Assembly (NCBI RefSeq): GCF_004135585.1
Contig: NZ_CP035501.1
Span: 4,039,501 to 4,103,500, forward strand
Origin: Sphingosinicella sp. BN140058
GTDB taxonomy: Bacteria > Pseudomonadota > Alphaproteobacteria > Sphingomonadales > Sphingomonadaceae
Direction of reading: 5' to 3'
Length of the DNA: 64,000 nucleotides
The notes beneath the pieces are model-generated. The model had not been told where the DNA came from, did not search any database, and was given only the letters and a program-made list of their open reading frames with translations. This document shows positions 1 to 64,000 of this stretch, piece by piece; the stretch's first letter is position 1, and every line of letters starts with the position of its first letter. Position numbers and translations under genes: made by a program.

Positions 1-87
1 ATGGTTCTGATTGTTGTGAACCAAGCGGCGGCTGGTAGGTTCCTGCAAAAGGGTACGGCCTTTCGGACCCGTTTCAACGATTGATCG

Positions 88-921
88 ATGCAAGCTCTTC
101 AGCGCGCTATCCAAGTTCAGGTGCAACGTCTTGTCGGAGGCGGAGAAACAAGCTCCGATCTTCTCCGCGGCGGAGCGCCATTCGTCTCTCCCGATGCCGT
201 ATGCCGGGAGGTGCACCGGGATTTCACCACCATGCTGGTCGGCGGCATTTCCGGCCTTCTGCTGCAGATGCTGCATCCGGGCGCACTCGCCGGCGTTTGG
301 GACCATTCCGAGTTTCGCAAGGATATGTCGGGCCGGCTGCGCCGCACGGCCGAGTTCATCTCGGTAACGACCTACGGCAGCGCCGCCGATGCCGATGCGA
401 TGATCGGCCGGGTGCGCCGGATCCACGATCATGTGCACGGCACTTTGCCGGACGGAACGCCTTATTCGGCGAACGATCCCGATCTGCTCACCTGGGTTCA
501 CGTGGCCGGTGCGGCGAGCTTCCTCGCGGCCTATCTGCGCTATCGCAATCCGGGCATGCGCGGCGCTGATCAGGATCGTTATTACGCCGAGACCGCGATC
601 ACCGCGGAGCGCCTCGGCGCCGCCGAACTCCCGCGCAGTCGCCGCGCCGTCGCGCTCTATCTGGAAAGCGTTCGGCCGAACCTGCTCTTCGATCACCGCA
701 CGGCCGATGTCGCCCGGGCTATTCTCGGCCAACCGGCGCCGTCGCTCGCCCTTGTCCCTTATCGCGAGCTGGTGACCCGCGCCAGCATCGACCTGCTTCC
801 GCCCTGGGCTGCACGGATGCACGGATTGTCGGTGCCGCAGCACCAGCGGCCGGCGGTGCGTGCCGGCTTGCGCAGCGTCGCCGCGGTGACCCGCTGGGCG
901 CTGGAGAGCAACGCGGCCTAG
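88..921 (+). CDS. MpaB-family (DUF2236) oxygenase
   Basis: The 277-residue protein has the DUF2236 layout: an N-terminal helical part followed by the conserved block MLHPGALAGVWDHS (about residues 60-73) and an all-helical C-terminus. Characterised relatives are the haem enzyme rubber oxygenase LcpA/Lcp and the fungal mycophenolate-pathway oxygenase MpaB, so a haem-dependent oxygenase or peroxidase-like role is plausible, but the substrate cannot be told. There is no signal peptide, so it is probably cytoplasmic or loosely membrane-bound. The start is uncertain because no clear Shine-Dalgarno sequence precedes it. Its stop codon shares the four bases CTAG with the stop of the convergent oxidase gene, so the two 3' ends overlap. 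Confidence 0.8.
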   Translation: MQALQRAIQVQVQRLVGGGETSSDLLRGGAPFVSPDAVCREVHRDFTTMLVGGISGLLLQMLHPGALAGVWDHSEFRKDMSGRLRRTAEFISVTTYGSAADADAMIGRVRRIHDHVHGTLPDGTPYSANDPDLLTWVHVAGAASFLAAYLRYRNPGMRGADQDRYYAETAITAERLGAAELPRSRRAVALYLESVRPNLLFDHRTADVARAILGQPAPSLALVPYRELVTRASIDLLPPWAARMHGLSVPQHQRPAVRAGLRSVAAVTRWALESNAA

Positions 922-2156
922 GCTGCCGCAGGCGAGCCCAGGGCGGCGAGCGCCTGTTCCGCCGCCCTCGTGCCGGTTGCATGAGCGCCGTGGGCGGTCG
1001 AGAAATCGTCACGCGAGCAGGCTTCGCCGGCAAAGAACAGGCGGTCCTCGACAGGGGCAGCAAGGGCGCGGCGAGCGTCGGCATGTCCTGGCAAAGCGTG
1101 ACTGTAGGAGCCGCAGGAGAGCGGCGCGCTTCCCCAGCCGGAGGCGGCGAGCGGCCGGAGGCGTTTCGGGAAGTCGCTGCCGAACAAGGCGGACAATTCT
1201 TCCGCCGCAAACGCCGTCATCGCGCGTCCGCCGTCATCCTCGAGCGCTGCGGCACCGCTGCCGCCATAGAAGGCCTCGATCACCGGGCGGCCGAACGGCC
1301 GCAAATAGTAGCTGCCGGTCTCCGCGCGATGCGGGGTGCCGAGCAGGTGGCCGTCCGCCGGCAAGTCCCCGGCTTCGTCGACGGCCAGGAACAGCTTGTT
1401 GGCGAGGCCGAGCGGAAGGCACGATGCGGCGTGAAGCTTGTCGTCGAGAGCGAGCGCGACGTCGCCGCGGGCGAGGATCGGCGTCGGCAGCGCGACGATC
1501 ACCGCCCGCGTCGAAAGCACGCCGCGCGGCGTCGAGACGCGTAGCCGCGCCGCTTGCCGATCGATCCCGGTGACACAGGTGTCGAGCAGGATCGGCAGCT
1601 CACGCGCGGCCCGGGCGATCAAGGCGCCATACCCGCCCGGCAGCCGCCAGTTCACGTTGGTGTCGGCGCGTTCGTAAGCCAGGAAATCGGCGACGGAGAG
1701 GTGCGCCAGGCCGACGCCGTTCATGTAGCCGCTCAGTGCGTCGATATACGGGTTCCAGGGCGATGCAGGGTCCAGCGCATCGGCGGCGCGGTCGCTCGCC
1801 GGCGGATCATCGCGCAGGCGGCTGTGAAAGGCTTCGTAAGCGGCGCCTGCCGCCCGCTGCGCGTCGGGAGGAAAGCCGAGATCCCGATATTGGCGGCCCC
1901 ATGCCGGCGGAGTCCGGTCGATCGCCGCGCCGATCCTCCCGGCCACGCGCGTCCAGGGATTGCGGTCGCCCGAATGAAGCCAGCCGCAGCCGAGATCGAG
2001 CGGCATGCCGTCGCGCTTGACCGTCCAGGCCCGGCCGCCCACCCGGGCTGCGGCTTCGACGATCAAGAAGCTGAGGCCGCTGCCGGCGAGCCGCAGGCCC
2101 GCGGCGATCCCGGCCGCGCCGGCCCCGGCGATCACCACGTCATATTCGTCCGTCAC
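918..2156 (-). CDS. Flavin-dependent amine oxidase-like oxidoreductase
   Basis: The protein opens with a Rossmann FAD-binding motif, GAGAAGIAAGLRLAGSG at about residues 11-27, followed by an acidic strand end (IVEAAARVGGRAWT) that contains the second flavin-contact RxGGR motif typical of monoamine oxidase, phytoene desaturase and protoporphyrinogen oxidase relatives. Near the C-terminus LFFAGEACSRDDFSTAHGA is the conserved FAD-contacting block of flavin amine oxidases. At 412 residues it is normal in length. Translation starts at GTG. The substrate is unknown; an amine or polyamine is likely from the family. It stands alone, converging on the MpaB-like gene. Confidence 0.85.
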   Translation of the reverse strand: MTDEYDVVIAGAGAAGIAAGLRLAGSGLSFLIVEAAARVGGRAWTVKRDGMPLDLGCGWLHSGDRNPWTRVAGRIGAAIDRTPPAWGRQYRDLGFPPDAQRAAGAAYEAFHSRLRDDPPASDRAADALDPASPWNPYIDALSGYMNGVGLAHLSVADFLAYERADTNVNWRLPGGYGALIARAARELPILLDTCVTGIDRQAARLRVSTPRGVLSTRAVIVALPTPILARGDVALALDDKLHAASCLPLGLANKLFLAVDEAGDLPADGHLLGTPHRAETGSYYLRPFGRPVIEAFYGGSGAAALEDDGGRAMTAFAAEELSALFGSDFPKRLRPLAASGWGSAPLSCGSYSHALPGHADARRALAAPVEDRLFFAGEACSRDDFSTAHGAHATGTRAAEQALAALGSPAAA

Positions 2157-2294
2157 GCCGTCGCCTCCCCGATCATCGATCCGCTCAACAGCCTGCCGCG
2201 CCCCAGGTTCATGCCGACGTGACGGAAAGTGTCCTCTGGAACAGCCCGCGCGACGATACGTCGACTGCGCGAATTGCAGCAGGAAAGGAATGCC

Positions 2295-3212
2295 ATGGCT
2301 CAGGATCGCAAACCGCTCGCCCTGATCACCGGCGTTTCAAGCGGCATCGGCCTCGAACTCGCCCGCATCTTCGCGCGCGAGGGGCATGATCTCGTCATCG
2401 GCGGACAGGACGAAGCAAAGCTCACCGAGGCTGCAGCCCAGCTTCGCGCCGCAGGCGCCGACGTCGTCACCATCGCCGCCGATCTCAGCCGTGCCGAGGA
2501 GGTCGAGCGCTTTCATCGCGAGGCGACCGGCGACGGGAGGCGGATCGAGATTTTCTGCGCCAATGCCGGGGTCGGCATGGGCGGCGGCGATTTCACCCAA
2601 ACCGATCTGAACGGCGAGCTCCGGTTGATCGATCTCAACGTGCGCAGTCAGGTCCATCTCACCAAGCTGGTCCTGGCCGACATGGCCGGTCGCGGCGCGG
2701 GCAAGATCCTGTTCACCGGCTCGATCGCCTCGTTCATGCCGGGTCCGTTCGAGAGCGTCTATTCGGCGTCCAAGGCCTTCGTGCACTCGTTTGCGGAGGG
2801 GCTGCGCAACGAATGGGCGGATCGCGGCATCACCGTCAGCGTGTTCATGCCGGGACCGACGGACACCAACTTCTTCCATCGCGCCGGAATGGACGATACG
2901 CCGGCGGGCGAGGGCAAGAAGGACGATCCGGCGCAGGTTGCCGCCCAGGCCTACAAAACGCTGACGGGCAATCGCCATCACGCCTTCACCGGCAGCCTGA
3001 AGACCCGGCTTCAGGGCAAGGTCACCGGTGCGCTGCCGCAGCCGCTGCGGGCGAGCGTCCATCGCGGGATGACCGAGCCGAACGACAGGCGGCCTGTGAA
3101 GCAGGCCGGGGTCGGCAAGGCGGCGATCGCCGGCGGTGTCGCGCTGGCAGCGGTCGGCGTGGCCGCGGCGGTCGGAATCAGCCGCCGCAACAGGATCGTC
3201 GAAGAGATTTGA
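2295..3212 (+). CDS. Short-chain dehydrogenase/reductase with C-terminal membrane segment
   Basis: This is a classical NAD(P)-dependent SDR. It has the cofactor motif TGVSSGIG near residue 13, the NAG motif (NAGVGMGGG), and the catalytic Ser-Tyr-Lys set in GSIASF...YSASK. A C-terminal extension follows the SDR core and ends in an alanine/glycine/valine-rich helix (AAIAGGVALAAVGVAAAVG) followed by basic residues, which looks like a membrane anchor and is unusual for this family. The ATG at this position was chosen over an upstream in-frame start because AGGAAAGGAA lies just before it. The substrate is unknown; short-chain alcohol, lipid or xenobiotic reductases are all possible. Confidence 0.88.
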   Translation: MAQDRKPLALITGVSSGIGLELARIFAREGHDLVIGGQDEAKLTEAAAQLRAAGADVVTIAADLSRAEEVERFHREATGDGRRIEIFCANAGVGMGGGDFTQTDLNGELRLIDLNVRSQVHLTKLVLADMAGRGAGKILFTGSIASFMPGPFESVYSASKAFVHSFAEGLRNEWADRGITVSVFMPGPTDTNFFHRAGMDDTPAGEGKKDDPAQVAAQAYKTLTGNRHHAFTGSLKTRLQGKVTGALPQPLRASVHRGMTEPNDRRPVKQAGVGKAAIAGGVALAAVGVAAAVGISRRNRIVEEI

Positions 3213-3253
3213 GGCAGGGCGAACGGGGCCCGTACCGACCCCGTCCCGCGGGC

Positions 3254-3646
3254 TCAGAGCGTCTCGACGGCGGCGCGGCAGTCGCGTGCCGTTTCCCGGC
3301 ACATCTCCGCGCAAAGCCGGCAATGCTCGTCGTCGTGGCGCGCGCATTCCTCGGCGCAGATGTCGCAGGCGGTGATGCAGAGCTGAAGCATCTCGCGCAG
3401 CACGATGTCGTTGCTGCCGGTGCGGCGTGTCGCCACGCGTGCGGTGGCGGTGCAGATGTCCGCGCAGTCGAGACAGGTGCGGATACATTGACGCATGTGC
3501 GCGACCATCTCCTCGGCCGCGCACGCGTCGGCGCAGCTCGTGCACATCGCCGAGCAGTACAGGGCATGCCGCACCGCCAGGGCGAGGGGTGCGTTGACGT
3601 TCCCGGCGACGTCCGGGTGCAGCGAAATCATCTTCTCGATCGACAT
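3254..3646 (-). CDS. Four-helix bundle copper-binding protein (DUF326-like)
   Basis: A 130-residue, cysteine-rich, all-helical protein with repeated CxxCxxxC and CxxxC patterns (CTSCADAC, CLDCADIC, CDICAEEC, CRLCAEMC). This is the hallmark of the DUF326 four-helix copper-storage-like family related to Csp proteins, where Cys side chains line the bundle and bind Cu(I). No export signal is present, so it would act in the cytoplasm, perhaps as a copper buffer. The chosen ATG follows GGGAGACC; an upstream in-frame start lacks support. It lies 26 bases downstream of the royal-jelly-family gene on the same strand and could be cotranscribed with it. Confidence 0.85.
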   Translation of the reverse strand: MSIEKMISLHPDVAGNVNAPLALAVRHALYCSAMCTSCADACAAEEMVAHMRQCIRTCLDCADICTATARVATRRTGSNDIVLREMLQLCITACDICAEECARHDDEHCRLCAEMCRETARDCRAAVETL

Positions 3647-3672
3647 TGCGGGTCTCCCGTTGACTAAAGGGA

Positions 3673-4707
3673 TTAGTCTTCGTCGATGCGCCACAGCTCG
3701 GTCGCGGTGGCGGGGCCCGCCTCCGGATCGAACCAGGACGTGTCCATGATGTGCGACGAGGTAACGTAGATGGCGCCGTCCGGTCCCTCGGCGAAGCTGT
3801 CAGGCCAGCGCAGCCGGGAATCCTGCACCACCGTCTCCATCGCGCCGTCGGGCAGGCGACGCTTGACCGCATCCTCTTCCAGCGCGCTCAGGTATAGTCG
3901 TCCCTGCCGATCCATCCAGTAGCCGTCGGAGACCCCGACCTCGCCAACTCGTTCGACCTTCTCGCCGAGGGCGCGATCGTCGCGCACCTCGAGCGCCTCG
4001 GTGGCGATCCGGTACAGGGTATGTCCGGTCAGCGCCTGCCAGTACAGGAAAGCACCGTCGGGCGAGACCTCGATCCCGTCGGCAGCGAACTCGGCGCCGC
4101 GGCCGTCGGCTCGGCGCAGCACCTCGCCCCGATGCTTCACCAGCACCTTCGGATCGGGCTGGGTGCTCGGGTGGCCGTGGAGGACGCGCCAGGCTTCGCC
4201 GGTCCCAAGATCGACCACGATCAGCGCGCCGGTGGCGCCGGAATCGGTGATGTAGGCTCGGTGTCCGTCGGGGTGGAAGCGGACGTCGTTCAGATAGCTT
4301 CCTTCAGGCGCGACATCGTCGCCGAACATGAAGCTCTGCACCACCCGGTTCTCGGAGAGTTCGATGCGGACCAGCTTCTGTCCGCCTTTCACCCGTTGCT
4401 CGGTGGCCGGAGCGGCGGGATCGAGCACCCACAAGGATCCCTTGCGATCGGCGACCACCGATTGGACGCAGACCCAATGGTCGTCGGGCGTCATCTCGTT
4501 CTTGCTGGCGTTGCGCCAGCTGTTCCACTCTTCGTCCGGATAAGGGATGAGCGCGCCGTCCTTCCATTCGGCGACCGAGGCTGGGCTGTCCTCGGTCCAG
4601 CGCGGGAAGTTGACGAAGATCCGCCCGTCCTCGCTCACGGCGACGCCGGTGACCTGGTGATCGAAGCGGGCGACCAGAGAAAGCCGCCCGGAAGGTGTCG
4701 CTGTCAT
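3673..4707 (-). CDS. Major royal jelly protein / yellow-family beta-propeller protein
   Basis: The 344-residue protein has the beta-propeller pattern of the MRJP/yellow family and SMP-30-like relatives: an early strand FDHQVTGVAVSEDGRIFVNF, the conserved block YLNDVRFHPDGHRAYITDSG near residue 140, and a late SDGYWMDRQGRLYLSALEE segment. Bacterial members are usually of unknown substrate; some are annotated as L-dopachrome tautomerase-related or gluconolactonase-like. I see no signal peptide. A longer open frame continues upstream, but it only reads through the transporter gene in a wrong frame; the ATG used here follows the intergenic gap and gives the normal family length. Confidence 0.8.
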   Translation of the reverse strand: MTATPSGRLSLVARFDHQVTGVAVSEDGRIFVNFPRWTEDSPASVAEWKDGALIPYPDEEWNSWRNASKNEMTPDDHWVCVQSVVADRKGSLWVLDPAAPATEQRVKGGQKLVRIELSENRVVQSFMFGDDVAPEGSYLNDVRFHPDGHRAYITDSGATGALIVVDLGTGEAWRVLHGHPSTQPDPKVLVKHRGEVLRRADGRGAEFAADGIEVSPDGAFLYWQALTGHTLYRIATEALEVRDDRALGEKVERVGEVGVSDGYWMDRQGRLYLSALEEDAVKRRLPDGAMETVVQDSRLRWPDSFAEGPDGAIYVTSSHIMDTSWFDPEAGPATATELWRIDED

Positions 4708-4802
4708 GCCCGTGCCTTTCCCGGTGTCGGCAAGCAAACCGGGCAGGCGGGCGCCTGTTCCGAACTTCCGCCCGCCACGGCCCAAAGGCCAGGGGCGCCG
4801 GA

Positions 4803-6131
4803 TCAATGACGGCGGACGAGGCCGGCGGACAGGGACACGGGAACGTCGTGCGCGACGGCGAGCTGCTCCCGCTTGCTGACGATCAGCGGCACCAGGATTT
4901 GACCGGCAACGTTGACCGCCGTTCGGCCCATGTCGAGGATCGGGTCGATCGCGAGCAGCAGCCCGGCCCCCTCCAGCGGCAGGCCGAGCGTGGAGAGGGT
5001 GAGGGTCAGCATCACCGTCGCGCCGGTCACCCCGGCAGTCGCGGCCGAGCCGAGCACGGACACGAGCGCGATCAGCGCATAATCGGCCGGGCCAAGCGCA
5101 ACGCCGTAGAATTGGGCGACGAACAAGGCCGAAACGGCCGGGTAGATGGCCGCGCAGCCGTCCATCTTGGTGGTCGCGCCGAGCGGCACCGCGAAGCTCG
5201 CATAGGCCCGCGGCACGCCGAGCCGCTCGATCGTCACTTCCTCGGTCACCGGCAGGGTGCCGATCGAGGAGCGGGTAACGAAGCCGAGCTGGATCGCCGG
5301 CCATGCGGCTGCGAAGTAGCGGCGCACCGACAGGCCGTTCAACCGCAGCAGCGCGGGATAGACGGCGAACAGGACGAGCGCGAGACCGAGATAGACGGCA
5401 AAAGCGAACCAGCCGAGCCCGGCCAGCGCCGTCCAGCCGTAGCGCGCGACCGCGGTGCCGATCAGCGCCGCGGTGCCGATCGGAGTCAGGCGGATGATCC
5501 ACCACAGGATCCTGCGCACGATCACCAGCGCCGACTGCACGAAGGCGAGGAACGGTGCGCCGGCCTCGCCGCTCTTGACCGCCGCAAGACCGATCGCGAC
5601 CGAGACGACCAGCAATTGCAGCACGTTGACGCCGAGGCTGGTGACCGGGCCGTGGTCGCCAAGGCTGGTCGTGGCGGTGAGGCCGAGGAAGTTGCCCGGG
5701 ACGACGCTCTTGAGGAAGTCGGTCCAGCCGCCCTGGCTCGATGGCGCGCCCGCGAGATTTGCGGCGACGGCGGCATGCTTGCCCGGCGCGATCACCGTCC
5801 CGAGCAGCAGGCCGATCGCGACCGCGATGGCCGCAGTGATCGCGAACCAGAGCAAAGTCTTCCAGGCGAGCCGCGCGGCGTCGGCGACCGCGCGCAAATT
5901 GGCGATGCTGGCGACGATTGCAGTGAAGACGAGCGGGGGCACGATCGCTTTCAGCAATTGCACGAACAGCGAACCGATCGTCGCCAGCGCCTCGGCCAGC
6001 CACGGCGCCGAGGTCGCCCGGGCCACCAATCCCAGCGCAAGGCCGACGACCATGCCGGCGAGCACCTGGCCGCCGGTGCTGCCGAGACCCAGAGGCAGAC
6101 GCCCGGCGTCCACGCGGCGTGTGATGCTCAT
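4803..6131 (-). CDS. Dicarboxylate/amino acid:cation symporter (DAACS family)
   Basis: A 442-residue inner-membrane transporter with the hydrophobic profile of the GltP/GltPh family. The serine-rich hairpin is visible as TRSSIGTLPVTEE and the cation/substrate loop as LGATTKMDGCAAIYPAV (Met323-Asp324). In most family members this motif reads NMDGT; here it is KMDGC, which suggests altered ion or substrate preference. The gene begins 12 bases after the end of metQ on the same strand, so it is probably the fourth gene of the metNIQ transcript and may import an amino acid related to that system, such as a sulfur amino acid. Family assignment is firm; substrate is inference. Confidence 0.9.
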   Translation of the reverse strand: MSITRRVDAGRLPLGLGSTGGQVLAGMVVGLALGLVARATSAPWLAEALATIGSLFVQLLKAIVPPLVFTAIVASIANLRAVADAARLAWKTLLWFAITAAIAVAIGLLLGTVIAPGKHAAVAANLAGAPSSQGGWTDFLKSVVPGNFLGLTATTSLGDHGPVTSLGVNVLQLLVVSVAIGLAAVKSGEAGAPFLAFVQSALVIVRRILWWIIRLTPIGTAALIGTAVARYGWTALAGLGWFAFAVYLGLALVLFAVYPALLRLNGLSVRRYFAAAWPAIQLGFVTRSSIGTLPVTEEVTIERLGVPRAYASFAVPLGATTKMDGCAAIYPAVSALFVAQFYGVALGPADYALIALVSVLGSAATAGVTGATVMLTLTLSTLGLPLEGAGLLLAIDPILDMGRTAVNVAGQILVPLIVSKREQLAVAHDVPVSLSAGLVRRH

Positions 6132-6142
6132 GACGATGGTCC

Positions 6143-6943
6143 TCAGAAGGCCGGCAGCACCGCGCCCTGATATTTCTGGGCGATGAAGGTCTTGACGGCC
6201 GGGGAGCGCAACGCGGCGACCAGCTTCTGCACCCTGGGATCCTTGTCGCTGCCGGGGCGGCCGACGAGGAAATTGACGTACGGCGAATTGCCGTCCTCGA
6301 TGAAGAGCGCATCGCGAACCGGATTGAGCTTGGCGTCGAGCGCGTAATTGGTGTTGATCAACGCAAGATCGACCTCGTCGAGCACCCGCGGCAGCGTCGC
6401 CGCCTCAAGCTCCCGGAACTGGAGCTGCTTCGGATTGGCCTTGATGTCCTTCAGGGTCGACAGCGGGTTGGCCGGGTGGGCGAGCTGGATCAGCCCGGCT
6501 TTCTGCAGCAGCAGCAGCGCACGGCCGCCATTGCTCGGTTCGTTGGGGAGCGCGACGGTGGCGCCCTGCGGCAGCTGCTGACCTCGCTTCCACTTGCGCG
6601 AATACCCGCCGAGCGGTTCGACGTGGACGCCGGCGATCGTCACCAGCCTGGTGCCCTGAGAGGCGTTGAACTCGTCGAGATAGGGCTTGGTCTGGAAGAA
6701 GTTGACGTCGATCTGGCCCTGACCAACCTGCATGTTCGGCTGCACGTAATCGTTGAACACGCGAATATCGAGCTTCAGGCCCTGCTCCGCGAGCTCCGGC
6801 TTGACGAACTCCAGGATCTCGGCGTGCGGCACGGCTGTCGCGGCGACGCTGAGCGTATTCGGATCGGCCTTGTCCTTGCCACCGCCGCAGGCTGCGAGCA
6901 AGGCGGCAGAGGCGAGGGCGATCAGGGTGCGACGGGTGAGCAT
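6143..6943 (-). CDS. metQ: MetQ-type methionine-binding lipoprotein
   Basis: The 266-residue protein is the substrate-binding subunit of a D/L-methionine ABC importer (NlpA/MetQ family). It begins MLTRRTLIALASAALLAAC, a lipoprotein signal with a LAAC lipobox, so it should be lipidated and anchored outside the inner membrane. Conserved family blocks are ATAVPHAEILEFVKP, QVGQGQIDVNFFQTKPYLDEF and ALINTNYALDA. The start codon lies 8 bases after the metI stop. A longer open frame upstream only overlaps metI out of frame. The operon order metN-metI-metQ is the standard one. Confidence 0.93.
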   Translation of the reverse strand: MLTRRTLIALASAALLAACGGGKDKADPNTLSVAATAVPHAEILEFVKPELAEQGLKLDIRVFNDYVQPNMQVGQGQIDVNFFQTKPYLDEFNASQGTRLVTIAGVHVEPLGGYSRKWKRGQQLPQGATVALPNEPSNGGRALLLLQKAGLIQLAHPANPLSTLKDIKANPKQLQFRELEAATLPRVLDEVDLALINTNYALDAKLNPVRDALFIEDGNSPYVNFLVGRPGSDKDPRVQKLVAALRSPAVKTFIAQKYQGAVLPAF

Positions 6944-6951
6944 CAGGAACC

Positions 6952-7617
6952 TCAACGATGATCGAAATGGCGGGCGAGGCGATCGCCGGCGAATTGGAGC
7001 AGCTGGACCAGCAGCACCATCAGCGCGACGGTGACCAGCATCACGTCGGTCTGAAACCTCTGATAGCCGTAGCGGATGGCGAGATCGCCGAGGCCGCCGG
7101 CACCGACCACGCCGGCCATGGCGGTAAAGGAGACGAGCGCGACGGCGGTGACGGTGGCGCCCGAGATCAGGCCGGGCAGGGCTTCGGGCAGCAGCGCCTT
7201 GACGACGATTTGCAGGCGCGACGCGCCCATCGCCTGGGTTGCCTCGATCGTCACGCGCGGCACCTCGCGCAGCGCGCCTTCCACCAGCCGCGCGTAAAAA
7301 GGCGCGGCGCCGACGACCAGCGGCGGGATCGCCCCGGCGACGCCGAGCGACGTGCCCATGATCAGCAGGGTCAGCGGGATCATCACGATCAGCAGGATGA
7401 CGAACGGCACGGAGCGGAGGATGTTGACCAGAACGCCGATCAGCCGGTTGAGGCCGCGGCTCTGTGCGAGCTGGCCGTCGGCGGTCAGGAACAGCAGCAC
7501 GCCGAGCGGAATGCCGAGCGCAACGGTGAGCGCCAGCGACGCCCCAAGCATCACCAGCGTGTCGAGCGTCGCCTGGCCGATGTCGCCCCAGACGATGTTG
7601 GCGAACAGGCCATTCAT
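6952..7617 (-). CDS. metI: Methionine ABC transporter permease
   Basis: This 221-residue permease has five to six hydrophobic helices and the EAA loop contacting the ATPase ([25 protein letters not shown] at about residues 130-155). Length and motifs match MetI of the methionine uptake family. Its first four bases overlap the stop of metN, indicating translational coupling. Together with MetN and MetQ it forms an inner-membrane methionine importer. Confidence 0.93.
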
Positions 7618-8345
7618 CGCGCCGCCTCGCCGAGCAGCCGAAGGGTCGCGTCGTGCCGCGTTTCACCGAACACCGACGCCACGGCACCGGTCTCGACGAT
7701 CCGGCCCTGGTCGAGCACGGCGACCTGGTCGCAGACAGTCCGCACCACCGCCATTTCGTGGGTGATCAGAACGATGGTGAGGCCGAGCTCGCGGTTCAAC
7801 TCGCCGAGCAGAGCGAGGATCGATCGGGTGGTCTCGGGATCGAGCGCACTGGTCGCCTCGTCGCAGAGCAGGATGTCGGGTCGTGTCGCCAGCGCCCGCG
7901 CGATGCCGACTCTTTGACGCTGCCCGCCCGACAGGCGGCTCGGATAGGCGCCCGCTTTGTCGGCCAGGCCGACCCGGGCGAGGAGTTCCGCCACCCGCAC
8001 TTCACGCTCCGCTTCGGCGACGCCGGCCAGTTCCAGCGGCAGGGCGACGTTGCCGGCAACGTCGCGCCCGTCGAGCAATCCGAAGGATTGGAAGATCATG
8101 CCGATCCGACGGCGGAGCGAACGCAGCCCACCCTCGGACAGGCGCGGCAGTGAAATACCGTCGACCCGGACATCGCCTTCGGTCGGCCGCTCGAGCCCGT
8201 TGATCAACCGCAGCAGGGTCGATTTTCCGGCGCCCGACCGCCCAATCACGCCGAACGCCGCTCCGCGCGGAACCGTCAGCGAGACGTCGTCGAGCGCCGA
8301 TGTGCCGTCGGCGAACCGCTTGGAAACGTTTGTGATTTCGATCAT
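7614..8345 (-). CDS. metN: Methionine ABC transporter ATP-binding protein
   Basis: An ABC ATPase of 243 residues with Walker A (GRSGAGKST), Q-loop, signature [14 protein letters not shown], Walker B ([12 protein letters not shown]) and switch histidine (LITHE). It is shorter than E. coli MetN (343 residues) and lacks the C-terminal ACT-like (NIL) domain that gives trans-inhibition by methionine, so feedback at the transporter level is not expected; control would be transcriptional. It is the first gene of the metNIQ-symporter operon and is preceded by an inverted repeat overlapping a promoter candidate. Confidence 0.9.
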
Positions 8346-8426
8346 CGGCCGTGCAACGCGCCGTAACAGCGGAACGCCGCAGAGATGTCTCGATACGGAG
8401 AGGGCAGCCTGAAAAACATCAGAAGG

Positions 8427-8456
8427 AATTTATTGTCTACTGCACGAGTAAACAAT
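8427..8456 (-). promoter_or_regulatory. Promoter and palindromic operator candidate for metNIQ
   Basis: Ten-base arms ATTGTCTACT and AGTAAACAAT flank a 5-base spacer with one mismatch (8432-8456). Read toward metN, a -35 candidate TTGTTT and a -10 candidate TAAATT lie 17 bases apart, with the palindrome covering the -35 and spacer. This is the geometry of a repressor site. The cognate regulator is not identified. Confidence 0.5.
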
Positions 8457-8613
8457 CTACTCGGCTGCGCGAGCGCAATTAGCATCGTCGTTGCGCAACG
8501 GGGCGCGCCGGAGCAAAATCATGCTCTGCTGCGGCACTGCGGGAGCATATTCTCCCCTCCAGCTCCAGCGGTGGCGTGTGGATGGCTCTTATTATCGAGT
8601 CAGCCCGCCAGCG

Positions 8614-8820
8614 TCACTCGCGGGTCAGCGCCTCCGGCTTGTGCGCCGCGCGCTTACCTTCCTTGGTTTTGACGATGAACTGTGGTTCGTCCTTAGTCGC
8701 GGCGACCTTGTGGCCCTTGATGTGGGTCTCGCTCGTCTGCTTCTTTTCGACGGTGCCATGGGCTTCGCCGCCGTGGCTCTTCCACTTGACGTGATCGCCG
8801 GCCTTCAGGTCCTTGGCCAT
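8614..8820 (-). CDS. DUF2945 (hypervirulence-associated TUDOR-domain) protein
   Basis: This 68-residue basic protein starts LKAGDHVKWKSHGGEAHGTV and continues with a beta-rich segment ending in a lysine/alanine tail, matching the small DUF2945/TUDOR-like family in length and pattern. The family is widespread and of unknown biochemical role; the fold is a small beta-barrel that in other proteins binds methylated or basic peptides. No export signal is visible. It has its own transcription unit between the met operon leader and the HD-domain gene. Assignment rests on recognisable family sequence; function is not known. Confidence 0.8.
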   Translation of the reverse strand: MAKDLKAGDHVKWKSHGGEAHGTVEKKQTSETHIKGHKVAATKDEPQFIVKTKEGKRAAHKPEALTRE

Positions 8821-8892
8821 GTCGCTATCCTTTCCGGTTCGACGAGCAAGAACAGGTCTCGGGGGCGCACGTTCCTGATGCTTTCTGCCGGG

Positions 8893-9471
8893 TCAGGCGC
8901 CGAACCAGCCTTGCTCTCGGGCGATTTCGAGCTGCGGCAGCATATAGGCCCACAAGGCCGGGCATCCGGCGTTAATAGGCGGTCCGATCCGCGCCACCAC
9001 GCGCTCGAAGGCAATCCCGTTCTCGCGCCAGCTCTGGCCGTGATTGGCGAGGTTGAGGAGGGCCGGCATCGCCCGGTCCACGGCGTTTGCGAACCGTGCG
9101 TCCGCCGTCTCTCCCGCCTCGAACTCTCGCCAGAGCGCCAAGAAAGGCGCGCCGCGATCCTCCGGCAAATGGCCGAAGATGCGTTTGACCGCCTCATATT
9201 CCGCCGCCTTGCGCTCCTCCCATCCGCCTTCGGCGAAGACGATCGCGTCGCCGGTGTCGATCTCGCCGACGTCGTGGACGAGCAGCATCGCGACGACCCG
9301 GCTCACGTCGACCTTTTCTTCAGCAAGATGGGCGAGCGAGGCAGCGAGCAGAGCGATCTGCCAGCTATGCTCGGCGCTATTCTCGTATCGATCGAGGCCG
9401 ATCGGTTTGACCTTGCGGGTCACGCCCTTGAGGCGATCGAGCTCCATGACGAAATCAACATAGGCTTGCAT
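8893..9471 (-). CDS. HD-domain phosphohydrolase, YfbR/HDDC2-like
   Basis: The 192-residue protein carries a metal-binding HD motif series: ENSAEHSWQIALLA (His), LLVHDVGEIDTGDAI (His-Asp) and a later Asp in FANAVDRAMP. This arrangement is that of the HD_3 family, including E. coli YfbR 5'-deoxynucleotidase and human HDDC2. A role in hydrolysing deoxynucleoside monophosphates in the cytoplasm is therefore likely. The start ATG is the only one compatible with the conserved N-terminal helix. It is a single-gene unit on the strand opposite its downstream neighbour. Confidence 0.85.
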   Translation of the reverse strand: MQAYVDFVMELDRLKGVTRKVKPIGLDRYENSAEHSWQIALLAASLAHLAEEKVDVSRVVAMLLVHDVGEIDTGDAIVFAEGGWEERKAAEYEAVKRIFGHLPEDRGAPFLALWREFEAGETADARFANAVDRAMPALLNLANHGQSWRENGIAFERVVARIGPPINAGCPALWAYMLPQLEIAREQGWFGA

Positions 9472-9572
9472 AGAGGCCCTCCCTCAGGCGTGCTGCCTAG
9501 CGCTGCTCGGCGGCCCGGGCAAAGGGCGCATTGAAGCTGTTCGCGGCGCACGGCTTCGACTAACGGGGCGCA

Positions 9573-10178
9573 ATGCCGATCCGATCCCTGTTTGCGACCC
9601 TGTTCTACGAAGGGGCGCTTGACGATCCCGCCCTGCTCGCCGAACTGGAGGAGGCCTGTCGTGCGCTCGCCGACGAGGATGAGGCGGGGCGGCGCTGGTC
9701 GCGCGATCACGGCTACCGCGGCTATACCTCTTATGCCTCGCTGAACGATCTGCCGATCCGCGATCCGCGCTTCGCCGATCTGGTGCGGCCGCTCAACCGT
9801 CACGTGGCGAAATTCGCCGCGGATTGCGCCTTCGATCTCGGCGGCCGTCGTCTGAAGCTCGACAGCCTGTGGGTCAACCTGCTCAAGCCCGGCGGGGTTC
9901 ATGGCGCTCACATCCATCCCCACAGCGTCATCTCCGGTACGGTGTACGTCGCGGTGCCGCCCGGTGCCGGGCCGTTGAAGCTCGAGGATCCTCGCCTGGC
10001 GATGATGATGGCGGCCCCTACTCGGCGCGAGGATGCGCCCGAAATGTTACGGACGTTCGTGACTGCGCCGCCGCAGCCGGGTACCGTCTTCCTGTGGGAA
10101 AGCTGGTTGCGGCATGAGGTGGTTCCCGGCACCGGCAAGGATCCGCGGATCAGCATCAGTTTCAATTATCGGGTATAG
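9573..10178 (+). CDS. TIGR02466-family 2OG-Fe(II) oxygenase-like protein
   Basis: The 201-residue protein matches the TIGR02466 pattern: an N-terminal strand SLFATLFYEG, a central GVHGAHIHPHSVISGTVYV block with the HxH metal-ligand type arrangement, and a C-terminal LWESWLRHEVVPG with the distal histidine. These are the facial-triad positions of cupin-like Fe(II)/2-oxoglutarate dioxygenases. Members are common in alphaproteobacteria and marine phages; the substrate is unknown. The ATG follows GGGGCGCA. It stands just upstream of the sigma factor on the same strand but is separated by 66 bases and need not be in the same operon. Confidence 0.8.
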   Translation: MPIRSLFATLFYEGALDDPALLAELEEACRALADEDEAGRRWSRDHGYRGYTSYASLNDLPIRDPRFADLVRPLNRHVAKFAADCAFDLGGRRLKLDSLWVNLLKPGGVHGAHIHPHSVISGTVYVAVPPGAGPLKLEDPRLAMMMAAPTRREDAPEMLRTFVTAPPQPGTVFLWESWLRHEVVPGTGKDPRISISFNYRV

Positions 10179-10244
10179 AGTGAGTCATCGGCCGTTCATG
10201 GCAGGGGTGGGACTGGCTCGCCCTTGGGGAGATTGGGGAATCGC

Positions 10245-10793
10245 ATGAGTGCCCTGGAGCGCGCTCGCGACGAGAATGCGGGGAGCCCCGGCGGGCTCGA
10301 GCAGGTCTACCTGGCGAACAGGCCGGCGCTGCTCCGTTTCTTGCGCGCGCGCGGGGCCGCCGACGAGGCCGAGGATCTTCTGCAGGAGATGTGGATCAAG
10401 GCTTCGGCAGGGGCGACCGGACCGATCCGTGATCCACTTCCCTATCTTTATCGCACCGCAAACAATCTGATGCTCGATCGCCGCCGCGCGGCGCAGCGGC
10501 AGGCGAAGCGCGATGCCGATTGGGTGGGCGCCGAGCCGGGCATCGAGCCGGCCGACGAACGGCCCGATGCGGAGCAGAGCGCGCTCGCCCGCGACGAGCT
10601 CGACACCGCCGAGGCCGCGCTCGCCCAGCTCGGCGAACGTACCGACACGATCTTTCGCCGTTTCCGGCTCAGGGGCGAAAGCCAGCGCGACATTGCCGCC
10701 GATCTCGGCATCAGCCTCAGTGCCGTCGAGAAGCATCTGCAGAAGGCCTATCGCGCGCTCGTCGATTTGCGGAGGCGGCTGGATGCGGGTTGA
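10245..10793 (+). CDS. ECF sigma factor, FecI-like
   Basis: This 182-residue protein has sigma-70 region 2 (ALLRFLRARGAADEAEDLLQ with the DLLQE core) and region 4 (GESQRDIAADLGISLSAVEKHLQ, a helix-turn-helix) separated by a short acidic linker, as in FecI-type extracytoplasmic function sigma factors. A FecR anti-sigma factor and an STN-domain TonB receptor follow, completing a cell-surface signalling set. An in-frame TTG 21 bases upstream is less likely because this ATG has GGGGA at the correct distance. It should direct RNA polymerase to the receptor and possibly to the autotransporter beyond it. Confidence 0.92.
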   Translation: MSALERARDENAGSPGGLEQVYLANRPALLRFLRARGAADEAEDLLQEMWIKASAGATGPIRDPLPYLYRTANNLMLDRRRAAQRQAKRDADWVGAEPGIEPADERPDAEQSALARDELDTAEAALAQLGERTDTIFRRFRLRGESQRDIAADLGISLSAVEKHLQKAYRALVDLRRRLDAG

Positions 10794-10820
10794 AGCGCGC
10801 CGCGGCGTCAGGGCATCGAG

Positions 10821-11789
10821 GTGACCCAGATGCTGAAGAGCCAGAGACAGACAGAAGATGAGGCGATCGGCTGGGTGATCCGGCTGCGCGACGGCTCGGC
10901 CGATGACTGGGACGCGTTCACGGCCTGGCTCGAAGCCGATCCCGCCAATCTTGCGGCCTACGATGTCGCGGCACTGGCTGACGCGGACGCCGAAGCTCTG
11001 CCGGCTGCCGCTCCGGCGCCCGTCTGGCAGCCTGCACCCGCCACCCCCGCGGTTCCACGCCGAACCGGCGACCGGCGCGCGTTCCTGGGCTGGGGCATCG
11101 CCGCGAGTCTCGCGCTGTTCGCCGGTTGGTATGGCGTCGCCGGATGGGGAAGCGGCTACACCGTCGAAACGGCGCCGGGAGAACAGCGCACAATTGCGCT
11201 CGAGGACGGCACCCGCATCGAGCTCAATGGCGGCACCCGCGTGACGCTGGACAAGGATCGTCCGCGCTTTGCGCAGTTGGATCGCGGCGAGGCGTTGTTC
11301 CGGGTGGTGCATGACAGCGCCCGGCCGTTCGAAGTCGAAGCGGGCGGATCATTGCTGCGGGATCTCGGCACCGTGTTCAACGTGGTCCGGACCGACGCGT
11401 CGCTCGACGTCGCCGTCTCGGAAGGCGCGGTGCTGTTCGAGCCCGATGGCGAGCGCAAGAGCCTGTCGCCGGGCATGGCCCTCAGCAAGGCAAGAGGCGC
11501 ACGCGCCGAGGTGACCAGAGTCGACAATGACGCGGTCGGCGCGTGGCGGCAGGGGCGGCTGGTCTATTCCGGTGCGCCGGTATCGCGGATCGCCGTCGAT
11601 CTCGGCCGCAACCTGGGTGTCCAGGTCCAAGCCGAAGCCGGTGCCGGCGGGCGCCCGTTCAGCGGCGTGATCATGCTCGACGGCGGCAAGGAGGAAGTGC
11701 TGTCGCGCGCCGCCGCATTGCTCGGTCTGGAGGTTGCTCGCTCGGGCGACGGATGGGTTATGAAGATGTCGACGGGTGCGGGCAGCTAG
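10821..11789 (+). CDS. FecR-family anti-sigma / signal-transducing protein
   Basis: The 322-residue protein has the three parts expected of FecR: a cytoplasmic N-terminal DUF4880 region (about residues 10-60), one membrane span (FLGWGIAASLALFAGWYGV, about 92-110) and a periplasmic FecR domain (DGTRIELNGGTRVTLDKDR onwards) ending in a DUF4974-like segment. It would bind the STN domain of the receptor in the periplasm and hold or release the sigma factor inside. It starts at GTG; an ATG three codons later (10830) is equally acceptable. Its last 14 bases overlap the receptor gene, indicating coupled translation. Confidence 0.92.
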   Translation: MTQMLKSQRQTEDEAIGWVIRLRDGSADDWDAFTAWLEADPANLAAYDVAALADADAEALPAAAPAPVWQPAPATPAVPRRTGDRRAFLGWGIAASLALFAGWYGVAGWGSGYTVETAPGEQRTIALEDGTRIELNGGTRVTLDKDRPRFAQLDRGEALFRVVHDSARPFEVEAGGSLLRDLGTVFNVVRTDASLDVAVSEGAVLFEPDGERKSLSPGMALSKARGARAEVTRVDNDAVGAWRQGRLVYSGAPVSRIAVDLGRNLGVQVQAEAGAGGRPFSGVIMLDGGKEEVLSRAAALLGLEVARSGDGWVMKMSTGAGS

Positions 11790-14175
11790 GGTCCTTACCG
11801 CCGCAGCAATCATCGTGTCGCTGAGCTCTGCCGCCGAGGCCGCCCAGCGGCATCGGCTGCTCTTGCCCGGCGGTCGTCTCGGAGACGCGGTCAACGCGCT
11901 TGGACGGCAAGCCGGGATCAGCATCGGTATCCGCGATCCCGCGCTCGCAGCGCTTTCCGTTCCGGCGGTTGCCGGTAAGCTGTCCGTCGAAGACGCGCTC
12001 GAAAGGATGCTGGCGCGGGCAGGGGCGCGGGCGGTTCCGCTTGGCCCCCGAACCTGGCTGATCGTCTCTGCCCCGCAACGGCGGCCTCGGTCCCAGCCGC
12101 AGCCGCCGCAGCGCGTAGCAAGGCTTTTGCCACCCAAACCCCGGACGAAGCCGGCCCGGCCTCCGGAGGCGATCGAGCCACCGGCGGAAGAGATCGTCGT
12201 TACCGGCAGCAAACGGCAACTTCCGCTCGCCGATTATCCCGGCGTCGCGACCTTGATCGATGGCGACGATCCCGCCTTCGCCGGCCTCGGTGGATCGGAG
12301 GCACTGGCCGGGCGGGTTTCGGCGGTGACGTCGACGCATCTCGGCCCCGGGCGCAACAAATTGTTCCTGCGCGGGATCGCCGATTCCAGCTTCAACGGTC
12401 CAACCCAGGCGACCGTCGGCCAATATCTCGGCGAGACCCGGCTCAACTACAATGCGCCCGATCCGGATCTGAAGCTGCACGACGTTCAGCGGATCGAGAT
12501 TCTGCCGGGGCCGCAGGGCACTTTGTACGGGGCCGGATCGGTGGGCGGCATCATCCGCGTGCTACCCAACGCACCCGATCTCTATGACCAAGAGGGCGGT
12601 GCCTCTACCGGCCTCTCGGCCACGCAGCATGGCGGCATCGGCGGCGATCTCGCCGGTTTGATCAACGTGCCGATTGCCGAAGGGCGCGCGGCCCTGCGCC
12701 TCTCCTACTACGGCGAGTCCGAAGCCGGCTATATCGACGATCTCGAGCGTGGGCTGGACGACGTCAACCGCACGCGCACGGTCGGCGGACGCGCCGCCCT
12801 GCGCCTGCGCTCGCCAAGCGGCTGGACGGTCGATCTCGGTCTTACCGGCCAGCATATTCGCGGCGAAGATGCGCAATTCGCCGATCGGGACGGCAAGCCG
12901 CTCACGCGTCACAGCTATGTGCCGCAGGATTTCCGCAATTCCTATGCGCTGGCCGATCTTGTCGTCGGCAAGCACTGGGGCGATCTCCATTTCGTCACCG
13001 CGACCGGCGCCGTGCGGCAGACGCTCACCGAACATTATGATTCCACGCGCATGGGCGGTCCGCCGACCCAGTTCGAGCAGCGGACGGAGGTCACGATGCT
13101 GTCCGCCGACACCCGCCTTTCGCGCGAGGGGCCACAGGGACGGGGCTGGCTGATCGGCGCCAGCCTGATCAGCAATCGGTCGGAGCAGAGCCGCGCGCTT
13201 GGCCCACCCGATGTGTTGAAGCCGATCACCGGCGTGCGCAACGGCATCGAGGAAGCCACCGTCTATGGCGAGGCGAGCGTCGGCGTCGGACCGGCGATCA
13301 CCGTCACGGGTGGGGCCCGGCTGTCGCACTCGCGATTGTCGGGCGCGGCGCTGGATGCGCCGCTCGCCTTCGCGGCGCTGCTCCGGACGATCGAGGCGAG
13401 CCGGACCGAAACCTCCTTCCTGCCTTCGGTCGCGATTTCTGCCGAGGCTTCGCCGCATCTGTCCTTCTTCCTGCGCTACCAGGAGGGCTTCCGTCCCGGG
13501 GGCCTGTCGGTCACCGGCGCTCTGGTGCAGCGCTTCCGCAACGATCGCGTGGCGACGCTCGAAGGCGGCGTGCGATTGCTCGGCGGACGCGACCGCAGCT
13601 TCGAAGGCACGGCGTCGGTGTCCTACACGCGGTGGAACGACATTCAGGCCGACATCATCGATTTCGACGGTCTGCCGACGACGACCAACATCGGTGACGG
13701 CCGCATTTACACGCTCGATCTGCGGGCGGGCTGGCGGCCGCTGCCGGGCTTGATGCTGGATGCTGCGGCCGTGCTGAACGACAGCCTGGTCACCAACCCG
13801 GCACCGAGCGTGATCATGACGCCCACCGCGCCTTTGCCAAACGTCGCCAAGGTGAACGCCAGGATCGGCGCCGAATATGAAAGACCCCTGTCGAGAGCGG
13901 TCACCCTCCGCATGTCGGCGTCCGCCCGCTACGTCGGTCGTTCGCGGCTCGGCATCGGACCGATCCTCGGCGAACCGCAGGGGGATTGGCTGGATACCCG
14001 CCTCGGCGCCAGGCTCGAGCGCGGCAATCATGCCTGGTCGTTCACCATCTCCAATCTGCTCGACGAGCGGGGCAATCGGTTCGCCTTCGGCTCCCCGTTC
14101 ACGCTCAACGACACCCGCCAGGTGACGCCGATGCAGCCGCGGACGGTACGCCTCGGCTGGGACGTGCGCTTCTAA
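11776..14175 (+). CDS. TonB-dependent receptor with N-terminal STN signalling domain
   Basis: A 799-residue outer-membrane receptor. After a signal peptide (about residues 1-23) comes a secretin/TonB short N-terminal (STN) domain (LLPGGRLGDAVNALGRQAGI onward, to about residue 100), a proline-rich linker, a TonB box-like EEIVVTGSK, a plug with the conserved RIEILPGPQGTLYGAGSVGG and GGIIR, and a 22-strand barrel ending in the aromatic WDVRF. The STN domain identifies it as a FecA-like transducer that signals ligand binding to the FecR partner encoded immediately upstream. Ligand is unknown (siderophore, glycan or vitamin). It begins at GTG inside the fecR 3' end. Confidence 0.93.
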   Translation: MRAARVLTAAAIIVSLSSAAEAAQRHRLLLPGGRLGDAVNALGRQAGISIGIRDPALAALSVPAVAGKLSVEDALERMLARAGARAVPLGPRTWLIVSAPQRRPRSQPQPPQRVARLLPPKPRTKPARPPEAIEPPAEEIVVTGSKRQLPLADYPGVATLIDGDDPAFAGLGGSEALAGRVSAVTSTHLGPGRNKLFLRGIADSSFNGPTQATVGQYLGETRLNYNAPDPDLKLHDVQRIEILPGPQGTLYGAGSVGGIIRVLPNAPDLYDQEGGASTGLSATQHGGIGGDLAGLINVPIAEGRAALRLSYYGESEAGYIDDLERGLDDVNRTRTVGGRAALRLRSPSGWTVDLGLTGQHIRGEDAQFADRDGKPLTRHSYVPQDFRNSYALADLVVGKHWGDLHFVTATGAVRQTLTEHYDSTRMGGPPTQFEQRTEVTMLSADTRLSREGPQGRGWLIGASLISNRSEQSRALGPPDVLKPITGVRNGIEEATVYGEASVGVGPAITVTGGARLSHSRLSGAALDAPLAFAALLRTIEASRTETSFLPSVAISAEASPHLSFFLRYQEGFRPGGLSVTGALVQRFRNDRVATLEGGVRLLGGRDRSFEGTASVSYTRWNDIQADIIDFDGLPTTTNIGDGRIYTLDLRAGWRPLPGLMLDAAAVLNDSLVTNPAPSVIMTPTAPLPNVAKVNARIGAEYERPLSRAVTLRMSASARYVGRSRLGIGPILGEPQGDWLDTRLGARLERGNHAWSFTISNLLDERGNRFAFGSPFTLNDTRQVTPMQPRTVRLGWDVRF

Positions 14176-14281
14176 AAAAATCCTTTCGGTACGGGTGCGG
14201 GTCGGATTCCGCGGTGCCGTCTTGTCCTTCGAATGGGCGATCCGCCGGGGGGTGGTGCCCTTGCCGAAACGAAGGACTCAC

Positions 14282-17200
14282 ATGCGTAATCTGCTTGCTT
14301 GCACCTGCCTGACGCCGCTCGCCCTGCTCGCCGTGACTGGAACGGCGGCGCGCGCCGAAACCACCATCACCACCAAGGTCACCACCGGCCAGAAGAGCTC
14401 GACGATCAAGGCCGGCGCCGCGGACGACCTGCGGATCACCAGCGCCGGGTCGGTCGTGCTCGCCGCCGGCGGTGGTGCGGCTGTCACGCTCGACAGCAAC
14501 AACAAGATCACCAACGAAGGCGCCATCCAGACCAACGATCTGAACGACGTCACCGGCATTCTTGTCAATGGCGGAACCACTGGAACGGTCACCAACAGCG
14601 GCAAGATCGAGCTGCTGGAAAGCTATGCACCCACCGATGCGGACAAGGATGGCGACCTCGATGGCGCTCTCGCCCGCGGTGCACGCCGGATCGGCATCCG
14701 GATCGCCCCGGGCGGGACCTTCACCGGCAATATCGTCAACAGCGGCTCGATTTCGATCGAGGGCAACGATTCCGCCGGCATTGCGCTCGACGGCGCTCTT
14801 GCCGGATCACTGACTCAGAGCGGCACGATCGCCGTCGTCGGCGATCGCGCCGTAGGCGTCCGCGCCGGCGCGGTAAGCGGGGACGTCCGGATCACCGGCG
14901 CGACCGGTGCCACCGGCCTTGGCGCAACCGCGGTATCGCTGGACGGAAACATCGGCGGTGCGTTCGTGATCCAGGCGGCCGTCGCCTCGACCGGCTATCG
15001 CGCGACCACCGCACCCAGCGACGTCTCCAAGCTCGACGCCGACGATCTCCTGCAGGGCGGACCAGCCGTCCGGGTCGGTGCCGACGTCGCCAAGGGTATC
15101 TTCTTCGACGTGCCGCCGAAGGACAGCAGTGCCACCGACAATGACGAAGACAAGGACGGCGTCGAGGATTCAAAGGAAGGCAGCGCCGCCGTCACCTCCT
15201 ATGGCGCGGCGCCGGCTTTGCTGGTCGGATCTGCCACGCGCACCGTCACCATCGGCGCCGTCGCAGGCAATGCGAACGGCCATGGCATGGTGCTGAACGG
15301 CACCATCGCCGGCCGCGGCGTCTATAGCGGCGTCGAGGCCAACGGCATCGTCATCGGTGGCCTGGGCCAGGCGGTGAACGTTGCCGGCGGAATGACCGTC
15401 ACAGGCGCGGTCGGCGCAGTCTCCAACGCGGCCAACGCCACCGGCATCCGCATCGGCAGCGACGCCACCGTGAACGAGATCCGGGTCTCGGGCAGCGTCA
15501 CTGCCCAGGGCGCCTCGACGGCGTCCACCATCTCCCGCGGCATCGTCGTCGATCAGGGCGCGACCGTCACGGCCATCCGCAACAGCGGCACGATCGGCGC
15601 TGCGGCGAGCGGCGCCGGCAGCGCGTCGGCAATCGTCGACAATAGCGGCAAGATCGCGCTGGTCGAGAATAGCGGCGCCATCACCATCGCCACGCTCGGC
15701 CTTGATACCGGCCGCGCCGTCGCGATCGACCTCAGAAGCAACAATGCTGGCGCCGTCGTGCGCCAGACAACGGTTGGACAGGGTGTCACCGCCCCCTCGA
15801 TTTCGGGTGACATCCTGTTCGGCGCCGGTGACGATCAGCTCGACCTTGCCGATGGCAAGGTACTGGGAACGAGCAGGTTCGGCACCGGCGCCAACCGCCT
15901 GACGATGGCGGGCGATGCGGAATATTCGGGAAGCGCAGTGTTCGGCTCCGGCGCGGATCGGATGAGCCTGGCGGGAACGTCGGTGTTCAGCGGCAGCGCC
16001 GATTTCGGCGGCGGTGCCGACGTGCTGGCGCTATCCGGGACGGCGCGTTTCAGCGGCAGCTTGCTCAATGCCACCGGCCTTGCCGTTGACGTCGCCGGCG
16101 GCACGCTCGAGCTGAGCGGCACCGGCACGGCAGCGATCGCGTCGCTGAACGTCGGCGCCACCGGTGTGCTCGGCGTCACGCTCGATCCCGCGGCGGGCAA
16201 GAGCAGCTTGTACCAGGTCGCGGGGAACGCGGCCTTCGCGCAAGGCTCGAAGCTTCAGGTCCGCCTCAACAGCGTTTCGGGATCGCTGGGTACCTATACT
16301 GTGCTCAAGGCAGGCAGCCTGACCGGAACCGCCGGTCTGACATCGACTTCGGTCCTGCTGCCGGTGTTCCTCAAGAGCAGCCTGACGGCGAACGAGCAGG
16401 CCGGCGAGATCAAGGTCGCAATCGCTCGCAAGACGGCGGCCGAGATCGGCCTCAATCGGTCGGAAGCGGGCGCCTGGGACGCCGTCTACTCGGTGCTCGA
16501 CAAGGACACCAAGCTCGCCGGCGCCTTTCTCCAGATGAGCGAGACCGAGACGTTCCGGGATTCGATCCAGCAGCTGCTGCCGGAACATGCCGGCGGCGTG
16601 TTCGAGACCGTCACCCAGGCATCGCGCGCGACCGCACGCATGCTGCGCGATCCGGGCGCTCCTTATTTCGATGCCGGCCAATGGGGCTTCTGGGTTCAGC
16701 AGGTCGCCTGGGGAACCTCGAAGAATCTTGGCGACACCTCGGAATACGACATCACCGGCTGGGGCGCGAACGGCGGTGCCGAAATCGCGCTCGGCAGCGC
16801 CGGCAGGATCGGTGCCTCGCTGTCCTATCTCAGCGGCCGCGACGAAGGAATCAACGACAGCGAGGTTCGCACCGATCAATATGAGCTCGGGGTGCACTGG
16901 CGCGGCGAATGGGGCGGCTTCCGCTCCTTCGTCCGCGGCTCGGCGGCGGCGATCAAGTTCGACGGCACGCGTCACTTCAGCGGCGTCGTCAATGGCGAGG
17001 AAATCCGCCGCACCTCGACCGGGGAGTGGGACGGACGGCTTTATTCGGCCGCGGCGGGCATTTCCTACGAGGCCGCTTTCGGGCGCTTCAGCCTTCGGCC
17101 GCTGCTCGCGATCGATTACTACCGCCTGACCGAGGATGGCTATGCCGAGAGCGGCGGCGGCAATGCGATGGATCTGACCGTCGACAAGCGCAAGAGCGAC

Positions 17201-17518
17201 GAATTTGCCGGGGAGGCATCGCTCACCCTCGGTTACGACTTCAAGGAACGCAAGGACCGTGACTCCGGCTTTTTCCGGGTCGAGATCGAAGGCGGACGCC
17301 GGCAGATCCTCGGCGGCGACATCGGCGCCACCACTGCGCGTTTCGGCAGCGGCACCGCGTTCACCCTGCTGCCGGAGAAGCGCACCGACGGCTGGACGGG
17401 CAAGCTCCGTCTGATCGGCGGCAGCGGCGATTTCTCCATCGGCGGCGAGGTCGGCGCCGAGGAACAGCAGGGCCGGGCGGCGGTCTCCGGCCGGATCGCG
17501 CTGCAGATCGGCTTCTGA
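14282..17518 (+). CDS. Autotransporter with beta-helical passenger and C-terminal barrel
   Basis: The 1078-residue protein has a signal peptide (MRNLLACTCLTPLALLAVTG, cleavage after AARA), a long passenger rich in short Gly/Asn/Ser/Thr turns (NSGTI, NSGKI, NSGAI repeats) typical of a right-handed beta-helix, a set of about 20-residue FGxGAD repeats near residues 520-600, and a C-terminal autotransporter barrel from about residue 800 ending in RIALQIGF. Two acidic loops, DADKDGDLDG (about 119-128) and DNDEDKDGVED (about 286-296), look like DxDxDG calcium sites. The ATG here gives the signal peptide; an earlier in-frame start does not. It lies 106 bases beyond the receptor gene and may be co-regulated with it. 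Role: probable adhesin or surface structure. Confidence 0.9.
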   Translation: MRNLLACTCLTPLALLAVTGTAARAETTITTKVTTGQKSSTIKAGAADDLRITSAGSVVLAAGGGAAVTLDSNNKITNEGAIQTNDLNDVTGILVNGGTTGTVTNSGKIELLESYAPTDADKDGDLDGALARGARRIGIRIAPGGTFTGNIVNSGSISIEGNDSAGIALDGALAGSLTQSGTIAVVGDRAVGVRAGAVSGDVRITGATGATGLGATAVSLDGNIGGAFVIQAAVASTGYRATTAPSDVSKLDADDLLQGGPAVRVGADVAKGIFFDVPPKDSSATDNDEDKDGVEDSKEGSAAVTSYGAAPALLVGSATRTVTIGAVAGNANGHGMVLNGTIAGRGVYSGVEANGIVIGGLGQAVNVAGGMTVTGAVGAVSNAANATGIRIGSDATVNEIRVSGSVTAQGASTASTISRGIVVDQGATVTAIRNSGTIGAAASGAGSASAIVDNSGKIALVENSGAITIATLGLDTGRAVAIDLRSNNAGAVVRQTTVGQGVTAPSISGDILFGAGDDQLDLADGKVLGTSRFGTGANRLTMAGDAEYSGSAVFGSGADRMSLAGTSVFSGSADFGGGADVLALSGTARFSGSLLNATGLAVDVAGGTLELSGTGTAAIASLNVGATGVLGVTLDPAAGKSSLYQVAGNAAFAQGSKLQVRLNSVSGSLGTYTVLKAGSLTGTAGLTSTSVLLPVFLKSSLTANEQAGEIKVAIARKTAAEIGLNRSEAGAWDAVYSVLDKDTKLAGAFLQMSETETFRDSIQQLLPEHAGGVFETVTQASRATARMLRDPGAPYFDAGQWGFWVQQVAWGTSKNLGDTSEYDITGWGANGGAEIALGSAGRIGASLSYLSGRDEGINDSEVRTDQYELGVHWRGEWGGFRSFVRGSAAAIKFDGTRHFSGVVNGEEIRRTSTGEWDGRLYSAAAGISYEAAFGRFSLRPLLAIDYYRLTEDGYAESGGGNAMDLTVDKRKSDEFAGEASLTLGYDFKERKDRDSGFFRVEIEGGRRQILGGDIGATTARFGSGTAFTLLPEKRTDGWTGKLRLIGGSGDFSIGGEVGAEEQQGRAAVSGRIALQIGF

Positions 17519-17527
17519 CGCCTTCGT

Positions 17528-17595
17528 CCTGTCGCGGGGGCCCCCCTGCCGCGACAGGGCGCCGGTCGCCGTCGGCGGTGCGCCGCCGACGGCGA
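17528..17595. terminator. Two perfect hairpins between convergent genes
   Basis: The first hairpin pairs CCTGTCGCGG (17528-17537) with CCGCGACAGG (17549-17558). The second pairs 13 bases (17566-17578) with 17583-17595 across a TGCG loop. Neither is followed by a U-tract. They fill the gap between the autotransporter and dgkA stops and probably end or protect both transcripts. Confidence 0.55.
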
Positions 17596-17610
17596 CCTCC
17601 CTCGCTTCCG

Positions 17611-17994
17611 TTACAAGCTTGACGCGAGCAACATTGCGCCGACCAGCACGGCGGTGACACTCGCGATCAACACGGCGCCGGCTGCGGCATCCTTGGCGTG
17701 CCTGATCTCCTCGGCAACTTCCGGATGAAGGCGGTCGATCGCATATTCCAGGGCAGCATTGAAAGCTTCGAAGGCGAGAACGATGCCGGCGGAGAGCGCG
17801 ACCAGGGCCGCCCAGATGAAGCCTGGTTGAAGCAAGCCAACGATCCCCAGCGCACAAAGGCCGATCAAGGCTTGCGCTCGGAAGCTCCGCTCCCGCGCGA
17901 GTATCAGGCGAACGCCGCGCAAGGCGAATCCCAGCCGGTCCCGAAAGGGCCGATTCTTGAACTGCGACGCTGCGGCGGGTTCGTATGCATCCAT
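17611..17994 (-). CDS. dgkA: Diacylglycerol kinase, DgkA family
   Basis: The 127-residue protein has three membrane helices and the DgkA signature EAFNAALEYAIDRLHPE at about residues 77-93, close to the PROSITE pattern E-x-x-N-[ST]-[SA]-x-E-x(2)-[IV]-D. It would phosphorylate diacylglycerol (or undecaprenol) at the inner membrane, recycling lipid from membrane-derived glycan synthesis. The start at MDAYEPAAAS gives the standard length of about 120 residues; the longer frame upstream reads antisense to hisN. It is transcribed divergently from hisN with 117 bases between the starts. Confidence 0.9.
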   Translation of the reverse strand: MDAYEPAAASQFKNRPFRDRLGFALRGVRLILARERSFRAQALIGLCALGIVGLLQPGFIWAALVALSAGIVLAFEAFNAALEYAIDRLHPEVAEEIRHAKDAAAGAVLIASVTAVLVGAMLLASSL

Positions 17995-18111
17995 GGCAGA
18001 GCGATGCAGCTCTGGCTCGTGCTTCGCCAATGGAATGCCGGCGCTTTTTTCGACTGCAATCCATGCAGGCTTGACCACTTCCATGCGCCGCCGCACGCGA
18101 GGCGGATGGCA

Positions 18112-18906
18112 ATGAACGGGAATCACGCGGCCTTGGCCGCCTTCGCGCACAATCTGGCCGATCTCGCGCGGGCCGAGACCCTCCACCGCTTCGAGGCGGG
18201 AGTGGGGGCCGACGACAAGGGTGGCGCGAATGGCTTCGACCCGGTCACCGATGCGGACCGCGAGGCGGAGCGCGCGATGCGCGCTGCGATCGAGGCCGCT
18301 TATCCCGAGCACGGCATCGCCGGCGAGGAATTTCCCGAGCGGCCTTCGAGCGGCCCGTTCGTGTGGAGTCTGGATCCGGTGGACGGCACCCGCTCCTTCA
18401 CCTGCGGCCTGCCCAATTGGGTAACCCTGATCGCTCTGCTCGAGGACGGCCGCCCGACGATAGGGCTGATCGACGTGCCCTGCCTCGGCGAGCGCTATTG
18501 GGGCGCGGGTGGAGACGGAGCTTTCGTCCGCTCCGGGCAGCAGGTGCGGCTCCGCGCCAGCGACCGCACGTCCCTTGCCGAAGCGCGACTCTCGACCACC
18601 GATCCGTATCTTTTCGAAGACGCCGAACGCGGCGCGTTCGAGCGGGTCCGCGCCGGTGTCCGGACCACCCGCTATGGCCATGACGGCTATGCCTATGCCC
18701 GGCTCGCGGCAGGGACGCTCGATCTTGTCATCGAATCACAGCTGAAACCGTATGACTATAACGCTCTCATTCCGGTGGTGCGCGCCGCCGGCGGAGTCAT
18801 CGGTGATTGGACTGGCGGCGACGATTTTTCTGCCGGGCGGGTCATCGCAGCGGCCACGCCCGCTCTGTTCGAGCAGGCGGTGGCCGTGATGCGAGACGCC
18901 GGCTGA
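18112..18906 (+). CDS. hisN: Histidinol-phosphatase, inositol-monophosphatase family
   Basis: The protein of 264 residues belongs to the IMPase superfamily: metal-binding blocks FDPVTDADREAE, GEEFPE, LDPVDGTRSF and the late block KPYDYNALIPVVRAAGG. The KPYDYNALIP version, rather than WDxAP, is that of HisN-type histidinol-phosphate phosphatases of actinobacteria and alphaproteobacteria. It would dephosphorylate L-histidinol phosphate, the step absent from the his operon at 22-29 kb because the HisB part there has no HAD phosphatase domain. An ATG six bases earlier (18106) is possible; the one chosen has GAGG at a better distance. Confidence 0.88.
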   Translation: MNGNHAALAAFAHNLADLARAETLHRFEAGVGADDKGGANGFDPVTDADREAERAMRAAIEAAYPEHGIAGEEFPERPSSGPFVWSLDPVDGTRSFTCGLPNWVTLIALLEDGRPTIGLIDVPCLGERYWGAGGDGAFVRSGQQVRLRASDRTSLAEARLSTTDPYLFEDAERGAFERVRAGVRTTRYGHDGYAYARLAAGTLDLVIESQLKPYDYNALIPVVRAAGGVIGDWTGGDDFSAGRVIAAATPALFEQAVAVMRDAG

Positions 18907-18942
18907 GAGCGTCCGAAGCGGCGCACCCGGCGCTGCTTCGCC

Positions 18943-19221
18943 TCAATCGTCGCGGCTGCGCCGTGTGATGCGGAGCGTGTCCGGCGCCAGCTTCAGGTCA
19001 TAGGTCTCGCCATTGGCGAGCCGCGCGTCGTCGACTTCCCAGCGGCGACCGTCGTCGAGCTCGATATCGTCCCAGGCGACGAAGCCGTTGGCCTGGAGGA
19101 CACGAACGATCGCCGCGCGTTCGGCTTCGGTCGGAGCCCGGTCGGGGGTGCCGGCGGCCGAGGCAGTCACGGGAACGATGCCGATCGTCGCGGCGATGAG
19201 GAGCGGGGTGCGGATGCGCAT
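18943..19221 (-). CDS. PepSY-domain-like periplasmic protein
   Basis: A small secreted protein of 92 residues: signal peptide MRIRTPLLIAATIGIVPVTASA followed by a PepSY-like alpha-beta segment (EAERAAIVRVLQANGFVAWD then a strand pair GRRWEVDDARLANGETYDLKL). Small PepSY proteins commonly sit next to OmpR-type two-component systems and may inhibit proteases or sense periplasmic stress. Here it is divergent from such a pair, with 174 bases between the starts, which makes shared regulation likely. Function beyond that is inference. Confidence 0.8.
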   Translation of the reverse strand: MRIRTPLLIAATIGIVPVTASAAGTPDRAPTEAERAAIVRVLQANGFVAWDDIELDDGRRWEVDDARLANGETYDLKLAPDTLRITRRSRDD

Positions 19222-19395
19222 GATCTTGGTCCTGTGTGGGAGTAGGGGTCATGGAGCAGCCGGTGAGGCCCGTGTTCGTCTCCATGAATGCCTTCTGCCG
19301 GTCGGCGCTGACGCTTGGCTTGCTCCAACCTTTGAATTTCGTCAGCTTCGCGCACGGCCATTGTCTCGGGCGCTCGGCTCTGAAAGACAGAGAGC

Positions 19396-20073
19396 ATGCA
19401 CATCCTGCTCGTAGAGGACGATCCCCGCGTCGGCGCCTTTTTGCGCAAGGGCCTGGAAGAAGAAGGCCACATCGTCGATCTGCGCGAAGACGGTCGCTCC
19501 GGACTGATCCAGGCCTCGACCGAGCGCTACGATGTCATCCTGCTCGATCGCATGCTGCCGCATGTCGACGGTCTCAAGATCCTCCAGACCTTGCGCGCAA
19601 CCGGGGACTCGACACCCGTCCTGATCCTCAGCGCGCTCGGCGACGTCGATGAGCGGGTGAAGGGGCTCCGCGCCGGCAGTGACGATTACCTCGCCAAGCC
19701 GGTCGCGATCTCGGAGCTGATCGCCCGGGTCGAGGCGCTCGGGCGGCGGGGCGTGCTTCAGGAAGAGGTGTCGGATCTGCGTGTCGGGCCGCTGTTGGTC
19801 GATCGTCTCGGCCATTGCGTGAAGCTCGATGGGAAGGTGGTGGACCTCACCGCGCGCGAGTACCGGATCCTGGAAATGCTCGCGCTTCATGCCGGCCGGG
19901 TGGTGACCCGCTCGATGCTGCTCGAGCATGTCTGGAACTACCATTTCGATCCGCAGACCAACGTGATCGATCAACATCTCAGCCGCCTTCGCCAGAAGCT
20001 GGCACTGGTCTCGCCGGCAGCGCTCATCCACACCGTAAGAGGCTCCGGCTACATGCTTCGGGCCGATCCGTGA
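19396..20073 (+). CDS. OmpR/PhoB-family response regulator
   Basis: This 225-residue protein has a receiver domain with acidic pocket Glu-Asp-Asp at residues 7-9, phosphoacceptor Asp51 (YDVILLDRMLP), Ser in LILSA and Lys in YLAKP, then a winged-helix DNA-binding domain with DLTAREYRILEMLALH and the recognition stretch NVIDQHLSRLRQKL. It is the standard length. The gene overlaps the histidine kinase start by four bases, so the two are translated together. It likely controls the divergent PepSY gene and other envelope functions. Confidence 0.95.
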   Translation: MHILLVEDDPRVGAFLRKGLEEEGHIVDLREDGRSGLIQASTERYDVILLDRMLPHVDGLKILQTLRATGDSTPVLILSALGDVDERVKGLRAGSDDYLAKPVAISELIARVEALGRRGVLQEEVSDLRVGPLLVDRLGHCVKLDGKVVDLTAREYRILEMLALHAGRVVTRSMLLEHVWNYHFDPQTNVIDQHLSRLRQKLALVSPAALIHTVRGSGYMLRADP

Positions 20074-21461
20074 GGCTGCTTCGCAGTTTCTCCTTCCGTC
20101 TGGCGGCGAGCTACGCACTGATCTTCTCAATCTCGCTGGCGCTCGTGCTCGGCACCTATCAGCTGGTCAGCATCACTTGGCCGCGCAATGCCGTGAAAGC
20201 GGAACTCGAAAGGGAGTCGGATGCGCTCGCCTCCGCCTATCGCGGCGATCGCCATGCGCTGGCGAGACGGCTGGAAGCGCGCGCAGGCGCGCCCTCCCAC
20301 CGCGCCGGCTTTCACCTGCTTGCCGATCCGGGCGGGACGGTGGTGAGCACCAACCTGCCGAGCTGGCCCGCATATCGTGGGACCGGTTGGCATTCGATCG
20401 AGGCCGACATCTACCGCGACGGCGACGAGGACGATCATGAGGCGCTGGTCCTCGATCGCCGCCTGTCGGACGGATCGCGTTTGATGCTCGGCCGCGACGT
20501 CGAGGATCTGGACGATGTCGAGGAAGCGATCGCGTCGGCTGTGCTCTACCTGATCGCCGCGACTCTGCTTCTGGCCACCATCGGTGCCTTGCTGATGAAC
20601 TGGGCGATCGGGCGCCGCCTCGGCGCGGTCACGAAAACGGCGCGCCGGGTCATGGCCGGCGATCTCGCCGGGCGCGTTCCGATCAACGGCAGCGGCGACG
20701 AATTCGATCGTCTGGCGGTTACCCTCAATCTGATGCTCGAGCGGGTCCAGGCGGGCGTGGAGGCGGTACGGACGGCATCGGACAGCGTCGCGCATGAACT
20801 GCGAACGCCGCTCAGCCGCTTGCAGGCAAGCCTTGGAAAGCTCGCATCGCCGGACGCCGAGACGTCGGCGAATCTGCTCGATGTGATCGACGAGGCGGAT
20901 CGCCTGCAGGCCTTGTTCGATGCGGTGCTGCGCATCTCCCGTATCGAGAGCGGCCGGCACGACGCGGAGTTCGTCCTTGTCGATCTTGCCGAATTGATCG
21001 GCGACGCTGTGGAACTCTATGGTCCCGCCGCCGAGGACAATGCGATCCATGTTGCGCAGGAGCTCGGCGGCGATCTGGTGGTCCTCGGCGATCGCGACCT
21101 TCTGTTCCAGATGGTTGCCAATCTCCTCGACAACGCGATCAAGTTCACGCCCGCTGGTGGTTACGTGACGGTTCGGGCCGCTCGTGGGGAGGATAAGGTT
21201 CGGCTGCAGGTCGCCGACACCGGTCCCGGAGTTCCGGATGAGGCGATCAGCCGCCTGGGCAATCGCTTCTTCCGTGCCCCGGCTTCGCTGGAAGCGCCCG
21301 GAGTGGGGCTGGGCTTGTCGCTCGTACGGGCGATCGTGCGCTTGCACGAAGGAGAGATCTCCTTCCGCACCGGTGGACCGGGCTTGGTTGTGGACGTTCG
21401 CCTTTCCGCAGCAGGAGACGGAACACGGCCGCGCGCCGAGAGCGGCCGTGTCCAGCGCTGA
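20070..21461 (+). CDS. Sensor histidine kinase
   Basis: A 463-residue inner-membrane kinase starting at GTG within the response regulator stop. It has an N-terminal membrane helix (LAASYALIFSISLALVLGTY), a periplasmic sensor region of about 125 residues, a second helix (LYLIAATLLLATIGALLMNW), HAMP, the H-box SVAHELRTPLSRL with His242, N-box NLLDNAIKFTP, G1 VADTGPGVPD and G2 GVGLGLSLVRAIV. It phosphorylates the regulator encoded upstream. The periplasmic part shows no recognisable ligand domain. A 10-base-stem hairpin lies within its last codons. Confidence 0.95.
   Translation: MRLLRSFSFRLAASYALIFSISLALVLGTYQLVSITWPRNAVKAELERESDALASAYRGDRHALARRLEARAGAPSHRAGFHLLADPGGTVVSTNLPSWPAYRGTGWHSIEADIYRDGDEDDHEALVLDRRLSDGSRLMLGRDVEDLDDVEEAIASAVLYLIAATLLLATIGALLMNWAIGRRLGAVTKTARRVMAGDLAGRVPINGSGDEFDRLAVTLNLMLERVQAGVEAVRTASDSVAHELRTPLSRLQASLGKLASPDAETSANLLDVIDEADRLQALFDAVLRISRIESGRHDAEFVLVDLAELIGDAVELYGPAAEDNAIHVAQELGGDLVVLGDRDLLFQMVANLLDNAIKFTPAGGYVTVRAARGEDKVRLQVADTGPGVPDEAISRLGNRFFRAPASLEAPGVGLGLSLVRAIVRLHEGEISFRTGGPGLVVDVRLSAAGDGTRPRAESGRVQR
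21423..21451. terminator. Perfect hairpin inside the kinase 3' end
   Basis: ACACGGCCGC (21423-21432) pairs exactly with GCGGCCGTGT (21442-21451). The kinase and YceI stops are separated by only three bases, so this stem, located in kinase coding sequence, could act as terminator for the oncoming YceI transcript. There is no U-tract, so this is tentative. Confidence 0.4.
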
Positions 21462-21464
21462 ACG

Positions 21465-22094
21465 TTACTTCTGGAAGGCGGCGGAGATGTCGAGCTTCAC
21501 CGAGTCGCCCACCATCGGAACGCCGAAGCCAAGGCCGAACTGACTGCGCTGGATCGTTCCGGTAGCGTGGAAGCCGACATTCTCCTTGCCGCCCATCTCC
21601 GCCGGCATCTTGCCGGCGCCGTAGAATTCCGCGTTCAAGGTGACGGGCTTGGTGACTCCGTTCAGGGTCAAGTCGCCGGTGATCCGCGCCTTCTGACCGC
21701 TGGCGACAACGGCAGTGGATACGAAGCGAGCGTCCGCGGGAGAGCCTCCGAAGAAATCGGGTTTGCCGCCGTCCTTGCCGGGACGCAGCAGGTGCTGGGT
21801 GAGGCCAGCGCTTGCGGTGACGACCTTCGACACCGGGATGGTCACATCGACCTTGGCGGAATTCGGTGCCTTGGGATCGATCGTGAGCGTTCCGGTGACG
21901 TCGCCGAAGATGCCTGTGTAAGGCGAGAAACCGAGATGATCGAGCGTCCAGATGACCAGCGTATGGTTCGGATCGGCCGTATAGGTTCCGCCAGTCACCG
22001 CCGCGGGATTGCGGCTACCCGGCGCCGAAGTCGGCGCCTGTGCAATGGCCATGGTGGAAACGAGAGCGAAAGCGGCGGCGTAGACGATGCGCAT
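21465..22094 (-). CDS. YceI-family periplasmic protein
   Basis: The 209-residue protein has a signal peptide (MRIVYAAAFALVSTMAIAQA) and a YceI lipocalin-like beta-barrel: GTYTADPNHTLVIWTLDHLG, a central KVDVTIPVSKVVT strand, LTLNGVTKPVTLNAEF and the closing SQFGLGFGVPMVGDSVKL. Known YceI structures bind polyisoprenoid such as octaprenyl phosphate in the barrel, and a similar carrier role in the periplasm is likely. The chosen ATG begins the signal peptide; a start 36 bases earlier is not supported. It sits between the kinase and the end of the his operon and appears to be its own unit. Confidence 0.92.
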   Translation of the reverse strand: MRIVYAAAFALVSTMAIAQAPTSAPGSRNPAAVTGGTYTADPNHTLVIWTLDHLGFSPYTGIFGDVTGTLTIDPKAPNSAKVDVTIPVSKVVTASAGLTQHLLRPGKDGGKPDFFGGSPADARFVSTAVVASGQKARITGDLTLNGVTKPVTLNAEFYGAGKMPAEMGGKENVGFHATGTIQRSQFGLGFGVPMVGDSVKLDISAAFQK

Positions 22095-22166
22095 GGGTGA
22101 ACTCCGAACCGGGGAGAGCGACACAAGCATAGCGCGCGTTGGGATGGAAGGCGCTTCCGTAACGCG

Positions 22167-22799
22167 TCAGGCTTTGTGTCGTCGGCGCAAGATGTCGACC
22201 ACATCCGTCCACTCATATCCCCGCGCCTCCATCAGCACGGACACGTGGTACAACAGGTCGGCGGTCTCTTCGGCGCAGCCGACGGCGTCTCGGGTGACGC
22301 CGGCAAGCGCGACCTCGACGCCTTCCTCCCCGATCTTCTGCGCGATCTTGGCATTGCCCTCGGCGAGCAGGCGACGGGTGTAGCTCGTCGCCTCGCCCGA
22401 GACGGCGCGGTCGTGAACAATGCGGGAAAGCTCGGCGAGCCAGCCGGGTCCCTGCTCCTCGCCGCCGAAACAGGAGGCGGTGCCGAGATGACAGGTCGGG
22501 CCCTCGGGAATGGCGCGGACGAGGAGGGCATCGGAGTCGCAATCCTCGTGGACGCTGCGCACGGCCAGACGGTTTCCGCTGGTCTCGCCTTTCATCCACA
22601 GCCGCCCCTTGGAGCGGCTGTAGAAGGTGGCGAAGCCGGAGGAGAGGGTGGCAGCGAGCGCTTCCCGATTCATATAGCCGAGCATCAGCAGCCGGCCGGT
22701 GGCGATGTCCTGCACGGCGGCGGGCAGAAGGTCGTCCATCTTCTCCCAGGCGAGCGCGTTGATGTCGGCGGCGCTCAGCGGCGCATTTCGATCCCGCAT
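22167..22799 (-). CDS. hisI: Bifunctional phosphoribosyl-AMP cyclohydrolase / phosphoribosyl-ATP pyrophosphatase
   Basis: Both domains of HisIE are present in 210 residues. The HisI part shows [26 protein letters not shown] and GPTCH, where Asp and Cys residues bind Mg and Zn; the HisE part shows [12 protein letters not shown] and EETADLLYH. The enzyme carries out steps two and three of histidine synthesis. Fusion of these domains is normal in enterobacteria and xanthomonads, whereas most alphaproteobacteria keep hisI and hisE apart. It overlaps hisF by 25 bases and is the last gene of the operon. Confidence 0.95.
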
Positions 22800-23542
22800 G
22801 TTGCCAGATACTCCTTCAATTGGGGGATCGCGATCAGACGATCGTGGAACACGGTGGCGGCCAGCGCGCCGCTTGCGCCGGCCTCGAGGAACGCATCGCG
22901 GAAATGCTCGGGCGCGCCGGCACCGCCGGAGGCGATCACCGGCACTTCGACGCTGTCCACGACGGCCTTGGTGTGGGCGAGATCATAGCCGGTGCGTACG
23001 CCGTCCCGGCGCATGCAATTGAGCACGATTTCGCCGGCACCGCGCTCCGTCGCTTCTCGCGCCCAGTCGAGCGTGCGGCGACCGGTGTCGCGCGTGGCAT
23101 CGGGAGAACCGGTATATTGCTTCACCCAATAGTCTCCGTCCGCCTCGAAGCTGTCGACGCCGAGGACGATGCACTGGCTGCCGAAATCGCGGGCCAGTTC
23201 CTCGATCAAGGCAGGTCGTTCGAGGGCCGGCGAGTTGATCGAGACTTTGTCGGCGCCATTGTCGAGACAGGCTGCAGCCTGGTCGCGGGTTCGGACACCG
23301 CCGGCGACGGCGAACGGAATGTCGATCACCTTCGCAATCCGGCGCACCCATTCAGGGTCGAGGCTGCGCCGCTCCGCGCTCGCGGAGATGTCGTAGAAAA
23401 CCAGCTCGTCGGCGCCTTCTTCACGGTAACGCATCGCGCTCTCGACGATGTCGCCGACATCGCGATGGTCGCGGAACTGGATGCCCTTGACGACGCGGCC
23501 GTCCTTGACGTCGAGGCAGGGGATGATCCTACGCGCCGGCAA
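22775..23542 (-). CDS. hisF: Imidazole glycerol phosphate synthase, cyclase subunit
   Basis: A 255-residue (beta-alpha)8 barrel with the N-terminal [15 protein letters not shown] block holding catalytic Asp11 and the later [11 protein letters not shown] with Asp130-equivalent, and the phosphate loops VAGGVRT and [11 protein letters not shown]. It condenses PRFAR with ammonia delivered by HisH to give imidazole glycerol phosphate and AICAR. Length and motifs are canonical. It overlaps hisA by 14 bases at its 5' end and hisI by 25 at its 3' end. Confidence 0.96.
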
Positions 23543-24248
23543 GGTTCACCGCCTCCTCGAGCGTGATCCGCCCCTCCCACAAAGCCTTGCCGACGATCGC
23601 ACCGTCGGTGTCGAGGCGCTTCAGATCGTCGAGCGACGAAACGCCGCCCGACGCCTGGATGGCGACGTGGGGCAGGCGCCGGCCGGCGTCTTCGAGCAGT
23701 TCGAAATTGGGTCCGGCAAGCATGCCGTCGCGGCCGATATCCGTCAGGAGCAAGTGCCTGGCCTCGGGGTACAAAGCGGCAATGTCCCACAAGGATCGTC
23801 CGCTGTCCTCGGTCCAGCCCGCAGTCGCCACGATGGGCGTTCCGTCGATCACCCGCACGTCGAGCGACAAGGTGATGCGGTCACCGCCATGTTCCGCCAG
23901 GAAGCCGCGGACGAGATCCGGTTGCTTTACAGCGAGACTGCCGATCACCACACGGCCGACGCCGGCGTCGAACATTCGCGCGATCTGCTCGCCGGTCCGA
24001 AATCCGCCGGCAACTTGGAGTCTGAGGGGGGCGGCGCGGGCGAGATCCGCGATCAGATCGTGCTGGACGGGGGTGCCCGCCCGTGCGCCGTCGAGATCGA
24101 CGACATGCGCCCACAGTGCGCCTGCCGCTGCGAATTGGGCCAGCGCTTCTGCCGGATCCGCCGCATAGGTGGTGGCGTCGTCGAAGCGACCCTGCGCGAG
24201 CCGGACGACGCGGCCCCCCATCAGGTCCATGGCGGGATAGATGATCAT
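23529..24248 (-). CDS. hisA: ProFAR isomerase
   Basis: The 239-residue barrel begins [20 protein letters not shown], with the catalytic Asp in AMDL, and shows the phosphate-binding blocks [13 protein letters not shown] and [13 protein letters not shown] plus the second catalytic Asp in TDIGRDG. It isomerises ProFAR to PRFAR. The internal repeat of the half-barrels, typical of HisA and HisF, is visible. The start overlaps the hisH stop by four bases. Confidence 0.96.
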
Positions 24249-24826
24249 GCCTTCAGGAAACTCTCGAGGAAGCGCGCGCCGGCCTCGCCGGAGCGCTCTG
24301 GGTGGAACTGTGCGCCGAGGAAATTGGCGGAACGAACAGCAGCTGGAATCTCGCGCCCGTACTGCGCGCTGGCGACGGTTACCGGCCCCGGATCGCTGGC
24401 GAAGCTGTTGGCGAAATAGACATAGTCGCCTGGCGCGAGTCCAAGATCCGGATCGCGCACATCCAGCTTGCTCCAGCCCATGTGCGGCACCGGCATGCCG
24501 GGCCGTGCCACGAGCTTGCGGACCCGGCCGGGGATGATGCCGAGGCAGGCGGTATCTTCTTCCTCGCTATGTTCGAACAGCAATTGCATGCCCAGGCAGA
24601 TGCCGAGCACCGGCTGAGTGAGCCCGCGCAGCGTTCCGGCAAGGCCGCGGGCGTTGATCTGCTCCATCGCGTAGCCGGCGGCGCCCACCCCGGGAAAGAT
24701 GACCTTGTCGGCCGCGCCGATCACCTCCGGATCCCCGGTGATGGTCGGCGACAGCCCAAATCGCTCGAACGCGATGCCGACCGACCCAATGTTGCCGCAG
24801 CCGATGTCGACGATGACGAGATTCAC
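24245..24826 (-). CDS. hisH: Imidazole glycerol phosphate synthase, glutaminase subunit
   Basis: A class-I glutamine amidotransferase of 193 residues. The catalytic Cys lies in LGICLGMQLLFE, and the His-Glu pair in AQFHPERSGEAG. The oxyanion region PGVGAAGYAMEQ is present. It supplies ammonia to HisF. Translation starts at GTG overlapping the TGA of the fused hisDCB frame, so it is coupled to it. A longer frame upstream only overlaps hisB out of frame. Confidence 0.95.
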   Translation of the reverse strand: MNLVIVDIGCGNIGSVGIAFERFGLSPTITGDPEVIGAADKVIFPGVGAAGYAMEQINARGLAGTLRGLTQPVLGICLGMQLLFEHSEEEDTACLGIIPGRVRKLVARPGMPVPHMGWSKLDVRDPDLGLAPGDYVYFANSFASDPGPVTVASAQYGREIPAAVRSANFLGAQFHPERSGEAGARFLESFLKA

Positions 24827-27800
24827 AACACGCCTTTCGTGCTCGGCATTGCGTCGCGATCGCCCTCGCGCCCGACCGCCTGGCGGAGCGCGCGTCCGAA
24901 TGCCTTGAAGCAGGCCTCGGTCTTGTGGTGGTCGTTTTCGCCCTGCACGCGGACGTGGATCGCCGCGCCGAGGCTGTCGGCCAGCGAGCGGAAGACGTGG
25001 CGGGTCATCTCGGTCGGATAGTCGCCGATGTGGCTCGCCTCGAACGTGCCTTCGAAGACGCTGTACGGGCGTCCGGAAAGGTCGATCAGAACATGCGCCT
25101 CGGTCTCGTCCATCGGCAGGGAGAAACCGAAGCGGCCGATACCGCGTCGGTCGGCGAGCGCGCGCGACAGCGCCGTGCCGAACGCGATCGCGCAATCCTC
25201 GACGCTGTGATGGGCGTCGATTTCGAGATCGCCTTCGCACGACAGGATCAGGCTGAACCCGGCATGCGCTGCAATCTGATCGAGCATGTGGTCGTAGAAA
25301 GGAATGCCGGTGTCGATCTTGCGCGGTGCCGGGCGATCCAGATCGACCGCGACTGCAATCTTGGTCTCTTTGGTGTCGCGCACGACCTCGCCACGCCGGG
25401 CCGGCGAATCGTTGGCCGGAACCCCGAAGGCGGCGAGGGCGGCGTCGTTTTCGGCATCGGTGCCGATCGTGATTCGGACCCCGCCCGGTGCGGCATTCGG
25501 CCGGAAGCGGGCGCGGATGCCGAGGCCGTTGAGCTTCTTTGCGAGAGCGGCAGGATCGTCGACTTCGAGGAACAGGAAGTTGCCGCCGCCGCTGCGCACG
25601 GCGTTAACGATCGGTGCGCGGGCGAACTCGCCAGCCAGCCGATCTCGATCGGCCTTGATCCGCGCGATCCGCTCGAGGTGGATCGGGCGTCGCGATGGCG
25701 AAAGCGCCGCAAGCGCAGCCTCGATCGAAAGGCTCGGCAAGGGATAAGGGGGAAGCGCACGCGCCGCGATCGCGATCAGATCCGGGTTGCCGAGCAAGGC
25801 GCCGATCCGGGCGCCGGCAAGCCCGAAGGCCTTGCTCAGCGTCTTGAGGATGGCGAGGTTGGGCCGACGGATCGCTTCCTCGGCGAGGCTCGGTGTTTCC
25901 GAGAATTCGAGATAGGCCTCGTCGAGCACGATCAGGGTGTTCGGAAGCGCATCGGCGACGCGAAGCACGTCGGCGGGATCGACGAGATTGCCGGTCGGAT
26001 TGTTGGGCGCGCAGATGAAGGCGAGCTTCAGCGACGGCTCGTGGCGGACGGTGTCGAGAAAGGCATCGGCGTCGAAATCGAAATTGGCGTCGAGCTTCGC
26101 TTCGATCAGCCGCGCGCCCTGCAACTTGGCGAAATGGCCGTAAGCCGAGAAGGTCGGCGTGCAGATGGAGACGGCGTCCAGCGCCGGCCGGCAGAAGGCG
26201 CGGATCAGGATGTCGATTGCGTCGTCGGCACCGCGGGTGACGATCAGATTGTCGGGTGCAACACCGTAGAGAGCAGCCATCGCCTTCTTGAGGCGGGCGG
26301 GCTGCGGTTCGGGATAGCGGTTGAGGCCGGCCGCGAGCGCGCCTTCGCTGAGCGGCGCGAATGGATTCTCGTTGGCGTCGAGCTTGATCGCATCCGGCCC
26401 GAACGCCTCGTTCGCCTGCGCCGCAATATCGAACGGCGGCAGCGCAAGGATCTCCGGTCTCGCCAAGGCTTCCGCCACCTCTTTCACTCCCCTCCCGCTC
26501 GGGGAAGGGAATGGGGGTGGGGCAGCGTTGGAACCTGCCGCAACCGCTAGCCGCGCATCGGCCGAACGGGCATGCGCTTCCAGGCCCTCGAGCCGTGCCA
26601 GCGCCGCCGCCGGGCCCGCAATGCGCACAGCGGCCTCGGCCGTGACCGTCTGCACGCTGATCGCCTTGAGGAAGGTATAGGCCGAAACCCCGCTCCAGGC
26701 GCGGGCTGCGCCGTCGGTAGGAAGGACATGGCTGGATCCGGCGAGATAATCGCCGAACGTCTCGGACGCGAGGCGGCCGGCGAAGATCGCGCCAGCGTTG
26801 CGTATGCCTCCGAGCAGGTCTTCAGGCTGTGCCACGGCCAGCGACAGATGCTCGGGCGCATAGAGATTGGCGACCTCTGCCGCGTCCTTGAGATCGGCGG
26901 TGATGACGAACCGGGCATGGGCCAGCGACGCCTCGGCAATCTCCGCGCGCGGCAGCGTCGCCGCCTGTGCGGACACTTCACGCTCCACGGCGTCGGCGAG
27001 TGCCTTGGACGGCGTCGCCAGCAACACCTGCGCCGTCGGATCATGCTCGGCCTGGCTGAGCAGGTCGGCGGCGACCGTTGTCGGATCCGCGCTGTCGTCG
27101 GCGATCACCATCAGTTCGCTCGGCCCCGCCGGCATGTCGATCGCAGCTCCGCCGGGCAGCGAGGCGACGTAATTCTTCGCCTCGGCGACCCAGGCGTTGC
27201 CAGGTCCGCAGATCTTCGCCGCCGCCGGGATGTCGCCGGCGCCGAACGCCAGAGCGGCGATCGCCTGCGCACCGCCGACCGTCCAGATCGCGTCGATTTC
27301 ACAAAGCTCTGCGGCAAGCGCGATCACCGGATCGAGTCCGCCGCCGGGGCGGGGCGGCGTTGCGACGACGATCTCGGCAACGCCGGCGGCACGGGCCGGG
27401 ATGGCGAGCATCAGCAGAGTTGAGAAAAGCGGCGTCTTGCCACCGGGAATGTAGAGCCCAACCCGGTCGATCGCCCGCCAGATCTTGCGAACGGTAAGGC
27501 CAGGCAGCGTCTCGACGACATGATCCTGCGGCAAGCTGCCGGCGTGAAAGGTTTCGATGTTGCGCGCAGCCAGCTCGATCGCTTCAATCTGATCTGCGGA
27601 AAGGGTGCGGCGTGCCTCGGCGGCGATCGGCGCCACGGCGACCCGCGTCGGCGCTTCGCCGTCGAGGCGGGTCGCCTGCTGCACCAGCGCTTCCCAGCCG
27701 CGGCTGCGGACGTCGTCGACGATCGCGCGCACCGCGACCTGCAGAGCGGGATCGCTGCGCTGCTCGGGGCGGGCGAGGGCTATGCGGCGCGCGGCCGCGT

Positions 27801-27828
27801 TCAGATCGGTCCAGTTGTAGGTCTTCAC
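24823..27828 (-). CDS. hisDCB: HisD-HisC-HisB triple fusion (histidinol dehydrogenase / histidinol-phosphate aminotransferase / IGP dehydratase)
   Basis: One uninterrupted frame of 1001 codons holds three complete enzymes. HisD spans about residues 1-430 (GPGNAWVAEAKNYVA, MPAGPSELMVIADDSAD, LYAPEHLSL). HisC spans about 451-810 with ANENPF, NRYPEP, CAPNNPTG, LDEAYLEF and the PLP lysine in LKTLSKAFGLAG. HisB (IGP dehydratase only, no HAD phosphatase) spans about 816-1001 with FYDHMLDQIAAH, AHHSVEDC and GENDHHKTEA. The first linker contains APPPFPSPSGRG, the translation of a palindromic GC-rich repeat. A GTG at codon 451 has an excellent internal Shine-Dalgarno (GGGAGGGGAG, 8 bases away), so separate HisC may also be made. 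Each part keeps its key residues. Triple fusion of these enzymes is not a pattern I know. Sequencing error cannot be excluded, but two independent junctions would both need one. Confidence 0.88.
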   Translation of the reverse strand: MKTYNWTDLNAAARRIALARPEQRSDPALQVAVRAIVDDVRSRGWEALVQQATRLDGEAPTRVAVAPIAAEARRTLSADQIEAIELAARNIETFHAGSLPQDHVVETLPGLTVRKIWRAIDRVGLYIPGGKTPLFSTLLMLAIPARAAGVAEIVVATPPRPGGGLDPVIALAAELCEIDAIWTVGGAQAIAALAFGAGDIPAAAKICGPGNAWVAEAKNYVASLPGGAAIDMPAGPSELMVIADDSADPTTVAADLLSQAEHDPTAQVLLATPSKALADAVEREVSAQAATLPRAEIAEASLAHARFVITADLKDAAEVANLYAPEHLSLAVAQPEDLLGGIRNAGAIFAGRLASETFGDYLAGSSHVLPTDGAARAWSGVSAYTFLKAISVQTVTAEAAVRIAGPAAALARLEGLEAHARSADARLAVAAGSNAAPPPFPSPSGRGVKEVAEALARPEILALPPFDIAAQANEAFGPDAIKLDANENPFAPLSEGALAAGLNRYPEPQPARLKKAMAALYGVAPDNLIVTRGADDAIDILIRAFCRPALDAVSICTPTFSAYGHFAKLQGARLIEAKLDANFDFDADAFLDTVRHEPSLKLAFICAPNNPTGNLVDPADVLRVADALPNTLIVLDEAYLEFSETPSLAEEAIRRPNLAILKTLSKAFGLAGARIGALLGNPDLIAIAARALPPYPLPSLSIEAALAALSPSRRPIHLERIARIKADRDRLAGEFARAPIVNAVRSGGGNFLFLEVDDPAALAKKLNGLGIRARFRPNAAPGGVRITIGTDAENDAALAAFGVPANDSPARRGEVVRDTKETKIAVAVDLDRPAPRKIDTGIPFYDHMLDQIAAHAGFSLILSCEGDLEIDAHHSVEDCAIAFGTALSRALADRRGIGRFGFSLPMDETEAHVLIDLSGRPYSVFEGTFEASHIGDYPTEMTRHVFRSLADSLGAAIHVRVQGENDHHKTEACFKAFGRALRQAVGREGDRDAMPSTKGVL
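26483..26518. repeat. GC-rich palindromic repeat in the HisD-HisC linker
   Basis: The stretch CCCCTCCCGCTCGGGGAAGG and its flanks form an imperfect palindrome of the same CTCCCC...GGGGAG type found between rpoB and rpoC and near 41.2 kb. Here it is read in frame as Pro-Ser-Pro-Ser-Gly-Arg-Gly in the hisDCB ORF. On the minus strand it also supplies a strong ribosome-binding sequence before the HisC part. Confidence 0.6.
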
Positions 27829-28715
27829 AGCATCATCTTTTCGATCGGCAGGACGAGGATCGCGGAGGCGCCCGCGGCTTTCAGCTTCTGCAGCGTCTCC
27901 CAGAAGACGGATTCCTGGCAGACCGCATGGACCGCGAAATGGCCGGGGCGGCCGTGGAGCGGGATGATCGTCGGCGCCTCGGCGCCGGGCAGAATGTCGG
28001 TGATCTCGCGCAGCGCCTCGCTCGGCGCGTTGAGCATGATGTATTTCGATTCCTTGGTGGCGAGCACGCCGTCGATCCGGCTGAGCAATTGCGCGCCCTG
28101 CTCGACCTTCGCCTCGGCCATCGGCTTTCCGGTGCGCACCAGTACCGCTTCGCTTTCGAACACCGTTTCGACCGCGCGAAGCCCGTTCGCCTCCAGTGTC
28201 GCGCCGGTCGAGACGAGGTCGCAGATGAATCCGGCGATCTGCAGGCGCGGCGCGAGTTCGACGGCCCCGTTCATCTTGACCACCGTCGCCTCGATCCCCC
28301 GATCGTCCAGGAAGCGCTGGAGGATACGCGGGTAAGAGGTGGCGATGCGGGCGCCGCGGAGCGACTCGGGTCCCTCGTAGCCGGTGGCCTCCGGTGCCGC
28401 GATCTTGAGCGTGCAGCGGCCGAAGCCGAGCTGCGCAACGACTTCGAAGCGGGGCTCGGGCTCGCCGAGCGAGAATTCACGCAGCACGTTCTCGCCGACG
28501 ATGCCGAATTCGCAGACTCCGTCGCTGACGAAGATCGGGATGTCGTCGTCACGCACGAACATCAGGTCGGCGGGGAAATTGTCCACCCGTGCCGTCAGAT
28601 CGTTCTTTCCGTTCTGGATCTTGAGGCCGGCGTCGCGGAGCAGCCCGCGACTGTAATCGGACAAGCGGCCCGATTTCTGAATGGCGATGTGCAGGCGGGT
28701 CTGGTCAACGAGCAT
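27825..28715 (-). CDS. hisG: ATP phosphoribosyltransferase, long form
   Basis: At 296 residues this is the long, self-regulated HisG: an N-terminal catalytic part (LHIAIQKSGRLSD, RDDDIPIFVSDGV, GIVGENVLRE, CDLVSTGATLEANGLR) and a C-terminal regulatory domain ending ASAILVLPIEKMML, almost identical in pattern to the enterobacterial enzyme. Most alphaproteobacteria use short HisG with HisZ instead. It commits ATP and PRPP to histidine synthesis and should be inhibited by histidine. The start overlaps the regulator gene by 11 bases, and the stop overlaps hisDCB by four. Confidence 0.95.
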   Translation of the reverse strand: MLVDQTRLHIAIQKSGRLSDYSRGLLRDAGLKIQNGKNDLTARVDNFPADLMFVRDDDIPIFVSDGVCEFGIVGENVLREFSLGEPEPRFEVVAQLGFGRCTLKIAAPEATGYEGPESLRGARIATSYPRILQRFLDDRGIEATVVKMNGAVELAPRLQIAGFICDLVSTGATLEANGLRAVETVFESEAVLVRTGKPMAEAKVEQGAQLLSRIDGVLATKESKYIMLNAPSEALREITDILPGAEAPTIIPLHGRPGHFAVHAVCQESVFWETLQKLKAAGASAILVLPIEKMML

Positions 28716-29034
28716 GGGGGGTTCCGAGACTGTCGATGGCGCGGCGGTAGCCCTCATTCGGCTCCTGGCGCAGAAAACGGGCGACGCGGACGATGGTTGT
28801 CGTGCTGACCCCGGTCGCCTCATGAATTTCGCGATAGGAAAGGTCGGTGCCGTCCAGCAGACGGGCAACGTGCCAGCGTTCGGCCAGCGTGCGGATCTCG
28901 GACGGTGTGCAGAGATCGGTCAGCAGGCGCGCCATCTCCGCCGTGTTATCAGGCGTGAGCAGGGCAGCGCAGAGGTCCTGCGTCAACGCTTTGGCGTCGC
29001 GCGTCGCCTCGATCGGAGCGTCCTTGCCTGCCAT
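28705..29034 (-). CDS. TrpR/YerC-family transcriptional regulator, first gene of the his operon
   Basis: This 109-residue protein is of the YerC/YecD TrpR-like family: LLTDLCTPSEIRTLAERWHVARLL followed by a helix-turn-helix SYREIHEATGVSTTTIVRVARFL. TrpR of enterobacteria binds tryptophan as corepressor; xanthomonads have a TrpR-family protein heading a his operon of this same order. A histidine-responsive repressor is therefore the natural reading, though the ligand is inference. The ATG was preferred to an in-frame TTG 12 bases earlier. An 8-base palindrome GTTATAAC lies 16 bases before the start. Confidence 0.85.
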   Translation of the reverse strand: MAGKDAPIEATRDAKALTQDLCAALLTPDNTAEMARLLTDLCTPSEIRTLAERWHVARLLDGTDLSYREIHEATGVSTTTIVRVARFLRQEPNEGYRRAIDSLGTPHAR

Positions 29035-29049
29035 CCAGTGTTCCAACGT

Positions 29050-29057
29050 GTTATAAC
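29050..29057 (-). promoter_or_regulatory. GTTATAAC palindrome, candidate his operator and -10 region
   Basis: A perfect 8-base palindrome just upstream of the TrpR-like gene contains TATAAC, a good -10 hexamer read toward the operon. It would be an ideal site for autoregulation. No convincing -35 is seen at 17 bases, and only one copy was found, so this is tentative. Confidence 0.35.
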
Positions 29058-29115
29058 GATGAAACGCCAGATAGGGGCAGGCCTCAGGCTTGGCAAGGCC
29101 TCGTCTTGCCTCAGA

Positions 29116-30021
29116 TCATTGAGCGACCAGGGCGTCGTGCAAGCCGGCATTGACCTCGCGCTGACGGCGGACGGAGAGCGCAAGCAGCAGGTTCAAGATC
29201 GTCGCCTCCCACAGGAAGAACCATAGCGGGCTGCCGAGCGCCATGCTGAGGCCGAGCAGGAGTGTCCGGCGATTGGGGCCCAGCCAGGCCTGGTAAGCGA
29301 GGGCGCGGCGGCCGACCTGGCGCGAGACGCTGCGCACCCGATCGCGCGAAGCCGGATCGGCATCGAGCTGCTCTACCATCGCATCGGTGCGGGCGCTGTG
29401 CGGGATGAGTTTCCCTGCAAGCCACACGTAGAGACGAGCGAGCCCGCCAAGGGCAATTCCGGTCAGGCCCGGGCGCTCGGCGACCCGCTCCTTCGACTGG
29501 CGGAGCCATGGCACGCCGTAAGCGCGCCAGAGATAAGTCCGGCGCACGCTCTCGATATGGTTGGCCTGCAGGATCCGCGATCCGGCTGCGGCGAATGCCG
29601 CGAACCAGATCCAGCCGCCGACATGCCAGGCAAGCGCCGTGTAGAGGATGACGTGGCCGAGATAATCGGCGAGGCCGTCGATCATCTCGCCGAGCGGCGA
29701 CGTCTTGCCGGTCAGGCGGGCGAGATCGCCGTCAGCACCGTCGAAGACATGCCAGAGGATGTGAAGGAACAATCCGACGAGAACGCCGGTCGCGCCCGCC
29801 ACCGACGTATAGCAATAAGCGGCGGCGGCGATCGAGAGACCGCTGGTCACCGACACCATGTTCGGCGTGATCGGACTGTGCTGCAGGATCAGCGCGAGCC
29901 GGCGCGACAAGGGGTGGTAGATCGTGCGGTTCAGCCCGTCCTCGAGCTCTTCCGGCCGCGCCTTGAACGGACTTTGCGCCTGTGGTTCTGCAATCGTGTC
30001 CATATTGCCGGCGCGCGCCAT
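29116..30021 (-). CDS. CDP-alcohol phosphatidyltransferase, DIPP-synthase-like
   Basis: The 301-residue membrane enzyme has the full CDP-alcohol transferase signature D-x2-DG-x2-AR-x8-G-x3-D-x3-D in FDGADGDLARLTGKTSPLGE and the following MIDGLADY. It is preceded by NRTIYHPLSRRLA and SPITPNMVSV, a pattern that resembles di-myo-inositol-phosphate phosphate synthase and relatives. It joins a CDP-activated alcohol to a second hydroxyl with release of CMP. The divergent neighbour encodes a nucleotidyltransferase that could make the CDP donor, so the pair may act in one path, possibly with inositol. Substrates are inference. Confidence 0.85.
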   Translation of the reverse strand: MARAGNMDTIAEPQAQSPFKARPEELEDGLNRTIYHPLSRRLALILQHSPITPNMVSVTSGLSIAAAAYCYTSVAGATGVLVGLFLHILWHVFDGADGDLARLTGKTSPLGEMIDGLADYLGHVILYTALAWHVGGWIWFAAFAAAGSRILQANHIESVRRTYLWRAYGVPWLRQSKERVAERPGLTGIALGGLARLYVWLAGKLIPHSARTDAMVEQLDADPASRDRVRSVSRQVGRRALAYQAWLGPNRRTLLLGLSMALGSPLWFFLWEATILNLLLALSVRRQREVNAGLHDALVAQ

Positions 30022-30098
30022 CCTGCTCTTTTCCGCTCGTCTCGGCCGCGTCTCTCGTTCTAAAGGCGCGCGATGGAAAGCAAAAAGCGCACGGCCCG

Positions 30099-30845
30099 GT
30101 GAAGTGCCTGATCATTGCGGCGGGTCAGGGGACGCGGCTCCGCGCCATGGCCCCGTCGAAGCCGCTCGCCGCCGTCGCCGGCGCGCCCTTGATCGAGCAT
30201 GTCATCCGTCTCGCCGCAGCCGGCGGCGCGACCGAGTTCATCGTCGTCACAGGCTATGAAGCTGAGGGGGTGGAAGCCTTCCTTGAGAAGCTGCAGGGCC
30301 GTCTCCGCCTCAAGGTAACCTGCGTCCGCAACCTCGACTGGGCGCGGCCCAACGGCGTCTCGGTGCTGCGGGCGGCCGAAGCGCTCGGCGACGATCCGTT
30401 CATCCTGCTGATGTCCGACCATTTGTTCGATCCAGACATCCTGCGCCGGCTGGTGGCGGCACTGCGTTCCGATGCCGCGCTGACCCTCGGTGCCGATTAT
30501 CGGGTCGATCGGCCGGATCTCGATCTCGACGATGCCACCAAGATCAAGCTTGGGGCGGAGGCGCGGATCGTCGGCATCGGCAAGGCGCTCGACGATTACG
30601 ATGCGGTCGATACCGGCATCTTCGTCGCCGGGCCCGATCTGCTCGCCGCCTTGTTGCTGTCGATCGAGAGCGGCGGCAGCGGCAGCCTGTCGGAAGGCGT
30701 TGCCAAACTCGCCGACGCCGGTGCCGCCTTCACCTTCGACATCGGCGATGGCTGGTGGGTCGACGTCGACGACGAACCCGCCTTTCGCCGGGCCGAGCGT
30801 GAGCTCCCCGCGCGCCTTGCCGGGCTGGAGCAGGGTTCGGCTTAG
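30099..30845 (+). CDS. Sugar/inositol-phosphate nucleotidyltransferase
   Basis: The 248-residue protein has an NTP-transferase fold: LIIAAGQGTRLRAMAPSKPL at the N-terminus, a metal-binding LLMSDHLFD and NGVSVLRAAEAL. The later segments DDATKIKL, IGKALDDYDAVDTGIFV and DGWWVDVDDEPAFRRAE match the layout of inositol-1-phosphate cytidylyltransferases, whose product CDP-inositol feeds CDP-alcohol transferases such as the divergent neighbour. It starts at GTG because the conserved first strand begins immediately after it. The GTG is 77 bases from the divergent gene, so a shared promoter region is likely. The nucleotide and sugar specificity are inference. Confidence 0.82.
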   Translation: MKCLIIAAGQGTRLRAMAPSKPLAAVAGAPLIEHVIRLAAAGGATEFIVVTGYEAEGVEAFLEKLQGRLRLKVTCVRNLDWARPNGVSVLRAAEALGDDPFILLMSDHLFDPDILRRLVAALRSDAALTLGADYRVDRPDLDLDDATKIKLGAEARIVGIGKALDDYDAVDTGIFVAGPDLLAALLLSIESGGSGSLSEGVAKLADAGAAFTFDIGDGWWVDVDDEPAFRRAERELPARLAGLEQGSA

Positions 30846-30926
30846 ACGATCTTCGTTTCGTCGTGATGCGGCTCGTACAGCCGGAAGAAAGTCGTTACTT
30901 CCTAGGCCGGTGGCGAGGAGTGGACG

Positions 30927-31766
30927 ATGGCGACGGCGGTGCGGAGCGAAGCCCAGGATTACGAGCCCGCGGACATCCTGCGAGGCCTTTATGGTGACGG
31001 CATCATCGCTTTGAAGGGTGCGTTCCCGCGCGCGTGGGCGCAGCGCATGCGCGAGGATATTGATACCCTGTTCGCCGAGGCACAGGCGGTGCGGGGCGGA
31101 GCGCTGCCGCGAGGACCGCAACGCTGGTACGTCGAAGTGCCGCCTGAACGTATCAGCGGGTTCGTCGACATCGCCACCCATCCCTGGTTCGTCGCAGTGT
31201 CCGAAGCGGTGCTCGGCCCCGACTACCGGATCGTCGAAGTCGGCTTCGACATTCCGTTCCCGGGCGCTGCCGACCAGCCCTGGCATCGCGACTTCGCCGT
31301 GCCGGAAGCAACCACGCGCGGGCGGCGGCTCAATTCGCTCGCCTTCAATCTGACGGCTGTCGACACCATTCCCGAAATGGGTCCGTTCGAAATCGCCCCC
31401 GGGACGCAATGGGATCAGTTCGAAGGCTGTCCTAAGGGCATGTTCCCGCCACGCGAGACTTGGCCGCGCTACATCGGCCGGGCGCAAGCGAAACTGCCGC
31501 AGATGGGCGACATGTCGGCCCGCTCGGCGCTCACAATCCATCGCGGCACCGCGAACCGGTCCGATCAGCCGCGGCCGGTATTGGTGGTGGGGGTTGATGC
31601 CCCGGACGCGGCCAACGCGGCGCATCACGATCTCCAGGTCACGCCGGCCTATCTGGACAGCCTGCCGCCGCGGGTGCGGGAACACCTCACCTACCGGATC
31701 GTGGACACGCTCGAAACGGTGGTCCAGCATCACACGATCGAGGGCCTGCTGAAGCCGGCTTATTGA
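30927..31766 (+). CDS. Phytanoyl-CoA dioxygenase (PhyH) family protein
   Basis: A 279-residue Fe(II)/2-oxoglutarate oxygenase. The metal ligands are visible in PWHRDFAVPEA (HxD) and SALTIHRGTANRSDQPRPVL (distal His and the 2OG-binding Arg). The rest follows the PhyH double-stranded beta-helix. The substrate is unknown; family members hydroxylate lipids, osmolytes and small metabolites. It lies 80 bases downstream of the nucleotidyltransferase on the same strand, and an operon is possible. It ends just before a large inverted repeat. Confidence 0.85.
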   Translation: MATAVRSEAQDYEPADILRGLYGDGIIALKGAFPRAWAQRMREDIDTLFAEAQAVRGGALPRGPQRWYVEVPPERISGFVDIATHPWFVAVSEAVLGPDYRIVEVGFDIPFPGAADQPWHRDFAVPEATTRGRRLNSLAFNLTAVDTIPEMGPFEIAPGTQWDQFEGCPKGMFPPRETWPRYIGRAQAKLPQMGDMSARSALTIHRGTANRSDQPRPVLVVGVDAPDAANAAHHDLQVTPAYLDSLPPRVREHLTYRIVDTLETVVQHHTIEGLLKPAY

Positions 31767-31786
31767 GCGATCCGTTCGCTTCATGA

Positions 31787-31872
31787 CCCGTTCGGGCTGA
31801 GCTTGTCGAAGCCCCCTCTTTGGTCTCGTAATGACAGGAAGAAGAGGGCTTCGACAAGCTCAGCCAGAACGG
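31787..31872. repeat. Long inverted repeat, REP-like pair (copy 1)
   Basis: About 30 bases beginning GTTCGGGCTGAGCTTGTCGA are repeated in inverted form ending TCGACAAGCTCAGCCAGAAC, around a loop of about 20 bases. The same element recurs near 39.8 kb. It lies between convergent genes and would form a strong hairpin in either transcript. Confidence 0.85.
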
Positions 31873-31896
31873 CGCAAGGCGGTCAGAGCGGGTCCG

Positions 31897-32787
31897 TCAA
31901 ACCGGAATGACGTCCACGCGCATGGTTAGGCTCATGCTCTCGCCGGGATCGAGCACCTTGATGCCGAGCTCCGGCCAGAGGCCTTCCGGCTCGTTGAGCG
32001 CCGCATTGGCATGGGTGACCGGCTCGGCGACGAAGATGCCGCCCTCTGCCGGCGAATAGAGCTGGAAGAATTTGGCATCGTCCGAACGGACCTCGATCCG
32101 GAGGGGACGGGCGGGATCCGAGATCCGGGCGGTTCCGCCCCAGCCGCCGAAGCCGTGATCGAGATCCTGGCCGCAGACCGGGCGATCCTTGAGGTCGTAG
32201 CGGCCTTCGGCCCACACCTTCTCGACCGGCAGGACCTTGTCGTCGATCGTCCAGACGCTCTCGACTTCGGTGTCGAGCCGGGTCTCGGTTGTGCACGGAA
32301 AATAGGGATGGTGGCCAAGGCCGCAGGGCATCGGCGCGTCGGATCGGTTGGTGCAGCGCAGGACCATGGTGAGGCCGCCATCGTCCAGCGTGAAGATCTG
32401 CCGCGCCTCATAGGCCCAGGGCCACTCGCCCGGGCTGTGCTCGAACACCAGCTCGGCGCTTCTGTCCTCGAGCCTCACCACCTGCCAAGGCGAGGTCCAG
32501 CCCTGCCCGTGGAGGGGGCTTGCTTCGCCCGGAAGGTTGAGGCTGAGGCTGACCTCACGGCCCCGGAAGCTGAACCGTCCGTCTCGGATCCGATTCACGA
32601 AAGGGACCAGCGGGAAACTCGCAGAGTCGAGAATGCTTTTCTGATCCGCGTCAAGTCCGCGAAATACCGGTATGTCCCCTTTTTCGGGACTGCGGTAATC
32701 AAATCGTGCGATGCTGCCTCCCCATGCGGGCGCCAGCACCAGCGTGAGGGTGTCGGAAGAGAGGATCGGGCGGGAATCATCGGTCAT
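31897..32787 (-). CDS. Aldose 1-epimerase (galactose mutarotase type)
   Basis: The 296-residue protein is a GalM-family beta-sandwich: ASFPLVPFVNRIRDGRF, the first catalytic His in LHGQGWTSPW, the second in CGLGHHPYF and the general-base Glu region FVAEPVTHANAALNEPEG. It would interconvert alpha and beta anomers of galactose or another aldose ahead of galactose dehydrogenase, encoded 6 kb away in the same module. No signal peptide. It is divergent from the small unknown gene that follows, with 132 bases between the starts. Confidence 0.9.
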   Translation of the reverse strand: MTDDSRPILSSDTLTLVLAPAWGGSIARFDYRSPEKGDIPVFRGLDADQKSILDSASFPLVPFVNRIRDGRFSFRGREVSLSLNLPGEASPLHGQGWTSPWQVVRLEDRSAELVFEHSPGEWPWAYEARQIFTLDDGGLTMVLRCTNRSDAPMPCGLGHHPYFPCTTETRLDTEVESVWTIDDKVLPVEKVWAEGRYDLKDRPVCGQDLDHGFGGWGGTARISDPARPLRIEVRSDDAKFFQLYSPAEGGIFVAEPVTHANAALNEPEGLWPELGIKVLDPGESMSLTMRVDVIPV

Positions 32788-32919
32788 ATTTCAAGCCGCT
32801 TACGGGGGCGTTCAGCGGATTGAAACTCTCTTGTGGATAAAAGTGCAACTTGGCCTTGCGAGCGGAATCCGCTCCGGGTTATTTTCGGGCCCAGGAGAAT
32901 CCGGGGAGGGGTAAGTCCA

Positions 32920-33240
32920 ATGAGTAAGCTTGTTAAAGATTTTCTTGAGATCAAGGACCATGGCACGCTCGATGCGCTGATTGCGCGTCTCGTCGAAGTT
33001 CGCGACAGCCTGCCGCAGACCGGCGAAGCGCAGGTCAAGATGCGCGGCGACGATGTCTTCGGACGTCATCTCTGCGTCAGCTTCATGCGCCCGCAAACGG
33101 CGGAAGAGGCCGAGTGCGACGCCCGCTACGCCGAGGCCTATCGGGAATCACGTGACCGTGAAGCGGCTCGTTTCGAGAACGAGCTCGGTTTCTGTGCCGT
33201 GTCGAACCGGCCGACCCGTCAGCTGCGCATCGTCGCCTGA
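32920..33240 (+). CDS. Hypothetical protein, 106 residues
   Basis: I do not recognise a named family. The protein is charged and mainly helical: MSKLVKDFLEIKDHGTLD, a segment QVKMRGDDVFGRHLCVSFMR, and a basic/acidic helix rich in Ala, Glu, Arg (about residues 60-90). No signal peptide or membrane segment. The ATG follows an excellent GGGGAGGGG ribosome-binding site, which together with normal codon use argues strongly that it is real. It stands between the epimerase and dgoD and runs against both. Confidence 0.75.
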   Translation: MSKLVKDFLEIKDHGTLDALIARLVEVRDSLPQTGEAQVKMRGDDVFGRHLCVSFMRPQTAEEAECDARYAEAYRESRDREAARFENELGFCAVSNRPTRQLRIVA

Positions 33241-33309
33241 CGATCCGCGAAGCGCTGCGCTCGCCGGGGGGCGGAGGCAGCGTCTTCGCAAGAGCGCGCC
33301 GAATGGCCA

Positions 33310-34449
33310 TCACCATTCGGCGAAGCTTCCATCCTTCTGGCGCCAGATCGGATTGCGCCAGCGGTGGCGATCTTTGTGCGCCTCGCGCACCGCATCCTCG
33401 TCGATGGTGATACCGAGGCCCGGTTTCTCCGGGACGGGCAGATAGCCGTCGATCGGCGTCAGCACCTCCTTGTCCGTGAGGAATTCGAGAAGGTCGTGGC
33501 CGACATTGTAGTGGATGCCGAGCGACATTTCCTGGATCGCCACGTTGGGCGCGTTGGCGGCGAGCTGCAGGCAGGCTGCCAGCGCCAGCGGCCCGAGCGG
33601 GCAGTGCGGCGCCACCGCCACGTCATAGGCCTCGGCCATCGACGCAATCCTGCGGCATTCGCTGAGCCCGCCGGCGTGGCTGAGATCGGGCTGGATGATG
33701 TCCACCGCACCGCGTTCGAAGAAGGGCTTGAAGTCCCAGCGGCTGAACAGCCGCTCTCCAAGCGCGATCGGGGTCGACACCAGAGCGGCGATATCGGCGA
33801 GCCCTTCCGGATTTTCCGACAGCAACGGTTCCTCGATGAACAGTAGGCCGAGCGGCTCGAGCACCTTGGCGAGCTGCTTCGCCATCGGCCGGTGCACCCG
33901 GCCGTGGAAATCGAGGCCGACGTCCATGCCCGCGCCCTGCGCGGCTTCGACCCGGGCGATGACCTCGTCGAACAATTTGGGCGTTCCGATCCAGTCGAGT
34001 TCGGCGGTGGCGTTCATCTTCACCGCCGAGAAACCCTGGCTCTTGCGCACTTCGCAGGCGCTTGCGACGTCGTCGGGACGGTCACCGCCGATCCAGGCAT
34101 AAGCGCGGATACGGTCGCGCACGCGACCGCCCATCATCTGCCAGGCGGGAAGGCCGAGCGCTTTGCCCTTCAAGTCCCAGAGCGCCTGATCGAGGCCGGA
34201 GAGCGCCGACATCAGCACCGGGCCGCCACGATAGAAGCCGCCGCGATAGGCGATCTGCCAGATGTCCTCGATGCGATAAGGATCGTGGCCGATGAACCGG
34301 TCTTTCAGCGCCTCGAAGGCGCCGTCGACCGCTTCCGCCCAGCCTTCAAGGCTGGCCTCGCCCCAGCCGACCGCGCCATCGTCGCTTTCGATCCTGACGA
34401 ACAGCCACCGCGGCGGCACGTGAAAGGTTTCGATGCGGGCGATCTTCAT
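33310..34449 (-). CDS. dgoD: D-galactonate dehydratase (enolase superfamily)
   Basis: The 379-residue protein carries the enolase-superfamily set of D-galactonate dehydratase: first metal-ligand region DVGLDFHGRVH, second FIEEPLL, third IALGERLFSRWDF, the Asp-His dyad region IIQPDLSHAGG, and the extra histidine in VAPHCPLGPLALAA. It removes water from D-galactonate to give 2-keto-3-deoxy-galactonate. N-terminal capping segment ARIETFHVPPRWLFVRIE is complete. Its ATG overlaps the stop of the upstream glycosidase by four bases, so the two form one operon. Confidence 0.93.
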   Translation of the reverse strand: MKIARIETFHVPPRWLFVRIESDDGAVGWGEASLEGWAEAVDGAFEALKDRFIGHDPYRIEDIWQIAYRGGFYRGGPVLMSALSGLDQALWDLKGKALGLPAWQMMGGRVRDRIRAYAWIGGDRPDDVASACEVRKSQGFSAVKMNATAELDWIGTPKLFDEVIARVEAAQGAGMDVGLDFHGRVHRPMAKQLAKVLEPLGLLFIEEPLLSENPEGLADIAALVSTPIALGERLFSRWDFKPFFERGAVDIIQPDLSHAGGLSECRRIASMAEAYDVAVAPHCPLGPLALAACLQLAANAPNVAIQEMSLGIHYNVGHDLLEFLTDKEVLTPIDGYLPVPEKPGLGITIDEDAVREAHKDRHRWRNPIWRQKDGSFAEW

Positions 34450-35741
34450 GCTTCATTCTCCGGCAATGCGGATTCGGTGGCGAGCACCGGCCAGCGGCGG
34501 GCATCGGCCTGCTGTTCGCGTTCCGGCGCGCGGCCCCATTGCGACGGCGGCACGATCGGAACGGTCAGGCAGAGGCTGGACGCGGGCAGCACGTCGCCCC
34601 AGTCCTGGATCAGCTTCTTGTAGGCCTTGCCGACGTTGCGGATGTTGCGATCGAGGTCGAACAGGCCGAGCGGATTGACGTTGCCGTTCTGCTCGCGCAG
34701 CGCCGTGTCCCAGTCCACCTGATCGGTCAGCGAATACCAGGTGAAGCCGACGGTCGGGATGCCGACGTTGCGGATCCTGAGCACGTTGGCCCATTCCTTC
34801 CACAGCCAGTGAACCGCCTCGTCGCCCTTCGGCCCTTCCTTCAGATTGGTCTCGGTGTGCATCACCGGCAGATTGTAGCGGTTGTAATATTGGCGGGTGA
34901 TCTCGCTGTAGCCGAACACTTCGCCGCTCGCCTCGGTATGGCCGTCGGCAAACACGCGATGCTCGTTGGTCCAGTAATAATCGTTGCCGAGGATGCAATG
35001 CTGCTTCAACCGCTGGCCGAGGAAGAAGTGATATTCCTCCCGCGTCATGCCGCAGTCCATCAGGAACTCGTACATCTCGCTGTCGACTCGGCGGCCGTAA
35101 TTGAGGTCGAGGGTCAGGAAGCGTTTCGAATTCATGATCTCGGCCGGGCCGATCGCGGCCGGACTGTCGGCGTGGAAATATTCCGAGCTCTCCGACTGGA
35201 TGAAGATCGCATCGGTGCGGCGCTTCAAGATCTCGATCATGGCGAGGACATTCGCCTTGACGATGTGCTTGAGCGCGGTGACGAACGATCGATCGTCTGT
35301 CGCCTGTTCGTTCCACCAGCCATATTTGGCCGAGAAGACCGCGCAGATGAACATCTCGTTGACGGGGGTGTAGAGCTGCACCCACGGATAACGATCCGCG
35401 AACGCGCCGGCATAGGTCGCGAAGAGCTGCGGGAAATCGGGGTTCTGGAAATTGCCGATCCAGTCGGGCAGGCCGAAATGGCAAAGGTCGACGATCGGCG
35501 TGATGTTGCGGCGCTTCAAATCGGCGAAGGTCAGATCGGAGAATTCCCAGTCGTAGTGGCCGGGCGCCAGGAAGGTGCGGTGGATCGGCGGCCCGTAGCG
35601 CAAATAGTGGATGCCGATCTCCTCGACGCAGTCGAAATCGGTCCGCCAATGGCGATAGTGGCCGCACACCTCCATCTGGTCGACCCGCGTCCGGCCGTTG
35701 TTGATCGTCGGGATGGAGTTCTCGATCCCGGTTGCGAACAT
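34446..35741 (-). CDS. Family 1 glycoside hydrolase-like protein (beta-glycosidase)
   Basis: The (beta-alpha)8 glycosidase has the family-1 order of motifs: FMFATGIENSIPTI, LRYGPPIHRTFLAPG, VDLCHFGLPDWIG, the acid/base Glu in YTPVNEMFICAVF (NE pair) and a nucleophile-type Glu in LPVMHTETN. It probably releases galactose or glucose from a beta-glycoside in the cytoplasm, supplying the galactose catabolic genes beside it; specificity is inference. The ATG used gives a conserved N-terminus and leaves about 220 bases for divergent promoters; in-frame ATGs at 35918 and 35927 would add about 60 residues of low complexity. A GGGAGGAA lies 17 bases upstream of the chosen start, so the exact start is uncertain. 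Confidence 0.82.
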   Translation of the reverse strand: MFATGIENSIPTINNGRTRVDQMEVCGHYRHWRTDFDCVEEIGIHYLRYGPPIHRTFLAPGHYDWEFSDLTFADLKRRNITPIVDLCHFGLPDWIGNFQNPDFPQLFATYAGAFADRYPWVQLYTPVNEMFICAVFSAKYGWWNEQATDDRSFVTALKHIVKANVLAMIEILKRRTDAIFIQSESSEYFHADSPAAIGPAEIMNSKRFLTLDLNYGRRVDSEMYEFLMDCGMTREEYHFFLGQRLKQHCILGNDYYWTNEHRVFADGHTEASGEVFGYSEITRQYYNRYNLPVMHTETNLKEGPKGDEAVHWLWKEWANVLRIRNVGIPTVGFTWYSLTDQVDWDTALREQNGNVNPLGLFDLDRNIRNVGKAYKKLIQDWGDVLPASSLCLTVPIVPPSQWGRAPEREQQADARRWPVLATESALPENEA

Positions 35742-35960
35742 GAAGTTGGCGATGGATTCCTCCCTGGCCTTGATGTCGGTGCCTGCCGGTAACGATGGCG
35801 TGGCACCGCGGCTAGCGCCACGGCGCCGGCTCGCACCTAAAAAGGGCGGGCCGCCGGAAAGTTGCACGGTGCGGCGATCGGAGGCGCTCGGCTTGTCGCT
35901 CGGGCAGGATGGTGTCATCCTCTCCATGTCTTTGGAGCCGGACACGTCACGGAGAAGCCG

Positions 35961-37256
35961 ATGCCGGGTGTGCAGGGAGAGAGCGAGACCTCGCCGGCTG
36001 CCGGCACGGTCGTCGACGATCGAAGGGCCTATGTCCTGGAGCGCACCAGCAGCGAGGTTCATCTCCTGCTCGACAATCTTTCGGCGAGCCCCGAGATCAG
36101 CATCTCGGCACTCGCCGCTGCCCACCCCCCGACGGGCCTCGACACGGACTGGCTCGATCAGGTCTGCCGCATCACCTGGCCGCCCGAGGCCCGCAGCGGC
36201 AGCGCCGGCCAGGCGGAGCAGGCAGCCCTTCTGATCCGGGCCAAGGACTATCTCAACAGCCTCGCCAAGCCGGCGAGCGGCGCCACCATCGCCTTCACCC
36301 TGATGGTTACGCAGGACGAAGACGCAGGTCAGCCCGGGCTGCTCGGCGGCGTGTTCGGCGCGCCCGGGGCGGCGAGCCATTCGCGCAGTTCGCTCGCCCG
36401 CGAAGCCTATCCGGACCTTCAGCAAAAGGCGCGGGAGTTCCGCGCCTGGATGCGGACCATGGGCTTCGTCCTGGTGCTGATCCTGGCGCTGACCTGCCTA
36501 CTGTCCTGGTATGCGGCGCTCGGCAATGCCGCGCTCGCCGACATGGCGACCGCGGATCGCGCGGTGCAGGCCGCCGAGCTCAGGGTCAGCAGCGCCGGCG
36601 CCTCGGTCTCGCAGCGCGGCGCTGGTGCCGCCCCGGCGCCGGTCGACTGCGCTCGCGCCGCCGCCCGTACCGAGCGGAACGGCGCGCTTGCCGAAGCCTG
36701 CATGGCACTGATCGATGCGCGCCGGGTGCGCAGCCAGGCGCGGCAGGGCCTCGACACCTGGGCGCTGTTCTGGGGCAACGAGACCACCGCCCGCTGGACG
36801 CTCAACACCCTCGCCACCGCCGTGCTGCCGGTCTTCTACGGGCTGATCGGCGCCGCCGCCGCGATCGTCCGCTCGCTGTCGCGCAAGATGAAGGGCAGCC
36901 TGCTCAGCCCGCGCGACCGCCAGCTGTCGCTGCAGCAGCTCGCCCTCGGCGCCGTCCTCGGCGCCTGTATCGGCCTGTTCATCGCCGGACCCAACGACGA
37001 GGGCGGCACAGACCTCGCTCTGCTCGGGCCGGTCGCGCTGTCGAGCTCGGCGATCTCGTTCGTCGCCGGCTTCGGGGTCGAGGCGGTGTTCAATGCGCTC
37101 GAGGCGCTGATCGGGCGCATCTTCAACGTCGCACCGTTGGGGGTGGCGCCGGCAGCCCCCGTGGCTGCGATCCCGGTCAATACCGATGTCCCGGTCGCGG
37201 CCGCCACGCCGGTGGTCCGCACCGCCGCGCCGTCGCCTCCGCCCGCCGCCCGTTAG
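35961..37256 (+). CDS. Unknown multi-pass membrane protein in the galactose module
   Basis: I do not recognise this family. The 431-residue protein has a soluble N-terminal region of about 165 residues (acidic, helical), one membrane helix (GFVLVLILALTCLLSWYA), an extracytoplasmic loop of about 100 residues with two cysteines, and then three further hydrophobic segments (LNTLATAVLPVFYGLIGAAA, LALGAVLGACIGLFIAG, LGPVALSSSAISFVAGFGVE), ending in a proline/alanine tail. It starts at an ATG with GGAG at the right distance. It is the first gene of the unit followed by dgoK, dgoA and the dehydrogenase, 68 bases before dgoK, but no sequence feature suggests a transporter. Confidence 0.8.
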   Translation: MPGVQGESETSPAAGTVVDDRRAYVLERTSSEVHLLLDNLSASPEISISALAAAHPPTGLDTDWLDQVCRITWPPEARSGSAGQAEQAALLIRAKDYLNSLAKPASGATIAFTLMVTQDEDAGQPGLLGGVFGAPGAASHSRSSLAREAYPDLQQKAREFRAWMRTMGFVLVLILALTCLLSWYAALGNAALADMATADRAVQAAELRVSSAGASVSQRGAGAAPAPVDCARAAARTERNGALAEACMALIDARRVRSQARQGLDTWALFWGNETTARWTLNTLATAVLPVFYGLIGAAAAIVRSLSRKMKGSLLSPRDRQLSLQQLALGAVLGACIGLFIAGPNDEGGTDLALLGPVALSSSAISFVAGFGVEAVFNALEALIGRIFNVAPLGVAPAAPVAAIPVNTDVPVAAATPVVRTAAPSPPPAAR

Positions 37257-37324
37257 CCGCTTTCGCGCTTGCCTTGCGACGCTTTCGACGCTTCAGCGTT
37301 GGACGGCTGATCGAAAGGGAATGG

Positions 37325-38212
37325 ATGCGCTGGGCTGAGAACTTCATCGCCGTCGATTGGGGAACGACCAACCGCCGCGGCTATCGTGTCGGCCCGGGCG
37401 GCACGCTCGAGGACGAGATGGAGGATGATCTCGGCATCCTCTCCGTCGAGGCCGGCGGCTTCGACGCTGCGGTGGCGCAACTGCGGGAGCGGCTTGGCGA
37501 TCTGCCGATGCTGATGGCCGGGATGATCGGTTCCAATCGCGGCTGGGTGGAGGCGCCCTATGTGCCGTGTCCGGCCGGGCTGCCGGAGCTCGCGCGGAAC
37601 TTGCAATGGGTCGAGCCCGGCCGCACCGCGATCGTTCCGGGCGTCTGCTTCTCCGACGGGGACGAAGCCGACGTGATGCGCGGCGAGGAGGTCCAGATCC
37701 TCGGCGCCTATGCCGAAGGGCTGGTACCGGCGGACGCGATCGTCTGCCATCCGGGAACCCACAACAAATGGATCCGGCTCGAGGATGGCCGGATCCGCAC
37801 CTTTCGAACGGTGATGACCGGCGAGCTGTTCAACCTGCTCAAAGGCAATTCCATTCTCGCCGATCTGTTGGCCCTGCCCGCCGGCATCAATCCGGCGTTC
37901 GAGGCGGGCGTTCGCCGTGGCCTCGACACCCCGCACATCACCGCCGAGCTGTTCTCGGTCCGCGCCCGCGTCCTGCTCGGCAAAGCGGCGCGCGAGGATG
38001 CCGCCTCCTTCACCAGCGGGCTGTTGATCGGCGCCGACGTCCGCGCCGGCCTGGCGCTGGCGGAACAGGCGGAGGTGGTTGCGATGGGCCGGCCCGAGCT
38101 TACCTCTCTGTTCGCGGCCGCGCTCCGCATCGCCGGGCGAACGGCGCGCGAAGTCGACGGCGAAACGGCGTTCCTGGGCGGTGCGCGGCATCTTGCGGAG
38201 CTTGTACAATGA
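37325..38212 (+). CDS. dgoK: 2-dehydro-3-deoxygalactonokinase
   Basis: The 295-residue kinase begins with the ASKHA-like phosphate loop FIAVDWGTTNRRGYRV and shows the DgoK blocks MAGMIGSNRGWVEAPYV, VCHPGTHNKWI and TVMTGELFNLL. It phosphorylates 2-keto-3-deoxygalactonate with ATP to KDPGal. The stop codon overlaps the next ATG by four bases. The start chosen is the ATG following GGGAATGG and fits the family N-terminus. Confidence 0.93.
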   Translation: MRWAENFIAVDWGTTNRRGYRVGPGGTLEDEMEDDLGILSVEAGGFDAAVAQLRERLGDLPMLMAGMIGSNRGWVEAPYVPCPAGLPELARNLQWVEPGRTAIVPGVCFSDGDEADVMRGEEVQILGAYAEGLVPADAIVCHPGTHNKWIRLEDGRIRTFRTVMTGELFNLLKGNSILADLLALPAGINPAFEAGVRRGLDTPHITAELFSVRARVLLGKAAREDAASFTSGLLIGADVRAGLALAEQAEVVAMGRPELTSLFAAALRIAGRTAREVDGETAFLGGARHLAELVQ

Positions 38213-38841
38213 CGACTGCACTCGATCTTCTGAAGGCGAAGCTTGCCGAGAGCCCGCTGATCGCGATCATCCGCGGGATCACTCCCGCCGACGCCGAGGC
38301 GGTCGGCGCGGCGATCTTCGAGGCGGGTATTCGGATCATCGAGGTACCGCTCAACTCGCCCGATCCGTTCGCCAGCATCGAACGGCTGGTCAGGCTGCTC
38401 GGCGACGACGCCGTAATCGGCGCGGGAACGGTGCTCGATCCTGAGGACGTGCGCCGGGTGCACGCGATCGGCGGCCGGGTGATCGTCTCGCCCAACACCT
38501 ACGCGCCGGTGATCGAGGCGTCGGCAGAGGCCGGCCTCATCTCGCTTCCCGGCTATTTCACCCCATCCGAGGCGTTCGAGGCGGTCCGCGCCGGCGCGAC
38601 CGGGCTCAAGCTGTTCCCGGCCGAAGCGGCGACACCGGCCGTGATCAAGGCGCACAAGGCGGTATTGCCCAAGCATGTGCCCGTGCTCGCCGTCGGCGGT
38701 GTCGGTCCCGACACCATGCGACCTTGGGTCGACGCCGGGGCGGAAGGCTTCGGGCTCGGCTCCGGCCTCTACAAGCCCGGCCAGTCCGCCGCCGAGACCG
38801 CCGACAAGGCGCGCGCCTATGTCGCCGGAGCGCGGGGCTGA
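38209..38841 (+). CDS. dgoA: 2-dehydro-3-deoxy-6-phosphogalactonate aldolase
   Basis: The 210-residue class-I aldolase of the KDPG/KDPGal family shows the catalytic Glu in IRIIEVPLNSPDPFASI, the Schiff-base Lys in GATGLKLFPAEAATP and the phosphate-binding end VGGVGPDTM...GFGLGSGLYKPG. It splits KDPGal into pyruvate and glyceraldehyde 3-phosphate. The NSPDPFASI stretch is that of galactonate-pathway enzymes. It overlaps dgoK by four bases and the dehydrogenase by one. Confidence 0.94.
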   Translation: MTTALDLLKAKLAESPLIAIIRGITPADAEAVGAAIFEAGIRIIEVPLNSPDPFASIERLVRLLGDDAVIGAGTVLDPEDVRRVHAIGGRVIVSPNTYAPVIEASAEAGLISLPGYFTPSEAFEAVRAGATGLKLFPAEAATPAVIKAHKAVLPKHVPVLAVGGVGPDTMRPWVDAGAEGFGLGSGLYKPGQSAAETADKARAYVAGARG

Positions 38842-39773
38842 TGGCGCCGATCCGAATCGCCATCGTCGGCTACGGCAAGATCGCCCAGGACCAGCACGTT
38901 CCCTCGATCGCTGCCAATGGTAGCTTCGAGCTGGTCGCAACGGTCAGCCGCTCGTCGGGGGCGCCGGAGGGCGTCGCCTGCTTCGGCAGCGTGGAGGACC
39001 TGCTCGCGTCCGGCCCCAAAGTCGATGCCGTGGCGATCTGCACGCCGCCCTCTGTGCGCTACGACATTGCCCGCACCTGCCTCGATGCGGGTCTGCACAG
39101 CCTGCTCGAAAAGCCGCCCGGCGTTACCCTTGGCGAGTGCGAGGAGCTGGTCCGTATCGCAGCTGCGAAGGGCGTCAGCCTGTTCACGACATGGCATGCC
39201 CAGTACAATCCTGCAGTGGAAGCGGCGGCCGAGCGGCTCGCGGGCAAGACGATCGACGCGATGCGCATCGTCTGGCGCGAGGACGTGCGGGAATGGCATC
39301 CCGGCCAGCAATGGATCTGGGCGCCGGGCGGCTTCGGCGTGTTCGATCCCGGCATCAACGCGCTGTCCATCGCCAGCAAGATCTTTCCCGGCACTTTGAT
39401 CCTGCGCGGGGCCGAATTGCTGTTCCCGGCCAATCGCGACACGCCGATCGCGGCCAGGCTCGACCTGACCAGTCCGGCCGCGACCGGCGCGGTCACCGCC
39501 GAGTTCGACTGGCGGCACAGCGGCGGCGAGGCCTGGAACATCGAGGTCGAGGCGGCCGGCGAGATGCTGTTGCTCAGCGAGGGCGGCTCCCATCTCAGCG
39601 TCGGCGGCCAGGAGCTGGTCGCCCCCGGCCACGGTGAATATCCCGGCATCTACGCCCATTTCGCCGAGCTGGTCGCCGGCGCCAAAAGCCATGTCGATCT
39701 CGCCCCCTTGCGTCTCACCGCCGACGCCTTCCTGCTGGGTAAGCGGATCGAGGTGGAGGCGTTCGAGGACTGA
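38841..39773 (+). CDS. D-galactose 1-dehydrogenase, Gfo/Idh/MocA family
   Basis: The 310-residue enzyme has an N-terminal Rossmann motif IAIVGYGKIAQDQHVPSI, the Gfo/Idh/MocA block LLEKPPGVTLGECEELV with the EKP lysine, and the C-terminal alpha/beta domain WREDVREWHPGQQWIWAPGG. This layout resembles the NAD(P)-dependent galactose dehydrogenase of pseudomonads. It would oxidise D-galactose to galactonolactone, the first step of the De Ley-Doudoroff route. Its ATG overlaps the dgoA stop. The galactonolactonase is not encoded next to it. Confidence 0.88.
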   Translation: MAPIRIAIVGYGKIAQDQHVPSIAANGSFELVATVSRSSGAPEGVACFGSVEDLLASGPKVDAVAICTPPSVRYDIARTCLDAGLHSLLEKPPGVTLGECEELVRIAAAKGVSLFTTWHAQYNPAVEAAAERLAGKTIDAMRIVWREDVREWHPGQQWIWAPGGFGVFDPGINALSIASKIFPGTLILRGAELLFPANRDTPIAARLDLTSPAATGAVTAEFDWRHSGGEAWNIEVEAAGEMLLLSEGGSHLSVGGQELVAPGHGEYPGIYAHFAELVAGAKSHVDLAPLRLTADAFLLGKRIEVEAFED

Positions 39774-39811
39774 GGCTTTCGGTCCTGTCGCTGCGTCTTC
39801 AGCTCGGAAGG

Positions 39812-39917
39812 AGAGGGCTTCGGCAAGCTCAGCCCCAACGGGATGAGGGGGGCGGCGCGCCCGACTAAGGGCCTCGCTCCCATTGCCGTTCGGGCTGAGC
39901 CTGTCGAAGCCTTCTCT
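39812..39917. repeat. Inverted repeat pair, REP-like (copy 2)
   Basis: AGGGCTTCGGCAAGCTCAGC (about 39814-39833) and its inverted partner CGGGCTGAGCCTGTCGAAGC (39891-39910) are the same element as that at 31.8 kb, in opposite arrangement with a larger spacer of about 45 bases. It separates the convergent galactose dehydrogenase and glycosyltransferase genes. Confidence 0.85.
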
Positions 39918-39938
39918 TTCCTTATGCGCGAGACCCGC

Positions 39939-41102
39939 TCAGCGCGGCATCTTGCCGGCGGCGCGTTCGCGGACCACGCGGAGGTAGCCGTCGACCAGCG
40001 CCTGGTTGACCTCGTCCCAGCCGAAGCAGCGGCTGGCCTCGCAGCCGGCGCGGCCGGCTTCGCGGCGCGCGTCGGCATGGTCGCAATAGTAAGCGAGCGC
40101 CTGCGCGAAGGTTTCGATCTCTTCGGCGGGCACGAGACGGCCGGTGACGCCGTCCTCGACCAGGCTGGCGCTGCCGGTGGCGATTGCCGCGACCACGGGC
40201 AGGCCGGCCGCCATCGCCTCCAGGGTGACGTTGCCGAACGTCTCGGTCACCGAGGGATTGAACAGCATGTCCATCGACGCCACGGCGCGGCCGAGATCCG
40301 GCCCTTCCTGGAAGCCGGCGAACACCGCCGAGGGCAGGCGCTGGGCGAACCATTCGTCGGCCGGGCCCTTGCCGACGACCAGTACCTTGTGCCGGACGCC
40401 GCGCGCGGTCAGCTGGTCGATCGTGTCGGAGAAGACATCCAGGCCCTTTTCCATCACCAGCCGGCCGACGAAGCCGATCACCGGCATGTCGTCCTCGATG
40501 CCGAAGCCGCGCCGCCAGTCTAGATCGCGCCGGCCCGGGTTGAACACGGCGCGATCGATGCCGCGGGTCCAAATGCCGACATTGTAGTTCATCCGCTGCT
40601 GGAGCAGCAATTGCGCCATCGAGTCGGAGGGCGCGAAGATCGCGTCGCAGCGCCGGTAGAAGCGGCGCAGCATGGCCTCGATCACCGGCTCGACGAAGCC
40701 GAAGCCGTAATAACGGGCATAAGTCTCGAAGCGGGTGTGGACCGAGGCGACGGCGGGCCTGCCGAGCCGGCGCGCGAACCTGACTGCATCGTGGCCGAGC
40801 ATGTCGGGGCTGGCGACGTGGAAGATGTTGGGCGCGAACGCCTCGATGTCGCGCTTGACCCGGCGCGGGATCGGCAGGGGGAAGCGATATTCGGGCCGTC
40901 CGGGAATGGCGAAGGAGGGGATCGAGACGAGGTCGCCCATCGGCGGCAGCGCCGGCTCGGCCACCGTCGGCGAATAGATCCGCACCGCGACACCCTGGCG
41001 CAGCAGATATTCGACCAGCCTGTTGAGCGCCTGGTTGGCGCCGTCGCGCACGTAATTGTAGTTGCCGCTGAACAGGGCAATGCGAAGGCCGGTCACGTCC
41101 AT
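39939..41102 (-). CDS. Glycosyltransferase, GT4 family
   Basis: The 387-residue GT-B enzyme has an N-terminal acceptor domain (LRIALFSGNYNYVRDGANQA) and a C-terminal nucleotide-sugar domain with GFVGRLVMEKGLDVF and the EX7E pair in ETFGNVTLEAMAAGLPVV, as in retaining GT4 mannosyl/glucosyltransferases. It probably adds a sugar from GDP-Man or UDP-Glc to a lipid or polysaccharide acceptor at the inner face of the membrane; sphingomonad glycosphingolipids are one candidate. No other glycan genes are adjacent. Single gene unit. Confidence 0.88.
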   Translation of the reverse strand: MDVTGLRIALFSGNYNYVRDGANQALNRLVEYLLRQGVAVRIYSPTVAEPALPPMGDLVSIPSFAIPGRPEYRFPLPIPRRVKRDIEAFAPNIFHVASPDMLGHDAVRFARRLGRPAVASVHTRFETYARYYGFGFVEPVIEAMLRRFYRRCDAIFAPSDSMAQLLLQQRMNYNVGIWTRGIDRAVFNPGRRDLDWRRGFGIEDDMPVIGFVGRLVMEKGLDVFSDTIDQLTARGVRHKVLVVGKGPADEWFAQRLPSAVFAGFQEGPDLGRAVASMDMLFNPSVTETFGNVTLEAMAAGLPVVAAIATGSASLVEDGVTGRLVPAEEIETFAQALAYYCDHADARREAGRAGCEASRCFGWDEVNQALVDGYLRVVRERAAGKMPR

Positions 41103-41178
41103 TGCGGCGCGAATAGCCGCTTATGCGGGGGAGGGGAACCGCTTGGGGGCGGATCCGCCCAACCCTCATGGCGTGCGC

Positions 41179-41361
41179 TTAGTGGGTCTCGGAGCCCCCT
41201 CCACCGTCTTGCAGGCGGTCCCCCTCCCGGCGTGCGGGGAGGACCTCTGAGCCGTCCTGGACCCTCGGCGCGCGGCGGCCGCGGTCGAGCTTGATGCGGA
41301 TGCGGGCGACGGCGGGCAGGATCATCAGGGCCAGGATGAACAGGGCAATCGCAATCTTCAT
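41179..41361 (-). CDS. Possible small membrane protein (60 residues)
   Basis: A short frame with one hydrophobic helix (IAIALFILALMILPAVA) followed by a basic, charged tail. The tail lies within a palindromic repeat, which speaks against a conserved C-terminus. No strong ribosome-binding site sits close to the start; a GGGAG occurs about 20 bases upstream. It could be a real small protein, but support is limited. Confidence 0.35.
   Translation of the reverse strand: MKIAIALFILALMILPAVARIRIKLDRGRRAPRVQDGSEVLPARREGDRLQDGGGGSETH
41195..41242. repeat. GC-rich palindromic repeat, CTCCCC type
   Basis: Two small stems, ACCG/CGGT and CCTCCC/GGGAGG, occur in a row in a stretch beginning CCCCCTCCACCGTCTTGCAG. 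It is of the same style as the elements in the hisD-hisC linker and between rpoB and rpoC. Confidence 0.5.
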
Positions 41362-41431
41362 GGCAGTAAAATCCAGCTAACTCCCCTGACGATAGGGCTT
41401 TGACTTCATGGGAGGCGGGGCGCCCCAAAGG

Positions 41432-41466
41432 AAAGGCCCCGCCGGATCGCTCCGACGGGGCCTTTT
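41432..41466 (-). terminator. rpoC terminator
   Basis: AAAGGCCCCG pairs exactly with CGGGGCCTTT around a 14-base loop, 24 bases beyond the rpoC stop. On the minus strand the stem is followed by TTTCCTTT; on the plus strand by TTTTCTC. It should end the rpoBC transcript and can work in both directions. Confidence 0.85.
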
Positions 41467-41489
41467 CTCATTCTGCGACGACGCGCGCC

Positions 41490-45924
<4,435 letters not shown>

Positions 45925-45928
45925 AGAA

Positions 45929-50086
<4,158 letters not shown>

Positions 50087-50260
50087 GGAGGTTTTTCTCG
50101 CCTTCGCCGTCAGAATTGGGCGCGCCTGAAGACGCAAAAAGCCGCGAGTCCCTCTGACCGGAGACCGCAGCTTCAGCGTCCTGAATTCCCCATCGGCTCA
50201 ATGCGTTGAACACGCTGCGCGACGGCGTGTCCTGTTCCGATGCCTATGGGGTGTGACGGC

Positions 50261-50289
50261 TATTTAGGGACGCGGACCGGCGATGTAAA
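50261..50289 (-). promoter_or_regulatory. Candidate promoter for rpoBC
   Basis: Read toward rpoB, TTTACA (-35) and TAAATA (-10) are 17 bases apart, about 175 bases upstream of the rpoB ATG. The match to the -10 consensus is moderate. Because no upstream ribosomal protein operon exists here, a dedicated promoter in this area is required. Confidence 0.45.
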
Positions 50290-51761
50290 GCCCTGGTTAC
50301 GGGGATTTACGGAGGCTCGGCGCGCGAGCCGTCACAGTGCGCCGAAAGGGTCCTGGGGCGGGGAAGCGATCGGGACCGCATCCGGCACCATCCTCACGCC
50401 GCGATCCCGCCGCGCCGGAGCTTTGTGACGATCGACGGGGGCCGCGGCGATCCCGGCGGAGACCGGTCCGAGCCGCCGCGCCGGAGCGCGCCACCGGGTC
50501 TCGGTGCTGACATCAGACCGGAAGCGGGACGAGGAAGAGCGGGCGTTTGTCACCAGGGGCGGGATCGCGCGCCGCCCGGGGAGCGCGCGCGGCGACGCCG
50601 TCGGTCGCGACTGGTGCGTGCGGCACATACCAGGGTCCTGATCCTCGGCTGAGACCACGTCGGACGCTCGCTCGTGGATGTCGGGCTCGCCTGGGCTGGA
50701 AACAGGCGAAATACAGGTGGAAGCCGGATCCGGGAGGAGCGGATCGGCGGCGAGCGGGGCGCTGCCCGCGTCCGAAAGAACAGGCGAAATACAGGCTGAC
50801 GGCGAACCGGGATCAGGCGCGCCGAGGACCGGAGGGGCGTGCCGGCGACCGAAAGAACAGGCGAAATACAGGCTGGCGCGCGGCAGGGGGGCGCAGACGT
50901 GGCAAAGGCTCCATGCCCGCCGGCGGTAAACGAGTCCGTTAAAACAGGTGAAATACAGGCTGGGGATGCTGCGGGGACCGGTTGCGCGCCTGCAATCGCC
51001 TGGGCGGCGCCTGCGCCGTTGGAGGCTTCGTCTGCTCGGCAGGGCGGAGGGGCGGGTTCGGGCGAACCAGAAGCGGCTTGCAGCAGCGATGCGCGGTGGT
51101 GCGAGAAACGCGGCGGGCCCGCCATGTGGCCGTGGTCACCGGACGGGATGGGCCGGGCTTCCACGCGTGTGGCGTGATCGTCCATGTCGTTCTCCTCTCG
51201 GGCGTGGGCATCGAGGCGAAAGCGATCGGCCATGAGGATGCTTGCTCCCGGCCCCTGTTCCCTGAACGTTCCTACCATGTCGGCCCACATGGAGGCAAGG
51301 GAAAGTTGCGAAAGGCGCAAGCTGCTCGATCTGAATGCAGAGTGCCGCGGCGACTTGGATCGGTAGCACCGCTCGGCTTCGCTTCGGCCCGGGCTGAAGA
51401 CCAGCGCCGACCCTTCAGCGAAAGAACGATGTCGGCGCACTGGCGCGTGCGATCCTTGCCGGCGCCGTGCGCCGCTAGGCCCGACACATCCGGCACGAAG
51501 AACAGGAAACGCCGCGAAGAGCACGAAGCGGCCGGAGGAGCCGGCCAGCCAAATGCGCGCCGGCGAATGAAGCGAGTTTCGATGCGGCGGCGCCGAATGC
51601 CCGCTTTGGCGCCGTTCGGGCAGGGAGGGCGACGCTTCCGGAACGGATCGTGCGACCTGCAAGTGGGGTGTGCGTGCTATGGCGCTCGGTGATGGTTTTG
51701 AGCCAGCCCGTTTCGACGAATAGCCCTCGAGTGAGCACAAGCGTAGCGAAAGGGCGTCGCA
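50290..51761. other. Gene-free region upstream of rpoB
   Basis: I find no convincing gene here. Open frames in this stretch are low-complexity Arg/Pro/Ala/Ser products of high GC, without ribosome-binding sites, domains or coherent hydrophobic patterns. The only structure seen is the degenerate tandem repeat at 50702-50961. The stretch may be eroded former coding DNA. Confidence 0.6.
50702..50961. repeat. Degenerate ~78-bp tandem repeat, four copies of an ACAGG core
   Basis: The core ACAGGCGAAATACAGGCT occurs exactly at 50780-50797 and 50857-50874, with variants at 50702-50719 (ends GTG) and 50944-50961 (T for C at position 6). Starts are 78, 77 and 87 bases apart. The spacers between copies 1-2 and 2-3 are clearly related, each with CCGGGA, a GGGCG/GCC/GCG stretch and ending CCGAAAGA. 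Each core holds two direct ACAGG half-sites 11 bases apart. Confidence 0.85.
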
Positions 51762-51959
51762 ATGATCTTCATCTTCTGGTGGACGGCGACGCTCGTGCTG
51801 ATGCTCGTGAACTTGGGTTACCTTGCTCGAAAGGTTCGTGAGGACCATCGCGAGGGACGGCGAGCGTGGCGCTTCGTGGGCGTGCTGGCCTTGATCGGAG
51901 CTGGCTCGTGGCTGTTGTTTCTCCTCTGGTTCGGCTTCCATGCATTGATGAGCGTCTGA
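51762..51959 (+). CDS. Small two-helix membrane protein
   Basis: The 65-residue frame encodes two membrane helices (IFIFWWTATLVLMLVNLGYL and WRFVGVLALIGAGSWLLFLL) separated by a basic, charged loop KVREDHREGRR that should face the cytoplasm. AAGGG lies 8 bases before the ATG. No family is recognised. The coherent hydrophobic pattern makes chance coding unlikely. Confidence 0.55.
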   Translation: MIFIFWWTATLVLMLVNLGYLARKVREDHREGRRAWRFVGVLALIGAGSWLLFLLWFGFHALMSV

Positions 51960-52249
51960 ACGGCACCTGCGCTCCCGGGGAGAGCGGGCTCCGACCTTGC
52001 CGGCCGTGCGTGTCTGAGCCGGTCTAAGTTCGAGCTGGTGCATGGCCACTCCGAACGTCGAGAGGCGCCACCAGGGGCCTTCGCCGTCGTTCCACGCGCC
52101 CGGCAGGGAACAGCCGGAGGGGCGGATTGCACGTCTTGCCGGACCATCGGCGTAGCGCGGCCGAGGGACATGAACTACCCTGCACAAGGGCTGGGGGAAC
52201 CCGGCGAGCGGAGGGCTATCGCGCTCGTTCCGGGATGGAGAGGGTAAAG

Positions 52250-52795
52250 ATGGATCGCAGGACGGTGCTTGGCGCGGGCGTGATGCTTGCAGGTCTGGGC
52301 GTGGGGCCGGCTCATGCCCGGGAGAGCGGGACTCGGCCGGCACCGGCTCTCGTCCACGTGTTCAGCGTGACGGTTTCGATCGGCGCGCCTCAGGAACTCG
52401 GGATCGTGGACGGCGCGCGCAAGCGGGTCATTCCGATCACCGGGGGAGAGGTTCGCGGGCCGCGGCTCTCGGGCAAGGTCCTGCCGGGAGGCGCCGACTG
52501 GCAGACGATCCGGTCCGACGGTGTTGCCGACATCCTTGCCCGCTACACGCTCCAGGCGGACGATGGCGGCTTGATTTCGGTCATCAACCCTGGCTTCCGA
52601 CGAGGGCCCGCGAAGGTTCTGGCGCGGATCGCCAACGGTGAGGCGGTCGACCCCTCGCTCTACTATTTCCGAACGACGCCCAGGTTCGAGGCGGCTGTTC
52701 CCGGGCCTCATGCCTGGCTGACGTGCAGCGTGTTCGTCTGCTCAGCCGCCCGCTATGCCGAGCGCGTGGAACTCGACATCTTCGAGGTGGGCTGA
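52250..52795 (+). CDS. Tat-exported DUF3237 protein
   Basis: The 181-residue protein starts MDRRTVLGAGVMLAGLGVG, a twin-arginine signal, and continues as a DUF3237 domain (VHVFSVTVSIGAPQELGIVD, then DGVADILARYTLQADDGGLI and the closing YFRTTPRFEAAVPGPHAWL). DUF3237 proteins form a small beta-barrel of unknown function that often accompanies aromatic or xenobiotic degradation genes. The ATG is preceded by GGAGAGGG. It is a single unit in an otherwise poorly coding area. Confidence 0.85.
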   Translation: MDRRTVLGAGVMLAGLGVGPAHARESGTRPAPALVHVFSVTVSIGAPQELGIVDGARKRVIPITGGEVRGPRLSGKVLPGGADWQTIRSDGVADILARYTLQADDGGLISVINPGFRRGPAKVLARIANGEAVDPSLYYFRTTPRFEAAVPGPHAWLTCSVFVCSAARYAERVELDIFEVG

Positions 52796-52962
52796 AGCGC
52801 GAGCAGAGGATTCCGCTCCCGGAGCGGGAACACAGGCGATGTCCGCTTGTGAGGGTCGACGCCGACCTTCGGCGATGCACCGTCGAATGTCCGCTTCGGG
52901 GCAGGACGATGGATCGCGATCCTGCGATTGACGGTAGCGATCGGATGACCGGGTTGGGTGCA

Positions 52963-53163
52963 GGCTGTGTGAAAACTCGCTCCGCACTGCGCACTGTAGA
53001 ATAATCTTCTATTCGCCGTAGTGCTTCGCTTGCGGCAGCCGCTTCGAAGCATTGAAACCAGCGGATTTGGGTGGCAAACTCGTCAATGGGGCCGGTCCCG
53101 CGTTCGCTCAGGAGAAATCTTCTACCGCGTCAAGGCGGAGTGGAGTGGTGTTTCACACACCCT
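52963..53163. mobile_element. Possible 200-bp MITE or IS remnant
   Basis: The ends GGCTGTGTGAAAACTCGCTC (left) and the inverted right end AGGGTGTGTGAAACACCACT share the run TGTGTGAAA and the later CTCCGC. Between them is no open frame of note, and the base composition is less GC-rich than around it. The TGTGTGAAA type of terminal repeat occurs in IS families. No target duplication was identified. Confidence 0.4.
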
Positions 53164-53190
53164 CGGTGGAAAAGCGACATTCGCAGGAGC

Positions 53191-54186
53191 TCACTGGTGG
53201 TCGAAGACCCTTGCGATGAACGCCTTCACAGCCTGTTCCACCTGTTGCGGGTTTGTCTCCCAGATGAAGTGACCGGCGTTCGGGAGGCGAACCACCTGTG
53301 CATTCGGATTCGCGCGGGCGACGTCATCTGCCTGTGCCGCGACTTCAGCCGATCGGCGCCGGTAGCGCTCGCTGTCGCAATCGTCGTCGCAACGAGGCGG
53401 AACGGCCACGACAGAAAGGATTGGAACGTCGATCTGCGAATAGAGCCGAAAACCATTCATCACCGCGGCCTGCAGAGCCAATTGTGGGCTCGACTGTGAC
53501 GTCGCAGGACGATCAGGTGCGCCCTCCAAGGCCTTCTCGTACCAATCCAGACCATCAGAGAGCCTGAGCAGGTCGCGCCTGAGCTTTGCTACCAGCGTCC
53601 GGCCGTCGCTGGGCTGCGCAGTTCCTAGGAGCGCGAGGTCACGCCGGACCTCTGCTGCGATAGGGTAGACCGCGCGTGAGTGCGGGCCGTAGAAAGCCTG
53701 CGGTTCTGCGGCTTCGAGGTAGATCAGACCGCCGATTTCCTGGGGGTAGCGCGTTCCAATCTCGCTGAGTTCCTGGCCGGCGATCGAATGGCCGACGATG
53801 ATCGGCCGCTTCAGTTCCAGGCGTCTGATCACGGTCATGACATCCAACGCCAGGCGCTCGGGTGTATAATTTTGCTCGATCGGGAGCGGATGACTCGATA
53901 CGCCGAATCCCCGGCGGGTAATCGAAACCACGCGATGGTCCGCGGTGAACTTCTCCGCAAACCCATCGAAATCTTGCGCGGTCCCGCCGAACCCAGCGAG
54001 GAAGACCATCGGCCGTCCCGAACCGCTCCATTCGAGCACCTCGAGTGAGACGTTCTTTTCGACCTCGACCATTTGGCTGGTCATCGGCTTCGCTTGTCCC
54101 GCGCTCGACGCGCAGAGGAGCAATGCAGCCAAGATCCAAGTGGACCTAATCAAGTCAGTTATCCTTCGCGTGGTACGGACGAGCAC
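53191..54186 (-). CDS. Secreted alpha/beta hydrolase
   Basis: A 331-residue protein with an N-terminal signal-like segment (STWILAALLLCASSAGQA) and an alpha/beta-hydrolase fold. The oxyanion strand is RPMVFLAGFGGTAQDFDG, the nucleophile Ser is in IIVGHSIAGQELSEIG (GHSIAG elbow) and the catalytic His in NAGHFIWETNPQQV. It likely hydrolyses an ester or related bond in the periplasm; substrate unknown. It starts at GTG, so the exact start is uncertain. No operon partner. Confidence 0.85.
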   Translation of the reverse strand: MLVRTTRRITDLIRSTWILAALLLCASSAGQAKPMTSQMVEVEKNVSLEVLEWSGSGRPMVFLAGFGGTAQDFDGFAEKFTADHRVVSITRRGFGVSSHPLPIEQNYTPERLALDVMTVIRRLELKRPIIVGHSIAGQELSEIGTRYPQEIGGLIYLEAAEPQAFYGPHSRAVYPIAAEVRRDLALLGTAQPSDGRTLVAKLRRDLLRLSDGLDWYEKALEGAPDRPATSQSSPQLALQAAVMNGFRLYSQIDVPILSVVAVPPRCDDDCDSERYRRRSAEVAAQADDVARANPNAQVVRLPNAGHFIWETNPQQVEQAVKAFIARVFDHQ

Positions 54187-54454
54187 AGCAGCATGTCACA
54201 CCCACGCTGGCAATCCGCTCACGATGGATGGGTGGGTAGCCTGGTTAGTGTTACTCCTCCTCATCCACCGAACGGCGCAAGGCCGTACCGCATGGGCGTT
54301 GCCCTGGCGTTCGTAACCGGACCTCCGGCGCGGCTCTGTCGATCGCTCCGGGAACAGCTAATTCGGGTGGAACCGCGCTGTAGCCGTCTACGGCTAGCAC
54401 CCGCGTCCCATCGTCGCTCTTTCACGCGCAATCCGACGTTCGCCTGCTCCGCAC

Positions 54455-54697
54455 TCATTCAGCTGATTCCCGTGAGATCCGAGACGCGGCGACTTGTAAG
54501 CGTTTGTCTGGGCGAGGCGGTCGAGCCTGCCAGAGCGAAAGGCCTGTGACGATGACGAGGAGCAAAATCCCGCCATCGCGAAGATGATCCAGCTTGTCTG
54601 CCAACTCCGGGTAGCCACGTAGATAACGCGCTGAGAGCAGGAGGCCGAGTGCTACGCCGGTGCCGGCCATCCGTAGGTTTTCAAGATACAATGGCAC
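54455..54697 (-). CDS. Possible small membrane protein (80 residues)
   Basis: Two hydrophobic segments (MAGTGVALGLLLSARYL and GGILLLVIVTGLSLW) are joined by a charged loop YPELADKLDHLRD. The start is a GTG preceded by AGGA at a proper distance; an ATG nine codons later is possible. No family is recognised. The pattern suggests a real but uncharacterised membrane protein. Confidence 0.45.
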   Translation of the reverse strand: MPLYLENLRMAGTGVALGLLLSARYLRGYPELADKLDHLRDGGILLLVIVTGLSLWQARPPRPDKRLQVAASRISRESAE

Positions 54698-54858
54698 AGT
54701 GTTTCCTACATCCTCTAAAGCTGCGATGTGGCACTAACAGGATCTGCCAATGTCCGGAAAGGGTCGAAGCACGTCCTAGGTTCTCACCTGGCGCACGCCG
54801 GCGGCGAACGTCAGGGGGCCGCGCGGAAGCGGACCTTCGCAGCGTCGCCTGGCGATTG

Positions 54859-55203
54859 TCATTTACGGGTATTTCGCACCGGGCGTCGTGCGCATTCCTC
54901 TTCGGATGGCATCTCGTCCAGTTCGACAACCCTCGTGAAGACGAATTGCTCGTCCGCAGGCCACATGCTCGTTGCTTTGTGCGGCGCCACGAAGCCGACG
55001 CCGACGATTCGAAAGCAAACGCCATCCCGTCGGTTCCTGTATGCATCCATCATCGCTTCGGAGTAGGTCGGGTCCCAAGTCTTATCCTCGAACTGGTAAG
55101 GCAGAGCCCGCTGGCCTGGAAGATCGTCCGGATAGAAACTCGGGTATTCCCAGGGACGTTCGTCCAGCCTCATCTGGATATTTGCCGCTCGAAAGGGTTC
55201 CAT
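54859..55203 (-). CDS. Hypothetical protein, 114 residues
   Basis: I do not recognise the family. The composition is that of a real soluble protein, rich in Trp, Tyr, Phe and acidic residues: NIQMRLDERPWEYPSFYPDD, YQFEDKTWDPTYSEAMMDAY, VCFRIVGVGFVAPHKATSM and a terminal VVELDEMPSEEEC. No signal or membrane segment. The ATG follows AGG at five bases; a TTG seven codons earlier is an alternative. It is divergent from the TlpA-like gene, only 62 bases apart, which may share a control region. Confidence 0.65.
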   Translation of the reverse strand: MEPFRAANIQMRLDERPWEYPSFYPDDLPGQRALPYQFEDKTWDPTYSEAMMDAYRNRRDGVCFRIVGVGFVAPHKATSMWPADEQFVFTRVVELDEMPSEEECARRPVRNTRK

Positions 55204-55265
55204 TGCGACCTGAGCCGACGGCAACGATGATCGGCATCGCGGCGGTCCGCTTGCAGGGAGGCGAA

Positions 55266-55958
55266 ATGCGCAAGGCAGCCTTTTACATCATGCTGGTGGC
55301 CGGTTCCGCCGGCTGCTTGTCGGCATGCGAACGTCGATCCGAGCCGCAAGCCAAGGCGAAACCCGCCGTGGAAGGCGAAGACGTTGCCGGTCAGGACCCG
55401 GCTATGGCGAAGAAGCTGGCCGAGGCGAAGGCCGCCTATGCAAGCCTGACGCCGGCAGAAAAGGCGAAACTGGCCGCGGAGATGAAGAAGGTGAAAGGCA
55501 CGCTGCCCATGTCTCTCGCCGACGCGGGATCGATCAAGATCCGGCCGGACGGCAAGCCCGAGACGACGCTCGCACAGGCGGCGCCAATAGGTACTCCCAC
55601 ACTCGTTGCAGCGTGGGCCAGCTGGTGCATCCCGTGCAAGATGGAGGCGCGCGAGCTGGCGCGGCTGCGCCAACATTATGGTCGCGACAAGCTCAACATC
55701 GTGTATCTCAACATCGGCGACCCCGAAGTGGAGCGCGCCAAAGGGCCTGCGTTCCTGCGCGACGCCGCCGCCGAACAGCTTGGCCTTACGATGCTCGACC
55801 AGTCGGATTTCCTGAAGCTGACCCGGGTGAATCAGCTCAGCGTGCCGCGCGTCCTCGTCTTCGATCGCGCCGGCAAGCCGAATGCGGTCATCGCCGGCGC
55901 CGTTGCGGGCGGGCGAGATCTGCGCTTGGCCGACGCCATCGAGAAGGTCGTGGGTTAG
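55266..55958 (+). CDS. TlpA-like thioredoxin-fold lipoprotein
   Basis: The 230-residue protein starts with a lipoprotein signal (MRKAAFYIMLVAGSAGCLSAC, lipobox LSAC) followed by a charged helical linker (about residues 25-80) and a thioredoxin fold with the redox motif AAWASWCIPCKMEAREL and cis-Pro segment QLSVPRVLVFDRAG. It should act on the periplasmic face as a thiol-disulfide oxidoreductase, for example in cytochrome maturation or repair. GGGAGG precedes the ATG. The CxxC reads CIPC rather than the commoner CxPC variants such as CGPC. Confidence 0.88.
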   Translation: MRKAAFYIMLVAGSAGCLSACERRSEPQAKAKPAVEGEDVAGQDPAMAKKLAEAKAAYASLTPAEKAKLAAEMKKVKGTLPMSLADAGSIKIRPDGKPETTLAQAAPIGTPTLVAAWASWCIPCKMEARELARLRQHYGRDKLNIVYLNIGDPEVERAKGPAFLRDAAAEQLGLTMLDQSDFLKLTRVNQLSVPRVLVFDRAGKPNAVIAGAVAGGRDLRLADAIEKVVG

Positions 55959-56004
55959 CCGGCTTTCGCACCTTTTCCTTAGCCGCCGCCTGCCCCGGTA
56001 AGTC

Positions 56005-56604
56005 TCAGCCGCGGCCCGCTCGAAAAACGTGGATCAGGCGGCGCAGTCGGCCGGCCTTCGGCGCGTCCCCGCCGTTGCCGACCACCGCAGTGAAGTTCGG
56101 CCTCCCCGACGAATGATCATCGCGATCGTGTCGATACCCGGTCAGATGCTCAGCCAGCTCGACGGGAATTTCGAAGGTGTAATCGACTTCGCTCCCGTCG
56201 CCGCCTTCTTCCTCCAATTGGTCCATCAGGCGGACTCTAATCGCGGAGAGTTGCTCCGGAAGAGCGCCGATGCCCTCCAGGTGGCGGAGATCCTGCTGTG
56301 CATCATGGGCAACGGACCATTGCTGCCGCCCCTTCGAGAAGAAGCTGACCGAACTGAACATGACGTGCTCGTCCGCCTGACAGACGATGACCTCGTTTTC
56401 GGCCAGCGAAACCGTCAGCGCCGTCCTCGAACCGAAGCTGAAATCGTTCGAGAACAAGATCGCCCAGCCCGTCGGGAGGTCGGCGGCCGAGAGAGGTGCC
56501 TCGTTATCCTCATCCGGCTCGCCCGTGTCCGTCAGCTGCAGGCGCCGCAGAAGCTTCACCTTGCTCATGTTCCTGACAGCAAGCCACGAGATGGAATATC
56601 CCAT
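56005..56604 (-). CDS. Conserved-looking hypothetical protein, 199 residues
   Basis: No family is recognised with certainty. The protein starts MGYSISWLAVRNMSKVKLLR and contains LPTGWAILFSNDFSFGSRTA, an aromatic/acidic core, SFFSKGRQQWSVAHDAQQD and a C-terminal acidic-then-basic tail. It looks soluble and cytoplasmic. The ATG follows GGGGCGAACA, a good ribosome-binding site. It converges on the TlpA-like gene with 46 bases between stops and is divergent from the next gene. Confidence 0.7.
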   Translation of the reverse strand: MGYSISWLAVRNMSKVKLLRRLQLTDTGEPDEDNEAPLSAADLPTGWAILFSNDFSFGSRTALTVSLAENEVIVCQADEHVMFSSVSFFSKGRQQWSVAHDAQQDLRHLEGIGALPEQLSAIRVRLMDQLEEEGGDGSEVDYTFEIPVELAEHLTGYRHDRDDHSSGRPNFTAVVGNGGDAPKAGRLRRLIHVFRAGRG

Positions 56605-56844
56605 TGTTCGCCCCGTTCGAAGAAACGGCAGCTTACAACGCCGCGAGAGGTCCGCAACCGGTGTCGATGGCCTGCTCGGCGTCCGACTGCCGCGCAGCGA
56701 ACCGACCTTGGGCACGGCCGCACGATCTGCCCGCGAGGCGAAAGCAGAGGTCGTGCTCGCCAGCGCAATTGCTTGATCGGAAAGATGGACCGTTCGAACC
56801 GCGCACGTTGACACGCATCCGGCCGTCAGGGCATCGCATCTCGG

Positions 56845-57345
56845 ATGCGTGCCCTTCTGCTCCTGGCGGCGCTGGCCCTGTCCACAGCTGCGCATCCGGC
56901 TTCTGCCGCCGCTCTGCCCGACCGGTGGAAGACCTACATCAATGTCCGGTACGGCTTCGCCATCTGCTACCCGTCGGGCCTGTTCGAGGCGCAGGGGGAA
57001 GCCGACAATGGCGACGGACAGGTCTTCAAGGCACGCGACGGCGCCGAGTTGCGCGCGTTCGGCACGAACAACGTCCTGGACCGTAGCCTTGCCGCCGAAT
57101 TCGCGGCGCAAGTCCGATCCTTCATCGGACGGAACGGCAAAATCACTTACCGGGTGACGCGGCCGGGGTGGGAGGTCGTCTCCGGTACCAACGGCGGGTC
57201 ACGGCTCTTCTACGCCAAGACGTTCGCACGAAACGATCAGTTCATCACCTTTCAGCTGACATATTCGAAGGCTGCGACACAGCGCTATCGGCCGGTGGTC
57301 GATCGCCTGGCCCAATGCTTTCGGCTCACCCAAGGACATAGCTGA
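56845..57345 (+). CDS. Secreted hypothetical protein, 166 residues
   Basis: A signal peptide (MRALLLLAALALSTAAHPASA) is followed by a mature part of about 140 residues beginning PDRWKTYINVRYGFAICYPSG, a pattern seen in small periplasmic proteins of unknown role that begin with a strand, a GFAICYP turn and later a YAKTFARNDQFITFQLTY strand pair. Two cysteines, one near each end, could form a disulfide. Function unknown. Single gene unit. Confidence 0.7.
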   Translation: MRALLLLAALALSTAAHPASAAALPDRWKTYINVRYGFAICYPSGLFEAQGEADNGDGQVFKARDGAELRAFGTNNVLDRSLAAEFAAQVRSFIGRNGKITYRVTRPGWEVVSGTNGGSRLFYAKTFARNDQFITFQLTYSKAATQRYRPVVDRLAQCFRLTQGHS

Positions 57346-57543
57346 GGGCCCGATCCGGAACGTCCGGAAAGGTCGGCCCCGGGGCGGTGCCGGCGAGAAA
57401 GGCGCCTGTCAGCCGAAAAGTCAAACGGTCGCGCCGAACCTGACGCCCGTCGGCACATGATGGTTCGTCGCAAGACGGACGTTCTCATCGACCCCGGCTT
57501 CGCGCGGCGATGGCAGGTAGCGACCGGCACGTATCCGGCGCGA

Positions 57544-58530
57544 TCAGCCGTCGCCGCTGGCGGCCCGGCGTCTCGCCATCTTGGCCAGCAGGCCGTCGGC
57601 AATGCCGGGCCGCGCCCAGGGACAGACGGCGATGCAGAGGCCGCACCCGGCATTGTCGGCAAAGTAGGGAATGCACGTGTCGAAATCGACATACCAGCGT
57701 TCGACACCCCGCACCCATTGCTTGGAGTCGCCGATCGCACCGGGCGGGCAGGCGTCGGCGCACACCCGGCAATGGGTGCAGAAATCGTCGGCGCCGAACG
57801 TCTCCGACCGGCCGAACGCAAGCGGCATGTCGGTGGTGACCCCGGCGAGCCGAAGGTTCGAACCGTAGGTGCGGTTGATCAGCGAGCCATGCTTCCCGAG
57901 CTCGCCCAGTCCGGCCTCGATCGCGGGCGGGATCAGCAGCAGCGCCGACGCGCGCGGTCCGGGATAGGCATGTGCCGAGAAGCCCTGGCGCCGGATCCAG
58001 TTGGCCAGGGCGAAGGCGGTTCGGGTGCCGCGGGCATATTGGCGGCCGACCTCGGCGATGCCGGCGCCGTTGTCCGGCGTGCTCGGCAGTTGGCGCAGCC
58101 GTTCGTAATCGTGCGATACGCCGAGGATGATCACGTTCGGCTCTTCGATCGCATAGCCCTCGACGACATGGTGCTCCTTGAGCGGCGTGGCCCCGAACAG
58201 ATCGGCCTCGTTGGCGAGGGCGAAGTCTCGTGCCAAGGTCGTCCATGCCTCCGGCGACCGGGTTGCCCGGTCCGGCGCGATCGGCTCCAGGGGCGGGTGA
58301 TCATAAGCGGCGGCGAAAGCGTCGCGCGCTTCCTCCGTCACCCGGCACGATGCGCCGGCGACCGCCTGCAGGGCGCCGAACGGATGCTGGTCCGACGGAT
58401 GCCAGAACATCGGCGAGGCGCGGCGGGGCTCCCGCTCGCCAAGGCCGTTGATCCCGTTGCCAGAGGCATCCGGAATCGCGGCGGCAACGGCAGGGGACGG
58501 TGTGTAGGGACGCGGATCACGGCGCGGCAT
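57544..58530 (-). CDS. Reductive-dehalogenase-like iron-sulfur protein (short form)
   Basis: The 328-residue protein has two [4Fe-4S] ligand sets, FCTHCRVCADACPPGAI and DTCIPYFADNAGCGLCIAVC, and before them AGLGELGKHGSLINRTYGSN and LAGVTTDMPLAFG. This combination and the spacing of the second cluster match corrinoid-dependent reductive dehalogenases (RdhA family) better than epoxyqueuosine reductase. It is shorter than respiratory RdhA (about 450-500) and has no Tat signal, so it would be cytoplasmic. The ATG with GGAG seven bases upstream lies 11 bases after the TonB receptor stop; an overlapping GTG is an alternative. Reaction and halogenated substrate are unproven. Confidence 0.75.
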   Translation of the reverse strand: MPRRDPRPYTPSPAVAAAIPDASGNGINGLGEREPRRASPMFWHPSDQHPFGALQAVAGASCRVTEEARDAFAAAYDHPPLEPIAPDRATRSPEAWTTLARDFALANEADLFGATPLKEHHVVEGYAIEEPNVIILGVSHDYERLRQLPSTPDNGAGIAEVGRQYARGTRTAFALANWIRRQGFSAHAYPGPRASALLLIPPAIEAGLGELGKHGSLINRTYGSNLRLAGVTTDMPLAFGRSETFGADDFCTHCRVCADACPPGAIGDSKQWVRGVERWYVDFDTCIPYFADNAGCGLCIAVCPWARPGIADGLLAKMARRRAASGDG

Positions 58531-58541
58531 CTTCGCTCTCC

Positions 58542-60761
58542 TCACAGATCGATGGCGGCGCGCAGGCCGAACTGGCGCGGGGGCAGCGGCACCACGAAGA
58601 GGTCGCCGCCCAGCAGCGGATCGCTCGACGGGAAACTGTAGTCGAACGTGTCGAACAGATTGTCGACGAAGGCCGTCAGGCGCAGACCGCCCGGCCCTTC
58701 GTAGCTGACGCTGACGTCGACCCGGTCGTAAGCGGGGGCGGTCAGCTGGTCGCCCGAGCGGGAGGCGCGGGTATTGTCCTGATAGGTGATCGCGTCGACG
58801 TAGCGATACTCCGCGTGCAATGCGATCCGGCGGTCGCGGCCGAGCGGCAAGGCGTAATCGGCGGCCGCGAACAATGTCGTTTCCGGCACGTTCTCGAAGG
58901 GAGTGCCTGAAAAGTCGGTACGGTCGCTGGCCGTGAACACCCGTACGAAATCATCGAACCGGGACCTTGAATAGGAGGCCGATCCGCGCAGCTGAAGCTG
59001 ATCGGAGGGATGGGCGACGACCTCGATCTCGGCGCCGTCGACATGGGCACGCGCGGCGCTTTCGACGACGCTGACCGGGGTCGGCCCGCCGGTCGGGATG
59101 ACGTTGATCAGCTGCTGGTTGCGGATGTCGATATGGTAGAGCGCGGCGTTGAAGGTGGCACGCCGATCGAACAGGCGGGTCTTCGCGCCGATTTCGTAAT
59201 TCTTCGAGGATTCATCTTTGTAGGGCAGGTTGCTGGCCGCATTGCCGGGGAAGCGATTGATGCCGCCCGCTTTCCAGCCTTCCGCATAGGTGGCATAGAG
59301 CAGGATGTCGGCCGCCGGCCGGTACGATATCGAGCCCGTCCAGGAGACATTGTCGAAATCGTCGCGGGCGTCGCGAACGACCGGCTGGACGGAGTTGACC
59401 GGCGGGCCGAACACCTGGACGCGCTGGCCCGTTCCCTCCACTTTCTCGTGCGACCATCGCCCGCCTGCGGTCACCTCCAGCCTGTCGGTCACATGATAGA
59501 TCGCGTTGGCAAAGCCGGCGATGCCATCGCGATCGTCCCGATAATCCTCGTAGATGTAGAGCGCAGCCGGGAATGGCGCGACGCCGCGACCGACCCGACG
59601 GTCGCGGCGCTGATCCTGCCGCTGGTCGAACAAATAGGTGCCGGCAAGCCAGTCGATCGGCCCCGCGCGGCCGTTCAGCCGCAGCTCCTGGCTGACGAAG
59701 CGCTGCTGGATCTCGACGTCGAGAGTCGCGCCGCGGAAGCTTTGCGGCGTGGCGGCAAGCGGCGGCGCGGCCGGCAGGGTCACCGGGTTTTGGGCGGTGA
59801 TACGGCTGTCCATGTCGGTGAACACGTCCGAGCTCGTGTAGCGCGCGCCGCTGATCGAGGTCAGGGTCATGCCGCCGCCGAGCTGCGCAGTGACGTTGAG
59901 CTGTGCCCCGCGATTGTCCTTGCGGTCCGGTGAGTCCTGATCGACGACGCTTTCGTAGCGGCGGGTCGCCAGGCGCACGCCGCGGATCGCCTCATTATAA
60001 TCGCGGTCGCTCCAATCGCCGATCAAGGCCACGTCGATTGTGTCGCTCGGCGTCCAGCGCAGCGTTCCCCGCAGGGCGCTCTGACGATACCAGCCCTGCC
60101 GGTCGCCGCTGACGATGTTGTGCAGAAAGCCGTTCGAGCGGCGGTGCTCGGCGCCGATGCCGGCATAGAGGCCGGTGCCGATTTGGCCGCTGATCACGCC
60201 CTGGAGCCAGTAGCTGTCGAATTCCGCAGCTTCCAGGCGGAGGCGGCCGCGCAGATCTGGCCCGGGCATGCGGGTCACCAGGTTCACGGCGCCGCCCTGT
60301 GTGTTGCGACCGAACAGGGTGCCTTGAGGGCCGCGCAGCACCTCGACCCGGGCGATGTCGAGGAAGCTCGTGTCGAAGCCCATTTGCGGCAGGTACATGC
60401 CATCGACGAACACGCCGACGGCAGGCTCCAGGCCCGCGTTGAAGCCCACGCCGCGCATGGTCAGATAGGCGAAATCGGCGCTGTTGTTGACGCTGCCAGG
60501 CGCGACGAACAGCCCCGGCACCTCGGCCGTGAGGTCGTTGACGTCCTGAACGCCGCGCCGCTCGAGTTCAGTGTCGCTGATCGCCGTCACCGCCATCGGC
60601 ACGTCCTGCAGCGTCTCGGCCTGCTTGCGTGCGGTGACGAAGATCGCGTCCGGTGCGGCGGTGGCGTCATCGGCGTCGCTTCCGGTCTGCGCCGACGCCG
60701 GCGATGCGCAGAGCGCGAGCAAAGACAATCCGCCAAGAAGCGGGCCCAAAGATCGTTGCAT
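58542..60761 (-). CDS. TonB-dependent receptor
   Basis: The 739-residue outer-membrane receptor has a signal peptide (MQRSLGPLLGGLSLLALCAS, ending ASAQ), a plug with IFVTARKQAETLQDVPMAVT, the block RVEVLRGPQGTLFGRNTQGG and GGAVNLVTRMPG, and a barrel ending FGLRAAIDL. It belongs to the large sphingomonad type used for aromatics, terpenoids or siderophores; there is no STN domain. The ATG has GGAGGGG upstream. It is cotranscribed with the dehalogenase-like gene, so it may import that enzyme's substrate or corrinoid. A perfect palindrome lies 138 bases before the start. Confidence 0.92.
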   Translation of the reverse strand: MQRSLGPLLGGLSLLALCASPASAQTGSDADDATAAPDAIFVTARKQAETLQDVPMAVTAISDTELERRGVQDVNDLTAEVPGLFVAPGSVNNSADFAYLTMRGVGFNAGLEPAVGVFVDGMYLPQMGFDTSFLDIARVEVLRGPQGTLFGRNTQGGAVNLVTRMPGPDLRGRLRLEAAEFDSYWLQGVISGQIGTGLYAGIGAEHRRSNGFLHNIVSGDRQGWYRQSALRGTLRWTPSDTIDVALIGDWSDRDYNEAIRGVRLATRRYESVVDQDSPDRKDNRGAQLNVTAQLGGGMTLTSISGARYTSSDVFTDMDSRITAQNPVTLPAAPPLAATPQSFRGATLDVEIQQRFVSQELRLNGRAGPIDWLAGTYLFDQRQDQRRDRRVGRGVAPFPAALYIYEDYRDDRDGIAGFANAIYHVTDRLEVTAGGRWSHEKVEGTGQRVQVFGPPVNSVQPVVRDARDDFDNVSWTGSISYRPAADILLYATYAEGWKAGGINRFPGNAASNLPYKDESSKNYEIGAKTRLFDRRATFNAALYHIDIRNQQLINVIPTGGPTPVSVVESAARAHVDGAEIEVVAHPSDQLQLRGSASYSRSRFDDFVRVFTASDRTDFSGTPFENVPETTLFAAADYALPLGRDRRIALHAEYRYVDAITYQDNTRASRSGDQLTAPAYDRVDVSVSYEGPGGLRLTAFVDNLFDTFDYSFPSSDPLLGGDLFVVPLPPRQFGLRAAIDL

Positions 60762-60898
60762 TCGGTTTTCCCCTCCGCCCGTTTCCGGGCTCCGAGCGGA
60801 GAAATGGAGCGGTGAATCTCTCGCTGGCAAGGGCCGTTCGCATCGCCTGCCGACGATTTCCGACGCCGCGATCCAGTCTGTGGCACGCAAGGCACAAG

Positions 60899-60914
60899 GT
60901 AGGTACGTACCTAC
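60899..60914. promoter_or_regulatory. Perfect 16-bp palindrome GTAGGTACGTACCTAC
   Basis: The sequence equals its own reverse complement over 16 bases and lies in the 447-base gap upstream of the TonB receptor operon. The size and symmetry fit a site for a dimeric helix-turn-helix repressor such as TetR family. No regulator gene is adjacent. The rest of the gap (60762-61208) shows no gene. Confidence 0.65.
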
Positions 60915-61208
60915 GTTCGTCTTCGAAACCGAGCAATGATTTCGGACGCTTCTGTTGGGATCCTGGCGGCTCGAGCAAGCGGGACCGACTGGCTGCCCCA
61001 TCTATCTTCGCCGTGATTCTGGTCTTGTCCGAAGCCTGCGCGGACGGCGGCATCGTGTCGAAGCCGGGCTCGGCATCCGCCGGTGCCTACACCGTAGCGA
61101 CGCGCCGTTGCGCGGACCGGACCTTCGAACGCCGCGGCGGCGAACCAAAGTGTCGCAGTTTCGGCGCGACGGAGAAATGGGCATTCGCCTGAACGCGGTG
61201 CGGACGCT

Positions 61209-61409
61209 ATGCCGTCACCCATGACGAGCTCTGCCGCGGTCGAACGTGCTTATGAACTGGCCCGATCAGGCCAGTGCCGCAGTGTTGCGGCGATCATCCG
61301 GCGCTTGCCCGAAGAGGACCGGGCGGCTGTCGAAGACCATCTGAGGACGCCGTCCGCCCGGCGGGATCTCATTCTCGTCTGCAGCGACGCCTGGCTCGCA
61401 GCGGGGTAG
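61209..61409 (+). CDS. Small helical protein, 66 residues
   Basis: The sequence AVERAYELARSGQCRSVAAI is followed by IRRLPEEDRAAVEDHLRTPS and RRDLILVCSDAW. Proteins of this shape are common as small unknowns in sphingomonads; their role is not known, and I make no claim. It is soluble, helical and slightly acidic. An ATG 12 bases downstream is an alternative start; the ribosome-binding site is weak for both. Confidence 0.6.
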   Translation: MPSPMTSSAAVERAYELARSGQCRSVAAIIRRLPEEDRAAVEDHLRTPSARRDLILVCSDAWLAAG

Positions 61410-61538
61410 CACTCGCGGCGGCCCACCTCGCGGCGGCAAAGGTGGAGAGCCGGCCCGCTGCGAAGATCGCGCGGCGGTCTGGCCCTGGGACTTCGGGTGT
61501 GGCAGGAGCCGGGCACCGCCGAGCATGAGGGGCACGCC

Positions 61539-61748
61539 ATGGATCTTGTCATGATTGCGCAGATTGCTCCGTCGCTGATCTTGTCGTCGATCGTGTTCGC
61601 GCCGTTCTACATCCTGTTCAAACGTGCAGGTCGGTCGGGCTGGTGGGCGCTGGTCTCGTTCATCCCGTTGCTTGGTCTTGTCGGGGTGCCCTGGATGCTC
61701 GTGCTGATAGGCCGGAAGAGCCCTCCCGTCGTGGAGGTTTTCCGGTAG
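61539..61748 (+). CDS. Small membrane protein, 69 residues
   Basis: Two membrane helices (APSLILSSIVFAPFYILF and WWALVSFIPLLGLVGVPWML) with a KRAGRSG loop between them and a short tail. It resembles small integral proteins annotated as hypothetical in many proteobacteria. GAGGGG precedes the ATG at about 8 bases. No functional clue beyond membrane location. Confidence 0.65.
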   Translation: MDLVMIAQIAPSLILSSIVFAPFYILFKRAGRSGWWALVSFIPLLGLVGVPWMLVLIGRKSPPVVEVFR

Positions 61749-61756
61749 AGCCGGCC

Positions 61757-61806
61757 TTTGGCGCGGAGCCTTCCCGGCTTGAGACTCCGGCCTTCGTCGG
61801 AATGAC
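61757..61806. repeat. Diverged copy of a TCCCGG/GGAATGAC repeat
   Basis: GCGGAGCCTTCCCGGCTTGA and TCCGGCCTTCGTCGGAATGA are related to the pair of direct repeats near 62.3 kb. The TCCGGCCTTCG...GGAATGAC part is a common extragenic palindrome style in alpha- and gammaproteobacteria. Confidence 0.5.
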
Positions 61807-61849
61807 AGGCGGTGGGCGAACCGCGACAGGAGAGTTGGCAGAATAGCCG

Positions 61850-61882
61850 TGGACAGACATGTGTATTATCTGCATAGTACAC
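61850..61882 (+). promoter_or_regulatory. Promoter overlapped by a 22-bp palindromic operator candidate
   Basis: TGGACA (61850-61855) and CATAGT (61873-61878) are 17 bases apart. Over the spacer and -10 lies a 22-bp interrupted palindrome with symmetric parts GTGTA-TAT and ATA-TACAC around CTGC (61861-61882). This would be a repressor site controlling the small gene that follows. Confidence 0.55.
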
Positions 61883-61902
61883 CCTCTGACCAGGAGACTG
61901 CC

Positions 61903-62046
61903 ATGTTCGACAATCCTGTGGCGCAGCGAACCGCGATCGCGGCCGGGGTGGGAGCGCTTATCGCAATCCCGGTGCCGTTCGTCGGGCCGATCTTCGGTGC
62001 CGTGGTCGGCGCCGGCATCGGCTTTTTCACGGCCAAGCGCCGCTGA
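61903..62046 (+). CDS. Small glycine-zipper membrane protein, 47 residues
   Basis: The frame MFDNPVAQRTAIAAGVGALI continues with IPVPFVGPIFGAVVGAGIG and a basic end FFTAKRR. Repeated small residues (GxxxG/A spacing) suggest a glycine-zipper that may pack helices in the membrane. AGGAG precedes the ATG at a proper distance, and an operator-type promoter sits upstream, so it is likely to be expressed. Function unknown. Confidence 0.6.
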   Translation: MFDNPVAQRTAIAAGVGALIAIPVPFVGPIFGAVVGAGIGFFTAKRR

Positions 62047-62230
62047 CGCGATCGTCCTGGCGCATCGAACCTGGCATTGCGCGCGTCTCATTCCTTTAAG
62101 CTTGTCTCCGTCTGGCTGCGACGAAGGTGCAAAACGGTGCAGGCGAAGCCGCGAAGGAGCGATAAGCCGGATCGAGATGGAAGTCTGCCGCAGGATCGGG
62201 TTGGTCGCGTTCGTTCCCGGCCGCTCGCAG

Positions 62231-62399
62231 CGGCGGCGCTTGCCCTTTGCGCCGCGCTTTTCCGCACGGAGATCCCGGCCCTCGCCGGGATGACGAGTGT
62301 GGGAGGTGTGCGGCGTTTCTGGCGTTCGGCCGCGGGGCGGCGCTTGCCCTCCGCGCAGCGCCTTCCCGAACGGAGATCCCGGCCTTCGGCGCGCTGACG
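62231..62399. repeat. Pair of 65-bp direct repeats
   Basis: Copies at 62231-62295 and 62335-62399 agree at about 54 of 65 positions (my count). Both contain GGCGGCGCTTGCCCT early and CGGAGATCCCGGCC late, then a GATGACG/CTGACG end. The 40 bases between are unrelated. The gap 62047-62445 contains no gene I can support. Confidence 0.8.
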
Positions 62400-62445
62400 G
62401 GTTAGGAACGCCCCGGTATGTCCGCCGGCGCGATCTTGCGGCGGA

Positions 62446-63552
62446 TCAAAGCCTGATCGTTCCGCCGCCGGCCGCCGAGCGGTAGATGGCGTCGACGATG
62501 CGCATGTCCTGGAGGCCCATCTCGCCGGAGATGAGCGGCTGCCGATCGTTGAGAATGCATTCGGCCATGTGATCGAGCTGGCCAACGAACTGGTTGACCG
62601 CTGGGCCGGGAGGCGGGGTGAGCTGTTCCTTGCGGCCGTCCCGGGTGAGGCTCAGCGTCTGGCCTTCATAAGGCGTTGCCGGCTCGAGCTCGATCCGGCC
62701 CTTGTCGCCGGTCAGGCGGACGAAATTGTGGTTGGAGCTGTAGGACGACATGCCGTGGTTGATCGCGCCCGACGGGAATTCGAGCGTCCAGGCGCTCAGA
62801 TCCTCGACCTCGGCAAAGCGCGGGTCCTTGCGATCGGTGGTGCTGCGCGCGGTGACCGCGACCGGCTCCTCGCCGGTGAGATAGCGGGCCGCCTGGACGG
62901 AGTAGACGCCCATGTCCATCAGCGAACCGCCGCCGGCGAGCGCCTTCTTAAGGCGCCACTTGGTCGGATCGCCCTGGACGAAGCCGTGTTCGGCGAGCAG
63001 GTAGCGCGGGCGGCCGATCGCGCCGTCTCGGACCAGCCTGATCGCGTGGAGATTGTGCGGCTGGAAATGGCTGCGATAGCCGACCGCCAGCTTCTTGCCT
63101 GCCTTGCTGCAGGCGGCGATCATCGCCTCGGCCTCGGCGACGCTGACCGACATCGGCTTTTCGGTGACGACATGCTTGCCCGCCTGCGCCGCCCGGATGG
63201 TATATTCGGCGTGCATGCTGTTGGGCAGGATGACGTAGACAACATCGACGTCGGGATTGTCGCGGATCCGATCGAACGTCTGGTAGCTGTACAGCGAGCG
63301 TTCCGGGACGTCGTACTGGGCGGCAAGAGTTCGTGCCTTGGCAGGGTCGCCGCTGACCAGAGCGGCGAGGCGGCTGAAGCGGCAATTGGCGAATTGCGGC
63401 ATGATGATCCGGGTGGCGTAATAGCCGAGGCCGACGATCGCATAGCCGATCTTGCGCGCGGGCGGCTCGGCGGCGCGGCAGGCGCCGGCGCTCGCCGCGG
63501 CGGCAAGCCCGCTGAGCCCGATCAGAAGGTCGCGCCTGTCCAGATCCGCCAT
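62446..63552 (-). CDS. Tat-exported Gfo/Idh/MocA oxidoreductase (glucose-fructose oxidoreductase-like)
   Basis: The 368-residue protein starts MADLDRRDLLIGLSGLAAAA, a twin-arginine-type signal (DRRDLL), then a Rossmann domain with IGYAIVGLGYYATRIIMPQF and the EKP motif HVVTEKPMSVSVAEAEAM. The second domain contains GGGSLMDMGVYSVQAARYL, as in glucose-fructose oxidoreductase and related periplasmic sugar dehydrogenases that keep NADP(H) tightly bound. It likely oxidises and reduces sugars in the periplasm; the substrate is unknown. No neighbouring sugar genes. Confidence 0.88.
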   Translation of the reverse strand: MADLDRRDLLIGLSGLAAAASAGACRAAEPPARKIGYAIVGLGYYATRIIMPQFANCRFSRLAALVSGDPAKARTLAAQYDVPERSLYSYQTFDRIRDNPDVDVVYVILPNSMHAEYTIRAAQAGKHVVTEKPMSVSVAEAEAMIAACSKAGKKLAVGYRSHFQPHNLHAIRLVRDGAIGRPRYLLAEHGFVQGDPTKWRLKKALAGGGSLMDMGVYSVQAARYLTGEEPVAVTARSTTDRKDPRFAEVEDLSAWTLEFPSGAINHGMSSYSSNHNFVRLTGDKGRIELEPATPYEGQTLSLTRDGRKEQLTPPPGPAVNQFVGQLDHMAECILNDRQPLISGEMGLQDMRIVDAIYRSAAGGGTIRL

Positions 63553-63697
63553 ACACTCTCCCTTCGCGTTGCCCCGGGCATAAAGGAGCAGGCGCGGCGG
63601 CGCCAGCCGGCCGATGGTCGGGGTTCCCAAGTGCCCGCCCGGGGAGCGGCACGCGCGCTGCGCTCGGGCGTTGGCCCGGGCTGGATGGAGGTTGGCG

Positions 63698-63958
63698 ATG
63701 AGCAAGAAGAGCAAGGGGGATGTCGCAGGGAGCGACGCCGGGGAGACGGGCGGGGTGCCCGCGATGGCAGCCGCCGGGCCGCCGCCGCTGCCGCGCCTGC
63801 TGGCGGCGCGGGAGAGCGCCGAAGTGGAGGCGCGGATCGGCGGCTTCGGCTTTCACGCACGGGCCGAGATCAGCCCCGCCGGACTGTTGGCGATCGGCGG
63901 GCTGGTCGGTACGATTCTGCTGTCGACGGCAGTCGTGGTGCGCGCCGCGCGGCGGTGA
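63698..63958 (+). CDS. Small membrane-anchored hypothetical protein, 86 residues
   Basis: MSKKSKGDVAGSDAGETGG is a hydrophilic, flexible N-terminus; after LPRLLAARESAEVEARIGGF comes one membrane helix (GLLAIGGLVGTILLSTAVVV) and a short basic end. GGAGG lies six bases before the ATG, a strong ribosome-binding site. No family is recognised. Confidence 0.65.
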   Translation: MSKKSKGDVAGSDAGETGGVPAMAAAGPPPLPRLLAARESAEVEARIGGFGFHARAEISPAGLLAIGGLVGTILLSTAVVVRAARR

Positions 63959-64000
63959 GCGCTCTCGCGCCGTTGCCGTTCCTGGATTCGCGCGGACGAT

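Follow-up and report, generated by a model that had tools for sequence, protein, structure and literature searches.

A HisD-HisC-HisB frame in the histidine operon of Sphingosinicella: a likely trifunctional protein of probable two-step origin

Histidine synthesis is a textbook example of gene fusions shaping pathways. In the accessible text of two reviews, seven his genes are known in fusions, and hisC is not among them (PMC1963479, PMC10138114). Known multifunctional his proteins include HisNB (the bifunctional HisB of E. coli and others), HisIE, and fungal HIS4 (HisI-HisE-HisD), for which the available part of one review describes a variable linker (PMC1963479). In Acanthamoeba, a heptafunctional his gene combines several his enzymes, including histidinol dehydrogenase, in one protein, according to the portion of the paper at hand (PMC6029752). 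Outside this pathway, an excerpted account of the Rickettsia palindromic elements reports a dispersed palindromic repeat lying in frame within conserved proteins (PMC2229807).

The window, a 64,000-nucleotide stretch of Sphingosinicella sp. BN140058, carries complete HisD, HisC and HisB in one 1001-codon frame (hisDCB), and the coordinates, strand, length and domains given in the original prediction are confirmed. A search of open-licence papers agrees with its statement that it knew of no described fusion of this kind; comparable sequences are already public (e.g. P0002, P0003). It is quite likely that the product is one 105-kDa trifunctional enzyme of two-step origin. The frame, its domains and the selection on them, the overlap in split relatives, the phylogeny and the repeat content are read from sequence, whereas the activity of the domains, the order of the mutational steps and the assembly are inferred.

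The hisDCB frame and its operon

The his genes and the domains of hisDCB are as follows.

28705..29046, minus strand: YerC/TrpR-family regulator (TIGR02531 above cut-off), directly upstream of hisG
27825..28868, minus strand: hisG frame, with the HisG match from residue 59 on and a 4-nt GTGA overlap with hisDCB at its end
24823..27828, minus strand: hisDCB, one frame of 1001 residues from a GTG start to a TGA stop
26548..27768, minus strand: HisD (histidinol dehydrogenase) domain, residues 21-427 (PF00815, TIGR00069; 1k75 aligned to query residues 5-426)
26461..26547, minus strand: D-C linker, residues 428-456, between the HisD and HisC domains
25426..26460, minus strand: HisC (histidinol-phosphate aminotransferase) domain, residues 457-801 (TIGR01141 above cut-off; 1fg3 aligned)
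24826..25401, minus strand: HisB (IGP dehydratase, IGPD) domain, residues 810-1001 (PF00475 and NF002111 above cut-offs; IGPD structures)
24245..24826, minus strand: hisH, 4-nt GTGA overlap with the hisDCB end; start read from sequence
23529..24248, minus strand: hisA (best family TIGR00007, 210 bits, below the cut-off of 229)
22775..23542, minus strand: hisF (TIGR00735 above cut-off)
22167..22799, minus strand: hisIE fusion (NF002747 above cut-off)
18136..18891, plus strand: candidate hisN, an inositol-monophosphatase-type histidinol-phosphatase (TIGR02067 270 bits, just below the cut-off of 275; PF00459)

From stop to stop, the frame spans 1217 codons, and the 1001 residues of the product (computed mass 105.06 kDa) contain three Pfam families only. 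Each part belongs to its expected enzyme family: TIGR00069 scored 454 bits for HisD (cut-off 244), TIGR01141 290 bits for HisC (cut-off 277), and NF002111 and PF00475 236 and 193 bits for HisB (cut-offs 231 and 27). The HisB domain contains HHxxED and HHKxE, which we take to be its metal motifs. In an alignment of 28 fused proteins (26 full and two partial), HisD Q259, H262, E326, H327, D360 and H419 and HisC K666 showed no variation; these residues are presumably catalytic or metal-binding. In the 1fg3 alignment, K666 is paired with the TLSKAF lysine of E. coli HisC, and the lysine of the TLSKxF/SLSK motif is assumed to be the PLP lysine of HisC. Compared with S. deserti, identity reached 83% for HisD, 92% for HisC and 96% for HisB, and 26% for the linker. 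Across the three domains dN was 0.026-0.106 and dS 0.73-0.76, which indicates purifying selection on all of them.

In this 2-contig genome, hisDCB is the only strong match to HisD, HisC or HisB; no second copy of comparable strength was found in the genome, where the three other matches (32-42 bits) all concern the aminotransferase part. At least 26 full-length proteins have all three domains, with differing linkers; these one-frame homologues, the purifying selection on every domain and the lack of internal starts in three of the four linkers read as DNA support the physical linkage that the original prediction had suggested. Two of them, P0002 and P0003, carry the public-database label 'Multifunctional fusion protein'.

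Histidine synthesis uses HisB at step 6, HisC at step 7, HisN at step 8 and HisD at steps 9-10. Hence, the description of the fused steps as non-consecutive applies to HisD, which the HisN step sets apart, and not to HisB and HisC, which are consecutive. The step lacking in the fusion corresponds to the candidate hisN, a separate gene 3.3 kb away, so that step 8 would be supplied in trans and hisDCB would cover steps 6, 7 and 9-10. HisN was matched strongly (E 3e-71 or better) in 18 of 21 genomes of the genus that have HisD, HisC or HisB matches and in none of the five without; the three other his-bearing genomes (G021, G022 and G023, 68-82% complete) had a partial HisN only. The YerC/TrpR-family gene adjoined hisG in 17 of 19 loci examined.

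The D-C linker, its palindrome and its internal starts

26487..26509, no strand assigned: GC-rich palindrome in the D-C linker, translated FPSPSGRG, apparently a single arm of a repeat that is dispersed and otherwise of doublet type

REP doublets and REPIN-like elements consist of two inverted palindromes, are dispersed in the genome, and are mobilised by a RAYT transposase. No relevant literature on REPIN in Sphingomonas was found, judging by title. A pattern modelled on the linker palindrome matched the window only at the palindrome itself and the genome at five places including it, the other four sitting in three inverted doublets; the window's linker copy has one arm only. Its general form occurred at 52 genome places against none in the control. 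The exact 21-base palindrome was not found elsewhere in the genome within two mismatches, and the repeat family is visible only by looser genome searches.

Among the 26 fused proteins, 14 linkers (the window's included) resembled a translated GC-rich palindrome, two a second repeat and ten neither, by simple patterns that were defined after the linkers had been seen. Repeat signatures occurred in 16 of 26 fused linkers but, of the tails of 120 split HisD proteins, in 7, a strong difference in raw counts (Fisher p 9e-10). Since the rows are related and the 120 split HisD proteins were the best-scoring matches to the window among those listed, we do not claim that repeat and fusion are statistically linked; a pair test corrected for relatedness left three independent pairs and had no power. 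In many fusions, a palindromic repeat at the old overlap site is probably now translated as the flexible linker.

The same linker bears on whether the frame yields a second product. In the window, LARPEI is preceded by in-frame GTG codons at offsets of -7 and -4 residues, with a TTG at offset 0; GGGAGGGGA stands immediately 5' of the first GTG. These codons, near the old HisC start, make a shorter product possible in the window strain, and a continuous frame that also releases free HisCB from a start inside the linker, the two forms coexisting, would account for them. However, the linker is free of ATG, GTG and TTG in three of the four fusions read as DNA, its last 10 residues, where split HisCB starts, include no Met in 25 of the 26 fused proteins, and the purine run before the first GTG is paired in a predicted RNA hairpin. 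A coexisting free HisCB is therefore rather unlikely. The re-initiation suggested originally is accordingly not a conserved feature, since the starts are missing from three of four linkers. An RNA element at the junction was considered as well and rejected, the hairpin being only modestly better than shuffles (z -2.27), of which 7 of 200 were as good.

Two fusions of probably different age

The three-domain frame is real, but the evidence favours two steps, HisC-HisB first and HisD later, rather than the one triple fusion originally read. Of the genomes sampled, 25 of 396 in the order and 11 of 385 in the class carry a HisC-HisB fusion. This fusion is old and widespread, the triple fusion younger and apparently recurrent.

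A first tree of the HisB domain started from 155 rows, 139 after removal of 16 duplicates or broken sequences. In a tree of 47 hand-picked rows of the 139, the HisB domains of HisCB grouped with those of HisNB, with support of 97/86 and 96/85, and a topology test on these rows did not reject a single HisCB origin (p-AU 0.44). HisNB labels were based on upstream length or kinship, and HAD-type domains were confirmed with Pfam in two of them, L083 and L084; L083, a gammaproteobacterial MAG, has the matching gene order, with HisC adjoining HisNB. Because the HisB domain of HisCB groups with HisNB and not with ordinary alphaproteobacterial HisB, HisCB probably arose through loss of the N domain from HisNB. 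In an alphaproteobacterial ancestor with a compact hisGDC[NB]HAF[IE]-type operon, HisNB would have dropped its HAD phosphatase (N) domain, joining HisC directly to HisB. An origin from ordinary alphaproteobacterial hisC and hisB might be suggested by the free-standing HisB frames listed for 27 of the 34 relatives that do not belong to the genus (at the cut-off used, HisC did not appear), but it is quite unlikely, as a clade of HisCB with canonical alphaproteobacterial HisB was rejected (p-AU 0.00035) and the gene order around HisCB is that of operons with HisNB.

The addition of HisD to HisCB probably came later and more than once: a tree that forces the triple fusions into one clade was rejected (p-AU 0.00025). 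Well-supported branches force three split/fused changes in the tree behind this value, whose bootstrap had not settled, and four in another tree; a quick-method tree of all 52 rows required four, three of them forced by well-supported branches. The tree for the AU test omits five of 26 split rows that are distant or long (L024, L025, L050, L059 and L061), and L045, with hisD in two frames, entered the triple-fusion trees with a truncated HisD. Such minimum-change counts are by themselves blind to gain versus loss and do not strictly separate repeated gain from a gain followed by fissions. A single HisD-HisCB fusion with several later fissions is nevertheless improbable on the structure of the split junctions. 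At the DNA level, 25 of 26 distinct split hisD/hisCB junctions are 4-nt overlaps (22 ATGA, three GTGA; L047 has a one-base TGATG overlap), and the HisCB start has a common position in 77 of the 91 proteins compared among those listed (one of them, P0069, being a HisD-HisC fragment); repeated fission would need to recreate both.

For repeated joining, length changes in the Allosphingosinicella/Sphingosinicella group would have destroyed the 4-nt overlap and brought the frames into register. A merging indel error, finally, is extremely improbable: HisCB of split relatives lies in the -1 frame relative to HisD, so that a net +1 base at the ATGA overlap would suffice to merge the two overlapping genes, and the MAG relative G012/L056 appears broken in this gene, but the fused proteins, at least 26 and of several sources, have unlike linkers, ATGA is lost in all four fusions read as DNA (the other 22 of the 26 were read as protein), the EAHA-to-LARP stretch of 27-73 residues exceeds the summed typical split tails (16 + 7) by 4-50, and the window genome is a 2-contig assembly. 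On the number and variety of these homologues, a sequencing artefact was rejected.

Predicted assembly and comparison with known fusions

The AF2 model, built on an alignment of 59 sequences including 25 of the 26 fused proteins, has pLDDT below 50 at linker residues 433-446 and low confidence at the C-B hinge (residues 806-808). Values below 50 also occur inside the domains, among others at 100-116, 364-389, 466-496 and 988-1001. With a pTM of 0.49 and these stretches, the mutual placement of the domains is not predicted. Among 50 Foldseek matches listed against the PDB, the chains were of HisD, HpsN and HisC type, with no HisB and none spanning two of the hisDCB domains.

IGP dehydratase is a 24-mer with 432 symmetry, and the homologues 7oj5 and 6ezm were deposited with 24 chains. 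By analogy, the hisDCB product may form a 24-subunit assembly. If the HisB part retains the 24-mer, the particle would measure about 2.5 MDa (2.52 MDa computed for 24 copies) and contain each enzyme 24 times; under that symmetry, HisC and HisD dimers could occupy the twelve two-fold axes. As a tentative and rather doubtful combination, mobile palindromic doublets landing at the hisD/hisCB ATGA overlap would repeatedly have supplied a ready in-frame linker. A selfish repeat would thereby have converted a translationally coupled gene pair into a trienzyme more than once within a single genus, and a 24-subunit core of HisB would carry the resulting histidine-synthesis particle, of that size.

Here hisC belongs to an old, widespread fusion and also to a triple fusion that is younger and apparently recurrent, the ancestral hisD/hisCB junction of which is still legible in split relatives. 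With close split and fused relatives, one can test directly how fusion affects flux, stoichiometry and assembly, and the linkers form a natural series for the question whether palindromic repeats promote gene fusion.

Among the described systems, HisNB shares with hisDCB the IGP dehydratase branch, the operon position and an N-terminal partner. That partner is a HAD phosphatase in HisNB, whereas in hisDCB it is HisC (plus HisD) and the HAD domain is absent. HIS4 likewise combines several his functions, HisD among them, and has a variable linker; in the bacterial hisDCB, however, HisD is N-terminal and joined to HisC and HisB instead of HisIE, no HisI or HisE domain precedes it, and HisIE is a separate gene. 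The latter is also a his gene fusion in the same operon, but combines other enzymes and steps. The Acanthamoeba gene is, in contrast, eukaryotic with seven activities, and the accessible part of its description does not name IGP dehydratase as one of them (PMC6029752). Finally, hisDCB resembles the Rickettsia palindromic elements in having a palindromic repeat in frame, but here the repeat belongs to a different family and lies between two former genes as a fusion linker (PMC2229807).

The hisDCB frame and its operon

HisD, HisC and HisB were found to share a single frame, in agreement with the original prediction of one polypeptide. This gene and the features discussed with it are the following.

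24823–27828, minus strand: hisDCB, one uninterrupted frame from a GTG start to a TGA stop, 1001 aa, 105.06 kDa
28705–29046: YerC/TrpR-family regulator, beside hisG
18136–18891, strand opposite hisDCB: candidate HisN of the inositol-monophosphatase type, scoring 270 bits and thus falling slightly short of its 275-bit cut-off
26487–26509: GC-rich palindrome in the hisDCB linker, the only place in the window that fits a pattern built from the palindrome itself (0.01 expected)

The product contains exactly three Pfam families, namely histidinol dehydrogenase, class I/II aminotransferase and IGP dehydratase, and each part has at least one NCBI model above its curated cut-off. In PDB searches, the parts aligned to HisD (1k75), HisC (1fg3) and IGP dehydratases, and none of the best-aligned stretches obtained with the whole protein (best 60 of 96) covered two domains. 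No second copy of comparable strength was found in the window's own genome. Comparison with S. deserti and S. parva gave dN of 0.03–0.13 and dS of 0.73–0.84 for the domains; judged from sequence, the domains are conserved and the linker is unconserved.

The gene lies in a compact operon in the order YerC/TrpR-type regulator, hisG, hisDCB, hisH, hisA, hisF and hisIE, with a 4-nt GTGA overlap at both hisG/hisDCB and hisDCB/hisH. HisR of Gram-positives belongs to the TrpR family. A YerC/TrpR-family regulator adjoins hisG in 17 of the 19 loci inspected, one of which comes from a gammaproteobacterial MAG, and the one in the window is a candidate regulator of the histidine operon. HisR is a regulator described for Gram-positives in an extract of one paper (PMC9413887).

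Distribution of fused, split and absent forms

Across the 26 genus genomes, the triple fusion occupies one frame in four (the window's own G000, with G015, G003 and G007), and HisD is separate from the HisC-HisB fusion (HisCB) in 13. Only part of the HisD/C/B genes is shown in three (G021, G023, G024), and in G012 this gene is broken or misassembled. In the latter (L056/L022), HisD and HisC share a frame, the start of HisC is missing and a frame break falls within HisC, reflecting either an assembly error or a decaying gene. The other five (G006, G016, G018, G019, G025) gave no HisD/C/B match at 1e-40 and no HisG, and their best HisN-family match reached just 7e-44 to 6e-53. This combination fits whole-pathway loss, which is probable in these genomes (5/26 of the genus, 5/21 of those passing 90/5 quality limits). 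G021 (82% complete) was a sixth genome without a HisG match.

A protein search with the hisDCB product scored 7994 candidates and returned 1331 matches. Among the best 120 of these, at least 26 are full-length triple fusions (P0001–P0026, identity 68–100%), which bears out the predicted architecture; a few are partial or HisD-HisC forms (P0027–P0029, P0069), and the remainder are HisC-HisB proteins of ~550 aa. With G000 counted in both samples, HisC-HisB in one frame was detected in 25/396 order and 11/385 class genomes (E 1e-80 or better). Among named records, carriers of the HisC-HisB fusion are, for example, genomes or MAGs of SAR116/Puniceispirillum, Rhodobiaceae and Caulobacteraceae. In two class genomes, G337 and G122, matching starts only mid-HisC. 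Their loci (L165 and L166) have a HisC half shortened at the N-terminus, with the SLSK lysine replaced (SLSL), and a HisB that looks intact. This HisC half looks degenerate, and a pseudo-aminotransferase retained as HisB partner would suggest a structural role. Elsewhere, hisD appears split across two frames in a Sphingomonas sediminicola record (L045, 7989–9290), and it was not found between hisG and hisCB in two further loci (L071, L073).

Origin of the two junctions

In a 47-row HisB-domain tree, HisCB nests within a group of otherwise gammaproteobacterial and Ornithinimicrobiaceae HisNB proteins (HAD phosphatase plus HisB), with support of 97/86 and 96/85, and a single HisCB origin is compatible with this tree (p-AU 0.44). 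Grouping HisCB with canonical alphaproteobacterial HisB was rejected (cost 42 log units, p-AU 0.00035). In L083, a MAG from the Gammaproteobacteria, the genes run regulator-G-D-C-[NB]-H-A-F-IE, and Pfam recognises the HAD domain of the HisNB. The simplest reading is that the N domain would have been lost from HisNB and HisC joined to HisB, the phosphatase role being handed over to HisN.

The candidate HisN gene at 18136–18891, ~3.3 kb beyond hisIE, is the best match for histidinol-phosphate phosphatase, the step between HisC and HisD. Among the 21 genus genomes with HisD/C/B matches, 18 have a best HisN-family match of 3e-71 or better, and the matches of the other three (G021, G022 and G023) are partial. 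In L076, an alphaproteobacterial MAG, hisD and hisCB are separated by a HisN-like gene (9464–10034); in L051 and L052 such a gene is found downstream of hisIE on the same strand.

At the 26 distinct split junctions read as DNA, HisCB sits in the -1 frame; 22 are ATGA overlaps, three are GTGA overlaps, and the last (L047) is TGATG, with one base common to stop and start. This overlap is gone from all four fused forms read as DNA, and the stretch from EAHA to LARP spans 27–73 residues in the 26 fused proteins versus ~23 (16 + 7) for two typical split tails summed. One clade for the 26 fused forms was rejected on a 47-row D+CB tree (p-AU 0.00025, cost 162 log units). The fused/split state changes eight times on the best such tree, whose bootstrap had not settled, with three changes forced by well-supported branches; quick-method trees gave seven changes (four forced; 142-row HisCB) and four (three forced; 52-row D+CB). 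Because the split forms have the overlap and start in common, we read the HisD-HisCB fusion as gained repeatedly, a history not strictly separable from gain followed by later fission.

Four further G000 matches to the linker palindrome (84–89% over 35–37 bases, similarity search) sit in three inverted doublets. The general form CCCTCCCN{2,10}GGGAGGG occurs at 52 places in G000, versus 0 for the backward-read pattern, and in 26/26 genus genomes (1–91 each; control 0–2). With up to one mismatch allowed, the DNA of a second repeat family, the palindromic CTTCGACAAGCTCAGNNCGAACGG, was found 98 times in G000 (45 forward, 53 reverse; control 0) and in 23/26 genus genomes; among the places listed, many copies form inverted pairs ~60 bases apart. 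By peptide signatures devised after the linkers had been inspected, 14/26 fused linkers carry the palindrome family, 2/26 the second family (FGLSLSK...FDKLRPNG) and 10/26 neither. Of 120 split HisD proteins, ten have long tails, six carry the palindrome-family and one the second-family signature; both signatures were absent from the control HisD and HisCB parts checked. In a split relative (L010), a full palindrome doublet lies in the hisD tail directly ahead of ATGA, making this gene a plausible intermediate towards fusion. The statistical association of repeat with fusion is confounded by kinship.

Possible assembly and comparison with known fusions

The AF2 model contains three mostly confident units, with low confidence at the D-C linker (433–446), the C-B hinge (806–808) and further in-domain stretches; at a pTM of 0.49, it does not fix the domain arrangement. 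In the HisD dimer the C-terminus is swapped, so a long flexible linker at that end would make sense; the title of an E. coli HisD structure mentions domain swapping. IGP dehydratases 7oj5 and 6ezm were deposited with 24 chains, and if hisDCB kept this assembly, HisD:HisC:HisB would be fixed at 1:1:1 in a particle of ~2.5 MDa. Re-initiation, which had been suggested, is on the DNA evidence not a conserved feature of the fusions, as ATG, GTG and TTG are absent from three of four linkers read as DNA; the window's own linker does hold three such codons.

The claim that the triple fusion is undescribed agrees with a search of open-licence papers by title or abstract start, which found no description of a HisC-HisB or HisD-HisC fusion; the papers that came up concern Corynebacterium, Brucella and other subjects. 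In extracts of two papers, hisC is missing from the list of fused his genes (PMC1963479, PMC10138114). In the databases, the fused proteins of A. deserti and S. parva carry the label 'Multifunctional fusion protein'.
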